Made by a program: the position numbers and the translations under genes
The notes under the pieces: generated by a model
What the model was told of the DNA's origin: nothing
Database searches by the model: none
Seen by the model: the letters and a program-made list of their open reading frames with translations, nothing else
In this document: positions 1 through 49,554 of the stretch, piece by piece
Layout of the letters: each line of letters begins with the position of its first letter
Position numbering within the stretch: the stretch's first letter is position 1
Source of the DNA: an uncultured Bacilli bacterium
GTDB lineage: Bacteria > Bacillota_I > Bacilli_A > RF39 > UBA660
Reading direction: 5' to 3'
Length of the DNA: 49,554 bases
Assembly: GCA_944351765.1 (NCBI GenBank)
Contig: CALVPR010000004.1
Span: 1-49,554, forward strand

Positions 1-41
1 TTTGGATACATTCTAAATTTATAAGACTTATATATTTTCAT
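1..41 (-). CDS. TnpB-like transposon protein, N-terminal fragment cut by window edge
   Basis: Reading leftward from the ATG at 41, the 13 visible codons give MKIYKSYKFRMYP. The run Y-K-F-R-x-Y-P is the usual opening of IS200/IS605 (and IS607) OrfB/TnpB proteins, RNA-guided nucleases carried by insertion sequences. A strong ribosome site (GGTGGTGA, about 8 nt upstream) and a consensus promoter precede it, so it looks like an intact 5' end and not a remnant. The rest of the gene, any tnpA and the element ends lie outside the window. The family call rests only on this short motif. Confidence 0.62.
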   Translation of the reverse strand, partial: MKIYKSYKFRMYP

Positions 42-66
42 GTTACCAATCACCACCTGTAATTGC

Positions 67-95
67 ATTATAAAACACAAACGCTTGTTCGTCAA
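67..95 (-). promoter_or_regulatory. Promoter of the tnpB-like gene
   Basis: On the minus strand TTGACG (90-95) and TATAAT (67-72) are separated by 17 bp, close to the ideal sigma-A promoter. It would start transcription about 20 nt before the tnpB-like start codon. Confidence 0.65.
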
Positions 96-140
96 TATTT
101 TTTTAACAAATAATGAACAAAATTGAAATTTCCTTATAAA

Positions 141-173
141 TAAAAAAAGAAAAACTGTCATATATAACAGTTT
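141..173 (-). terminator. Terminator of the cold-shock gene
   Basis: A 7-bp stem, AAACTGT (152-158) against ACAGTTT (167-173), is followed on the minus strand by a T-rich run just after the csp stop codon. Confidence 0.7.
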
Positions 174-183
174 AACTCATTAA

Positions 184-402
184 TTATTGCTCAACTTTTG
201 CTTCACTTGTTGCCATAACATTGATTGCTTGTAAACCTTTAGGAGTTTCGATTAAATCAAACTCTACTAATTGACCTTCGGTTAAAGTTTTGTAGCCATC
301 TTGTTTAATAGCGGAATAATGAACAAAGATATCTTCACCAGTTTGATAATCAATGAAGCCATATCCTTTTTCATTGTTGAACCATTTTACGCGTCCGTTC
401 AT
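184..402 (-). CDS. csp: Cold-shock domain protein (CspA family)
   Basis: A 72-residue single cold-shock domain. It binds single-stranded nucleic acid and acts as an RNA chaperone. The two RNA-binding motifs are visible: KGYGFI (RNP1) near residue 13 and DIFVHY (RNP2) near residue 24. I start it at the ATG at 402 (MNGRVKWFN), the standard family N-terminus. The GTG 12 bases upstream falls inside the Shine-Dalgarno stretch (AAGGTGAGG). It is monocistronic, with its own promoter and terminator, between the tnpB-like gene and parB. Confidence 0.93.
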
Positions 403-439
403 TACACACCTCACCTTCTTGTACTACTCTTATATAATA

Positions 440-469
440 ATTATACCTTTTATTGATGCTAAATTTCAA
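440..469 (-). promoter_or_regulatory. Promoter of the cold-shock gene
   Basis: Minus-strand TTGAAA (464-469) and TATAAT (440-445) are 18 bp apart. The leader is only about 30 nt, so the long structured leader known from enterobacterial cspA is not seen. Confidence 0.6.
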
Positions 470-592
470 TATATTTAGAACGACAAAAAACGACAAAATT
501 ATATAAGAGACCTACTATTTACTACCTTTTTAGAATAACATAATTATTATTAATATTATTTTTTATTCTTTATATGTACAAGAATTTATCTT

Positions 593-627
593 AAATGAAA
601 AAATAAATAGCGTTATACTATTTATTT
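593..627 (-). terminator. Terminator of parA-parB
   Basis: A perfect 10-bp AT stem, AAATAAATAG (601-610) with CTATTTATTT (618-627), overlaps the parB stop codon and is followed by a T-rich tract on the minus strand. Confidence 0.65.
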
Positions 628-1506
628 TATTTTTATATTCATAATTTCCAAAATTCTATCTAAATCTGTAGATGATTCAAAATAGATTTCAATCTTTTTT
701 TCATTAATTTTTATTTTTGTTCCTAAAACTTCTTGTAACTCATTTTCAATATATTTATAATTTGTATTTACAGTTCTCTTTCTGTTAATTGGCATTTTTT
801 TCTTTATTTCTGTATTTGATGAAGTTATGTTTTCTAAATCCCTAACGCTCATATTATCATCAATTATTTTATGTGCGTATTCTTCAATTTGATTTTCATC
901 ATCCATTTTACTTAAAACCCTTGCATGTCCCATAGATATTTTATTATCAAGAATCATATCTTGTACATCAGTAGGTAATCTTAACAAGCCCAAAGTATTA
1001 GTAACATGGCTTCTACTTTTACCTATTTTTTCTGCTAATTCTTCTTGCTTTATATGTAAACTATCAATAATACCTTTATATGCCCAAGCAAGCTCAATTG
1101 CAGTTAAATTTTCTCTTTGTAAATTTTCAAGTAAAGCAATTTCCCTCATTTGACTATCAGAAAATTCTTTTATAATTGCAGGAATAGTAGTAAGTCCTGC
1201 TAATTGAGATGCCCTAAGCCTTCTTTCACCTGCCACCAAGTCATATCCTTTAATTGACTTCTTTACTATAATAGGCTGAAATACACCATAATTTTTAATA
1301 GATTCAGCTAATTCATCTAATGCTTCTTGATTAAATGTTTTTCTCGGTTGATATGGATTAGGTCTTATTTCAGAAATAGGCAACTCTTTAATATCTGATT
1401 CAGTTGCATTTTCCATTATATTATTTTCAAACGTATCAAAGTCAAGTATCTCACTAGAAAATAATTGTTCTAGTCCTCTACCTAACGCTTTCTTCTTTTG
1501 TTCCAT
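622..1506 (-). CDS. parB: Chromosome-partitioning protein ParB (Spo0J type)
   Basis: A 294-residue CTP-dependent DNA clamp that loads at parS and works with ParA in chromosome segregation. Visible: the N-terminal ParA-stimulating segment KKALGRGLEQLF; the CTP motifs GERRLRA (93-99) and ENLQREN (127-133); the helix-turn-helix around GKSRSHVTNT (162-171); and a C-terminal dimer region. At the four positions I recall as separating ParB from Noc (Caulobacter 173/179/184/201, here offset by 8), this protein has R165, T171, R176 and G193. Three of these are ParB-type and none is the Noc residue. The start overlaps parA by 29 bp, with AGGAGG inside parA. Four matching parS sites lie near 26.6-27.1 kb. 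Confidence 0.96.
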   Translation of the reverse strand: MEQKKKALGRGLEQLFSSEILDFDTFENNIMENATESDIKELPISEIRPNPYQPRKTFNQEALDELAESIKNYGVFQPIIVKKSIKGYDLVAGERRLRASQLAGLTTIPAIIKEFSDSQMREIALLENLQRENLTAIELAWAYKGIIDSLHIKQEELAEKIGKSRSHVTNTLGLLRLPTDVQDMILDNKISMGHARVLSKMDDENQIEEYAHKIIDDNMSVRDLENITSSNTEIKKKMPINRKRTVNTNYKYIENELQEVLGTKIKINEKKIEIYFESSTDLDRILEIMNIKIK

Positions 1507-2293
1507 TTCTTTCTATAACCTCCTTTGCTAAATTAAGATATGCAAGTGTCCCTCTACTTCTTGGTTCATACTCTAATATAGGTTTACCATGAGATGGGGC
1601 TTCTGCTAACCTTATTAATCTTGGTATAATAGTATCATATACTCTTTCTTTAAAGAAATTTCTTATACTCTCAATAACTTCTAATCCTAAATTAGTATTA
1701 GCCGTCAACATTGTCAATAAAACTCCTTCTATGTCTAAATTAGGATTTACTTTTTTCTGTGCAAGCATTATTGTATTTATAAGTTGCATTATCCCTTCTA
1801 ATGCAAAATATTCACATTGCACAGGTATTAATACCGAATCTGCTGCCGCTAATGCATTAGTTGTTAAAATACCTAATGATGGAGGGCAATCTATAATAAT
1901 AAAATCAAAGTTATTTTTTATTTTATCTAATTCTTCTTTTAATCTAGTTACTCTATTAAAATGTTCATTTCTTTCTTTATATTCTCTTTCTAATTCGACA
2001 AGTTCCATATCAACACCTGCTAAATTCAAATATGCCGGTATCAAACTTAAATTTTTACTTTTTGTCTTAACAATTGCTTCATTTACAGAACATTTCTTTA
2101 CTAAAACTTCATATATACTGTTTTTTATGTCACCTCTTTCTAAACCTACACCCGTAGTGGCATTGCCTTGAGGATCTAAATCTACTAATAATATCTTCTT
2201 TTTTAATATACCAAGAGAAGCAGATAAATTAATGCTTGTAGTCGTTTTTCCTACTCCACCTTTTTGATTTACTATTGCAATTATCTTTCCCAT
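1478..2293 (-). CDS. parA: Chromosome-partitioning ATPase ParA (Soj)
   Basis: A 271-residue deviant-Walker ATPase that binds DNA nonspecifically and is released by ParB. The motif KGGVGKTTT lies at residues 11-19, the signature DLDPQGNATTG near 40-50, and the Walker B stretch IIIDCPPS near residue 136. The start ATG has AAGGTGA just upstream. It forms a two-gene operon with the overlapping parB. In B. subtilis this pair follows rsmG; here it is on the opposite flank of the origin, beyond ftsH and tilS. Confidence 0.96.
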   Translation of the reverse strand: MGKIIAIVNQKGGVGKTTTSINLSASLGILKKKILLVDLDPQGNATTGVGLERGDIKNSIYEVLVKKCSVNEAIVKTKSKNLSLIPAYLNLAGVDMELVELEREYKERNEHFNRVTRLKEELDKIKNNFDFIIIDCPPSLGILTTNALAAADSVLIPVQCEYFALEGIMQLINTIMLAQKKVNPNLDIEGVLLTMLTANTNLGLEVIESIRNFFKERVYDTIIPRLIRLAEAPSHGKPILEYEPRSRGTLAYLNLAKEVIERNGTKEESVR

Positions 2294-2366
2294 ACATTCA
2301 CCTTATTCCTACATTAACTATTTTATCAAATTTTAATAAAAAAAGAAAGATTATATCTATTTTTTA

Positions 2367-3440
2367 TTATCTTGTTTTGTTTAAAGAATTAGCATAAACA
2401 TTATTTATAGCAACTGTATATTCTTTTCCATTCATATCTTTATATTGTAATAAATTATCTTCTTGTGATAAATAAGATAGAACATGTTCTACATATTCAG
2501 TATCACCAGGCAAATTTTCTCTATGATTAATCCAATCTTCCCCATATTCTTTTTTTAAATTTATCACGTTAGTTCCCGAATTATAAGTTTGCAAACTTGC
2601 AATTATATCATAATCACAATATACTAAATCAGATGCCATTATCATACAAGCTACTTTTGTGTTATAATCTAAATCTGCTAACATATTTACATCAATAACA
2701 CCATCTTCATTTTGACATACAACAATAGTTTCCATTTGCTGTGTTTCAAAATTATATGCCGAAACTGATTTCCCTACCCAATTCCAACTACCTTCAACCT
2801 GTATTTGAAAGAGTCCAAATCCTCCTCCTTGAGAAACTTCTGTACTATGAGTTCCCCTTTCTTGTGTTCCTACCGCTAACATCAAATTACTAGGAAGTCC
2901 ATACATATTAGAATATTTTGTAACTACATCAGTATATAAACATCTAGCCAAATTTGCTTTATCACTACTAGATCTATCTTCATATTCAAAATTAAAAATA
3001 CTATCAGGTATAATTATATTTTCTTCCATTTCCATATTAGGACTTAATTTATCATCATTCATTACACTAAATGTTTCTTTATTATTAGTAGAAACAACTT
3101 CTTTATCATTACAAAATAACCCTATGGAATTTAATGTTAAAAGCAATATTAAAGAACCACTTAATGCTAAAGTTGTACCAACATATTTATTTTTTCTATT
3201 TACCATTTTCTTAATTTTAGGCCTATTTTTCCTTACTTGCAAAAATAATTTTTGACTTACACCATAATATCTTAAAGTTTTTATATCATTTACCAATAAT
3301 TCACGATAATTATAATTATTTTTAACTAATATTCTAAAAAATAGTTTTGCTTCTTCAATAGATAACTTTATTTTTTTACCATTATAAACTGTGGTACATA
3401 CAATTTCATTTTCTATGATTTGAAAATCAATGTAATCCAT
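2367..3440 (-). CDS. Membrane-anchored lytic transglycosylase-like protein (SLT fold)
   Basis: 357 residues. The N-terminal 85 are cytoplasmic-looking and basic at the end, one transmembrane helix spans about 87-109, then a linker leads to a C-terminal lysozyme-like domain (about 165-320). SLT features are visible: YGLPSNLMLAV, then TQERG with E194 as likely catalytic acid, then GGGFGLFQIQ, and TYNSG near 285-289. It should cleave peptidoglycan glycan strands outside the cell, perhaps in growth, division or sporulation. The start codon overlaps the preceding stop (TAATG), implying translational coupling with the DUF1292 gene. The soluble N-terminal domain is not one I recognise. Confidence 0.75.
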   Translation of the reverse strand: MDYIDFQIIENEIVCTTVYNGKKIKLSIEEAKLFFRILVKNNYNYRELLVNDIKTLRYYGVSQKLFLQVRKNRPKIKKMVNRKNKYVGTTLALSGSLILLLTLNSIGLFCNDKEVVSTNNKETFSVMNDDKLSPNMEMEENIIIPDSIFNFEYEDRSSSDKANLARCLYTDVVTKYSNMYGLPSNLMLAVGTQERGTHSTEVSQGGGFGLFQIQVEGSWNWVGKSVSAYNFETQQMETIVVCQNEDGVIDVNMLADLDYNTKVACMIMASDLVYCDYDIIASLQTYNSGTNVINLKKEYGEDWINHRENLPGDTEYVEHVLSYLSQEDNLLQYKDMNGKEYTVAINNVYANSLNKTR

Positions 3441-3670
3441 TATACATCCTCTAAATACTTATCTACTAAATCCCAATCAGATTCTTCTGTTATGGGTAAT
3501 AAAACCATATTATTTCCATCTAATCTATACAAAGAGGCATATACTTCTTTTTCACTATCAACCATTTCATTGTCTGTATATATAATAAAATTTTTGCTAT
3601 TATGAACAAACATTCCTATAACATCACAAGTTACTTTATCCCCATTTTCATTAATCACATTAAAATCCAT
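3440..3670 (-). CDS. DUF1292 (YrzB-family) small acidic protein
   Basis: A 76-residue acidic protein with the family pattern: a central EVYASLYR segment, then PITEESDWDLVDKYLED at the C-terminus. The function is unknown in all relatives I know of. The start has AAGGTGATTAT directly before ATG, the commonest ribosome site in this window. It is coupled to the downstream transglycosylase gene and has its own promoter in the divergent region shared with tilS. Confidence 0.75.
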   Translation of the reverse strand: MDFNVINENGDKVTCDVIGMFVHNSKNFIIYTDNEMVDSEKEVYASLYRLDGNNMVLLPITEESDWDLVDKYLEDV

Positions 3671-3687
3671 ATAATCACCTTAAACTA

Positions 3688-3716
3688 ATTTTAACATAAC
3701 TTATCCTATTTAACAA
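3688..3716 (-). promoter_or_regulatory. Promoter of the DUF1292-transglycosylase operon
   Basis: On the minus strand TTGTTA (3711-3716) and TAAAAT (3688-3693) are spaced 17 bp, about 20 nt before the DUF1292 start. Confidence 0.5.
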
Positions 3717-3756
3717 CAATATTTTACATATATTAAAGTATATAAAACAAATTTAT

Positions 3757-3784
3757 TTGAAAATATATTAATTGATGTTATAAT
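3757..3784 (+). promoter_or_regulatory. Promoter of tilS-ftsH
   Basis: TTGAAA (3757-3762) and TATAAT (3779-3784) are separated by 16 bp. The leader to tilS is about 15 nt and carries AAAGGAG. Confidence 0.65.
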
Positions 3785-3803
3785 ATACAACAAAGGAGAA
3801 AAT

Positions 3804-5135
3804 ATGAAATTACAATTAAAAAGTTTAAATTTAGATAATGAAAACTATATAGTAATCGGAGTCTCTGCAGGACCTGATTCAATGGCACTATTACATTATT
3901 TAAAAGAACATATAAATTCAAAAATTATATGTGCTCACATTAATCATAATGTAAGAAAAGAAAGTGCTAAAGAAGAAAAATTTTTAGAAGATTACTGTTT
4001 AAATAATAATATTATTTTTGAAAAAATGAAAATTGAAAAATATAGTGGTAAAAATTTTGAAGCAGAAGCTAGAGAAAAAAGATACAACTTTTATTTTGAA
4101 GTATTAAAAAAATATCATTGTAAATATTTATTTCTAGCACACCATGGAGATGATTTAATAGAAACTGTACTTATGAAAATAGCACGTGGTTCAAATCTAG
4201 AAGGATATGCTGGAATAAAAAAATTATCTTTATTTAAAAATAAATACTATATCGTTAGACCACTTCTAAATTATACAAAAAAAGATATATTAAATTATTT
4301 AGAAAATAATAATGTTAAATATTATATTGATAAAAGTAATAAAGACACTGCATATACAAGAAATAGATATCGTAAATATATATTACCATTCTTAAAAAAG
4401 GAAGACGTTAATATACACAAAAAATTTTTAAAATATTCTGAAACATTATTAGAATATGATAATTACATAAAAAAAGAGACAAAAAATATTGTTGATAACA
4501 TTTATAAAAAAAACATGCTAAATATTACAGAATTTAACAAATTAGAAAAATTTATGAAAAAAAATATCCTTTATTGTATTCTTAATAGTTTGTATAATAA
4601 TGTTCCCAATATTGTTACAGAAAAACATGTTAATAATATTATCAAATTAATAGATTCTAATAACAGTAATGGTAGTTTAAATCTTCCAAAAAAAATGAAG
4701 ATATTAAAACAATATGATTATTTAATATTTAAGGAACATGAAAATGAAAAAAATTATGATTATAAAATAGAACTAAAACAAAATAACACTATTAACAATC
4801 ATGTTATTGAAATTATTAATAATACTGATAATGATGGCAATAATATTTGTAGAATAAACAGTAAAGATATTAAATTACCATTATATATAAGAAATAAAAA
4901 AGATGGTGATTTTATTGAAGTTTTAGGACTAAACGGAAAGAAAAAAGTAAAAGAAATATTTATAGAAAAAAAAATCCACACTAAAGATAGAAATAGCTAT
5001 CCTATACTTGTGGATAGTAATGATAATATTTTATGGGTTCCAAACTTAAAAAAATCTAAATTTAATAAGAAAAAAGAAGAAAAGTATGATATAATACTAA
5101 AGTACTATGAAAGAGAGGATGAAATAAATGAATAA
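3804..5135 (+). CDS. tilS: tRNA(Ile)-lysidine synthase TilS
   Basis: 443 residues. It uses ATP and lysine to convert cytidine 34 of the CAU-anticodon tRNA-Ile to lysidine, so that the tRNA reads AUA. The PP-loop is SAGPDSMAL (21-29); HINHNVRKES and LAHHGDDLIETVLM, typical of the N-terminal domain, follow, with a TilS C-terminal domain after about 370. AUA is very common in this AT-rich genome, so the enzyme should be essential. ftsH starts 8 bp inside its end. The hpt gene that often sits between tilS and ftsH is absent. Confidence 0.95.
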   Translation: MKLQLKSLNLDNENYIVIGVSAGPDSMALLHYLKEHINSKIICAHINHNVRKESAKEEKFLEDYCLNNNIIFEKMKIEKYSGKNFEAEAREKRYNFYFEVLKKYHCKYLFLAHHGDDLIETVLMKIARGSNLEGYAGIKKLSLFKNKYYIVRPLLNYTKKDILNYLENNNVKYYIDKSNKDTAYTRNRYRKYILPFLKKEDVNIHKKFLKYSETLLEYDNYIKKETKNIVDNIYKKNMLNITEFNKLEKFMKKNILYCILNSLYNNVPNIVTEKHVNNIIKLIDSNNSNGSLNLPKKMKILKQYDYLIFKEHENEKNYDYKIELKQNNTINNHVIEIINNTDNDGNNICRINSKDIKLPLYIRNKKDGDFIEVLGLNGKKKVKEIFIEKKIHTKDRNSYPILVDSNDNILWVPNLKKSKFNKKKEEKYDIILKYYEREDEINE

Positions 5136-7032
5136 AAATATGAAAAAAGGATTATTTCCTTATGTATTCTTATTTATTTTTATTGTTACTTGTTTAATAT
5201 TAGTAAATAGTATGAATACTAAAATTAACGAATTATCATATGATGAATTTATGAAAAGTATGAGTAACAATGAAATAGAAGAATTAACAATAACCCCAAA
5301 AACAAGAAGTAACTTATACTATATTGAAGGTTCAATGAAAGATTATAATGAAAATGAAAAATTTACATTATATTTACCACTTTCTGATGAGTTTATTTCA
5401 AAAATTATAAGTGGAGAAGCTGACTATGGTTTTTCAGTAGAAACAAAACAAGATCCAGAAGCTGCTTCATGGTTGTTAATTGTTGTTAATGTACTACCAT
5501 ATGTTTTATTAATTGGTGCTACTATTTGGTTGTTTACAAGACAACTTGGTGGCAATAATAAGTCTATGGATTTTGGAAAAAGCAGAGCTAAATTAATGGA
5601 AGATGGCATTAAAACAACTTTTAAAGATGTTGCTGGATTAACTGAAGAAAAAGAAGAAGTTCAAGAACTTATTGATTTCTTAAAAAATCCAAAAAAATTC
5701 CAAAGTATGGGTGCTAGAATTCCAAAAGGAGTATTATTAGTCGGTCCCCCAGGAACAGGTAAAACATTACTAGCAAGGGCCGTTGCAGGTGAAGCAAGAG
5801 TTCCATTTTATTATATAAGTGGATCAGATTTTGTTGAACTATTTGTAGGTATAGGAGCATCTCGTGTAAGAGATATGTTTAAACAAGCTAAAATGAATGC
5901 ACCTTGCCTAATATTTATTGATGAAATTGATGCTGTTGGTCGTCAAAGAGGTACTGGTTTAGGTGGTGGACATGATGAAAGAGAACAAACTTTAAACCAA
6001 TTACTTACTGAAATGGATGGATTTGGAGCAAACGAAGGAATAATTATTATTGCTGCTACAAACAGACCTGATGTATTAGACCCAGCACTTCTTAGACCAG
6101 GAAGATTTGACAGACAAGTTACAGTTGCTCTTCCAGATAAAAATGCAAGAGAAGAAATTTTAAAAGTACATGCTAAAAATAAAGTTTTAGATAAAGGTAT
6201 TACTCTTGAATATTTAGCTAAAAGAACTCCGGGATTTTCTGGAGCAGATTTAGAAAATTTACTTAATGAAGCTGCACTTTTAGCAGTTAGAAGAAATAAA
6301 AAGTCAATTACTATGGCAGAAATTGATGAAGCTACTGATAGAGTTTTAATGGGACCTGCTAAAGTAACAAAGAAATATACTGACAAAGAAAAGAAATTAG
6401 TGGCATATCATGAAGCTGGTCATGCAGTATTAGGTTTAAAACTTGATGGTGCTAACGATGTCCAAAAAATTACTATTATTCCAAGAGGTCATGCCGGTGG
6501 TTATACTATGATGACACCTAAAGAAGAAAGTTTTAACTACACTAAAAACCAATTACTAGAATCTATTTCTGGATTATTGGCAGGACGTGTGGCCGAAGAA
6601 GTGGTATTTAATGAAATATCTACAGGAGCACATGATGACTTTAAAAAAGCAACTAAAATTGCAAGAAGTATGGTTACTGAATATGGTATGAGTGATTTAG
6701 GACCTATGATGTTAGAGGAACCTTCTGAAAATACTTTCTTAGGTAGAGATTATACAAAAAATAGAAACATATCTGATACTGTTGCCCATGAAATAGATGA
6801 AGAAATGCGTAAAATTATTAATGAAAGATATGAAATAACTAAAAATATTATTATTGAAAATAGAAAATTACTTGATTTAATAGCTAATACTTTATTAGAA
6901 GAAGAAACTATTACAAAAGAACAAATTGATTATTTAGTAGAACATGGTCATCTACCTAAAGAAGAAGAAGAAAAAGATGATAACAACAATAATGAAAAAA
7001 ATAATAATAAAAAAGATACAAATTCAAAATAA
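5128..7032 (+). CDS. ftsH: ATP-dependent zinc metalloprotease FtsH
   Basis: 634 residues, a membrane-bound hexameric AAA+ protease for misfolded membrane proteins and regulators. Transmembrane helix 1 is about residues 10-28 and helix 2 about 114-135, with an extracytoplasmic loop between. Walker A GPPGTGKT lies at 206-213, Walker B LIFIDEID follows, and the zinc site HEAGH is at 428-432. The C-terminus ends in an Asn/Lys/Glu-rich low-complexity tail. It overlaps tilS by 8 bp and ends at a hairpin shared with convergent divIC. Confidence 0.97.
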
Positions 7033-7044
7033 GTATCTTTTTTT
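7012..7044. terminator. Bidirectional terminator between ftsH and divIC
   Basis: An 8-bp stem AAAGATAC (7012-7019) / GTATCTTT (7033-7040) is flanked by a T-run on each strand, serving both convergent genes. Confidence 0.7.
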
Positions 7045-7366
7045 ATTCGTCATCATCAGGCATTCTAATAATAATTTCTCCATCTTTTGAATATAAATAT
7101 TTTTCTCTAGCATATCGAGCCACATAAGAAGGATCTTCTAATTTTTGTATATCAGATTCTAAAATTTTTTCTTCTTCTTTTAATAAAGCAATTTTCTTTT
7201 CCAATTGTTTTTTTTGTGCTTTCATTTTATATATTGAATTTACATTTAAAATTAAATTATAACCTAAAGTAGATAAAATTAGTCCAAATATAAAAAATGC
7301 TAGCATTAAACGCCTTTTAGTTTTTCTTTTTACTTTTTTCTTGACATTTTTAGTATTCTTGTTAAT
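7043..7366 (-). CDS. divIC: Septum formation initiator DivIC/FtsB family, probable ATT start
   Basis: A bitopic division protein: one transmembrane helix, a coiled coil rich in K/E/L (KKQLEKKIALLKEEEKIL), and the family C-terminus YAREKYLYSKDGEIIIRMP. It would partner with DivIB/FtsL at the septum. The only canonical start is the ATG at 7306 (87 residues), which leaves no cytoplasmic N-terminus. Twenty in-frame codons upstream encode a strongly basic tail (INKNTKNVKKKVKRKTKRRL), typical of the family. They begin at ATT (7364-7366), placed behind AGGTGATAAT exactly as ATG is in neighbouring genes. I give the longer form; the ATG at 7306 (preceded by AAAGG) is the alternative. It is the third gene of yabP-yabQ-divIC. 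Confidence 0.8.
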   Translation of the reverse strand: MNKNTKNVKKKVKRKTKRRLMLAFFIFGLILSTLGYNLILNVNSIYKMKAQKKQLEKKIALLKEEEKILESDIQKLEDPSYVARYAREKYLYSKDGEIIIRMPDDDE

Positions 7367-7395
7367 ATTATCACCTACTTTTCATATACATTATA

Positions 7396-7683
7396 TCACT
7401 GTTTTTTACGATTTACAATTAAATTCTTACAAACAAAATTAGATAAAATATAACCTGTCAACAAACAGAATAAAAAGTAAATATGGACTATTCCATAATT
7501 TATTTTTCTTAACATTATAAAATATATTAATGTATTGCATAACACAAATAAAAAGGTAACTATAATTCTATATATTTTATTTCCATAATATATATATTTG
7601 TAGTTTATTTCTAATAAAAAATAAAATATTATTCCATAAATAAAAGAAAAAACAATAGTTAATATTTGATTAATTAAAGGCAT
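7396..7683 (-). CDS. yabQ: YabQ-like spore cortex membrane protein
   Basis: A 95-residue hydrophobic protein with about three to four transmembrane segments. Its N-terminal pattern (Y-G-x4-F-L-L-E-x2-Y-K) resembles YabQ, a membrane protein needed for cortex assembly in B. subtilis spores. Position is the main support: it lies between yabP and divIC, as in B. subtilis. It starts within the yabP stop codon (TAATG), so translation is probably coupled; there is no strong independent ribosome site. Sequence similarity alone would be weak. Confidence 0.65.
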   Translation of the reverse strand: MPLINQILTIVFSFIYGIIFYFLLEINYKYIYYGNKIYRIIVTFLFVLCNTLIYFIMLRKINYGIVHIYFLFCLLTGYILSNFVCKNLIVNRKKQ

Positions 7684-7976
7684 TATTTAAATAATTTATT
7701 TAACAAGGAATTTTCTTTATCTTTTTTCATGTTTGTATCTAAATAATTTAAACTATCTATTTTTCCTTTTATTGAAACATTTCCTTGATATGTATCCAAT
7801 TTAATTATTTCTAATTCTTCACCTTTTATTACTAAAAATCCCAATGTTGTATCCATTAAAAATTCTTCATTATCAAAACTTTCTATTTTTTTTACACCTG
7901 ATACTACAATACTTTTTCTTTCAGATATAGATATACCATGATTAAAACTAGATTCAATTTCTTTTACCTTGTCCAT
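7683..7976 (-). CDS. yabP: Sporulation protein YabP
   Basis: 97 residues. The family pattern is clear: an N-terminal block around ISERKSIVVSGVKKIESFD, then TTLGFLVIKGEEL, and a C-terminal KGKIDSLNY. YabP acts in the mother cell in coat/cortex formation. I chose the ATG at 7976, preceded by AGGAGGAATATAT, over an in-frame upstream start that would add an unlikely hydrophobic 20-residue extension. It is the first gene of yabP-yabQ-divIC. Confidence 0.85.
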   Translation of the reverse strand: MDKVKEIESSFNHGISISERKSIVVSGVKKIESFDNEEFLMDTTLGFLVIKGEELEIIKLDTYQGNVSIKGKIDSLNYLDTNMKKDKENSLLNKLFK

Positions 7977-8021
7977 ATATATTCCTCCTGATAAAATATA
8001 TGATAAAAGAATATATATATA

Positions 8022-8043
8022 ACAAAAAAAAGACATAAAGTCT
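8022..8043 (-). terminator. Weak terminator after spoVG
   Basis: A short AGAC/GTCT stem (8031-8034, 8040-8043) overlaps the end of spoVG, with a run of eight T on the minus strand. With only 4 bp of stem it may be leaky. Confidence 0.4.
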
Positions 8044-8314
8044 ATTTTATTTTTTCATATTCTTCTAAAATTGCATCAGTAAACATTTTTCTTGTTTCCT
8101 TATTAATTGGATTAGCAATATCTACGTGAACTATTTCTTCTTTACCATCATTGTTTACCACAATAGTTCTGCTAGGCATACCTAGAAATAATCCATTGTC
8201 ACCTTCAATTACTTTAATTCCTTTTACAACAAAGCAATCATCTAATACTACCTCAGCAATAGCCTTCATTCTTGAATTTTCTTTTTTAATTACACGTACA
8301 GAAGTAATTTTCAT
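8042..8314 (-). CDS. spoVG: Regulatory protein SpoVG
   Basis: 90 residues matching SpoVG throughout: MKITSVRVI at the start, then MKAIAEVVLDDCFVVKGIKV, GDNGLFLGMPSR and HVDIANPIN, and a C-terminal EEYEKI. SpoVG is a small nucleic-acid-binding regulator involved in sporulation, division-site control and virulence gene expression in different Bacillota, including many non-sporulating ones, so it is not by itself evidence for sporulation. AAGGAG precedes the ATG at 8314. Confidence 0.95.
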   Translation of the reverse strand: MKITSVRVIKKENSRMKAIAEVVLDDCFVVKGIKVIEGDNGLFLGMPSRTIVVNNDGKEEIVHVDIANPINKETRKMFTDAILEEYEKIK

Positions 8315-8356
8315 TATACTTCAACTCCTTCTAGAAAATAACTTTTCTAATTACAT

Positions 8357-8384
8357 TGTATATTAACAAATTACTAAAAGTCAA
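8357..8384 (-). promoter_or_regulatory. Promoter of spoVG
   Basis: Minus-strand TTGACT (8379-8384) and TATACA (8357-8362) are separated by 16 bp. It looks sigma-A-like rather than the sigma-H type known for B. subtilis spoVG. Confidence 0.5.
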
Positions 8385-8408
8385 TATGTTTTACTATATT
8401 TTGACATA

Positions 8409-8627
8409 TTATTTATCAAAATATAATTTTATAGTGCTAGTTAACACATCAGAATAACTAAAACTTTTCTTTTCTAATGAATCTAATTTAACTATAAAAA
8501 TGTAATTGTATGTTTCTATTATTTCACCTTTATAATATTCCTTTTTGTTTCTTGAACCATTAAAAACTATATTTACTTTTTTACCGATACCATTGTCTAT
8601 TGTATTTTTTATTTTTTGAATTGTCAT
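8409..8627 (-). CDS. veg: Veg family protein (DUF1021)
   Basis: A 72-residue small beta-rich protein. The N-terminal helix IKNTIDNGIGKKV, the basic GSRNKKE segment, and GEIIETYNYIFIVKL followed by SFSYSDVLT match Veg. In B. subtilis Veg influences biofilm formation. The position between yabG and spoVG matches the B. subtilis order rsmA-yabG-veg-(...)-spoVG, with the intervening sspF, ispE, purR and yabJ missing. Confidence 0.85.
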   Translation of the reverse strand: MTIQKIKNTIDNGIGKKVNIVFNGSRNKKEYYKGEIIETYNYIFIVKLDSLEKKSFSYSDVLTSTIKLYFDK

Positions 8628-8636
8628 TTTTCCCCC

Positions 8637-9404
8637 TTATTCTCTTGGATAACCTATATACATAGTACCATTTGTTATTATCCCTCCTATTCCATCAGAA
8701 CCATATTTAGTTTTTTCTAATATATTTATAAGATTTATACTCTTACTTTTGTCAGAGAAAGACAAACTTCCCGCAATTATTGCAGGATCTAATGCATGAA
8801 TATTTATTCTTTTAGGACTTGATGCAAAATTAGCACCAGCCCTTATTAATTCTTCATAATTTGATTGGCAAGCGCCTGCAATTATTAATAGTTTTTCATG
8901 AGATTTTTCAAATTTTCTTGCCTCTTTAACAGCATTTACAAAGTTTTCAGTATTTTTATAATTATTTCCTTCTCTTTTTTTTCTAAAGTATGCATCATGA
9001 CCAGTTATTACTAATATATCAGGATTATACATATCTAAATATTTAGTTATATTATCTTGTAAATCCTCCTCTTTTAAAAATACACCATATGCTTTTATTT
9101 TATTTTTTTTATAAAAATTCATACATTTTTCAAGATATTCATTATCTGCATCAATATGCAATATTTTTCCTGGAAGATAAAAATATTCATTTCTATCTAA
9201 AGTTCTATATTCTTCTAAAACTGGTAAAAAACCATCATTAATTTTTTCTTCATCACATTTTAATAAATCTTCTTTGGGACTATCTGCACTAAGTCTTACA
9301 TTGGTTCCTTTTAGATAATAAATGTTATTTTTAATATCCACTATTCTAAATACTATATCATTATTATAAGATATTCTAGTTACTAGATCTCCTACTTTAA
9401 ACAT
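8637..9404 (-). CDS. yabG: Sporulation-specific protease YabG
   Basis: 255 residues from the ATG at 9404, which follows GTGGTGATATAT; a GTG four codons earlier lacks a ribosome site. YabG is the peptidase that trims spore coat proteins. Recognisable blocks are MFKVGDLVTR at the start, VITGHDAYF, NTENFVNAVKEARKFE, IIAGACQSNYEELI, GANFASSPKRINIHALDP and the terminal GIGGIITNGTMYIGYP. I know this family only from endospore formers, so with bofA and yabP it is the best evidence here for a sporulation programme. Confidence 0.92.
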   Translation of the reverse strand: MFKVGDLVTRISYNNDIVFRIVDIKNNIYYLKGTNVRLSADSPKEDLLKCDEEKINDGFLPVLEEYRTLDRNEYFYLPGKILHIDADNEYLEKCMNFYKKNKIKAYGVFLKEEDLQDNITKYLDMYNPDILVITGHDAYFRKKREGNNYKNTENFVNAVKEARKFEKSHEKLLIIAGACQSNYEELIRAGANFASSPKRINIHALDPAIIAGSLSFSDKSKSINLINILEKTKYGSDGIGGIITNGTMYIGYPRE

Positions 9405-9427
9405 ATATATCACCACTTAAATATATG

Positions 9428-9469
9428 CAAAAAAAAAAGAAATAGACTTATATATTATTTGCTATTTCT
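9428..9469 (-). terminator. Terminator of rsmA
   Basis: Stem AGAAATAG (9438-9445) / CTATTTCT (9462-9469) overlaps the rsmA 3' end and is followed by about ten T on the minus strand. It should separate rsmA from yabG. Confidence 0.6.
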
Positions 9470-10236
9470 ACAAATACATTTAATGGAATATTTTCTGCCC
9501 TACTATTTAAAGATAAATTATATTTTTGTAATATCAAATCTATTTTTTCTAAATCGTATTGTTTTAAATTGTTTCTTAAATTTTTTCTTTTGTACTTAAA
9601 ACTATCTTTTACAAGTTTGTTAAATATATTTATGTCTTCTATATTTTCTTTTTCTTTTTTCTTACTCATTAATATAACACTAGAATCTACTTCAGGTTTA
9701 GGATAAAACATATTTTTACTTACATTAAATAATTTTTTTATATCGTAATAATAATTTAAAAATACCGTTAAAGAACTATAATCTTTTGTATTTACTTTAG
9801 CAGAAAATCTATCAGCAACTTCTTTTTGAATCATAATCACTATTTTATCTGCTAATATTTCTTCTTCTATTATTTTTTTTATAATAGGAGTAGTAATATA
9901 ATATGGTAAATTAGCCACAATTAAAAGTTCTTTATACTTATACTTTTTTAATACCTCTTTAACATTAGTAGTTAAAAAATCTTCAAATAATAACTCATAA
10001 TTATCATAATTATTTAATTTGTGTTCTAAATATTCTTTGAGTTCTGTATCTATTTCGTATATAATTCCTTGCTTGCATTTATCTAAAATTTTGGTAGTAA
10101 GCGCTCCCATTCCCGGTCCTATTTCTATAACTAAAGATTCAGTATTTATTTCTGCACTATTTACTATTTTATTAATTAAATTTTCATCAGTTATAAAATT
10201 TTGACCATATTTCTTTTTAAATTTAAATTTCTCCAT
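9448..10236 (-). CDS. rsmA: 16S rRNA dimethyladenosine transferase RsmA (KsgA)
   Basis: 262 residues. It dimethylates two adjacent adenosines in the 3' helix of 16S rRNA during small-subunit maturation. The start KKKYGQNFITD is the family opening; the SAM-binding motif EIGPGMGALT lies near residues 38-47 and the catalytic motif NLPYYITTPI near 109-118. It is followed by yabG, as in B. subtilis. Confidence 0.96.
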   Translation of the reverse strand: MEKFKFKKKYGQNFITDENLINKIVNSAEINTESLVIEIGPGMGALTTKILDKCKQGIIYEIDTELKEYLEHKLNNYDNYELLFEDFLTTNVKEVLKKYKYKELLIVANLPYYITTPIIKKIIEEEILADKIVIMIQKEVADRFSAKVNTKDYSSLTVFLNYYYDIKKLFNVSKNMFYPKPEVDSSVILMSKKKEKENIEDINIFNKLVKDSFKYKRKNLRNNLKQYDLEKIDLILQKYNLSLNSRAENIPLNVFVEIANNI

Positions 10237-10260
10237 ATACTCACCCTTTATATATAATCT

Positions 10261-10294
10261 CTATAAAATAAAATAACTAGTTGCCTAGTTATTT
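10261..10294 (-). terminator. Terminator of the 3D-domain gene
   Basis: A perfect 10-bp stem AAATAACTAG (10271-10280) / CTAGTTATTT (10285-10294) closed by a four-base loop (GCAA on the transcript), then a T-rich run. Confidence 0.75.
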
Positions 10295-10921
10295 TCCATT
10301 TCTTAAGACTTCGAAAGTTACATCATTTGTTTTATGAAGTGCTTGACTTTCATCTGCAAATAATAAATCAAACAACGTACCTTTTCCAAAACCTACATTA
10401 CCACCACGATCTAAAACAATAGCTATAAATGGCTCCATATTAGGTATATTACTAACTCTAACAATTGAATATAATTCAATACTTCTATCAGCTGCTAATA
10501 TTCTAACTTCACCATACTCACTATCCATATATGTTGTAGTATTTCTTACATCGTAACCGCTAGCTGTAATTCCTGAACATCCAACACAATTTGGACCATA
10601 ACCAGTTATCGTTCCAACATAAGTATTTAATACCTCGTAATCTTCTACTTGTGAAACTTCAGGTACAGCAACTTCTACTGTTTTTTCCTCTATTTCAACT
10701 TGTTTTTCATCCTCTTTGACCTCAACTTCTTGAGTAGTAATAGTATTTACAAAGTCTTCCATATATAGGCCTGAAACAACATCTACCATTTTACTCAAGT
10801 TATTGTTTTCAACGACAACTACTTTCTTATCTACTTCATTTCCTGTAAATAATGTCACTAAAAATAGTCCGCCTACTAGTAATTGTGTTCCCACAATTAT
10901 TGTTGCAACTATTTTTTTCAT
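10289..10921 (-). CDS. Secreted/anchored 3D-domain protein (YabE/YocH-like cell-wall protein)
   Basis: 210 residues: an N-terminal signal or anchor helix (about 4-27), a Glu/Val-rich linker (about 60-95), and a C-terminal 3D domain of about 105 residues. The domain shows GTITGYGPNCVGC, then AADRSIELYS, and the signature VLDRGGNVGFGKGTLFDLLF with conserved aspartates. Such domains occur in RpfB/YabE-type muralytic enzymes. It sits between tatD and rsmA, where B. subtilis has yabE, so it is probably the yabE counterpart without G5 repeats. AGAGGTGATTAA precedes the ATG. Confidence 0.85.
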   Translation of the reverse strand: MKKIVATIIVGTQLLVGGLFLVTLFTGNEVDKKVVVVENNNLSKMVDVVSGLYMEDFVNTITTQEVEVKEDEKQVEIEEKTVEVAVPEVSQVEDYEVLNTYVGTITGYGPNCVGCSGITASGYDVRNTTTYMDSEYGEVRILAADRSIELYSIVRVSNIPNMEPFIAIVLDRGGNVGFGKGTLFDLLFADESQALHKTNDVTFEVLRNGK

Positions 10922-10957
10922 TTAATCACCTCTTATTATTTTCTCCAGGCAATAAAA

Positions 10958-10986
10958 ATTATAGCATACTTTTTACTTAAAGTCAA
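10958..10986 (-). promoter_or_regulatory. Promoter of the 3D-domain gene
   Basis: TTGACT (10981-10986, inside the last codons of tatD) and TATAAT (10958-10963) on the minus strand are 17 bp apart. Confidence 0.65.
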
Positions 10987-11725
10987 ATATTCGATTAGCA
11001 TTATTAGTAGTCACTGTTTTAAGATATTCATAATCTTGCTGTTTTAAAGAACATATTTTTTTCAAAATTATATTCAAATAAGATGAATCATTTTTATATT
11101 TACGATATGGTTCTGGTGTTAAATATGGACTATCTGTCTCTAATAAAATATATTCTTCATCTATATTCTTTATTACCTCAATAATATTTTTAGCATTTTT
11201 AAAAGTAACTATTCCGCCTATTCCTAGACAAAATCCGACTTTTATAAATTCTTTAGCCATTTCTAAACTACCACTATAACAATGAATAGAACCTTTACAT
11301 TTACTATCTTTTACTATATTATATGTGTCTTGTATACTATCCCTTGTATGTATTATTACTGGTTTGTTATACTTTTTTGCTATTTCTAATTGTTTCTTAA
11401 AAAAATATTTCTGCTTTTCTTTATCGGTATCATCATAGTGATAATCAAGCCCTATTTCCCCTATTGCAACTATTTTAGGATCATTAATATGCTTTTCTAA
11501 CCATATCAAATCTTCAATAACAATATCATTTAATTCAGTTGGATGAAAACCTAATGCACCATACACAATATCATATTTTTTAGTCAATTCTAAAACTTCT
11601 TTATTACTTTTCATATCACATCCATTAACAATTACAGCTTTTATATCACTATCTTTTAATTTATCTATTAATTCATCTAAATTATCGTAATATTCACTAT
11701 ATAAATGGCAATGAGTATCTATCAT
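10973..11725 (-). CDS. tatD: TatD family metal-dependent hydrolase (DNase)
   Basis: 250 residues from the ATG at 11725 (MIDTHCHL), preceded by GGAGGTAAAT. An upstream in-frame ATG would place this ribosome site inside the coding region. Metal ligands are visible: DTHCH at residues 3-7, GEIGLDYHY, IIHTRD, HCYSGS and ETDSPYL. TatD enzymes are 3'-5' nucleases of the amidohydrolase fold. The metG-tatD order is the same as in B. subtilis. Confidence 0.94.
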   Translation of the reverse strand: MIDTHCHLYSEYYDNLDELIDKLKDSDIKAVIVNGCDMKSNKEVLELTKKYDIVYGALGFHPTELNDIVIEDLIWLEKHINDPKIVAIGEIGLDYHYDDTDKEKQKYFFKKQLEIAKKYNKPVIIHTRDSIQDTYNIVKDSKCKGSIHCYSGSLEMAKEFIKVGFCLGIGGIVTFKNAKNIIEVIKNIDEEYILLETDSPYLTPEPYRKYKNDSSYLNIILKKICSLKQQDYEYLKTVTTNNANRIFDFK

Positions 11726-11743
11726 ATTTACCTCCATAAAAAA

Positions 11744-11772
11744 ATTATACTTTTTCAAGTATAATTTGTCAA
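11744..11772 (-). promoter_or_regulatory. tatD promoter overlapping a terminator-like hairpin
   Basis: Minus-strand TTGACA (11767-11772) and TATAAT (11744-11749) have an ideal 17-bp spacing. The same segment folds into an 11-bp AT stem followed by seven T, which would terminate the small upstream gene. Its TGA stop lies within the -35 box. Both roles are possible. Confidence 0.6.
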
Positions 11773-11936
11773 CTTCTACTTTTTATTACTAAAAATTTGC
11801 AAAAATTTGCAATTAAAACTACTAAATATCCTAAATCCAAAAAATTAAAATTAATAATTATGTTTATAAATATTAAAATAATTAATGAAATTAAAGTTAC
11901 TCCTATTACTTTTTCTTCACTTAATTTATTAGGCAT
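11769..11936 (-). CDS. Predicted 55-residue membrane protein
   Basis: An ORF opening MPNKLSEEKVIGVTL, with a charged N-terminus, one long or two short hydrophobic segments (about 11-30 and 34-48) and a basic end (FLVIKSRS). AAAGGAAAG lies upstream at acceptable distance. Its stop sits at the start of the tatD promoter/terminator hairpin, and it fills the otherwise empty metG-tatD gap. I recognise no family. The opposite-strand ORF in the same place has no ribosome site and looks like a shadow. It could still be chance. Confidence 0.45.
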   Translation of the reverse strand: MPNKLSEEKVIGVTLISLIILIFINIIINFNFLDLGYLVVLIANFCKFLVIKSRS

Positions 11937-12030
11937 TGCTAGTCTTTCCTTTCTTAATATTTACTGCAATACTTCTAACAACTAGTATCATTCTATCAAA
12001 ATTAACTTTTACAGTAAATATTATTAAAAT

Positions 12031-12061
12031 AAAAAAAATAAATTTACAATTAAATGTAAAT
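12031..12061 (-). terminator. Terminator of dut-metG
   Basis: Stem ATTTACA (12042-12048) / TGTAAAT (12055-12061) directly after the metG stop, then a T-rich run with eight consecutive T. Confidence 0.7.
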
Positions 12062-13591
12062 CTATTTAGCTTCAATTCTTTTAAATAATACTTCAGGATT
12101 ATTTAATTTAGTATTTGATTTATAATATCCAAATTTATCTAAACTATTAAAATCAATAATATTTGTATTTAGTTGATTAAATATTTTTTCTGTAGTAGTT
12201 GGTATAAATGCTTGTAATAAAACTGTTCCAAAACGAATAGATTCTATCAAATTGTATAATACTGTTTTTAATCTATCTTGTTTTGTTTCATCTTTAGCCA
12301 AAACCCAAGGCATTGTATCATCAATATATTTATTACATGCTCTAAACAATTCAAAAATATTATCTAAAGCATCTGATATTTGTAAATTGTTCATATTACT
12401 ATCTACCTTATTCTTTAAACTTAACGCTAAATCTTTTAAATTATTATCAATATCTTCACATACATTAGTGTTTTCAATTATTCCATCAAAATATTTATTT
12501 GCCATGCCTATTGTTCTATTTACTAAATTTCCTAATATATTTGCCAAATCCGCATTAGTTCTACTTATTAATAATTCTTCTGAAAAATTACCATCGTTTC
12601 CAAAAGGAACCTCCCTTAAAGCAAAATACCTAACAGCATCTACTCCATAAGTTTCTATATATTCTCTTGGATCTTTATAATTACCTAAACTTTTAGAAAT
12701 TTTACCTCCATTTATAACTAACCATCCATGACCAAATACTTGTTTTGGTAGTTCTAAATCTAATGCCATTAACATAATAGGCCAAATAATTGTATGAAAT
12801 CTAACAATTTCTTTTCCTACTATGTGTAAATCCGCAGGCCAATATTTTTTAAATAGTGAATCATCATCTGTCAAATAACCTAATGCTGATATATAGTTAC
12901 TTAAAGCATCTAACCAAACGTATACAACATGTTTGTCATCAAACGTAACTGGAACTCCCCAATTAAAACTTGTTCTAGATACGCATAAATCTTCAAGTCC
13001 AGGCTTTATAAAATTATTTATCATTTCATTTTTTCTTGACTCAGGTTCTATAAAATTAGGATGTGTCTCAATATATTCTATTAATTTAGCTTGATATTTT
13101 GACAATTTGAAGAAATAAGCTTCTTCTGTTACTTCATTAACTTCTCTTCCACAGTCTGGACATTTTCCATCTACAAGTTGTGTTTCTGTCCAAAATGATT
13201 CACAAGGTGTACAATATAATCCTTTATATTCACCCTTATAAATGTCTCCTTTATCATATAGCTTTTTAAATATTTTTTGAACTACCTCTACATGTTCTTT
13301 ATCTGTTGTTCTTATAAATTTGTCATAACTAATTCCTAGGCTTTTCCATAAATCTTTAGCATTATCTACAATCTCATCCACATATTTTTGTGGAGTTACT
13401 CCTGTTTCTTCCGCCTTCTTTTGAATTTTTTGGCCATGTTCATCTGTTCCTGTTAAGAAAAATACGTCATCGCCACTTAATCTCCTATACCTTGCTATAG
13501 CATCGGCAATTATTGTTGTATAGCAATGTCCAATATGAAAATTTGCTGATGGATAATAAATAGGGGTCGTTATATAAAATTTATTTTTCAT
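12062..13591 (-). CDS. metG: Methionyl-tRNA synthetase
   Basis: 509 residues. It charges initiator and elongator tRNA-Met. The class I signature HIGH is at 19-22 and the KMSKS equivalent KISKS near residue 298. The zinc knuckle is of the four-cysteine type (CTPC ... CPDC) near 127-147. The C-terminal EMAP-like dimer domain of longer bacterial forms is absent. It lies 12 bp behind dut and is controlled by the T-box upstream of dut. Confidence 0.97.
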   Translation of the reverse strand: MKNKFYITTPIYYPSANFHIGHCYTTIIADAIARYRRLSGDDVFFLTGTDEHGQKIQKKAEETGVTPQKYVDEIVDNAKDLWKSLGISYDKFIRTTDKEHVEVVQKIFKKLYDKGDIYKGEYKGLYCTPCESFWTETQLVDGKCPDCGREVNEVTEEAYFFKLSKYQAKLIEYIETHPNFIEPESRKNEMINNFIKPGLEDLCVSRTSFNWGVPVTFDDKHVVYVWLDALSNYISALGYLTDDDSLFKKYWPADLHIVGKEIVRFHTIIWPIMLMALDLELPKQVFGHGWLVINGGKISKSLGNYKDPREYIETYGVDAVRYFALREVPFGNDGNFSEELLISRTNADLANILGNLVNRTIGMANKYFDGIIENTNVCEDIDNNLKDLALSLKNKVDSNMNNLQISDALDNIFELFRACNKYIDDTMPWVLAKDETKQDRLKTVLYNLIESIRFGTVLLQAFIPTTTEKIFNQLNTNIIDFNSLDKFGYYKSNTKLNNPEVLFKRIEAK

Positions 13592-13603
13592 TATATCATC
13601 TCC

Positions 13604-14074
13604 TTAATTTGTACTTCCTAAACCGCCTTCTCTTATTTCAGCTACTTGATCAAAATCTGTAATATAATATTTTTGAAAAATTCCCTGTGCTATTCTATCC
13701 GATTTTTTCAAATAAACTGTTTCATTACCTTCATTTTGCATTTTTATAAAAATATGTCCTTCATTTTCAATATTATTATAATAATCCGCATCAATAATCC
13801 CTACCTGATTACACATCCGTAAATTATATTTAGTTCCTAAACCACTTCTTACATAAATGCCAAGAAACTCATTTTCATTCATAATTACTTTAATACCAGT
13901 AGGAATTAAAATTGTTTCATTAGGATTAATGATTGCATCAAAAGGTATATAAAAATCATACCCTGCAGAATTTTTTGTCTTTCTTACTGGTAACTTAATA
14001 TCATTATATTCTACATTAAAATTAACAAAATCATCTCTAAATTGTTTTTCAGATATTTTTTCAAATTTTCTCAT
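13604..14074 (-). CDS. dut: dUTP diphosphatase (dUTPase)
   Basis: 156 residues, the trimeric all-beta enzyme that hydrolyses dUTP to dUMP and keeps uracil out of DNA. The conserved motifs appear in order: SAGYDFY, VRSGLG, GIIDADY, DRIAQGIF and the C-terminal REGGLGSTN. GAGGTGG precedes the ATG. It is the first gene after the T-box and 12 bp ahead of metG, so dUTPase synthesis would follow methionyl-tRNA charging, an uncommon pairing. Confidence 0.95.
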   Translation of the reverse strand: MRKFEKISEKQFRDDFVNFNVEYNDIKLPVRKTKNSAGYDFYIPFDAIINPNETILIPTGIKVIMNENEFLGIYVRSGLGTKYNLRMCNQVGIIDADYYNNIENEGHIFIKMQNEGNETVYLKKSDRIAQGIFQKYYITDFDQVAEIREGGLGSTN

Positions 14075-14089
14075 AAAACCACCTCAAAA

Positions 14090-14312
14090 TAAAATAAGAT
14101 AGCATTAAGGGCGATAAATTACCGCGGTACCACCTTATTTCATATAATATAATTATATTCTTAAAGTTATAACGCACTACCGTTTTAATCTAAATATCAA
14201 TTAAACAATTCCAGAACCATTTATAATAATCCTTTTTTTCTAATTTCCACCAACATAGAATCTCTATAATAAGTAATCATTACTCTTTCCTTCATAATTT
14301 TTTAAAAATCAT
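14090..14312 (-). promoter_or_regulatory. T-box riboswitch, probably tRNA-Met specific
   Basis: The minus strand carries the T-box sequence AGGTGGTACCGCGGT (14121-14135), whose UGG triplet pairs with an uncharged tRNA acceptor end, inside an antiterminator-like fold closed by AAGG/CCTT. Upstream features resemble Stem I: GAAGGAAAGAGTA near the base and GGTGGAAA in the distal part. A candidate ATG specifier triplet lies at 14218-14220, consistent with metG downstream. The competing terminator is not obvious; AAATAAG upstream could pair with CTTATTT near 14090-14096, ahead of a T-rich tract. Confidence 0.88.
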
Positions 14313-14316
14313 ATGT

Positions 14317-14345
14317 ATTATACCATATTAAGAAAAGTTATGCAA
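14317..14345 (-). promoter_or_regulatory. Promoter of the T-box/dut/metG transcript
   Basis: TTGCAT (14340-14345) and TATAAT (14317-14322) on the minus strand with 17-bp spacing. Transcription would begin near 14310, at the base of Stem I. Confidence 0.65.
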
Positions 14346-14351
14346 CATCAA

Positions 14352-15110
14352 TTAATCTAGCAATCGTTTAAATTTAATATTTTTTTCTTTAATTCTTTTC
14401 TTATTTTTTAATTTTAATGCATCATTTAAAAAATTTACTTCAAAACTTAAAAATTCACTTAATTTTTTTTGCAAATTTAATATGAAAATTGTTGATTCAA
14501 CATCTAAATCTTCATACATTTCTTTTAATTCACTGAATTGTTTAACAAAATCATCAAAATAATTATTAACTAAAAAAACTTTAAATGCATAATTAATATT
14601 TCTGTTATTGTTTTTTAAAATTTCTTCATAACTTCTAGCAAAACAATTAAAATTATATTCATCTGAATCTATTATATTAATACCATTTCTACCATATAAA
14701 ATATTATACATAACATCATATGTAATAATACCATTTTGAGAAATTATTATATTATCTTTATAAACTTTATCTAAATCATCAACTAGTTTAGATAAATTAA
14801 CACTTAAAGGATTTACTTTACACAAATCTACACCTTTAATATATGGTAAAATATATCCAATTACCCTATCACCAACAGTTATAACTTCATTTGGCCATAT
14901 ATATGTACTATTTGTAACATTGCTAAATTTTAGTATATTTTCTGCATTATAATCAGAGTAATATTCATCATCAAAAAAATCATTAAAGATTTTATAAACT
15001 TTTTTACTAACCATATCATAAAAGCATTGACCACAAGAACCCGAATCTAAAAATTTTATATGTGGTTTATTTAAAAATCTACTTGCTTCTATTCTACTAT
15101 TAAAATTCAT
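14352..15110 (-). CDS. Protein-kinase-like protein of unknown function
   Basis: 252 residues from the ATG at 15110, which has GGAGGGAAAT in front; an upstream ATG would swallow this site. The N-terminal half resembles a kinase small lobe: a glycine-rich GSCGQCF (about 23-29), a lysine in VYKIF (about 40) and a hinge-like GYILPYIKGVDL. Further on, TYDVMYNILYG and NIIDSDEY resemble the catalytic loop and metal-binding motif, but the HRD histidine is replaced and DFG reads DSD. The C-terminal 90 residues are helical and lysine-rich. It could be a degenerate kinase or aminoglycoside-phosphotransferase-type fold. It is a single gene with its own promoter. Confidence 0.5.
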   Translation of the reverse strand: MNFNSRIEASRFLNKPHIKFLDSGSCGQCFYDMVSKKVYKIFNDFFDDEYYSDYNAENILKFSNVTNSTYIWPNEVITVGDRVIGYILPYIKGVDLCKVNPLSVNLSKLVDDLDKVYKDNIIISQNGIITYDVMYNILYGRNGINIIDSDEYNFNCFARSYEEILKNNNRNINYAFKVFLVNNYFDDFVKQFSELKEMYEDLDVESTIFILNLQKKLSEFLSFEVNFLNDALKLKNKKRIKEKNIKFKRLLD

Positions 15111-15137
15111 ATTTCCCTCCAAAATTAAGTACCAAAT

Positions 15138-15165
15138 ATTATACTCATTATTGTAGTTTTGTCAA
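15138..15165 (-). promoter_or_regulatory. Promoter of the kinase-like gene
   Basis: TTGACA (15160-15165) and TATAAT (15138-15143) on the minus strand, 16 bp apart, immediately downstream of the spoVT terminator. Confidence 0.65.
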
Positions 15166-15209
15166 ATTTTAATAAAAAATAAAACATTTTATTAATTTAT
15201 AAAATGTTT
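15166..15209 (-). terminator. Terminator of spoVT
   Basis: A perfect 11-bp stem (15182-15192 with 15199-15209) overlaps the stop codon and is followed by a T-rich tract on the minus strand. Confidence 0.75.
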
Positions 15210-15722
15210 GGATAATATTTTAGATAATATTACTGCCATTTTTTCATCTGCTTCTAATATTGGATAATCTGTTGAAACTACTATTACAGAACCTATCGCG
15301 TCACCATTGTTAACAATTGAACTAAATGAATAATAACCAATTTCATTAATGCCTTTCACTATTTCAAAAGAATTTTTTTGCCTTTCTACAAAACTATCTC
15401 TTCTATCTATTGAATGTGATGTAAATTCACTAATATCTTTATTTAAATATTGTTTTTTTAAATTACCTGCTATTGCTATTACTTTATTTCTATCAGTAAC
15501 AATAATATTATGTTTAATAACTTGATTAAAAATATCTACATATTTTTCTGCTACAGTATTTAGACTTTCAATCGGAGAATATTTTTTTAATATTATATTA
15601 TCCTCATCTACAAATATTTCAAGACTTTCGCCATTATCTATTCTCATATTTTTTCTTATTTCTTTTGGAATTACAACTCTACCCAATTCATCAATTCTCC
15701 TTATTATTCCTGTTGTTTTCAT
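15192..15722 (-). CDS. spoVT: Stage V sporulation regulator SpoVT
   Basis: 176 residues. The N-terminal AbrB swapped-hairpin DNA-binding domain reads MKTTGIIRRIDELGRVVIP with KEIRKNMRI following, and the GAF-like C-terminal domain covers about 55-176. SpoVT tunes forespore (sigma-G) gene expression in B. subtilis. The ATG at 15722 is preceded by GGAGGAATAT; the ATG four codons upstream contains this site and is rejected. It lies directly downstream of mfd's position but upstream of it in transcription order (spoVT is left of mfd and both are leftward). This matches the B. subtilis mfd-spoVT order. Confidence 0.93.
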   Translation of the reverse strand: MKTTGIIRRIDELGRVVIPKEIRKNMRIDNGESLEIFVDEDNIILKKYSPIESLNTVAEKYVDIFNQVIKHNIIVTDRNKVIAIAGNLKKQYLNKDISEFTSHSIDRRDSFVERQKNSFEIVKGINEIGYYSFSSIVNNGDAIGSVIVVSTDYPILEADEKMAVILSKILSKHFIN

Positions 15723-15770
15723 ATATTCCTCCATTTCTAATATTATTGTGTTAAAAATATATAAATTTAT

Positions 15771-15802
15771 ACAAAAAAGAACTAATCTTTAATAATTAGT
15801 TC
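15771..15802 (-). terminator. Terminator of mfd
   Basis: Stem GAACTAAT (15779-15786) / ATTAGTTC (15795-15802) overlaps the last codons of mfd and is followed by six T on the minus strand. Confidence 0.7.
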
Positions 15803-18800
15803 AGTATTAATTTTTTCTAACAACTGGATTAAATATATTAAAAAGTGTTTATCTAATTTAACTGTATCCAAAATTATATGTATTTTATTGTTTTTAAAGC
15901 TAAATCTAAACATTTTAGTTATATTATATGCCATAAAAAATAACTTTTCACCATCAATTTTTTTACTAATATTTTCTGATAATTCCAATTCTATAAATGT
16001 TTTTGTTTGCTTTGAATTTTCTATTTCCAATTTTTTAGCCAACTTTTCAAACCATTCTTCATACATATAAATTTCCATATCGTTTGTAATTTTACCAAAT
16101 CTATCTTCTAATTCTGCTTTTATAGATAGCATTTTTTCCAAACAATCTACTTTATTAATCATTTTATGTATTTCAATTTTCAAATCCTCATCAGCAATAT
16201 AAGAATCACTAATATGTGTATCTATTTCAATTAAAGGTTTATTATCATTAATATCATCTTCATCTGGTAGTTCTTGACCTTTTAATTTTAAAACTGCTTC
16301 ATTTAACATTTTTAAATATAAATCTATACCAATTGTATCAATAAATCCAGATTGCTCGCTTCCTAATATATCTCCAGCTCCTCTTATTGATAAATCACGC
16401 ATAGCAATTTTAAATCCACTACCCAACTCTGTAAATTCTTTTATAGTATTCAATCTTTTTATAGCAATATCATTCAATACTTTTCTATTATCATACATTA
16501 AATAAGCATATCCAATTTTGTTACTTCTGCCAATTCTTCCCCTTATTTGATATAATTGAGATAAGCCAAATTTGTCCGCATCAATGATAATCAAAGTATT
16601 AACATTAGGTATATCTATACCAGTTTCTATAATAGTGGTACATACTAGCACATCAAACTTATGAGCAATAAAATCTAACATTATATTTTCTAGTTCAGTT
16701 TTACTCATTTGACCATGAGCATAATTAACTTTAGCATCAGGAACCAATTCATTTATCTCTCTAACTTTTGATTCTATATTATCTACTTTATTATATAAAA
16801 TAAACGCTTGCCCATTTCTTGATAATTCCTTATATATTGCATCTTTTATTACATTTTTATTTTCTGCAAGCACATATGTTTGAACAGGAAATCTTTGTGC
16901 AGGAGCTGTTTCAATTAGTGCAAGACTCCTAATTCCAAACATAGACATTTGTAAAGTCCTTGGTATAGGTGTTGCAGATAAAGTCAAAACATCAATATTT
17001 GACTTATATTGCTTAATCTTTTCTTTATGTGTAACACCAAATCTCTGTTCCTCATCAATAACAAGAAGTCCTAAATCTTTAAATTCTATATCACTACTTA
17101 ATATTCTATGTGTGCCAAATAAAATATCAATTTTACCATTTTTTAAATCATCAATTATTTTTTTTTGTTTTGCTCTATCCACAAATCTGTTTAAAAGCGC
17201 TATATTTACTGGAAAACTTTTAAATCTTTCAATAGCATTCTTATATTGTTGATTAGATAAAATTGTTGTAGGGCACAAATAAGCTACTTGTTTTCCATCG
17301 TTAACAGCTTTAAATATTGCTCTAAATGCAACTTCTGTTTTTCCATATCCCACATCTCCACACAATAGCATATCCATTGGCTTCCTTTTTTCCATTTCAT
17401 CTTTTATTATGTTAATCGCTTTTATTTGATCGGGAGTTTCTTTATAATCAAATTGACTATCAAACAATACTTGATTTTCATCATCTTCACTAAAAGCAAA
17501 TCCCTTCATTGCTTCTCTTTCAGCAGATACCTTTAATAAATTACCAGCAATTTCTTCAATCCTTCCACGAACTCTTGCATTTTTTCTCCTCCATTCATCA
17601 GTACCAAATTTATTAATTTTAGGATTAACCCCTTCTTTTCCTGAAAATTTACTTATTCTATCTATTTTTTCTACTGGTATATATAATACATCTCCACCAG
17701 CATAAATTAATTTTATATAATCTTTTTTTAGCCCATTTTTAGTTATAGTACATAGTTGATCATAAATCCCAATACCATGTTGTTCATGAACAATATAATC
17801 ACCTTTTGATATATTATTTATATTACTTATTTTAGTACCTATTTTATATTTATTTTTATAATTTTTATTTTTCTCTTGAATCTTAAATAAATCATTTTCA
17901 CTTATTATAAAATAATTTTCAAAAATAAAACCATTTCCTATAGATTTTATGATAATGTTAATTTTATTATCTAAAATATGATTCTCATCCGTTATATAAA
18001 CATCATTAAAATCTAAATATTTACATACTCTATCAATAGAATTTTTTGAATTTAAACAGAGAATTATAGTATATTTTTTACTACTGTATTTCTCAATATC
18101 ATGTTTAACCAAATTATAATTACCATCATAATTTTCTATATTATATGATAAAAATTTATAATTCTTATGCTTTTTTAAATTTTCCAACAAATTATCAACA
18201 TTCATTAAGAAAATTTGATTATTGCAACTTATACTTTCAAAATCATGCATATAATCTGTTTTTATTGATGTATAATTTTCTTTATTGTATTCTAATATAG
18301 ATTTTCGCAAAAGATAATAACTATTAACTAGTTGACCATAATCATTAAAAAAACAAATATTTTGATCTATATAATCCCAAATACCAGATATTTTATCAGA
18401 ATAATGTTTTAAGTATTTTTGTTTTTTTTCGATATTATTTTGTGACTTATTTAATATAAATTCCGTATATGGAAAAATATTTATCTCTGACACTTCTTGT
18501 ATAGTTAATTGTGTTTCAACATCAAAATATTTTATACTATCAATTGTGTCGCCCCAAAATTCTATCCTAATAGGATTATCTTCACCAGTTGGAAAAATAT
18601 CAATTACATATCCTCTTACTCCTACTTTACCAGTTTCTGTAACTATAGTTTCGGTTTCATATCCTAAATCATATAATTTATCTAATAATGTTGTACGTTC
18701 AAAATCTTGATTTTTTTTTAAATTTAAAATTGAATTTTTCCATGTAGTTTTAGTTGGTAAATATCTAAGTACTCCCATTAAATTACAAACCACAATATAT

Positions 18801-19105
18801 TTATTATTATTATTTATTAATTTATTTAAAGTATTTATTCTTTCAACTTTAAATTCAGGACTTATTGCAATTGCTTCGCTAGTAATAAAATCATCCATTG
18901 GAAAAAACAATACTTTATCAGTATAATTTTGTAATCTTTGGTAAAAATTGTTAGCTTCATACAATGAGTTAGCAACAACTAAAACACTTCCATTTTGTTT
19001 AACGAAAGTGTCATATATATATATACAATTTAATTCAACAGTTAAACCAGAAACACCATAATAGTTATTATTTGGTATTTTAAATAAATTATCAAAAAAT
19101 TTCAT
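15782..19105 (-). CDS. mfd: Transcription-repair coupling factor Mfd
   Basis: 1107 residues. It removes RNA polymerase stalled at lesions and recruits UvrA. The N-terminal UvrB-like module is present (GVSGLTVELN at the start, then RGYVIDIFP), then an RNA-polymerase interaction domain around residues 430-500, Walker A GDVGYGKTE near 582, DEEQRFG and TATPIPRT in the translocase, and a C-terminal TRCF domain near 950-1050. AAGGTGATAAA precedes the ATG. It lies between pth and spoVT, as in B. subtilis. Confidence 0.97.
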   Translation of the reverse strand: MKFFDNLFKIPNNNYYGVSGLTVELNCIYIYDTFVKQNGSVLVVANSLYEANNFYQRLQNYTDKVLFFPMDDFITSEAIAISPEFKVERINTLNKLINNNNKYIVVCNLMGVLRYLPTKTTWKNSILNLKKNQDFERTTLLDKLYDLGYETETIVTETGKVGVRGYVIDIFPTGEDNPIRIEFWGDTIDSIKYFDVETQLTIQEVSEINIFPYTEFILNKSQNNIEKKQKYLKHYSDKISGIWDYIDQNICFFNDYGQLVNSYYLLRKSILEYNKENYTSIKTDYMHDFESISCNNQIFLMNVDNLLENLKKHKNYKFLSYNIENYDGNYNLVKHDIEKYSSKKYTIILCLNSKNSIDRVCKYLDFNDVYITDENHILDNKINIIIKSIGNGFIFENYFIISENDLFKIQEKNKNYKNKYKIGTKISNINNISKGDYIVHEQHGIGIYDQLCTITKNGLKKDYIKLIYAGGDVLYIPVEKIDRISKFSGKEGVNPKINKFGTDEWRRKNARVRGRIEEIAGNLLKVSAEREAMKGFAFSEDDENQVLFDSQFDYKETPDQIKAINIIKDEMEKRKPMDMLLCGDVGYGKTEVAFRAIFKAVNDGKQVAYLCPTTILSNQQYKNAIERFKSFPVNIALLNRFVDRAKQKKIIDDLKNGKIDILFGTHRILSSDIEFKDLGLLVIDEEQRFGVTHKEKIKQYKSNIDVLTLSATPIPRTLQMSMFGIRSLALIETAPAQRFPVQTYVLAENKNVIKDAIYKELSRNGQAFILYNKVDNIESKVREINELVPDAKVNYAHGQMSKTELENIMLDFIAHKFDVLVCTTIIETGIDIPNVNTLIIIDADKFGLSQLYQIRGRIGRSNKIGYAYLMYDNRKVLNDIAIKRLNTIKEFTELGSGFKIAMRDLSIRGAGDILGSEQSGFIDTIGIDLYLKMLNEAVLKLKGQELPDEDDINDNKPLIEIDTHISDSYIADEDLKIEIHKMINKVDCLEKMLSIKAELEDRFGKITNDMEIYMYEEWFEKLAKKLEIENSKQTKTFIELELSENISKKIDGEKLFFMAYNITKMFRFSFKNNKIHIILDTVKLDKHFLIYLIQLLEKINTELIIKD

Positions 19106-19129
19106 TTTATCACCTTACAAGCAAAAATA

Positions 19130-19174
19130 TGTAATCAAAACGATTACATTGTATAAAAAATCATTATTATTATA
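19130..19174 (-). promoter_or_regulatory. mfd promoter -10 and leader hairpin
   Basis: A TATAAT (19169-19174, minus strand) with a poor -35 lies between pth and mfd. Shortly after the expected start there is a 7-bp hairpin, TGTAATC (19130-19136) / GATTACA (19142-19148), followed by a short T-run and the mfd ribosome site. It could be the pth-operon terminator, an attenuator for mfd, or both. Confidence 0.4.
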
Positions 19175-19223
19175 CCATTTTTTATATTAAAATACTACAA
19201 TTTATTTTTTTCAAAATAATCCA

Positions 19224-19784
19224 TTACTTGTGATTATATTTATTCATCATTCGTTCTAAAGAAATAAAACAAAAATCATCTATTACATTTAATAGTCTTT
19301 CATATGTATTATTAAGTACTTCTTTATCATTTTTTGTAAATTTTCCTAAAACATAATCTTTAGTTTCTATATTTTTATTATTTGAAATTCCTATTTTTAA
19401 TCTAACATATTTTTTTGTTTTCAAACTTTTCTCTATATCTTTTATACCATTATGCCCACCACTTCTACTATCAAAAACAATTTTTGTTCTTCCTAGTGGC
19501 ATATCAAGATCATCATGTATAATTAAAATATCTTCAGGTACTAACTTAAAATAATCAACATATTTTTTTACAACAGTTCCTGATAAATTCATGAATGAAA
19601 GCGGTTTTATCAATAAAACTCTTTCTCCATCAACTTTTGTAAATACATATTTCGCGTTAAATTTTTCTTTATCAAAAGTTAAACCTTTCTTTTCACAGAT
19701 ATAATCTAAAAACTCAAATCCTACATTATGTCTTGTATTTTCAAATTCACTCCCTGGATTACCTAAACCTACAATTAACTTCAT
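19224..19784 (-). CDS. pth: Peptidyl-tRNA hydrolase
   Basis: 186 residues. It recycles peptidyl-tRNAs released early from ribosomes. The family opening MKLIVGLGNPGSEFENTRHN includes the catalytic histidine at 20; VKPLSFMNLSG appears here as IKPLSFMNLSG, followed by IHDDLDMPLG and SGGHNGIKDI. It starts within the rsmI stop (ATGA overlap of 4 bp), the last gene of the dnaX-pth operon. Known as spoVC in B. subtilis. Confidence 0.96.
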   Translation of the reverse strand: MKLIVGLGNPGSEFENTRHNVGFEFLDYICEKKGLTFDKEKFNAKYVFTKVDGERVLLIKPLSFMNLSGTVVKKYVDYFKLVPEDILIIHDDLDMPLGRTKIVFDSRSGGHNGIKDIEKSLKTKKYVRLKIGISNNKNIETKDYVLGKFTKNDKEVLNNTYERLLNVIDDFCFISLERMMNKYNHK

Positions 19785-20626
19785 TTATTCCTCCTTGTAT
19801 GATACTCTTTATAAACTTGATTTTTTGGAATATTTCTTTCTCTTGCAACACACTTTATTGCATCCATAATTTTCATTCCATTGCTAATATATAAATTTAC
19901 ATTGTCAATAATTGTCAAATTATTGACATCTTCAGATTCGGTATAACCTTCAACTACCAACACATATTCTCCTTTTATTGTACCCAAATTTTCTAACAAT
20001 TCAGAAATGGTTCCCCTAAAAATACTTTCATATTTTTTAGATATTTCTCTTGATACACTTATTTTTCTGTTGCCTAAAACGTTATGCATTAAATTTAACG
20101 TTTTTTCTAATCGATGAGGTGCTTCATAAAATATAATGGTGCTTTTAAAAAATTTTAATTCTTCTAATTCCTTTTTACATTTACTTTCTTTGCTATTTAA
20201 AAATCCGTAAAATGTAAATGGTTTAGGATTTAATCCAGAAGATGTCAAAGCAGGAACAAAAGCAGTAGCACCAGGTAATGATACAACATTATATCCTTTC
20301 ATTACTATATACTCCACAGTTTTATATCCTGGATCACTAATTATTGGAGTACCTCTATCTGTTACAATTGCAGCATTTTTACCTTTTTCTAAATAATCCA
20401 ATACAATTTCTTTAATTTTATCTTCATTATGATCGTGCAAACATATTAAATGTTTTTTTATTTCAAAGTGTTTTAACAATAGAGATGTTACTCTAGTATC
20501 TTCAGAAAAAATAACTTCAACTTCTTTTAAAATATTAACTGCTCTTATTGTAATATCATCTAAATTGCCAATTGGTGTTGGCACAATATACAAAGTTGGA
20601 GTTTCATCGTAACTATTTTGCCACAT
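19781..20626 (-). CDS. rsmI: 16S rRNA 2'-O-methyltransferase RsmI
   Basis: 281 residues from the ATG at 20626, with GAGGAG 8 nt upstream; the in-frame GTG at 20635 abuts that site and is rejected. It methylates the ribose of C1402 in 16S rRNA. Motifs: LYIVPTPIGNLDDITIRA, SEDTRVTSLLLKHF, IVTDRGTPIISDPGY and LPGATAFVPAL, all typical of the tetrapyrrole-methylase fold. It begins 5 bp after trmN6 ends. Confidence 0.95.
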   Translation of the reverse strand: MWQNSYDETPTLYIVPTPIGNLDDITIRAVNILKEVEVIFSEDTRVTSLLLKHFEIKKHLICLHDHNEDKIKEIVLDYLEKGKNAAIVTDRGTPIISDPGYKTVEYIVMKGYNVVSLPGATAFVPALTSSGLNPKPFTFYGFLNSKESKCKKELEELKFFKSTIIFYEAPHRLEKTLNLMHNVLGNRKISVSREISKKYESIFRGTISELLENLGTIKGEYVLVVEGYTESEDVNNLTIIDNVNLYISNGMKIMDAIKCVARERNIPKNQVYKEYHTRRNK

Positions 20627-20631
20627 AAAAA

Positions 20632-21354
20632 TCACTCCTCAAACATTTTTTTTATATCATCACTATAATTGTTATTTTCATCATAGACAATTATTGGTTT
20701 TAATAGCTTAACACCACTATTTCCATTTTTCATTCCTTCAATTAACACAATATTTGCTTCCTTTTCAATTTTTGGATATACAAATTGAATTTTTTTAGGT
20801 TCTATTTTATATTTTCTCATCGTATCTAAGATTTCTAATAGTCTTTCCGGTCTATGGACTATTGCAAAAACACCTTTGTTTTTTAAATTATTTGATGCAA
20901 TATTACAAACTTTATCTAAATCAAGACATATTTCATGACGCGCAATTGATTTAATGTAATTATCATTTAATAATTCTTTATTTTTAGTTTTAAAATAAGG
21001 TGGATTGCAAGTTACAACATCAAACTGTTCAAATTTAAAATATTTGCTTACATTTTTTACATCAATGTTCATTAACTGTATTTGTTCTAACATATCATTT
21101 TCTTTTATAGACTTTAAACCTAATTTATATATTTCCTTTTGCAATTCTATTCCATATATCTGGGCATTTGTACGATAAGTAAGTAACATAGGTATTGGCG
21201 CATTACCTGTTGCTAAATCTAATATTTTTTTAGTTCTAAAATTAATAGTTACAAAATTGGCTAATAGCACAGAGTCTAAAGAAAATTTAAACCAATCATC
21301 ATTTTGATATATGTAAACATTTTTAAAATTTAATAACCTATTCTTTACTTCCAT
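20632..21354 (-). CDS. trmN6: TrmN6-like SAM-dependent methyltransferase (YabB)
   Basis: 240 residues. In relatives it modifies adenosine 37 of tRNA-Val. The SAM site appears as ILDLATGNAPIPMLL near 43-57 and the amino-methyltransferase motif NPPY near 114. The start overlaps ricT by 17 bp, and the position between ricT and rsmI matches yabB of B. subtilis. The stop codon is TGA, which argues against TGA being read as tryptophan here. Confidence 0.88.
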   Translation of the reverse strand: MEVKNRLLNFKNVYIYQNDDWFKFSLDSVLLANFVTINFRTKKILDLATGNAPIPMLLTYRTNAQIYGIELQKEIYKLGLKSIKENDMLEQIQLMNIDVKNVSKYFKFEQFDVVTCNPPYFKTKNKELLNDNYIKSIARHEICLDLDKVCNIASNNLKNKGVFAIVHRPERLLEILDTMRKYKIEPKKIQFVYPKIEKEANIVLIEGMKNGNSGVKLLKPIIVYDENNNYSDDIKKMFEE

Positions 21355-22129
21355 TTTTTACATCTACTTCTTTAACATTATTTTTAGGAGTTATAACAGT
21401 ATATTTTTGATTCAATATATCAACTGATGTTACTTTACTATTTCCTTCGTCTGTTTCTACAAACTTTCCTACTTCAGGTAATTTTTTTCTACAATCAGAA
21501 TATAACTCATTTTCATACTTCAAACAACATAACAATCTACCACAAACTCCATTAATTTTTGTAGGATTTAATGCTATTGCTTGATTTTTAGCCATATTTA
21601 TTGATACACTTTCAAATTCTTTTAAAAAAGCACCACAACATAATTTCCTTCCACAAATTCCTAAACCACCAATTTCTTTTGCTTTATCTCTTATTCCTAC
21701 TTGCCTTAATTCAATTCTAGTTTTAAAATACGCACCTAAATCTTTTGCTAACTGCCTAAAATCTACTCTTTCATCTGAAACAAATTTAAAAATTAATTGT
21801 GATCTTGTAAATGTATATTCTGCATCTATAATTGACATATTTAAATTATATTTTTTTATCATTTCCTTACAATTTTTAATTGCTTTTTCTGCATCTTTCA
21901 AGTTAGTTAAGTGTTGTATATAATCTTTTTTTGTAGTTAACCTAATAACTTCTTTTAGCTCACAACTATCATTCACCTTATTAATGTCAATAAAATCCAC
22001 AACTTGTCCATATTGTAGTCCTCGTTCTGTATCTACAATAACAGTACAGTTTTTTCTCAATTTTAAAAAATCATTCTTAAAATAATAAATTTTTCCTTTA
22101 CAATTTATTTTAACAGCAACTATTTCCAT
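21338..22129 (-). CDS. ricT: PSP1-domain protein RicT (YaaT)
   Basis: 263 residues from the ATG at 22129, preceded by GGTGGTGAAATTT. The cysteine clusters CGRKLCC and CGRLLCC are the family signature. In B. subtilis YaaT joins YlbF and YmcA in a complex with iron-sulfur clusters that promotes RNase Y-dependent mRNA processing and affects sporulation, competence and biofilm. It overlaps holB by 20 bp. The yabA gene normally following is absent. Confidence 0.92.
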   Translation of the reverse strand: MEIVAVKINCKGKIYYFKNDFLKLRKNCTVIVDTERGLQYGQVVDFIDINKVNDSCELKEVIRLTTKKDYIQHLTNLKDAEKAIKNCKEMIKKYNLNMSIIDAEYTFTRSQLIFKFVSDERVDFRQLAKDLGAYFKTRIELRQVGIRDKAKEIGGLGICGRKLCCGAFLKEFESVSINMAKNQAIALNPTKINGVCGRLLCCLKYENELYSDCRKKLPEVGKFVETDEGNSKVTSVDILNQKYTVITPKNNVKEVDVKNGSKE

Positions 22130-23081
22130 AAATTTCACCACCAAATTCTATTAATATTCTATTAATTAATAAATTTAAATTTAAATTACATTTCAAATAT
22201 TCTCTATTTTTTATTAAAATCTCTATTTTCCTTATAATATCTTTTTCGGTGTTTAAAAAAGCAACAATTTTTAATTCATCTAAAAAATCATTAAAAAAAT
22301 AATTATTAGTATTAAATTTTAATTTTAAAACATCAAAATAAAAAATTGTCATTAAATTTAGAGCATTATCTACTAATTCTTTTGTATTATACAAGTCATT
22401 CCATTTTTCTTTTATATAAATTAAAGTATTCAATTTGTTTTTTTCATAATAAGTTACAAAATTTACGATATTACTTGCAATTTTTTGATTTTCTTCCTTT
22501 AAAATAAAATTTTCTTTATCACTTTTTGTTTTACAAATCAAATTACAAACATTCTCTAATGTATTAGTTAATTTATTATTTTTATGTAATTTAATATGTT
22601 GACACCTTGAAATAATTGTATCCAAAACTTTATTTATATTATTTGTAACCAGTATAGCTATAACATTAGGAACAGGTTCTTCTAAAAATTTTAAAATAGA
22701 GTTAGCGGTTTGTTTGTTCATTTTTTCACACTCTTTTATTATGTAAATTCTGTATTCACCCTCTATTCCAATTTTATTATACTCTTCTTGCACCTTTATT
22801 AATTGTTCCCTTTTTATTAATAATCCATCAGGTTCTATAAAATTTAGTTCCGTATAATTATTTGATTCAATTCTTTTACAAATAGTACAGTCACCACATT
22901 TTTTGTTATTTGTGTAATGTTGTGGACATATCAAGGATTTAGCAAAAGCAATTATTATATTATATTCATCTAGTTCACCATTTGTTTCAAACAAATATGC
23001 ATGAGAAACTTTATTATTATTTATTGAATTAATTAAAATATTATAAATCAATTCTTGTTGTTCTTTAAAATCGTCTAACAT
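22110..23081 (-). CDS. holB: DNA polymerase III subunit delta-prime
   Basis: 323 residues. This is the clamp-loader stator subunit that works with DnaX and delta to load DnaN. Visible: VSHAYLFETNGELDEY (P-loop region without a working Walker A, as usual in delta-prime), a zinc module CGDCTIC, the stretch EKMNKQTANSILKFLEEP, and ISRCQH (SRC motif). Expected tmk and yaaQ upstream are missing; bofA sits directly in front. Confidence 0.93.
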   Translation of the reverse strand: MLDDFKEQQELIYNILINSINNNKVSHAYLFETNGELDEYNIIIAFAKSLICPQHYTNNKKCGDCTICKRIESNNYTELNFIEPDGLLIKREQLIKVQEEYNKIGIEGEYRIYIIKECEKMNKQTANSILKFLEEPVPNVIAILVTNNINKVLDTIISRCQHIKLHKNNKLTNTLENVCNLICKTKSDKENFILKEENQKIASNIVNFVTYYEKNKLNTLIYIKEKWNDLYNTKELVDNALNLMTIFYFDVLKLKFNTNNYFFNDFLDELKIVAFLNTEKDIIRKIEILIKNREYLKCNLNLNLLINRILIEFGGEIYGNSCC

Positions 23082-23094
23082 AATATATCACCTA

Positions 23095-23283
23095 CTATAA
23101 AATTACTAAATAAAAAATTACTAAAAAAAAGATTGCTGGTATACCAAAAGTAGTAACAAAAAGTATTGTTATGAAATTAAGCGGTATTGTAGCATTTAAA
23201 GAAAAAGATATTTTATTGTATGCAAATATCAAAATTGTTGCCATTATAATTTTCTTTATTACTTTGTATATTTTTTTTAACAT
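23095..23283 (-). CDS. bofA: BofA-like sporulation membrane protein
   Basis: 62 residues, with two hydrophobic segments. The C-terminal pattern NATIPLNFITILFVTTFGIP, followed by a hydrophobic tail, is that of BofA, which holds the SpoIVFB protease inactive and delays pro-sigma-K processing in the mother cell. Position agrees: in B. subtilis bofA follows recR (and yaaL). AAGGTGATTAT precedes the ATG. The N-terminal half is shorter and more basic than in B. subtilis BofA. Confidence 0.75.
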   Translation of the reverse strand: MLKKIYKVIKKIIMATILIFAYNKISFSLNATIPLNFITILFVTTFGIPAIFFLVIFYLVIL

Positions 23284-23315
23284 ATAATCACCTTATAAAT
23301 TATATGTTAAATATT

Positions 23316-23912
23316 TTATGATATGTTTTTTCTTTCCTCTAAAGCCAGTTCTAGAGTTAGAGTATCTATATATTCCATGTCAGTTCCTAGGGGAATGCCT
23401 GTAGCAATTTTGCTAACTTTTACATCTGTTTTTTCTAATATTTTTTTTATATATTGCATAGTTGTTTCACCCTCAATACTTGGCTTTAAAGCTAGTATTA
23501 CTTCATTTGTATTGTCGTTCTTTATTCTATCAACTAAACTGCTAATATTTATGTCTTCAGGGTTAACACCATCAAGAGGAGATATTAATCCATCTAGCAC
23601 ATGATATGTTCCTTTAAATATTCCTATTTTTTCAAACAAATATATATCTTTAGGCTTTTCAACAACAAAAATTAATTTTTTATCACGATTGTTATTTAAA
23701 CAAATATCACATACATCATTTTCGCAAAAATTACCACAAATTTTACATTTTTTTATTTTATCTCTAACTTCTGTAATTGCATCTATAAAATTAGTTTGTT
23801 TTTCTTTATCAAAATTCAATAAAGCAAAAGCAAGTCTTTCTGCTGTTTTTTCTCCAATTCCTGGTAAATCCTTAAAAGAATCAATTAACTTTTTTATTCC
23901 AATTGGATACAT
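23316..23912 (-). CDS. recR: Recombination mediator RecR
   Basis: 198 residues, acting with RecO and RecF to load RecA at gaps. The helix-hairpin-helix LPGIGEKTAERLAF lies near 16-29, the zinc finger CKICGNFCENDVCDIC at about 55-70, then the Toprim domain (VVEKPKDIYLFEK) and the C-terminal GIPLGTDMEYID. The start overlaps the ebfC stop as TAATG, implying coupling. Confidence 0.97.
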   Translation of the reverse strand: MYPIGIKKLIDSFKDLPGIGEKTAERLAFALLNFDKEKQTNFIDAITEVRDKIKKCKICGNFCENDVCDICLNNNRDKKLIFVVEKPKDIYLFEKIGIFKGTYHVLDGLISPLDGVNPEDINISSLVDRIKNDNTNEVILALKPSIEGETTMQYIKKILEKTDVKVSKIATGIPLGTDMEYIDTLTLELALEERKNIS

Positions 23913-24211
23913 TATAACAACCCACTCAGTCCTTGACCATATTTACTCATTTTCTTTTCTTTATCTTCATCTACTTTTCTTATTCCATCGTTTACTGCAA
24001 CCATTATCATATCTTGTAACAATTCAACATCTTCTTTTTCAATAGAATCCTCTATATTTATTTTTACTGAAACTAACTCTTTTTTACCATTCATTTTAAC
24101 ATGAATTAAAGAAGAAGTTCCTTCATATATAGTATTTTCTAATTCTTTCTGCGTTTTTTGTAATTCTTTTTGTACTTTTTGTGCCTCTCTCATTAAAGAT
24201 TGTATATTCAT
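23912..24211 (-). CDS. ebfC: YbaB/EbfC family nucleoid-associated protein
   Basis: 99 residues. A coiled-coil N-terminus (MREAQKVQKELQKTQKELEN), a central beta sheet around VKMNGKKELVSVKI, and the end MSKYGQGLSGLL are typical of this dimeric DNA-binding family. It is found between dnaX and recR across most bacteria. Confidence 0.94.
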   Translation of the reverse strand: MNIQSLMREAQKVQKELQKTQKELENTIYEGTSSLIHVKMNGKKELVSVKINIEDSIEKEDVELLQDMIMVAVNDGIRKVDEDKEKKMSKYGQGLSGLL

Positions 24212-24226
24212 ATAACATCACCTTTC

Positions 24227-25900
24227 CTATTTATATTCAATCATTTCTTCTCCAACTAAATCTATTAATTGATCAACTGCAGTCTTTTCAATCTTTAAAA
24301 GATTTAATGTTGATTCTTTTTCTTCACTAACGTAATTATATTTATATCCTTTTTTTACATTTGATATATATCTATTTCTTTCCTCTTCCCACTCTTTAGT
24401 AGATATTGCTATTATGGAATAATTTTTTTCATATATTATATTTAATAATTGTTCAATAATAGTTAAATTATTATTTATCCTAATTGCAGAAGCATCATAT
24501 TTAGACACTAATATCATATTTTGTTCTCCAACTACCATTGGAACAGTATCAGCTAACAAACCAGCGGCCAATTTAAAATCATCATCCAAAACATAGTCAA
24601 AAATAGTACTCCACTTTATTTTAACATCATTTAAAAAAGTTTTAGATGCTGTCGAAAAAGAATTATTTATTCTAATTTGTTTAAATTTTTTATAATCTAT
24701 ATTATTTTCTGATTTAGTAATTATTTCCCGGGAAATATTTTTTTCTTCTTTTCTTTCTAATTTTTCATCCATACTATTACTTGGTTCAATAGCCGCATGA
24801 AAAGTATTTTCTTTATCATTCTCTTTATTTTCTAAAAATTCAATTGTTTTCAAAAGATTAACCAATAATAATATAGAAGGATAACTAGCAACTTTAATTG
24901 TATTTAATAATTCATTTAAGTTATTTATCATAAAATATATCAAAATATCATCAAAACATTTTGAAATTTCTTCTAATATTTCGTTTTTTTCTTGTATTTT
25001 TGTTTTTTGTTTACTATTTTTATAAATTAATACATCTTTTAAGAAAATTAACATTTCTTCAATAAATTTTGAAATATTTTTCCCTGATCTATCAAACTCA
25101 TTTACCAAATCAATTATATTTTTTCTATCACCATTTTTTATATCAATAAGCAATTGGTAAAGATTTTTATAAGAAACAGAACCATTAACTTTATATACAT
25201 CATCTAATGTAATTAGATCATTTTTATATGCAGTTAATTGATCTAATAAATTAATAGCATCCCTTAAACCTCCATCAGATAACCTAGCTATTTCGTACAA
25301 AGCATCATCTTTTATTAAAATTTCTTCTTTCAAACAAATTTGCTTCAAACGTTTCACTATTTCTTCATCATCTATTTTATTAAATTGAAATTTTTGACAT
25401 CTCGATGAAACTGTTAAAGGAACTTTATAAGGCTCTGTAGTAGCTAAAATAAAAATGACATGTTTAGGAGGTTCTTCTAAAGTTTTCAATAAAGCATTAA
25501 ATGCTTGTGTTGTAAGCATATGTACTTCATCTATTATATATACCTTATATTTACTATTAGTAGGAACTAAATTTACTTTATCCCTTAATTCCCTAATTTC
25601 TTCTACACCATTATTTGACGCAGCATCTATTTCCACTATATCGTTACTTACGGAAAAATTAATACAATTTTCACATATCCCACAAGGCATACCATTTTTT
25701 ATATTTTTGCAATTCACCATTTTTGCTATTATTTTTGCTGTAGTAGTCTTTCCTGTTCCCCTAGGTCCAGAAAACAAATAGGCATGAGATATTCTTCCAT
25801 TAACAATAGCAGAATTTATAACTTTGACAACTTTATCTTGACCAACTAATTCATCAAAATTGCTTGGTCTATATTTACGATACAAAGCTAAATAACTCAT
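24227..25900 (-). CDS. dnaX: DNA polymerase III subunits gamma/tau
   Basis: 557 residues, the ATPase core of the clamp loader. Walker A GPRGTGKTT lies near 45-53, a zinc module CGICENC follows, Walker B IIDEVHML, and sensor 1 ATTEP. After about residue 365 the sequence becomes variable and lysine-rich. This linker contains an exact Noc-type palindrome (24723-24736), encoding part of N-I-S-R-E-I. GAGGTGAGAA precedes the ATG. First gene of the dnaX-to-pth operon. I did not establish whether a frameshift produces a short gamma form. Confidence 0.96.
   Translation of the reverse strand: MSYLALYRKYRPSNFDELVGQDKVVKVINSAIVNGRISHAYLFSGPRGTGKTTTAKIIAKMVNCKNIKNGMPCGICENCINFSVSNDIVEIDAASNNGVEEIRELRDKVNLVPTNSKYKVYIIDEVHMLTTQAFNALLKTLEEPPKHVIFILATTEPYKVPLTVSSRCQKFQFNKIDDEEIVKRLKQICLKEEILIKDDALYEIARLSDGGLRDAINLLDQLTAYKNDLITLDDVYKVNGSVSYKNLYQLLIDIKNGDRKNIIDLVNEFDRSGKNISKFIEEMLIFLKDVLIYKNSKQKTKIQEKNEILEEISKCFDDILIYFMINNLNELLNTIKVASYPSILLLVNLLKTIEFLENKENDKENTFHAAIEPSNSMDEKLERKEEKNISREIITKSENNIDYKKFKQIRINNSFSTASKTFLNDVKIKWSTIFDYVLDDDFKLAAGLLADTVPMVVGEQNMILVSKYDASAIRINNNLTIIEQLLNIIYEKNYSIIAISTKEWEEERNRYISNVKKGYKYNYVSEEKESTLNLLKIEKTAVDQLIDLVGEEMIEYK
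24723..24736. promoter_or_regulatory. Noc-binding-type palindrome inside dnaX
   Basis: ATTTCCCGGGAAAT, identical to the Noc-binding consensus known from B. subtilis. It lies in the variable linker of dnaX, where coding constraint is low. Confidence 0.65.
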
Positions 25901-25960
25901 TTCTCACCTCTTTCTTAACACATATTAATTATAACATAAAAAAAAGCTTTTATTGAAGTT

Positions 25961-26377
25961 CTACCTTTTTTTTGCAAAAAAACTTTTTAGTAACATTAAA
26001 CTTTCTATATCTCCTTCCAAAAATTCAACATCAACTCCATTATTACGGAGCCATTTTACCGAACATTCGTTCTCTCTTTTTAATAAACAATATACTTTTT
26101 TTATTCTACTTTCAACAATAGCTCCAGCGCACATCATACATGGTTCCAATGTGACAAAAATTATACAATTATCTAATCTCCATGTTTTAAATTTTTTATT
26201 TACTTTTTCAATTGCAATTATTTCAGCATGTCTTGTAACTTTTTTTGATTTATTTTTCATATTATATGCTTTTGCAATTATTTTCCCATTTAAAACAATT
26301 AATGCTCCAACCGGAACTTCTTTCTTTTTTTTTGCCTTATTAGCCATTTTTATTACTTCATTTATATATTTTTCCAT
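25961..26377 (-). CDS. tadA: tRNA-specific adenosine deaminase TadA
   Basis: 138 residues. It converts the wobble adenosine of tRNA-Arg(ACG) to inosine. The zinc deaminase motifs are HAE (residues 51-53) and PCMMC (80-84), with VPVGALIV upstream. Position before dnaX matches B. subtilis. It starts 14 bp after the SRP RNA terminator and has no clear promoter of its own, so it may depend on readthrough from that RNA gene. Confidence 0.95.
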   Translation of the reverse strand: MEKYINEVIKMANKAKKKKEVPVGALIVLNGKIIAKAYNMKNKSKKVTRHAEIIAIEKVNKKFKTWRLDNCIIFVTLEPCMMCAGAIVESRIKKVYCLLKRENECSVKWLRNNGVDVEFLEGDIESLMLLKSFFAKKR

Positions 26378-26390
26378 TTTCTTCTATCCT

Positions 26391-26472
26391 TCAAAAAAAG
26401 ACGCACACAATAACAAAATGTTAGAGCTGCTGTTTTCCAACCCTGACTCGTTTCCACCATTATTGTTGCGTC
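26391..26472 (-). ncRNA. ffs: Signal recognition particle RNA, short (4.5S) type
   Basis: A minus-strand RNA of about 73 nt (26472 to 26400) that folds into one long hairpin: the ends GACGCA/TGCGTC pair, followed by ACAATAA/TTATTGT. The apical part contains GTCAGGG, a GGAA tetraloop and CAGCAGC, the conserved Ffh-binding helix 8 with its symmetric loop. A T-run follows at 26391-26399. There is no room for an Alu domain. It occupies the tadA neighbourhood, where B. subtilis also has its SRP RNA (scr), though there the gene lies between tadA and dnaX and the RNA is the long form. Confidence 0.92.
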
Positions 26473-26478
26473 ATAGTA

Positions 26479-26507
26479 ATTATAACATTCATTAAAAAAA
26501 ATGTAAA
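26479..26507 (-). promoter_or_regulatory. Promoter of the SRP RNA gene
   Basis: TTTACA (26502-26507) and TATAAT (26479-26484), 17 bp apart on the minus strand. The first stem base (26472) is 7 nt downstream of the -10 box, the expected start site. Confidence 0.75.
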
Positions 26508-26587
26508 CGTATTATAAAAAACACAAGTTACTTTTTTTATTAATAGTAAATATGTATCTTATTGTACTTTCTTGCCACACATCGGCA

Positions 26588-26603
26588 TGTTTCACGTGGA
26601 ACA
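26588..26603. promoter_or_regulatory. parS site 1
   Basis: TGTTTCACGTGGAACA, the consensus ParB-binding palindrome of Bacillota (one central-arm asymmetry, as in many natural sites). Confidence 0.9.
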
Positions 26604-26750
26604 CAAATACTTTTCGTTATTAATAATCAATATACATTTTATTATACCCCTTTGATGCTTCTCTTCAACTTTTTTCACTTAAAAACGCAAACGCTTTTTT
26701 ATTAACAATAAACATGTATTTTGTTATGTTTTTTTTGCAACATATTAGCA

Positions 26751-26766
26751 TGTTTCACGTGGAACA
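26751..26766. promoter_or_regulatory. parS site 2
   Basis: Identical 16-bp sequence to site 1, in the second repeat unit. Confidence 0.9.
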
Positions 26767-26913
26767 CAAGTTAATTTTCGTTATTAATAATCAATATATG
26801 TTTCATTATGCCTTTTACTGCTTATCTTCAACTTTTTTTACTTAAAAACACAAACGCTTTTTTATTAACAATAAATATGTATTTTATTATACTTTTTTCA
26901 CCACATATTGGCA

Positions 26914-26929
26914 TGTTTCACGTGGAACA
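26914..26929. promoter_or_regulatory. parS site 3
   Basis: Identical 16-bp sequence to site 1, in the third repeat unit. Confidence 0.9.
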
Positions 26930-27069
26930 CGAGTTAATTTTCGTTATTGATAATTAATATGTGTTCCATTATACCTTTTACTACTTCTTTTTAACTTAAA
27001 AACACAAGTGCATTTTTTTATCAACAACAAATATGTATCTTATTATACTTTTTTTACCACATATTGGAA

Positions 27070-27085
27070 TGTTTCACGTGGAACG
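27070..27085. promoter_or_regulatory. parS site 4
   Basis: Same sequence with a single change at the last base (A to G), in the fourth, shortened repeat unit. Confidence 0.85.
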
Positions 27086-27170
27086 CAAAAGATGTCGTAA
27101 ATAAAATATAAATATTTAAAATTTGTATTTTGTATAGTATTTAGTATAATTTAAATTTATTTAAATGTTT

Positions 27171-27206
27171 ATATAAAAAATATTTCCCGGGAAATATTTT
27201 TTATAT
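27171..27206. promoter_or_regulatory. 36-bp perfect palindrome with a Noc-type core
   Basis: The core ATTTCCCGGGAAAT (27182-27195) is extended by AT arms into a perfect 36-bp inverted repeat. It lies between the parS array and gyrA in gene-free DNA. It could also fold as a strong hairpin in RNA, but the core matches the Noc-binding consensus exactly. Confidence 0.7.
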
Positions 27207-27317
27207 TTTTTTATTTAAAATTTGCGTTATTTATTTTGTATATCTAAATAAATTATATTTTATAATTAATTTTAAATATATTTTATTTTGATATTTTTTA
27301 ATCAAACATTTGTACGT

Positions 27318-27349
27318 ATGTAAAATATTTCCCGGGAAATATTTTACAT
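27318..27349. promoter_or_regulatory. 32-bp perfect palindrome with a Noc-type core
   Basis: The core ATTTCCCGGGAAAT (27327-27340) is extended by different AT arms to 32 bp. It is the second copy in the gyrA-proximal half of the intergenic segment. The rest of 27096-27483 is plain AT-rich DNA in which I see nothing else. Confidence 0.7.
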
Positions 27350-27475
27350 TAACTTAATTTAAAAAGAAAAAATATATAATAATTTTTAACTTCCTATATA
27401 GTAGTCATAATTGTTTTATACAAAATATTACTATATATTTATAAAATTTAATTTTTTTAAATATTTTTATTTAAA

Positions 27476-27504
27476 TATAAAAAAAGAAAACTATTAATTT
27501 TCTT
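27476..27504 (-). terminator. Terminator of gyrB-gyrA
   Basis: Stem AAGAAAA (27484-27490) / TTTTCTT (27498-27504) at the gyrA stop, followed by a seven-T run on the minus strand. Confidence 0.6.
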
Positions 27505-29923
27505 CGTTTTCCTTTTTAATAATCGCAACTGAACTAACAGATTGTTCTTCTTTTAAATTAATCAATCTTACTCCTTGAGTAACACGACTCATTTTAGAAA
27601 TGTTATCTACAGATAATCTTATTATCATTCCAGTATTTGTACTAATTATAACATCAACATTATCATTAACAGTTTTAAATGAGATTATAGAACCATTTTT
27701 ATCTGTTATATGTAGAGTTTTTACACCTTTACCACCACGATTAGTTAATCTATATTCTTGAAGAGGAGTCTTTTTTCCATATCCCTTTTCTGTAACTATT
27801 AATACATCTTGATTGTCATTAGCTATTTCCATTCCTACTAAATATCCATCATCTAAATTAATTCCTCTTACTCCTGAAGCTGATCTTCCCATTATTCTAA
27901 TGGAATTTTCATTAAATCTTACCATTCTACCATTTGAAGAAGCCATTAAAATTTCATTTTCCCCTGTTGTTTTTTTAACCGAAATTAACTCATCATCATC
28001 TCTTAAAGTTATAAATTTTTTACCATTCGTACGAATGCTATCAAATTCTTTTATATCGGTGCGCTTAATGAACCCAAATTTAGTAGCAAATACTAAATAT
28101 TTGTTTTCGTCTTCTTTTTCAACTTTCAATAGCGATGTTATTTTTTCTCCTTTTTCTAATGACAATAAATTAATTATAGGAATTCCTTTTGATTGTCTAC
28201 TATATTCAGGTATTTCATATCCTTTAGTTCTATATACTTTTCCATTATTTGTAAAGAATAAAATATAGTCGTGCGTTGTTAAGTTAATTATGCTCTCTAC
28301 AAAATCTTCTTCATTCATAGTCATTCCTTTTATACCTACTCCGCCTCTATTTTGAGTTTTATAAGTACTAGATAACATTCTCTTTATATATCCTTTATTA
28401 GTTAAGGTTATTACAATATTTTCTTCTGGGATTAAAGCTTCATCTTCAATATAATCTATAGCAGTCATATCAATATGTGTTCTTCTTTCATCCTCATATT
28501 TTGCTTTTATTTCCAATAATTCATCTTTAATTACTTGTAAAATTCTCTCCTCACTAGAAAGTATTTCTTCTAGTTCTTTAATTAAAGCTTCTAATTCAGC
28601 AATTTCATTTTCTATTTTTTCTTTTTCTAATCCGGTTAATCTTCTTAACTTCATTTCTAAAATTGCTTGTGTTTGAGCTTCAGAAAGACCAAATCTTGCA
28701 ATTAATTCTTTACTTGCTTCTTCGTCAGTTTTTGCGGATTTTATAATCTGAATTACTTCATCTATATGATCTAATGCAATTTTTAATCCCTCTAAAATAT
28801 GTAATCTTGCTTTATATTTATTTAAATCAAATTGACATCTTCTATATATTACTTGCTTTTGATGATCCAAGTATTTTTCTAAAATAGTTTTTAAATCTAA
28901 TGTTCTAGGACTACCATCGACTAGCATTAAAAAATTTATTCCATACGAAATTTGTAGTTGAGTATGTTTATATAAATTATTTAATACAACATTGGCATTA
29001 GCTTCTTTCTTTACATCAATTACAATTTTGATTCCTTCTAATGCTGATTCATCGTTTAAATTAGATATACCATCTAAAACTTTATCTCTAACTAATTCAG
29101 CAATTCTAGTAATCAAAGCTTTTTTATTTACTTGATAAGGAAGTTCCGTAATTATTATTCTATTTCTTCCATTATGTTCTTCGATATCAACTTTGGCGCG
29201 TACTGTAATAGTACCTCTACCTGTTTCATAAGCTCTTTTTATACCACTATTTCCTAAAATAATTCCTCCAGTTGGAAAATCTGGTCCTTTAATTTTTTCC
29301 ATTAAATCTAGTACTGTAATATCAGGATTATCTATATACGCAATACAACCATCTATTACCTCTCCTAAATTATGAGGGGGAATATTTGTAGCCATACCTA
29401 CAGCAATTCCCATATTACCATTAACTAAAATATTAGGAAATCTACTAGGTAAAACTACAGGTTCTTTTCTTTGACCATCATAGTTTTCCATAAAATCAAC
29501 AGTTTCTTTATTTAAATCTCTCAACATTTCCATTGATATTTTTGCAAGTTTAGCCTCAGTATAACGAGATGCTGCAGCGGAATCACCATCTATACTACCA
29601 AAATTACCATGTCCATCAACTAAAGCATGTCTATAGGTAAAATCTTGAGCCATTCTTACCATAGTATCGTAAATAGCAGCATCACCATGTGGGTGATAAT
29701 GTCCCATTACTGCTCCTACAGCGTTAGCACTTTTTTGATGCTTTTTATCAGGTGTCATTCCTTCCTCATATAAAGTATACAAAATACGTCTATGAACAGG
29801 TTTTAAACCATCTCTTACATCTGGAATTGCTCTAGCTACAATAACGCTCATAGAATAGTCTAAAAATGATGTTTTCATTTCATCTATAATGTTAATACTT
29901 ACTTTTTTGTCATTATCGTTCAT
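27494..29923 (-). CDS. gyrA: DNA gyrase subunit A
   Basis: 809 residues. This is the breakage-reunion subunit that, with GyrB, introduces negative supercoils. The catalytic tyrosine is Y121 in AASRYTEAKL; the C-terminal half holds the beta-pinwheel, with a GyrA-box-like TQNRGGVGIKG near residue 530. In the quinolone pocket HPHGDAAIYD, the residue equivalent to E. coli Ser83 is Ala82, while Asp86 is kept. It lies 11 bp behind gyrB in one operon, next to the parS array. Confidence 0.97.
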   Translation of the reverse strand: MNDNDKKVSINIIDEMKTSFLDYSMSVIVARAIPDVRDGLKPVHRRILYTLYEEGMTPDKKHQKSANAVGAVMGHYHPHGDAAIYDTMVRMAQDFTYRHALVDGHGNFGSIDGDSAAASRYTEAKLAKISMEMLRDLNKETVDFMENYDGQRKEPVVLPSRFPNILVNGNMGIAVGMATNIPPHNLGEVIDGCIAYIDNPDITVLDLMEKIKGPDFPTGGIILGNSGIKRAYETGRGTITVRAKVDIEEHNGRNRIIITELPYQVNKKALITRIAELVRDKVLDGISNLNDESALEGIKIVIDVKKEANANVVLNNLYKHTQLQISYGINFLMLVDGSPRTLDLKTILEKYLDHQKQVIYRRCQFDLNKYKARLHILEGLKIALDHIDEVIQIIKSAKTDEEASKELIARFGLSEAQTQAILEMKLRRLTGLEKEKIENEIAELEALIKELEEILSSEERILQVIKDELLEIKAKYEDERRTHIDMTAIDYIEDEALIPEENIVITLTNKGYIKRMLSSTYKTQNRGGVGIKGMTMNEEDFVESIINLTTHDYILFFTNNGKVYRTKGYEIPEYSRQSKGIPIINLLSLEKGEKITSLLKVEKEDENKYLVFATKFGFIKRTDIKEFDSIRTNGKKFITLRDDDELISVKKTTGENEILMASSNGRMVRFNENSIRIMGRSASGVRGINLDDGYLVGMEIANDNQDVLIVTEKGYGKKTPLQEYRLTNRGGKGVKTLHITDKNGSIISFKTVNDNVDVIISTNTGMIIRLSVDNISKMSRVTQGVRLINLKEEQSVSSVAIIKKENEEN

Positions 29924-29934
29924 AATTCACACTC

Positions 29935-31854
29935 CTATATATCAAGATTAACAACGTTTAATGCATTTTCTTCTATAAATTTCCTTCTTGGCTCAACTTC
30001 TTCACCCATTAGCACTTGAAAAATTTCATCAACTTGAATCGCATCAGCCAAATCAATTTGCTTAAGTACCCTGCTTTCAATTCCCATTGTAGTAGATCTT
30101 AATTCATGAGGATCCATTTCTCCTAGACCTTTCATTCTACCTATCTCTGGCTTAACATTTTCTGGTAAAGATGACAAATATTCATCTCTTTCTTTTTCAT
30201 CCAACACATATTTAATAGTTTTACCATGTTTAATTGAATATAAAGGTGGTTGAGCTGCATATATATGCCCCCCTTCAATAAGTGGCTTAAAATACCTATA
30301 AAATAGTGTTAAAAGTAAAGTTCTAATATGAGCACCATCTACATCGGCATCAGTCATTATAATTATCTTATTATATCTTAATTTTGAAATATCAAATTCT
30401 TCACCGATACCTGTTCCAATAGCAGTAATCATTGTTCTAATTTCTTCATTACTTAATATTCTATCTAATCTTGCTTTTTCTACATTTAAAATTTTCCCTC
30501 TTATTGGTAATATTGCTTGAGTTATAGGGTCTCTACCCATTTTAGCAGAACCTGCAGCAGAATCACCCTCAACTATAAACATTTCAGAAATAGATGCATC
30601 TTTTGAGGAACAATCTGTTAATTTTCCCCATTGATTAGTAATTTCTAGTCCTCCTTTTCTTCTAGTTAATTCCCTAGCTTTTTTAGCAGCTACCCTTGCC
30701 CTTGCTGCTGTCATAGATTTTTCAACTATTACTTTTGCCTGTTCTGGATTTTCCATTAAAAATCTTTCAAATCCTTCTGCAAAAATATTTGCAGCAATTT
30801 TTCTAACTTCACTATTTCCTAACTTTGTTTTAGTTTGTCCTTCAAATTGTGGTTCAGGAACTTTTGCTGATACAATCATTGTAATTCCTTCTCTTACATC
30901 ATCACCTGTAAGACTATCTTCATTATCTTTAAGAAATTTATTATTTTTTGCATAGTTATTTATTATTCTAGTTAAACTATTTTTTACTCCATCTTCATGA
31001 GTGCCACCTTCTGGTGTTGTAATATTATTTACAAAAGAATATATTGCACTATTATATCCATCATTATATTGAAGAGCTACTTCTAAAGTAACATTATCTT
31101 CTGCTCCTTCAACATATATAATATCATTATGAATTGGTGTCTTATTTTTATTTAAAAGTTCAACATACTCTTTTATACCACCTTCATAAACGAAAATATC
31201 TTTTTTATCTTCTCTATCATCTACTAAAATTATTCTTAATCCCTTATTAAGAAAAGCTAATTCTCTTGCTCTTATTTTTAAAGTTTCATAATCAAATCTT
31301 GTAGTTTCTTTAAATATATCTTCGTCTGGCATAAATGTAACTGTTGTACCAGTTCGATCTTCACTACAGTCTCCAATTACTGTAAGAGGTTGAACGATAT
31401 GACCACCATTAGCAAATTTTGCTTGATAAATTTTTGAATTTTTATAAACAGTTACATCAACCCATTTACTAAGAGCATTTACTACTGAAGCTCCTACTCC
31501 ATGTAATCCTCCAGAAACTTTATATCCACCTCCACCAAACTTACCACCAGCATGAAGTACTGTATATACCGTTTCTACAGTAGATATTCCTGTTTTTGGA
31601 TGCTTATCTACAGGTATTCCTCTTCCATCATCTTTTACTGTAACAGAACCATCTTTATTTACTATAATCTCAATGTCATCACAATAACCTGCTAATGCTT
31701 CATCTATTGCGTTATCAACTATTTCCCATACTAAATGATGAAGTCCTCTCTCACTAGTTGATCCAATGTACATTCCTGGTCTTTTTCTTACTGCTTCTAA
31801 TCCTTCTAATACTTGAATATCGGAAGCATCATAATGCTCTATTTTATTTTCCAT
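29935..31854 (-). CDS. gyrB: DNA gyrase subunit B
   Basis: 639 residues, the ATPase and Toprim subunit. Motifs: [32 protein letters not shown] and [12 protein letters not shown] in the GHKL ATP site; [14 protein letters not shown] (Toprim) near 420-433; and the terminal GLGEMDP region. It could in principle be a topoisomerase IV B subunit, but the oriC location next to recF and gyrA makes gyrase very likely. A purine-rich AGGAAGGAAG precedes the start. Confidence 0.97.
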
Positions 31855-31874
31855 TCTATCTTCTTCCTTCCTAA

Positions 31875-31898
31875 AAATTATTTCCCGGGAAATAATTT
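31875..31898. promoter_or_regulatory. 24-bp palindrome with a Noc-type core at the recF stop codon
   Basis: The core ATTTCCCGGGAAAT (31880-31893) extends to a perfect 24-bp inverted repeat. It encodes the last recF codons (K-L-F-P-G-K-stop) in the frame, so one sequence serves as coding end and as protein-binding palindrome. Confidence 0.65.
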
Positions 31899-32975
31899 CC
31901 CATTTTTAATTTCAAATATATTTGCTTTTTTAACTAAATTTTCATCAATCATATTAATATCAGTAGTAGTAATTATAGTTTGAATATTATTGTTAATATA
32001 TTTTATTAAATTATTTTTTTTATCTAAATCTAATTCACTAAATATATCATCTAACAACAATATTGGATCATCATCTCCACTTTGTTTAAATAATTCTATT
32101 TCTGATAACTTTAAAGCTAAAATTACACTTCTTAATTGTCCCTGTGAACCATATAAAGCAATATTTTTATCATTTAAGACAAAAATAAAATCATCACGGT
32201 GAGGACCAATTAATGATATTTTATATAACATTTCTTTTTCTAAATATTTATCTATTTTTTCACGAAATTTATCAACCATTTCTGTTTTGTCTTCAAAATA
32301 ATCAATATTAGATATATATTTTATTTTAAGACCTTGCATCCCCATTATTTCATAATAAATTTTATCTATAAACATATTAATATTATCTAAAAATTTTCTT
32401 CTTAATAAATAAATTTCTACTGATAACTTTGCAACCTCATCATTTAATATATTTAAATAATCTTTGTTTTTGTTATCTAATTTTAAATATTCATTTTTTT
32501 GGCGAACAATATTATTATAATCCATTAATAATTTTACGTACTTCATAGATATTTGACTAATTTCCATATTTAAAAATTTTCTTCTTATACTTGGGCCTTC
32601 CTTAATCATTCTAATATTTTCAGGACTAAATATAATAACTTTTAAATTTGAAACATAATCACTTAACTTTTTTATTTCTTTTCCATTAATTATAACTTGT
32701 TTTCCATTATCCTTAATAAGAAGTTTAAATTTTTTAGGACCACTATTTAAAATAGCATCCGCTTCTAATATTGCATAATTGTTACCTAACTTTATTAAAT
32801 TTTTATCATTTACCCCTAAATATGATTTTGTTAGAGATAATACATAAATGGACTCTAATAAATTAGTTTTTCCTTGAGCGTTTTTACCTATTATAACATT
32901 TAATTTTTCATTCAAATTAATTTCTAAACTATCATAATTACGATAATTTTTTAATTTAATTTTTTCAATAATCAT
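31878..32975 (-). CDS. recF: DNA replication and repair protein RecF
   Basis: 365 residues, an ABC/SMC-like ATPase that helps RecOR load RecA at gaps. Walker [10 protein letters not shown] is near 30-38, the ABC signature [10 protein letters not shown] near 280 and Walker [13 protein letters not shown] near 305. It starts at the ATG at 32975, directly preceded by an in-frame TAA and with only a weak ribosome site. A short upstream reading frame with a strong site overlaps its start. Confidence 0.95.
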
Positions 32976-32997
32976 TTAAACTCATTTTTTTGCTCAA
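32965..32997 (-). CDS. Possible 10-codon leader peptide overlapping recF
   Basis: TTG at 32997 follows AAGGTGATAAA and opens [10 protein letters not shown], ending at a TGA that lies 9 bases inside recF. It would bring ribosomes to the weak recF start, in place of the coupling provided by yaaA in B. subtilis. Short frames like this arise easily by chance. Confidence 0.25.
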   Translation of the reverse strand: MSKKMSLNDY

Positions 32998-33069
32998 TTT
33001 ATCACCTTATTTCCAAAGTAGGTATCCCTATACATATAAATTATAACATAAAATAAAATTTTTATAAAG

Positions 33070-33108
33070 AAAAAAGTGCAAAAAATCCTTTAATTTTGCA
33101 CTTTTTTT
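33070..33108 (-). terminator. Terminator of the comK-like gene
   Basis: A long stem pairing AAAAGTGCAAAA with TTTTGCACTTTT encloses the stop codon in its loop and is followed by a T-rich tract. Confidence 0.75.
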
Positions 33109-33542
33109 GATATTTTTTCAAGCATTTTATCCAAAATAAAACATTTTGAAACTTGTGAAGATATAATACTATAATTTACGGGAACTATAATAGTACTTCC
33201 ATCAAAAAACACTAATATTGTGTTATGTTTTTTTCTTAAAAAAGTAACTAAATTATTATAAGAAATCCAGGTATTTTCTTTTGATGTAATAGATTTAATA
33301 GGAAAAAATATAATTTTATTTTCATTATCTACTATAATTGGATTTTTATAATTACTTTTAAATACCTTTTTACTTTCTTCTACTCTATAATTTAAGGAAT
33401 ATCTATAATAACTACAAGAATCACTAATAATAGTAGCCGGATCTTCTTTTTTATTTAAGCTTTTTCCTTTTTCAATAATTTTTGTCATATTTTTATCTTC
33501 AGTTTTTATGACATATGTATTTTTGTTTATTGTATATCTCAT
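33090..33542 (-). CDS. comK: ComK-like competence transcription factor
   Basis: 150 residues from the ATG at 33542, preceded by AAGGGGGGATAAAA. Core ComK features are visible: ISDSCSYYRYSLNYRVEESK, then NPIIVDNENKIIFFP, and a TWISYNNLVTF-like segment matching SWIAHSYV of B. subtilis ComK; the C-terminal domain ends earlier than in B. subtilis (192 residues). ComK activates DNA-uptake genes. It has its own terminator and lies between dnaN and recF, where yaaA (S4 domain) usually sits. An AAAA-N5-TTTT element is present upstream, but such runs are common in this DNA. Confidence 0.75.
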   Translation of the reverse strand: MRYTINKNTYVIKTEDKNMTKIIEKGKSLNKKEDPATIISDSCSYYRYSLNYRVEESKKVFKSNYKNPIIVDNENKIIFFPIKSITSKENTWISYNNLVTFLRKKHNTILVFFDGSTIIVPVNYSIISSQVSKCFILDKMLEKISKKVQN

Positions 33543-33640
33543 TTTTATCCCCCCTTCAAAAATACAATTTTTATTAGAACACAAATTGGTGTCGAATTTT
33601 GTCAAATTATGTCACAAATTTTAATTTTTTTAAATTAATA

Positions 33641-33669
33641 TAAAAAAATATCCACAATTTTGTGGATAT
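33641..33669 (-). terminator. Terminator of dnaN built from two inverted DnaA-box-like arms
   Basis: A perfect 10-bp stem, ATATCCACAA (33648-33657) / TTGTGGATAT (33660-33669), overlaps the dnaN end and is followed by a seven-T run. Each arm contains ATATCCACA, one mismatch from the DnaA box TTATCCACA. Confidence 0.75.
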
Positions 33670-34784
33670 TAATAAGTTTTTATAGGTAATACCAATTGAA
33701 TTAACGAAGTTTCTTCATTAGACTTAACAATTATTGGACTATTGTCATTATTCATATATAATATTACTTTTTCTTCTCCAAAACTTCTAATTGCATCTAA
33801 CATATATTTAGATGAAAATGATATAGAAATACTACCATTGCTTTTAACAGCCATTTTTTCTTCTACATAACCTATTTCAGGTGAATTAGATGATATGGTA
33901 AGTTCATCATTGTTTAGTTCCAATTTAATAGTATTTTTATCCCTATCAGAAGTCAATAATGAAGCACGATCTATCATTTCAAATAAATTACTATAATTAC
34001 ATTCTACTTCTATTTCAAATTTTGTTGGAATAATTGCTGAAGTAGCTGGATAAGTTCCATTCAAAAGTCTAGATAAGAATAAAATGTTTTTATATTTAAA
34101 TAAAATTTTATTTGTAAATAAATGTAATTCTATATTATTTTCTCCATCTTCTAGTATTTTTGATAATTCTAACAAATTCTTTCCTGGTATAACTATATTA
34201 ATACTATTTTCAAAATCTTTATCTATACTAATTGTTTTTTTAGCTAATCTATAACTATCAGTAGCAATAACTTCCAATATATTATTATCAATTCTAAAAT
34301 TAATTCCTGTCAATAATGGTCTAGACTCATTTTGTGAAGTAGCAAAAAATGTTTGATTTATAATAGTTTTAAATGTTTCTGTATTTAATATTATTGGTTC
34401 TTTCGTTTCTTCTAAATCAAGATTAGGAAATTCATTAGGATTAATACCATTTAATTTAAATTCTGTATTAGAAGTACTAATAATCATTTTATATCCATCT
34501 AAAACTTCAATAGTAATATCAGTATCAGGTAATTTTCTTATAATTTCTACTATATATTTACCACCTATTACTATGCTTCCTAATTCTGTAATTTCAGTTA
34601 TATCTTCACTTTTAATAAAACTTCTTATTGATATATCAGTATCACTAGCAAATAGATATAGCCCTTCTTCTTTCAAATCAAATTTAATACCTGTTAAAAT
34701 TGGGATCAAATTTCTAGTAGATATAGCTTTTGATGTATGGTTTAAGTTTTCTAATAAAATATTTTTCTTAATAATAAATTTCAT
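33669..34784 (-). CDS. dnaN: DNA polymerase III beta sliding clamp
   Basis: 371 residues in the usual three-domain repeat. MKFIIKKNILLENL opens domain 1, ESRPLLTGINF marks domain 2, and the conserved end is LIQLVLPIKTY (family consensus ...VLPMR.Y). AGAAGGAATAATAT precedes the ATG. Lies downstream of dnaA with DnaA boxes between them, and ends at its own terminator. Confidence 0.97.
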   Translation of the reverse strand: MKFIIKKNILLENLNHTSKAISTRNLIPILTGIKFDLKEEGLYLFASDTDISIRSFIKSEDITEITELGSIVIGGKYIVEIIRKLPDTDITIEVLDGYKMIISTSNTEFKLNGINPNEFPNLDLEETKEPIILNTETFKTIINQTFFATSQNESRPLLTGINFRIDNNILEVIATDSYRLAKKTISIDKDFENSINIVIPGKNLLELSKILEDGENNIELHLFTNKILFKYKNILFLSRLLNGTYPATSAIIPTKFEIEVECNYSNLFEMIDRASLLTSDRDKNTIKLELNNDELTISSNSPEIGYVEEKMAVKSNGSISISFSSKYMLDAIRSFGEEKVILYMNNDNSPIIVKSNEETSLIQLVLPIKTY

Positions 34785-34800
34785 ATATTATTCCTTCTTT

Positions 34801-34944
34801 CTTTTATTATATATATTGTTATTATTATACTGTGGAAACTGTGGAAAACTAGCTCAAACCCTTATATTTATAGTATTATTTATCCACAGGGTTGTTGATA
34901 AATAATACACTTATCCACATATATCCACAATTTAAGTGGATAAG
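34801..34944. other. oriC, dnaA-dnaN side: DnaA boxes and candidate unwinding site
   Basis: Two exact TTATCCACA boxes (34880-34888 and 34911-34919), a one-mismatch ATATCCACA (34921-34929), and on the minus strand TTTTCCACA and GTTTCCACA (34840-34848 and 34831-34839). Right after the last two, the minus strand continues GTATAATAATAACAATATAT, which looks like a run of TAA-type DnaA-trios in AT-rich DNA. This is the arrangement of the basal unwinding system of B. subtilis, so 34801-34830 is the likely melting region. Confidence 0.7.
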
Positions 34945-36296
34945 TTCTTTTTCAGTTCTGCTATTATTTCTCTTAGTTGTTCATTTTCTTTTAGTTCTTC
35001 TTCAATTTTTTGATAAGCACTCATTATTGTAGAATGATCTCTTCCTCCAAAATAAGATCCAATTTTAGGAAAAGATTCAGTTGTCATGGTTCTACACAAA
35101 TATATAGCTACTTGTCTTGGGTAATTTATTGTTTGGTTTCTTTTTTTTCCTTTTAAATCATCAATATTTACTTTAAAGTAATCACAAACTATTCTTTGAA
35201 TTCTATGGACATCATTTTTATATACGCTTCTATCAATTAATTGGTCTTTTAAAGCTTCTACAGCAATATCTAAAGTAACTTTTCCTTTATTCATCATAAG
35301 TGCGTAAGCAAAAACTCTAGTTATTGCACCTTCTAATTGTCTTACATCTGAATCAAAACTATTAGCTATATATTCTATAACGTTATCAGGAACATCTTGT
35401 GCCGCTTCTTGATGGGATATTTTTTTCCTTATTATATTCATTCTAAGTTCAAAATCAGGGGGAGTAATATTAGCAGTTAAGCCCCAATTAAATCTTGTAA
35501 GTAGCCTGTTTTCTAACATCTTTAAATCATCAACTGATCTATCAGATGCTATAATAATTTGTTTGTTTGAATTGTACAGTTCATTAAATGTATGGAAAAA
35601 TTCTTCCTGACCTTTAGTAGCAGTACCTAAAAATTGAATATCATCAATAATTAAAACGTCAATATTTCTATACCTGTTTTTAAAATTATCTATTTTATTA
35701 AAATTATTTTTGTCATTTGATCTAACTGCATTAATAAAATCATTAACAAACTTATCAGAAGATATATATAATACTTTCATATTAGAATTTTTTAGAATAT
35801 AGTTACCTATTGCTTGCATTAAATGTGTTTTTCCTAATCCACTTTTACTATATAAAAATAAAGGATTGTAAGCTTTACCTGGTTTTTCCGCTACCGCTTG
35901 TGCTGCAACAAAAGCAAACTTATTACTATTTCCTACAATAAAATTTTCAAAAGTATTATTTGGATTTAAATTTGCTTCTTCTACACTTTGATAAGGTACT
36001 CCTTCATTAATATTTTCAATAATAATATCATTTTTTTGTTTTTTTCCCACATCTTCTTGTAGTTTAAATATAAATTTAAAATTAGTCCCTGTAAGTTCAT
36101 TAAAAACTTTAGTAATTAAATCCTTGTAATTTTCATCTAAATGTTTAATATGTAGTTTCATAGGTACAATTACTGTTGCTGTATTATTAGATAAATCATA
36201 TAACTTACTTTCTTTAAACCATGTTTCAAAAGAAAAATCTGCAACTTGCTCTTTAATTCGATCAAGAAAATTACTCCACAAAGTATCTAAATCCAT
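34932..36296 (-). CDS. dnaA: Chromosomal replication initiator DnaA
   Basis: 454 residues. Domain I covers the first 85, with a short linker; the AAA+ domain has Walker A SKSGLGKTHL near 151-160 and Walker B LIIDDIQF; the C-terminal domain IV carries the DnaA signature GGRDHSTIMSAYQKI near 420-435. AGGAGGGTAAT precedes the ATG. It is flanked by DnaA boxes on both sides. Confidence 0.98.
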   Translation of the reverse strand: MDLDTLWSNFLDRIKEQVADFSFETWFKESKLYDLSNNTATVIVPMKLHIKHLDENYKDLITKVFNELTGTNFKFIFKLQEDVGKKQKNDIIIENINEGVPYQSVEEANLNPNNTFENFIVGNSNKFAFVAAQAVAEKPGKAYNPLFLYSKSGLGKTHLMQAIGNYILKNSNMKVLYISSDKFVNDFINAVRSNDKNNFNKIDNFKNRYRNIDVLIIDDIQFLGTATKGQEEFFHTFNELYNSNKQIIIASDRSVDDLKMLENRLLTRFNWGLTANITPPDFELRMNIIRKKISHQEAAQDVPDNVIEYIANSFDSDVRQLEGAITRVFAYALMMNKGKVTLDIAVEALKDQLIDRSVYKNDVHRIQRIVCDYFKVNIDDLKGKKRNQTINYPRQVAIYLCRTMTTESFPKIGSYFGGRDHSTIMSAYQKIEEELKENEQLREIIAELKKNLST

Positions 36297-36361
36297 ATTA
36301 CCCTCCTATCCCCAATTTAATTTTATCATAAATTCTAAAAAAATCTACATATTTTTACATT

Positions 36362-36590
36362 TCAACATACTTTTCCACAACTTTTCCACAGGTTTTCCAC
36401 AACATATTGTCTTATAATATATAGATTTTAATAAGTTTTCCACAATTTTTATTATTTTTTATTTTCCACAACAAAAAAAACAAGTTTTCCACAGGTTGTG
36501 GATTTGTGTGGAAACTGTGGAAAACTTATTAAACAGCGTAAAATCAATAACAAAAATTTAAAATTTTCCACAATTAACTGTGGAAATAAA
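36362..36590. other. oriC, dnaA upstream side: cluster of TTTTCCACA DnaA boxes
   Basis: No gene here. Seven forward TTTTCCACA boxes begin at 36371, 36382, 36393, 36436, 36462, 36485 and 36564. Reverse-oriented copies lie at 36507-36515 (GTTTCCACA), 36516-36524 (TTTTCCACA) and 36579-36587 (ATTTCCACA). The first three forward boxes are spaced 11 bp, one helical turn. With the dnaA-dnaN boxes this makes a bipartite origin like that of B. subtilis; autoregulation of dnaA is likely. Confidence 0.8.
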
Positions 36591-36611
36591 AAAAAACATA
36601 TTTCTATGTTT
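36586..36611 (-). terminator. Terminator of the HerA-like gene
   Basis: Stem AAACATA (36594-36600) / TATGTTT (36605-36611) with a four-base GAAA loop on the transcript, then a run of nine T. It isolates the oriC boxes from transcription entering from the right. Confidence 0.7.
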
Positions 36612-36615
36612 ATTT

Positions 36616-38373
36616 TTATTGTTGATTCCATTCTATCATCCATTTGTCATATACAGAAGCATTAGAACTATGTGGTTCAGGATTAGGTAATTCCATTTTT
36701 ACAATCATTGGAATTTTCATCATTTTTCCAAAAGCAACACATGTACCTGATTGTAATGCTTTTTGTTTTTCAATTACATCAGAAGAAATATTAGGCACCA
36801 TCTTTCTTATGTATTCTAAATCAGTTGGATGATTAATTTTAAAAATTAAAAAATTACTACATTGAGAAATAACTGTTTCAGATAATTCTGTGGGACGTTG
36901 TGTAATTAAGTCAATTACTAATCCAAATTTTCTACCTTCTTTAGCAATTCTTTCAAAAATATTATATCCAAGCAATTCGTTATCAGAATCTTTTTGAACA
37001 TATCTATGTGCTTCTTCTAACATAACATGAATTGGTATTGATCCTCTATCTGGTAAATATTTTGAAAATTTAAATAATAGTCGAGAATAAATTTTTACAA
37101 GTGCTTTAGCAAATCTATCATCTATATCTTCTAAAACAAAGTTAATTATTTGTGCCCTTTTAGTATTACTTACTAGTATTAAATCTGAAATAAATTCATT
37201 TAAGCTTATGAACTTTTCGTATTTAAAGAAGTTACTATTGGAACTATTATTTAAAGTATGTAATCTAACTTTTAATGCTGTTGCTTCAGCGTAAGACTTT
37301 TCATTTAACAATAATCCTTCTGAAATTAATGCGAAGTTTAATGCAACTTCTAAATCATCCAAAGTGAAATACACTGGAACAAAGTCTTCATTCCATTTAG
37401 TATCATTATCCAAAAATTGTTGAATATATTCTGTAATTAAAATTCTCTCAACAAATTCTCCTTTACTATCTAAATCAAAACATTTTCTAAATTGTCTTGT
37501 ATACCCTACTCCAGGAACTTCTACATCGAGATTTAATTCTTTGGTATAACAATCTGTTAAAATAGAAAAAATTTGGTCTCTTATTTTTGCGGAAACTTGA
37601 TTAGAATACATAACAGAAATAATAGCTTTTGCAATTAAATGATTCTTATATCTTAAACTTTCATCATCATTTCTAGCAAATACAGAAACAAGACTTAACA
37701 TCTTTTCTATAATAGCAATTTGAGAATATGCTGTTACATCAAGTAAATTTGCATAATCATCTACACTAAGTAACCATAATGGTAATTTAACCAAAGGTGC
37801 ATCTTTTTGTTCTGTGTTAGTTGTGTATATTTTATAATTAAAATTAACATTAATATTATTAATATTTTTAAAAGCATTATCGTACTCACTTGTATTATTA
37901 AAAATAAAAATATTGCTATTAAAGGGAATTTTATCTTTCATAACAAATAAATTTTGTATTAGTCTTGCAACACCATATGTTTTTCCAGAACCAGTATTAC
38001 CAAAAATAGCACTATGATTAGAAAACATATCATCAATATCAATTCTTACTGGATAGTTATACAAGGGAGAAATTCCCAACATCATACTTTTAGGATTTGT
38101 GTCCCCTACTAATTCTCCCAATTCTTCTTTGTTAATAATTCTAACTTTTGCTTTTAAACTAGGTTTTCTAATTGTTCCAGAAAAAAATTTACCATCAATA
38201 AATTCACCTAAAAAAGTAATTTTAGCAGAATTATCACTTATTCCTTCAATTTCACCTAAAATTTTTTTATCATCTTCAAAAACAACATTATAATTTAATA
38301 AATCATCAGCAATATTTCCTTCAATTTTTACAAGCGCATAATTTTTGCTAATTTCTATAATTTCATTAAACAT
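36616..38373 (-). CDS. HerA/DUF87-type hexameric ATPase (DNA translocase-like)
   Basis: 585 residues. The N-terminal HAS-barrel-like region (1-120) is followed by Walker A GNTGSGKTYG near 130-139, a long insert, and Walker B MLEEAHRYV near 480, then RKFGLVIDLITQRPTELS and SQCSNFLIFK, as in HerA translocases. In archaea HerA pairs with NurA in end resection; in bacteria related ATPases occur in defence and partition contexts. No nurA-like or other partner is adjacent. It is a single gene between the dnaA boxes and yukD, divergent from the type VII genes. The role here is unknown. Confidence 0.8.
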   Translation of the reverse strand: MFNEIIEISKNYALVKIEGNIADDLLNYNVVFEDDKKILGEIEGISDNSAKITFLGEFIDGKFFSGTIRKPSLKAKVRIINKEELGELVGDTNPKSMMLGISPLYNYPVRIDIDDMFSNHSAIFGNTGSGKTYGVARLIQNLFVMKDKIPFNSNIFIFNNTSEYDNAFKNINNINVNFNYKIYTTNTEQKDAPLVKLPLWLLSVDDYANLLDVTAYSQIAIIEKMLSLVSVFARNDDESLRYKNHLIAKAIISVMYSNQVSAKIRDQIFSILTDCYTKELNLDVEVPGVGYTRQFRKCFDLDSKGEFVERILITEYIQQFLDNDTKWNEDFVPVYFTLDDLEVALNFALISEGLLLNEKSYAEATALKVRLHTLNNSSNSNFFKYEKFISLNEFISDLILVSNTKRAQIINFVLEDIDDRFAKALVKIYSRLLFKFSKYLPDRGSIPIHVMLEEAHRYVQKDSDNELLGYNIFERIAKEGRKFGLVIDLITQRPTELSETVISQCSNFLIFKINHPTDLEYIRKMVPNISSDVIEKQKALQSGTCVAFGKMMKIPMIVKMELPNPEPHSSNASVYDKWMIEWNQQ

Positions 38374-38437
38374 AAAATCCCTCTATTCTTTATTAAATTA
38401 ATTATATCAAAAAAAAAGAAAAAAATAAATATTTAAG

Positions 38438-38466
38438 TTGAAAAAATAAAATTCAATTGTTATAAT
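38438..38466 (+). promoter_or_regulatory. Promoter of yukD-essC
   Basis: TTGAAA (38438-38443) and TATAAT (38461-38466) with 17-bp spacing, about 30 nt before the yukD start. The HerA-like gene has a TATAAT on the opposite strand in the same 124-bp gap. Confidence 0.65.
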
Positions 38467-38497
38467 ATAAAATATAAGATGAAAATAGGAGATTATT

Positions 38498-38749
38498 ATG
38501 AATAAAGTTTTAATTAAAGTATATGTTCCATATATTGGTGAAGAATATGATGTATTTATACCAGTAAATAGAAAAATTGGTACAGTAAAAAAATATATAA
38601 TAAATACAATATATGAATTATCTAATGGTAATTTAAAAAATATAAACAAAATTAGAATATATGATAAACAAACAGGGGAAATATTAAATAATAATATGTA
38701 CATTAAAGAAAGTAATATTAGAAATGGAACAAAATTAATATTATTATAA
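38498..38749 (+). CDS. yukD: YukD/EsaB ubiquitin-like type VII secretion protein
   Basis: 83 residues with a beta-grasp pattern: KVLIKVYVPYIGEEYDVFIP, then a helix around VKKYIINTIYEL, and the ending KESNIRNGTKLILL. YukD/EsaB is a cytosolic accessory component of the type VIIb system that binds near the EssC ATPase. It is the first gene of a two-gene unit with essC, 22 bp apart. Confidence 0.85.
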   Translation: MNKVLIKVYVPYIGEEYDVFIPVNRKIGTVKKYIINTIYELSNGNLKNINKIRIYDKQTGEILNNNMYIKESNIRNGTKLILL

Positions 38750-38771
38750 CTATATTAGGAGGTAATTAATT

Positions 38772-41700
38772 ATGAGAGTATCATTGATTAAAAACAATAA
38801 AATTAATAATATTACATTACCAAATGATCCTTCAGGAATTTATTGGATTACTGATTTTGATGAAGATGGACATGAACAAAATTTAATTTGTATTGAAGCA
38901 CGTGAAAAAAATTGGTTTTTAATTAGTAATGAAGAATATAGTTATGTAGAAAACAACATGATAAAACCTTATGTTATGTTATCTCCTTATAATTTGTATG
39001 TAGTAAAGTCAAAAATTGAAGATAAAATGATTTTAATATATTGTTCTCCAATTTTTGATGATACATTAAAAGCATATAACTTACTTGATAAAAATGAAGT
39101 TTCAATTGGAAGAAATAATGATAATGATATTGTTTATAATAATTCTTTAGTTAATGAATATCATGCTAAATTAATAATTGATAAAGAAAAAGGAAATATA
39201 GAAATACATGATAATAGCAGCAATATGGGTACTTTTATTAACAATGTTAGAGTAAATAAAATTTCTTCTGTAGAAAGTGGAGATTTAATTTTTATAATGG
39301 GATTAAAAATAATAATATCAAAACTTGATAAAGACTATGTTATTATGTTTAATAATCCTAACAATTTAGTAAATAGTAAATTTACTCTTTTTAACATTCA
39401 ATCAAATAAAGAAGAAGAGTATAAAGAAGAACAAGAAGAATTAGATATTCCTTTGTATGTTGAAGAAGATTATTTTCATAGAACTCCAAGATTTACCCAA
39501 AAAATAGAAGATTACAAAGTTAATATAGATCCGCCACCAAATAAACAAGAAATAAAAGATATGCCATTATTATTAACGATAGGCCCTATGCTTACCATGT
39601 CAATGATGTCCTTAGTTATGATGTATAGTTCTTTAAATAATGTAATGAACAATGGTGGCAGTCTTTCTAATGCATTGCCATCTCTAGTTATGAGTGGTGC
39701 TATGTTTGCTAGCGTGTTTTTATGGCCAACATTAATGAGAAAGTATGAAAAAAAGAGAAGAGAACAGGAAGAAAAGTTAAGACAGACTAAATATAGCAAA
39801 TATATAGAAGATAAAAAGTTGGATATTAATAATGAACTAGTAAGACAATCAGCAATTTTAAAAAATCAATTTCCTACAACAACAGAATGTCAACAAATTA
39901 TTTTACAAAAATTAACAAGACTTTGGGAAAGAAGAATTGGTGATGAGGATTTTTCAGTAATTAATGCTGGAAATGGTACTTCAAAGATGAAAATAGAACT
40001 GAAATATCCGGAAGAACATTTTACTATGCAAGAAGATAATTTAATGAAATTAGTAACTAGTTTAGGTAAATCAGAAAAAAATATAAATAATGTTCCAGTT
40101 GCAATTTCTTTAATTGAACATAAAATTTTTGGTGTAATAGGAAATAGAAAAATTAGATTTGATTTTTCTAATCAAATTTTATTGCAATTGGCAACTTTTC
40201 ATAGTTATGATAATATGAAATTTGTAATTTTAACTAATAATGAAAATAGTGATTTTTGGGAACATATAAAAATACTTCCTCATAATTGGAATAATAATAA
40301 AACATTTAGGTATTTTGGAGTAAATATAAATGAATATAAAGAAATCTTTTATATTTTAGAAAAAATATATAATGATAGAAAAGAAAAGAAAAAAGAAAAT
40401 AATATAACTTTTAACACAAGATATATAATTATAAATGATTGTTTTAACAACATAAGAAATATAGAGTTTATAAAAAATATATTAAATGAACAAGATGATT
40501 TGGGAATTAGCCTTATTATAATAGATAATAAAATAGTAAATATTCCTGATCAATGTCAAAGTTTTGTTCAGTTAAGTGAAGCGAAGTGTGAATATTTTGA
40601 ATCATTAGTTAACAATAAACCTATTCAATTTGAAATGGACAAAAATTATATAGATTATTTTTCATGTGCAAAAAAATTAGCAAATATTCCAATAAAAATA
40701 ATAAGTAAAACTGAAGGACAATTGCCAGATAAATTGGGATTTTTAGAAATGTATGATGTTGGTAAAATAGAACAATTAAATATAAAAAATAGGTGGGAAA
40801 AAAATAATCCAATTCAATCTCTTGGTGTACCAGTTGGATATAATCAAAATGGTGATAAACTTATAATAGATTTACATGAAAAATATCATGGACCGCATGG
40901 TCTAATAGCAGGAATGACAGGAAGTGGAAAATCGGAATTTTTAATAACATATATATTATCAATGGCTTTAAACTTTCATCCTTATGAAGTACAATTTATT
41001 TTAATAGATTATAAAGGTGGAGGATTAGCAGGAGCTTTTGAAAATGAAATAAGTCATATAAAACTACCGCATTTAGTTGGAACAATTACTAACTTGGATG
41101 CTAATGAAATAAAAAGAAGTTTATCAAGTATAGAAAGTGAGTTGAAAAGAAGGCAAAGAGCATTTAATGAAGCAAGGGAAATTTCTGGAGAAAGTACTAT
41201 AGATATTTACAAATATCAGAAAATGTATAGAGAAGGTATTGTTAAAGAACCAGTTTCTCATTTGTTTATAATAAGTGATGAGTTTGCAGAATTAAAAAAT
41301 CAACAACCAGAATTTATGGTCCAATTAATAAGTACGGCAAGAATAGGACGTAGTTTAGGTGTACATTTAATATTAGCAACTCAAAAACCTAGCGGAGTTG
41401 TGGATCCACAAATATGGAGTAACACAAGATTTAGAGTTTGCTTAAGAGTGCAGGAGAAATCTGATTCTAATGAAGTAATAAAAAGTCCTGATGCAGCATA
41501 TTTAAAACAAACAGGAAGATTTTATTTTCAAGTTGGATTTAATGAAATATATGAATTAGGACAAGCAGCATGGGCAGGAGGTATGTATGTCCCAAGTGAA
41601 AAAAACAAAAAAAATATAAATGATTCAATAGATTTTATAAATAATATTGGTGATATAATAAAAAGTGTAGAAACTAAGAAAAAAGTTGAAAAAACTGCTT

Positions 41701-43388
41701 CGTATGGTGAAGAATTATATAATATAGTAAAGATGCTAAGTGATATAGCAACAGAAGAAAATATAAAATGTAGACAATTATGGCTTCCAAAGATACCAAA
41801 TTATATCACTGTAAATCAGTTAATAGAAAAGTATCCATATGAAAAAGAAAACTTTATAATAAATCCAATAATTGGAGAATATGACGATCCTAATATGCAA
41901 CAACAACATTTATTAACTATCCCAATAAGTAATAAAGGAAATGCTATAGTTTATGGTATATCTGGATCTGGTAAAGAAAATTTTGTTTTAACAATGATTT
42001 ATTCATCAATGTTATATTATTTACCTAGTGAAGTAAATTATTATATAGTAGATTATGGCTCTGAAACATTGAGAATGTTAAAAAATGTTGCTATTGTAGG
42101 AGACATTGTATATCCTGATGAAGAAGAAAAACAAAAAAATTTATTTAAAATGTTAGCAAAAGAAATAGAGAAAAGAAAAAAATTATTTTCTAATTATTCA
42201 GGAAATTATATAAATTATTGTAAAAATAGTGGAAGTACTCTTCCAACTATAATAACTATAATAAATAATTTTGAAGGCTATCAAGAAAGTAATTCAGATA
42301 TAGATGATCCTTTAATAACCTTAAGTAGAGAAGGCTCAAAATATGGAATATATTTTGTTTTAACAACTAATACTCCAAACGGAATAAGATTTAAATTAAA
42401 GCAAAATTTTACACAGGATTTTGTTTTACAACAAGCAAATGATGAAGATTATACAAATATTTTAGGAAATGTTCAAAGAAATTACCCATCAAGATTGTAT
42501 GGAAGAGGTATTATAAAAACAGATAATGTGTATGAATTTCAAACTGCTCAAATATGTAATACTGAAAAAGTTGCAGAAACAATAAATAAATTAGAAGAAT
42601 TATTAGAAAGTAAATATCAAATAAAAGCTCCTAAAATACCTTTATTACCAGAAATAGTAAACTATAATTCGATATCTTCAAAATTTGGAAAAACAAAGGA
42701 ATATATAGTAGGTTTATCAAAGGAAAATTTAGAAATAGTAACTTATAATTTTGAAAAAAACAATATTAATTTAATTATATCTAGTGAAATATCTAATCTT
42801 TCAAATTTTGTAGGTCCTTTAATTAATCAATTTTTGGCATTAAAACAAAAAAAATTATTAGTAATAAATGCTGAAGATATTTATATTGAGGAAGAATATA
42901 AAAAATATTTTGGATATTATGATAAAGATTTTAATAAAATTTTTGAATTATTATATAAAAAAGTAGAAGAAAAATATAATTTATATATAGAAAGTGATTA
43001 CAATAAAAATATAGTAAATGAAGATGAAATTAAAATTTGTATTATAATTGGATTTGAAAGTTTAATGAAGAAATTATCTATAGACAATAAAAATAAATTA
43101 AATAAATTAATGACCAATAATAATGAAATAAGTATTGTAAAATTTATTTTAATTGATTCAGTAGACTCATTTAAAAAACTAGAATATGAAGAATGGTTTA
43201 AAAATGGAACTGATACTTCAAGTGGTATTTGGGTAGGAGAAGGTATTAATGAACAATATACATTAAAAACTACAGAAAAAAATACTGAATTAAAAGAAAA
43301 GATTAATAATGATTATTGTTTTGTAGTTAGAAAAGGAAAATCACAATTAGTAAAATATTTATCAGAATTTAAAATTAATTTAAAATAA
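38772..43388 (+). CDS. essC: Type VII secretion motor ATPase EssC
   Basis: 1538 residues. Order of parts: an N-terminal FHA-like region, with the recognisable FHA domain at about 105-190 (VSIGRNNDNDI, NSSNMGTFINN); two transmembrane helices at about 264-285 and 302-321; and a first FtsK/SpoIIIE ATPase domain with Walker A GMTGSGKSEF at 714-723, then IDYKGGG, FIISDEFAEL and ATQKPSG. The second ATPase domain has GISGSGKEN at 1062-1070, and a third, degenerate domain without a P-loop ends the protein. This is the S. aureus/Bacillus EssC architecture (about 1480 residues there). AGGAGGTAATTAATT precedes the ATG. Substrate and membrane partners are not in the window. Confidence 0.93.
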   Translation: MRVSLIKNNKINNITLPNDPSGIYWITDFDEDGHEQNLICIEAREKNWFLISNEEYSYVENNMIKPYVMLSPYNLYVVKSKIEDKMILIYCSPIFDDTLKAYNLLDKNEVSIGRNNDNDIVYNNSLVNEYHAKLIIDKEKGNIEIHDNSSNMGTFINNVRVNKISSVESGDLIFIMGLKIIISKLDKDYVIMFNNPNNLVNSKFTLFNIQSNKEEEYKEEQEELDIPLYVEEDYFHRTPRFTQKIEDYKVNIDPPPNKQEIKDMPLLLTIGPMLTMSMMSLVMMYSSLNNVMNNGGSLSNALPSLVMSGAMFASVFLWPTLMRKYEKKRREQEEKLRQTKYSKYIEDKKLDINNELVRQSAILKNQFPTTTECQQIILQKLTRLWERRIGDEDFSVINAGNGTSKMKIELKYPEEHFTMQEDNLMKLVTSLGKSEKNINNVPVAISLIEHKIFGVIGNRKIRFDFSNQILLQLATFHSYDNMKFVILTNNENSDFWEHIKILPHNWNNNKTFRYFGVNINEYKEIFYILEKIYNDRKEKKKENNITFNTRYIIINDCFNNIRNIEFIKNILNEQDDLGISLIIIDNKIVNIPDQCQSFVQLSEAKCEYFESLVNNKPIQFEMDKNYIDYFSCAKKLANIPIKIISKTEGQLPDKLGFLEMYDVGKIEQLNIKNRWEKNNPIQSLGVPVGYNQNGDKLIIDLHEKYHGPHGLIAGMTGSGKSEFLITYILSMALNFHPYEVQFILIDYKGGGLAGAFENEISHIKLPHLVGTITNLDANEIKRSLSSIESELKRRQRAFNEAREISGESTIDIYKYQKMYREGIVKEPVSHLFIISDEFAELKNQQPEFMVQLISTARIGRSLGVHLILATQKPSGVVDPQIWSNTRFRVCLRVQEKSDSNEVIKSPDAAYLKQTGRFYFQVGFNEIYELGQAAWAGGMYVPSEKNKKNINDSIDFINNIGDIIKSVETKKKVEKTASYGEELYNIVKMLSDIATEENIKCRQLWLPKIPNYITVNQLIEKYPYEKENFIINPIIGEYDDPNMQQQHLLTIPISNKGNAIVYGISGSGKENFVLTMIYSSMLYYLPSEVNYYIVDYGSETLRMLKNVAIVGDIVYPDEEEKQKNLFKMLAKEIEKRKKLFSNYSGNYINYCKNSGSTLPTIITIINNFEGYQESNSDIDDPLITLSREGSKYGIYFVLTTNTPNGIRFKLKQNFTQDFVLQQANDEDYTNILGNVQRNYPSRLYGRGIIKTDNVYEFQTAQICNTEKVAETINKLEELLESKYQIKAPKIPLLPEIVNYNSISSKFGKTKEYIVGLSKENLEIVTYNFEKNNINLIISSEISNLSNFVGPLINQFLALKQKKLLVINAEDIYIEEEYKKYFGYYDKDFNKIFELLYKKVEEKYNLYIESDYNKNIVNEDEIKICIIIGFESLMKKLSIDNKNKLNKLMTNNNEISIVKFILIDSVDSFKKLEYEEWFKNGTDTSSGIWVGEGINEQYTLKTTEKNTELKEKINNDYCFVVRKGKSQLVKYLSEFKINLK

Positions 43389-43399
43389 ATAAAAAAATA

Positions 43400-43428
43400 T
43401 TGACATAAAAAAAATAACCATATATAAT
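43400..43428 (+). promoter_or_regulatory. Promoter of rpmH
   Basis: TTGACA (43400-43405) and TATAAT (43423-43428), 17-bp spacing: full consensus, as expected for a ribosomal protein gene. Confidence 0.8.
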
Positions 43429-43461
43429 AAAATAGCATTTAACTTTGGAGGTGTTATATAT

Positions 43462-43584
43462 ATGAAAAGAACTTATCAACCTAATAATAGAAAAAAAGCA
43501 AAGAAACATGGTTTTTTTGCACGTATTAAAGGAAAAGTTTTAAATAGTAGAAGAGCTAAAAAAAGAAAAAAATTATGTGCATAA
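43462..43584 (+). CDS. rpmH: 50S ribosomal protein L34
   Basis: 40 residues, [20 protein letters not shown] followed by a very basic tail. The N-terminus and the GFFARI segment are diagnostic for L34. TGGAGGTG lies upstream of the ATG. The usual neighbour order rpmH-rnpA-yidC-jag-mnmE-mnmG-rsmG follows. In most Bacillota rpmH faces dnaA directly; here about 7 kb of herA, yukD and essC intervene. Confidence 0.96.
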
Positions 43585-43607
43585 CCACTTTTTATTGTGG
43601 TTTTTTC
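43583..43607 (+). terminator. Terminator/attenuator between rpmH and rnpA
   Basis: Stem AACCAC (43583-43588) / GTGGTT (43597-43602) overlaps the rpmH stop codon and is followed by six T. It would lower rnpA expression relative to rpmH. Confidence 0.65.
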
Positions 43608-43627
43608 TTTATATTGAAGGTGAATTT

Positions 43628-43954
43628 ATGAAAAAAAAGGATATTATTAAAAATAATAGAGAATTTTCGAGAATAATAAATAAAAATAAAAATGTAAAAA
43701 ATAAGTATTATTCTATATATTATGAGAAGACAGAATCAAAAAATTTATATGGAATAAGTGTGCCAACGAAAACTGGAAATGCTGTAATTCGTAATAAACT
43801 AAAAAGGCAAGTAAAAAACATTATTGATAATAATAAAAATTATATACAAAGTTCATATAACTATGTTATAATATTAAGAAAGAGTTTATTAGGAATAGAT
43901 TACCAATTAAAAGAAAAAGAATTAATTGATCTATTCAAAAAGATTGGAGAATAA
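43628..43954 (+). CDS. rnpA: Ribonuclease P protein component
   Basis: 108 residues, the protein cofactor of RNase P that matures tRNA 5' ends. The RNR-type motif is AVIRNKLKRQVKNII near 55-69. I start at the ATG at 43628, behind GAAGGTGAATTT; the upstream in-frame extension would overlap rpmH and its terminator and encodes an unrelated hydrophobic stretch. Confidence 0.92.
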   Translation: MKKKDIIKNNREFSRIINKNKNVKNKYYSIYYEKTESKNLYGISVPTKTGNAVIRNKLKRQVKNIIDNNKNYIQSSYNYVIILRKSLLGIDYQLKEKELIDLFKKIGE

Positions 43955-43955
43955 T

Positions 43956-44864
43956 ATGACAAAGAAAAAGATAATATTAGTATTAATATCTGTATTTATG
44001 TTAACAGGATGTACAACAACATTAAAAGATAAAGACAATAAAACGGTAGTTAATACAGAAACAGGGCAATCTATAACAGAAAACATTATTTGTAAACCTA
44101 CAGATGAAAAAGTAATTAAGATATATGAAGAAAATGGTGTAGATATAAAAGATTTGCCTAGTTGTAATGAATTTAATCCTGTTAGTAAATATGAAGGCTT
44201 ATGGACTACATTTTTTGTAAAACCATTAGCATGGGTAATTATTCAAATTGGTAATTTAGTAAATAGTTATGGTTTATCGATAATTATAACAGCATTATTA
44301 ATTAGATTAGTTTTAATGCCAATAACTAAAAAAACTGCAATGCAATCAGAAAATATGAAGAAGGCTCAACCAGAAATTGAAAGAATAGAAAAAAAATACA
44401 AAGGTAAAGAATCTCAAGAAGATCAAATGAGAAAAACTCAAGAAATGCTTGCAATCTATCAAAAATATCAAATAAATCCTGTGTCAGGATGCTTACTTGC
44501 ATTTATTCAATTGCCACTATTAGTTGCATTTTTAGAGGCAATTAATAGAACACCTGCTATATTTGAAAGTAAATTTTTAGGCCTTCAAATGGCAACAACA
44601 ACATTAGTAGGTATAGAAAATGGTAACTATATATATATCCTATTTATAGTACTTATTTTAGGAACTACATATTTATCATTTAGGAAAACTTTAAAAGATC
44701 AAACAGCAGCAGCCGCTCAAATGAAATATACGATATACATAATGTTAGGAATAATATTTATTGGTTCATTAACTTTACCAACAGCTCTAGGAATTTATTG
44801 GATAACTTCAAGTACATTTACAATATTCCAAAATATGTGGGTTGAAAGAAAGAAGGTAAGATAA
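43956..44864 (+). CDS. yidC: Membrane protein insertase YidC (Oxa1/SpoIIIJ type)
   Basis: 302 residues from the ATG at 43956, one base after the rnpA stop. It inserts and folds membrane proteins. A lipoprotein signal peptide ends in LTGC, with Cys20 as the lipidation site; about five transmembrane segments follow, with TKKTAMQSENMKKAQPEIERI in the conserved cytoplasmic loop. It ends in MWVERKKVR without a long basic tail. Confidence 0.95.
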   Translation: MTKKKIILVLISVFMLTGCTTTLKDKDNKTVVNTETGQSITENIICKPTDEKVIKIYEENGVDIKDLPSCNEFNPVSKYEGLWTTFFVKPLAWVIIQIGNLVNSYGLSIIITALLIRLVLMPITKKTAMQSENMKKAQPEIERIEKKYKGKESQEDQMRKTQEMLAIYQKYQINPVSGCLLAFIQLPLLVAFLEAINRTPAIFESKFLGLQMATTTLVGIENGNYIYILFIVLILGTTYLSFRKTLKDQTAAAAQMKYTIYIMLGIIFIGSLTLPTALGIYWITSSTFTIFQNMWVERKKVR

Positions 44865-45472
44865 TGAATACATATACATTTGAAGATAAAACTATAGATG
44901 AAGCCAAAAATAAAGCATTAAAAGAGTTAAATATAAATGAAGAAAATATAATAATAATTAATAAAACAGAAAAAAATGGTTTATTAAAAAAGAGTGCAAG
45001 CATAGAACTTGTAACAATAGATGAAATAATTAATTATTTAAAAGATTCTTTAAATGAAATCTTATCATTAATGGGAATAGAAGCTAATTATGAAGTAAGA
45101 AGAAGAGAAAATAGAATAGAAATAAAAATATTTTCCGACAATAATGCAATATTAATTGGTAAAAACGGAAGAACTATGCAATCTTTACAAACAATATTAA
45201 GATTTATATTAAAAAATCATGTATCTTCTGATTTATCTGTTATGTTAGATGTTGAAAATTATAAAGAAAAGAGAAATAGAAATATTGAGTATTTAGCAAA
45301 GAAAATAGCAAGAGATGTAGCTAAAACTAAAGTAGAAACTAAATTAGATAATATGAATTCTTATGAGAGAAGAATAGTTCATAATATATTATCAGATAAT
45401 AAATATGTATATACAGTTAGTGAAGGTGAAGAACCTAATAGACATGTAATTATAAAGCCAAGAGAAGATTAA
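44864..45472 (+). CDS. jag: RNA-binding protein Jag (KhpB)
   Basis: 202 residues. The Jag N-terminal domain (about 1-48, YTFEDKTIDEAKNKALKEL) is followed by a KH domain (LIGKNGRTMQSLQTIL near 101-116) and an R3H domain at the C-terminus (YERRIVHNILSDN). It binds RNA and affects division and elongation in relatives. The start codon overlaps the yidC stop (TAATG). Confidence 0.94.
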   Translation: MNTYTFEDKTIDEAKNKALKELNINEENIIIINKTEKNGLLKKSASIELVTIDEIINYLKDSLNEILSLMGIEANYEVRRRENRIEIKIFSDNNAILIGKNGRTMQSLQTILRFILKNHVSSDLSVMLDVENYKEKRNRNIEYLAKKIARDVAKTKVETKLDNMNSYERRIVHNILSDNKYVYTVSEGEEPNRHVIIKPRED

Positions 45473-45526
45473 TCTTTTCTTTCTTTTTTATTTGTGTTAA
45501 AATATTGTGGGTAACGAGGTGATACT

Positions 45527-46879
45527 ATGGAAGATACAATTGCAGCAATTTCTACAGCATTAGGGGTAGGAGCAATATCTATAATTAGAGTTAGTGGAAA
45601 TGAATCAATTGATATAGTAAATAAAATATTTAAAGGAAAAGATTTAACTAGTGTTTCATCACATACTATCCATTATGGATATATAATGGATAATGAAGAA
45701 ATAGTAGATGAAGTATTAGTTAGTATAATGAAAGCACCTAAAACTTTTACTAAAGAAGATATCGTGGAAATAAATTGTCATGGGGGAATAGCAACAACTA
45801 ATAAAGTGTTAGAGTTAATATTAACTAATGGTGCAAGATTAGCAGATCCAGGAGAATTTACGAAAAAAGCATTTTTAAACGGAAGAATAGATTTAGTAGA
45901 AGCCGATGGAATAATGGATTTAATAAATTCCAAAACAGAAAAAAATAGGCAATTATCAATAAATGAATTAAATGGAAAAGTATCAAATTTAATAAAAGAA
46001 TTAAGAAATAAATTAGTAGGAATTATATCTAATATAGAAGTTAATATAGATTATCCTGAATATGAAGATATAGAAGTTTTAACTAATGAAAAAATTCTTC
46101 CTGAAGTAGTAAATTTTAAAAAGCAATTAGAAAAAATTATTAAAGATTCAGAAGATGGAAAGATTATAAATGAGGGAATTAATGTAGGAATAATAGGAAA
46201 ACCAAATGTAGGAAAAAGTAGTCTTTTAAATGCTTTATTAGAAGAAGAAAAAGCAATAGTTACTGATATTGAGGGTACTACAAGGGATATAGTGGAAGGT
46301 AAAATTAATTTAGGTGGCATAATTTTAAATATTATTGATACTGCAGGAATTAGAGAAACTGATAATGTAGTAGAGAAAATTGGAGTAGAAAAAAGTATGG
46401 AAATTATTGATAAAGCTGATTTAATAATTTTTGTACTAAATAATAATGAGATTATAACCGAAGAAGAATTAAAAATATTAGAAAAGATAAAAAATAAAAA
46501 TAGTATAGTTGTAATTAACAAGATTGATTTAGAAAAAAGGATAAATTTATCTAACTATGATAAAAAAATAATAGAAATTAGTGCTAAAGAAAATATTGGA
46601 ATAGAAGAATTAAAAGATGAGATAAAAAGAATTTATAATATAGATAATATAAATACAAAAGATATGACTTATTTAAGTAATGCAAGAAGTATATCTTTAT
46701 TAAAACAATCTTTAGCTAAAATAGAAGAAAGTATTAATAATATAAATAATGATAGTCCGATAGATATAGTAGAGATAGATTTAAAAAATGCTTGGGAATT
46801 ATTAGGACAAATTATTGGTGAAACATATACAGATGAGTTATTAGATGAGTTATTCTCTAGATTTTGTTTAGGAAAGTAG
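45527..46879 (+). CDS. mnmE: tRNA modification GTPase MnmE
   Basis: 450 residues. With MnmG it builds the carboxymethylaminomethyl group on wobble uridine 34. It has an N-terminal folate-binding domain, a central GTPase with GKPNVGKSSLLN near 222-233 and DTAGIRE, and NKID near 325. The C-terminal catalytic motif reads FCLGK (C(I/L/V)GK). AACGAGGTGATACT precedes the ATG. A partly palindromic AAGATTAATCTT after jag may be a weak terminator. Confidence 0.96.
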   Translation: MEDTIAAISTALGVGAISIIRVSGNESIDIVNKIFKGKDLTSVSSHTIHYGYIMDNEEIVDEVLVSIMKAPKTFTKEDIVEINCHGGIATTNKVLELILTNGARLADPGEFTKKAFLNGRIDLVEADGIMDLINSKTEKNRQLSINELNGKVSNLIKELRNKLVGIISNIEVNIDYPEYEDIEVLTNEKILPEVVNFKKQLEKIIKDSEDGKIINEGINVGIIGKPNVGKSSLLNALLEEEKAIVTDIEGTTRDIVEGKINLGGIILNIIDTAGIRETDNVVEKIGVEKSMEIIDKADLIIFVLNNNEIITEEELKILEKIKNKNSIVVINKIDLEKRINLSNYDKKIIEISAKENIGIEELKDEIKRIYNIDNINTKDMTYLSNARSISLLKQSLAKIEESINNINNDSPIDIVEIDLKNAWELLGQIIGETYTDELLDELFSRFCLGK

Positions 46880-46887
46880 GTGAAATT

Positions 46888-48759
46888 ATGGAATATGAAG
46901 TTATAGTAGTAGGAGCAGGTCATGCTGGATGTGAAGCTGCTTTAGCAACCGCTAGGTGTGGACATAAGACTTTACTTGTAACAGGTAATTTAAAAAATGT
47001 AGCAACAATGCCCTGTAATCCATCAATTGGGGGTTCAGCCAAAGGAATTATTGTGAGAGAAATAGATGCCCTAGGCGGAGAAATGGGGATAAATGCCGAT
47101 AAAACATTAATACAAATGAAGATGTTAAATTCTTCTAAAGGACCGGCAGTTAGATCTTTAAGAGCTCAAGCCGATAAAATAACTTATCCACAAGAGATGT
47201 TGAAAACTTTAAAAAATACTAAAAATTTAACATTACAAGAAGCAATGGTAGAAGATTTAATAGTAGAAAATGATGAAGTAAAAGGAATTATTACTGAAAA
47301 TGGTACAAAAATTACATCTAATATTGTAATACTTACAACAGGAACATATTTAAAAGCAGATATATTAGTGGGAAGCACAAGAACAAGAAGTGGTCCACAT
47401 GATGAAAAGCCATCAATGCATTTATCAGATAATTTAAAAAAATATGGATTTGATATATTAAGATTAAAAACAGGAACTCCTCCTAGAATAGAAAAGAGTA
47501 GTATTGATTATTCTAAAACTAAAAGGGAAGATGGAGATAAAGAAGTATATACTTTTTCACATGATATTGCCCCAATATATGATGTTAACAATCAAGAACC
47601 ATGTTATTTAATATATACTACTCCGGAAACACATAAAATAATATTAGATAATTTAAATAAATCGGCAATGTATGGCGGGCTTGATGATATAACAGGAATA
47701 GGTCCTAGATATTGTCCATCTATAGAAGACAAATTAGTAAAATTTAAAGATAAAGAAAAACATCAATTATTTTTAGAACCCGAAAGTTTATATTATGATG
47801 ATATTTATTTGCAAGGGTTTTCTACTAGTATGCCAAAAGATGTTCAGGAAAAAATGGTACATAGTCTACCTGGCCTAGAAAATGCAAAAATTTTAAAATA
47901 CGCTTATGCAATAGAATATGATGCTATATATCCTACACAAATTAAAGCATCATTAGAAACAAAAGTTTTAAAGAATTTGTTTACAGCAGGTCAAATTAAT
48001 GGAACAAGTGGATATGAGGAAGCTGCAGCCCAAGGATTAATGGCAGGAATAAATGCTTCATTAAAGTTGAATGGCAAGGAACCGTTAATTTTAAAAAGAA
48101 ATGAAGCTTATATTGGAGTATTAATTGATGATTTGGTAACCAAAGGAACAATAGAACCTTATAGAATGTTAACATCAAGAGCAGAATATCGTTTATTATT
48201 AAGACATGATAATGCCGATATTAGACTTAGACAGTATGGATATGATGTAGGACTAATTGATGAATTGAGATATTTAAAGTTTAAAAATAAATTAGATGAT
48301 ATAAGTAAATTTAAAGAATACTTGAAAAATACTAAAATAACTCCAACAAAAGAAATAAATGTAATTTTTGAAAAAATAGGAACACCATTACTAAAAGATG
48401 GCATATATTTATATGACTTGCTTAGAAGAAATGAGATAACTATAAGTATTTTAAAAGAATACAATCTACTTGTAAGTGAATTTTCAAAAGAAGTGGAAGA
48501 ACAATTAGAAATAGAGATAAAATATGAAGGTTATATAAAAAAAGTTGAAAGGGAAGCTGAAAAAATGCTTAAGAATGAAGAAAAATTAATTCCCAAGGAT
48601 ATTGATTATAGCAAAATATTAAATTTAGCAACAGAAGCAAGACAAAAATTAGAGAAAATAAGACCGGAATCAATTGGTCAAGCTCTTAGAATAAGTGGAG
48701 TAAATCCTTCTGATATTTCGATTTTAATGGTATATTTAAGGAAAAATTATAATGAATAA
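46888..48759 (+). CDS. mnmG: tRNA uridine-5-carboxymethylaminomethyl modification enzyme MnmG
   Basis: 623 residues from the ATG at 46888, preceded by TAGGTGAAATT; an in-frame ATG 24 bases earlier overlaps mnmE and has no site. The FAD-binding motif VVGAGHAGCEAALA lies at about 6-19, CNPSIGGSAKGI near 44-55, and the conserved NGTSGYEEAAAQGL near 371-384. It is the FAD-dependent partner of MnmE. The last 8 bp overlap rsmG. Confidence 0.97.
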   Translation: MEYEVIVVGAGHAGCEAALATARCGHKTLLVTGNLKNVATMPCNPSIGGSAKGIIVREIDALGGEMGINADKTLIQMKMLNSSKGPAVRSLRAQADKITYPQEMLKTLKNTKNLTLQEAMVEDLIVENDEVKGIITENGTKITSNIVILTTGTYLKADILVGSTRTRSGPHDEKPSMHLSDNLKKYGFDILRLKTGTPPRIEKSSIDYSKTKREDGDKEVYTFSHDIAPIYDVNNQEPCYLIYTTPETHKIILDNLNKSAMYGGLDDITGIGPRYCPSIEDKLVKFKDKEKHQLFLEPESLYYDDIYLQGFSTSMPKDVQEKMVHSLPGLENAKILKYAYAIEYDAIYPTQIKASLETKVLKNLFTAGQINGTSGYEEAAAQGLMAGINASLKLNGKEPLILKRNEAYIGVLIDDLVTKGTIEPYRMLTSRAEYRLLLRHDNADIRLRQYGYDVGLIDELRYLKFKNKLDDISKFKEYLKNTKITPTKEINVIFEKIGTPLLKDGIYLYDLLRRNEITISILKEYNLLVSEFSKEVEEQLEIEIKYEGYIKKVEREAEKMLKNEEKLIPKDIDYSKILNLATEARQKLEKIRPESIGQALRISGVNPSDISILMVYLRKNYNE

Positions 48760-49453
48760 ACAAAAATTTATAGATGAATTATTAAAATTGAATATAGAAA
48801 TTAGTGATATTCAATTAGAAAAATTAGAAAAGTATTATGAAATATTAGAAAGAGAAAATAAATTATATAATTTAACTTCAATTACAGAAAAAGGGAGTGT
48901 ATTTTTAAAACATTTTTATGATAGCCTTACAATTGTTAAAATAATAGATTTAAATGAAGGAACATTATGTGATTTAGGAACAGGGGCGGGATTTCCTGGG
49001 ATGATTTTAAAAATAATGTTTCCTAATGTAAAAGTAACATTGATTGATGCCACTTTAAAGAAATGTATTTTCCTTGAAAAAGTAATAAAAGAACTAAAAT
49101 TAGAAAATATTAATGTAATAAATGCAAGAGTAGAAGAATATGCAAAAATAGAAAGAGAAAAATATGACATAGTAACTGCAAGAGCGGTAGCGCCTCTTAA
49201 ACATTTATTAGAATATGGGGTTCCATTATTAAAAGTAAACGGAACATTTGTTGCTATGAAAGGAAACCTTAATGAAGAATTAAATGGTATTGAAAATTAT
49301 GAAAATAAATTACAAATAGAACAAAATAAAAGGATAGATTTTCAATTACCAATTGAAAACAGTCATAGAACTTTAATTAGTTTTATAAAATTAGGAATAA
49401 CAGATATTAAGTATCCGAGAAAGTATAGTGAAATTAAGAAAAAAAGTTTGTAA
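48752..49453 (+). CDS. rsmG: 16S rRNA 7-methylguanosine methyltransferase RsmG
   Basis: 233 residues. It methylates G527 of 16S rRNA. The SAM motif is LCDLGTGAGFPGM near 69-81, followed by LIDATLKKCIFLEKV and TARAVAPL near 145-152. It overlaps mnmG by 8 bp, so the two are coupled. In B. subtilis the next gene is noc, then parA-parB; here the window ends, and parA-parB are instead on the other flank. Confidence 0.95.
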   Translation: MNKQKFIDELLKLNIEISDIQLEKLEKYYEILERENKLYNLTSITEKGSVFLKHFYDSLTIVKIIDLNEGTLCDLGTGAGFPGMILKIMFPNVKVTLIDATLKKCIFLEKVIKELKLENINVINARVEEYAKIEREKYDIVTARAVAPLKHLLEYGVPLLKVNGTFVAMKGNLNEELNGIENYENKLQIEQNKRIDFQLPIENSHRTLISFIKLGITDIKYPRKYSEIKKKSL

Positions 49454-49454
49454 T

Positions 49455-49483
49455 TTGACAAAACCAAACAAATGTGTTATAAT
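49455..49483 (+). promoter_or_regulatory. Consensus promoter immediately after rsmG
   Basis: TTGACA (49455-49460) and TATAAT (49478-49483) with 17-bp spacing begin 2 bp after the rsmG stop codon. Transcription would start near 49490. Confidence 0.7.
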
Positions 49484-49507
49484 CCTGACTTTGACAGTTG
49501 TAAGAAA

Positions 49508-49554
49508 GCAAAATCTCTCAAACCCTTAAAATATAAGGGTTTAAAGAGGTTTTT
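49508..49554 (+). terminator. Strong terminator or attenuator at window end
   Basis: Nested arms AAATCTCT ... AGAGGTTT and AAACCCTT / AAGGGTTT form a long stem followed by TTTTT at the very end of the window. It may end the rsmG operon. Being only about 20 nt downstream of a consensus start, it could also attenuate a leader for the next, unseen gene or end a small RNA of about 60 nt. Confidence 0.75.

Follow-up and report, generated by a model that had tools for sequence, protein, structure and literature searches.

The window analysed here, a 49,554-nucleotide stretch from the draft genome of an uncultured gut bacterium (1.29 Mb in 64 contigs, 92.7% complete), carries, in this order, dnaX, a tadA-like deaminase gene, the small SRP RNA, a tandem array with parS sites, gyrA, gyrB, recF, a ComK-family gene, dnaN, and dnaA (Table 1). 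Eight DnaA boxes upstream of dnaA, of which the one at 36516 is on the minus strand, mark the inferred oriC, and the GC skew changes sign at about 36–40 kb of the window; together, the skew switch and the DnaA-box cluster place oriC about 9 kb from the array. The ComK-family gene (Pfam PF06338, E 2e-26; 33090–33605) lies between recF and dnaN in a genome that is much reduced. Beyond oriC, a gene at 38772–43388 encodes a 1538-aa protein with FHA and FtsK/SpoIIIE domains (type VII secretion EssC-like domains), adjoined by a HerA-like ATPase gene at 36616–38373.

Table 1. Features of the window, with positions counted from its first nucleotide.
Feature	Position	Strand	Basis or remark
ParB, 294 aa, inferred parS reader	622–1506	−	LGRGL motif, recognition residues R,T,R,G
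ParA, 271 aa	1478–2293	−	
NBS inside dnaX	24723–24736		Exact motif match
Small SRP RNA	26385–26482	−	Anchor for finding the locus in relatives
Tandem array, seven monomers of ~82 bp (about 3.5 dimeric 163-bp units)	26520–27095		Self-comparison and monomer alignment
parS 1, TGTTTCACGTGGAACA	26588–26603		Motif match, one mismatch to palindromic consensus
parS 2, TGTTTCACGTGGAACA	26751–26766		Motif match, one mismatch to palindromic consensus
parS 3, TGTTTCACGTGGAACA	26914–26929		Motif match, one mismatch to palindromic consensus
parS 4, TGTTTCACGTGGAACG, ending in G	27070–27085		Motif match, two mismatches to consensus
Perfect 36-bp palindrome with NBS ATTTCCCGGGAAAT at 27182–27195	27171–27206		Self-comparison and motif match
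Perfect 32-bp palindrome with NBS ATTTCCCGGGAAAT at 27327–27340	27318–27349		Self-comparison and motif match
gyrA, other flank of the array	27494–29923	−	
NBS at the 3′ end of recF, beside the gyrB start	31880–31893		Exact motif match
Smaller cluster of three DnaA boxes	34840–34919		
Inferred oriC, eight DnaA boxes upstream of dnaA	36371–36572		First box 36371, last 36564

The parS array and its readers

The initial annotation of this DNA described four parS sites at intervals of 163, 163, and 156 bp, embedded in diverged direct repeats between gyrA and the SRP RNA, and all of this is confirmed. The sites lie at the intervals given, with mismatches counted against the palindromic consensus TGTTTCACGTGAAACA, and self-comparison of the region recovers a 71-bp direct-repeat family at 62–93% as well as a 163-bp pair at 88% identity. 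At up to three mismatches, the window holds five parS matches, four of which are the array sites; shuffling predicts 0.24, and not one of 100 shuffled windows had as many as five. The odd monomers of the array bear parS and are 72–89% alike; the even monomers carry decayed parS, such as TTTTTTCACTTA, are 69–82% alike, and remain related to the odd ones, with an alignment score of 20.8 against 1.4 (SD 4) for shuffles. Because the alternate monomers with decayed parS are still related to the others, the array is a dimeric repeat in which some parS have been lost and others kept. The monomer comparison, in which the spacers drift, agrees with the earlier statement that the cores are conserved although the units have diverged.

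Throughout the whole 1.29-Mb draft genome, no parS within one mismatch was found beyond the four array sites, so that the proposal of a compact chromosomal centromere meets no rival parS outside the array. The likeness to a plasmid partition locus, which was also proposed, is not supported: a plasmid-type centromere is rejected on account of the flanking core origin genes (dnaX, tadA, gyrA, gyrB, recF, dnaN, and dnaA) and of the distance of 24 kb that separates parAB (622–2293) from the array, and dense parS clusters are known from chromosomes, as in M. xanthus (PMC3899335). The ParB of the window has the marks of a chromosomal ParABS protein, namely recognition residues of the R173/G201 type (RTRG), the GERR CTP motif, and the ParA-binding motif LGRGL, and its best solved match is Spo0J (6sdk). 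Similarly, the occurrence of four 16-bp parS near the DnaA-box cluster and the skew switch is that of a chromosomal ParABS site.

The genome encodes two ParB-family proteins, the second being a Noc-like paralogue on another contig (C48), with the specificity residues Q,K,N,R, where those of Noc are Q,K,x,R (PMC7383237). It carries the CTP-binding GERR motif, Noc is also its closest relative of known structure (7ng0, E 1e-59), and Q173, K179, and R201 occur in all but one of 43 Noc sequences, 40 of which are from the host family. Its best-scoring family is NCBIfam TIGR04285, yet the score of 271 bits is below the curated cut-off of 315. An amphipathic helix anchors Noc to the membrane and is needed for occlusion (PMC4331003); inspected by eye, the Noc sequences of the host family have no apparent N-terminal amphipathic membrane helix, and the source protein starts with MEAGKEVIKVRLSSIIPNRFQPR and begins directly at the clamp domain. 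Ahead of the C-terminal domain, the host-family proteins have a low-complexity linker of 59–416 aa. In this genus, an SPFH/Band-7 gene (2281–3183 of locus L012) lies directly upstream of noc and might provide an anchor-less Noc with a partner at the membrane; as a general stand-in for the membrane anchor it was rejected, being found beside noc at five of 68 loci, all from this genus.

Noc-binding sites around the array

The main feature of the locus, the presence of Noc-binding sites (NBS) near parS, was missed by the initial annotation. Four exact copies of ATTTCCCGGGAAAT, the 14-bp consensus core of the NBS, are present in the source genome, as opposed to none of a reversed-pattern control, and all four are in the window, two of them sharing the intergenic gap of the array, between the array and gyrA. 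The genome beyond the window has no NBS within one mismatch, and relaxing the scan to two mismatches adds only one genomic match; the NBS counts took in sites within one or two mismatches, at which degenerate NBS could be missed. The NBS of the window lie outside the array, on its flanks, rather than among its parS, interleaving being a feature of relatives. The NBS is a parS changed at two positions, and its reader is Noc rather than ParB (PMC7383237, PMC7333895).

Across relatives, an NBS at about 1.6–1.76 kb from the SRP RNA (−1650/−1750) recurs in many genera. Single NBS inside coding genes also recur at similar positions across genera, including one at about −6480 from the SRP RNA, the host gene being dnaX in the window and a methyltransferase gene in several relatives. 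As such recurrent coding-gene NBS are also present in two genomes with no detected Noc, some of them may be kept for coding reasons.

Conservation, turnover, and phasing across the host family

parS is carried by 67 of 70 host-family genomes, and the Noc-like second ParB paralogue was likewise found in 67 of the 70. Exact NBS occur in 63 of these genomes, compared with 3 of 47 genomes of other Bacilli, and the reversed-pattern control gave none in either group. A genome that carries NBS has 1–20 of them, packed within about 10 kb. In 33 genomes, the contig extends 8 kb or more to either side of the SRP RNA; here, 139 of 141 parS are located between −2.0 and +2.2 kb of this RNA, and 66 of 72 NBS lie no more than 10 kb from it, a distribution that is not a scatter over the origin half. 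The initial annotation asked about the array in related genomes; with the loci oriented on the SRP RNA, parS clusters adjoin this RNA in nearly every family genome, in support of the proposed compact centromere. In other Bacilli families, Noc has identical specificity residues, but exact NBS are almost absent; their one-mismatch NBS number 0–8 and are scattered where contigs are long enough.

The two kinds of site are interleaved in several relatives (G020, G028, G059, G064, L195, L230, L231, and L251), in which NBS alternates with parS inside the tandem units, with one parS and one NBS per repeat unit. A scan for NBS and parS within 32 bp of each other found at least 115 such composite stretches among 84,980 species genomes. 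Among the matches listed, the titles name MAGs of Bacilli, Tenericutes, and Erysipelotrichaceae type, while a few say only bacterium or Clostridia and one says archaeon, and nearly all readable composite loci among these matches adjoin dnaX, tadA, or gyrA. No report of a combined parS–NBS locus was found in the open-licence papers to which the search was confined.

The repeat unit itself is not conserved. Unit length, or parS period, ranges from about 28 to 250 bp among genera; for example, by genome, the period is 37–43 bp in G003, G031, and G036, 80 bp in G028, and about 200–350 bp in G020. Within a genus, the spacing and number of parS differ, and in the species nearest to the source, whose gyrA is 92% identical, the array can be aligned only in pieces of ~40 bp, the repeat unit being unshared with congeners. 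The position of the locus and the type of site persist while the unit does not, and such turnover is what would result if tandem duplication and loss recurred while selection maintained a set of sites. In relatives, draft contigs often stop within a few hundred bp of the SRP RNA, on the side where the array lies (G006, G008, G010, G018, G021, G031, G037, G046, G048, G050, G058, G059, and G069), and with contigs breaking at the array, true array lengths are probably underestimated.

One genome, G040 (locus L093), has neither canonical parS nor NBS. Its locus instead holds nine copies of TGTTACACGTGTAACA, the only ones in this genome, at 38–1055 bp from the 5′ end of the SRP RNA, and the recognition helices of both ParB-family proteins are altered, that of ParB to GKNRTHITN and that of Noc to GVSVNTIQN, in which Q173 is replaced. 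The congener G221 carries three ordinary parS there, with no NBS nearby, and NBS would thus be dispensable in some lineages. Within a single genus, the site of the whole array and its readers have altered in concert.

In a first set of loci, an NBS and its neighbouring parS tend to be about 25, 36, 46, 57, or 68 bp apart, measured from centre to centre, in keeping with a 10.5-bp period (z = 12.9, n = 208). This test was inflated by repeated copies and by loci shared between two sets; after similar spacers were merged, P was about 0.016–0.04, and the strictest merging left no significance. Since related spacers inflate such a test, it was run again on a second set, taken from 386 family genomes (NBS–parS distances of 29–59 bp), with one pair per genus; the rows of this set were hand-copied, omitting further copies of near-identical units and any pair separated by another site. 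The distances of the second set peak at 35–37, 45–48, and 57–59 bp, and the genomes absent from the first set, with one random pair per genus, gave n = 36, mean z 7.1, and P = 0.0006. Of these pairs, 76% are in the half-turn window predicted from the first set, versus 52% expected (P = 0.0035), and the phase is the same in both sets. The helical phasing of NBS to parS is likely to be real, and it would imply a set rotational relation of the proteins on the two sites, on roughly opposite faces of the helix. Distances from parS to parS have no helical phase (z = 0.33, n = 130). Selection on the spacing of parS, tentatively suggested by the initial annotation, is not supported: neither spacing nor phase carries a signal of it, the periods vary among genera, and the unit is not shared with congeners.

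Proposed function, alternatives, and known systems

From the sites, their genome-wide exclusivity, the recognition residues, the conservation, the interleaving, and the likely helical phasing of NBS to parS, all of which can be read in the sequences, we infer binding, clamp loading, ParB–Noc cooperation, and function. The locus is probably a composite chromosomal centromere near oriC, fast-evolving, that loads ParB and Noc together. In such a centromere, ParB, assisted by ParA, would load at the parS cluster, and the Noc-family paralogue, encoded elsewhere, would load at the NBS palindromes that lie among the parS or beside them; each protein would form a CTP-dependent clamp and slide outwards along a shared stretch of DNA near the origin. 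As a second centromere protein, Noc could shape the segregation complex or couple it to replication or division. The arrays would grow or be replaced by tandem duplication, a process in which the repeat unit changes rapidly and the identity, number (usually at least two), and location of the sites are preserved. The joint ParB/Noc site clusters by the origin suggest that Noc is a second centromere protein, and the loss of the membrane helix, the gain of a long linker, and the scarcity of sites beyond the origin make a second centromere or origin-region protein its most likely role, rather than that of a nucleoid-occlusion factor acting chromosome-wide. In B. subtilis, Spo0J and Noc cooperate genetically in the timing of Z-ring assembly (PMC6852036), which makes a joint role of ParB and Noc plausible. 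A more specific form of this reading, held only tentatively and given somewhat less than even chances, is a bipartite centromere in which ParB and anchor-less Noc clamps occupy phased, interleaved sites on fast-turnover, satellite-like arrays and contact or help each other.

The protein is clearly related to Noc, and other Bacilli families with Noc have scattered one-mismatch NBS, as would suit an ordinary ParABS next to an ordinary Noc that keeps its occlusion function, with strong NBS near the origin by chance and weaker ones scattered. The packing of the NBS within about 10 kb, the single further NBS at up to two mismatches in the source genome, the absence of the membrane helix required for occlusion (PMC4331003), and the phasing of NBS to parS make this explanation unlikely; with the helix absent and the NBS unscattered, classical nucleoid occlusion fits poorly. 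The NBS also lie about 4–12 kb from the DnaA boxes on the dnaA side, and Noc restrains initiation in S. aureus (PMC5540599), so that Noc might act here as a local regulator of replication initiation, with the parS cluster incidental. We consider this improbable, as the NBS track the parS cluster between the SRP RNA and gyrA rather than the DnaA boxes, and as they are both interleaved and in phase with parS. A perfect DnaA box is present in two NBS–parS spacers; most spacers have none, and DnaA boxes were rejected as a feature of these spacers.

Least probable, with very little weight, is a neutral origin for the array, as a tandem duplication or satellite in which parS is present by chance and whose copy number is unselected. 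Unit and copy number do vary even inside a genus, parS has been lost from alternate monomers, and contigs often break at the array, all of which a neutral satellite would accommodate; nevertheless, most genera, although their units are unrelated, have two or more parS clustered at this one locus, the cores stay intact while their flanks drift, and almost no parS is found elsewhere.

The composite centromere, if correct, alters the usual view of Bacillota, in which ParB acts at the origin and Noc over much of the chromosome, with separate sites and separate spread, as the large, mostly uncultured family of this gut bacterium would join both systems in one compact locus. Noc would then act at a centromere with no tether to the membrane, its clamps and those of ParB may interact, and the host family would offer a natural series of fast-changing bacterial centromeres. 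G040 provides a natural example of a joint change in centromere site and reader. The reasons for which parS cluster, and the evolutionary forces behind it, are raised as a question in a review of the field (PMC7333895), and the record of tandem duplication in this family makes that question testable.

Among known systems, Spo0J–Soj–parS of B. subtilis shares with the locus a ParA, a ParB with a ParA-binding motif, and 16-bp parS near oriC; unlike in other Bacillota ParABS systems, the parS here are few and confined to one intergenic tandem array, with Noc sites mixed in or flanking. Noc–NBS occlusion in B. subtilis and S. aureus shares the NBS core ATTTCCCGGGAAAT, the Q,K,x,R residues, and a GERR-bearing ParB paralogue, whereas the host-family Noc differs in its missing N-terminal amphipathic helix and its long low-complexity linker, and its NBS stay within ~10 kb of the parS cluster, where the known systems have about 40 or more loci spread over the origin half (PMC5540599). 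M. xanthus also has a dense chromosomal parS cluster near its origin, of 22 sites, carried on a 3.12-kb fragment (PMC3899335). It belongs to a different phylum, and Noc sites are not described there. The centromere sopC of the F plasmid consists of 12 repeats of 43 bp; such iteron-like plasmid centromeres are likewise tandem repeats whose units each bear one ParB-type site, and some relatives of the source have units of 38–43 bp, whereas the locus described here is chromosomal, lies between core genes with parAB not adjacent, and has sites for two clamp proteins.
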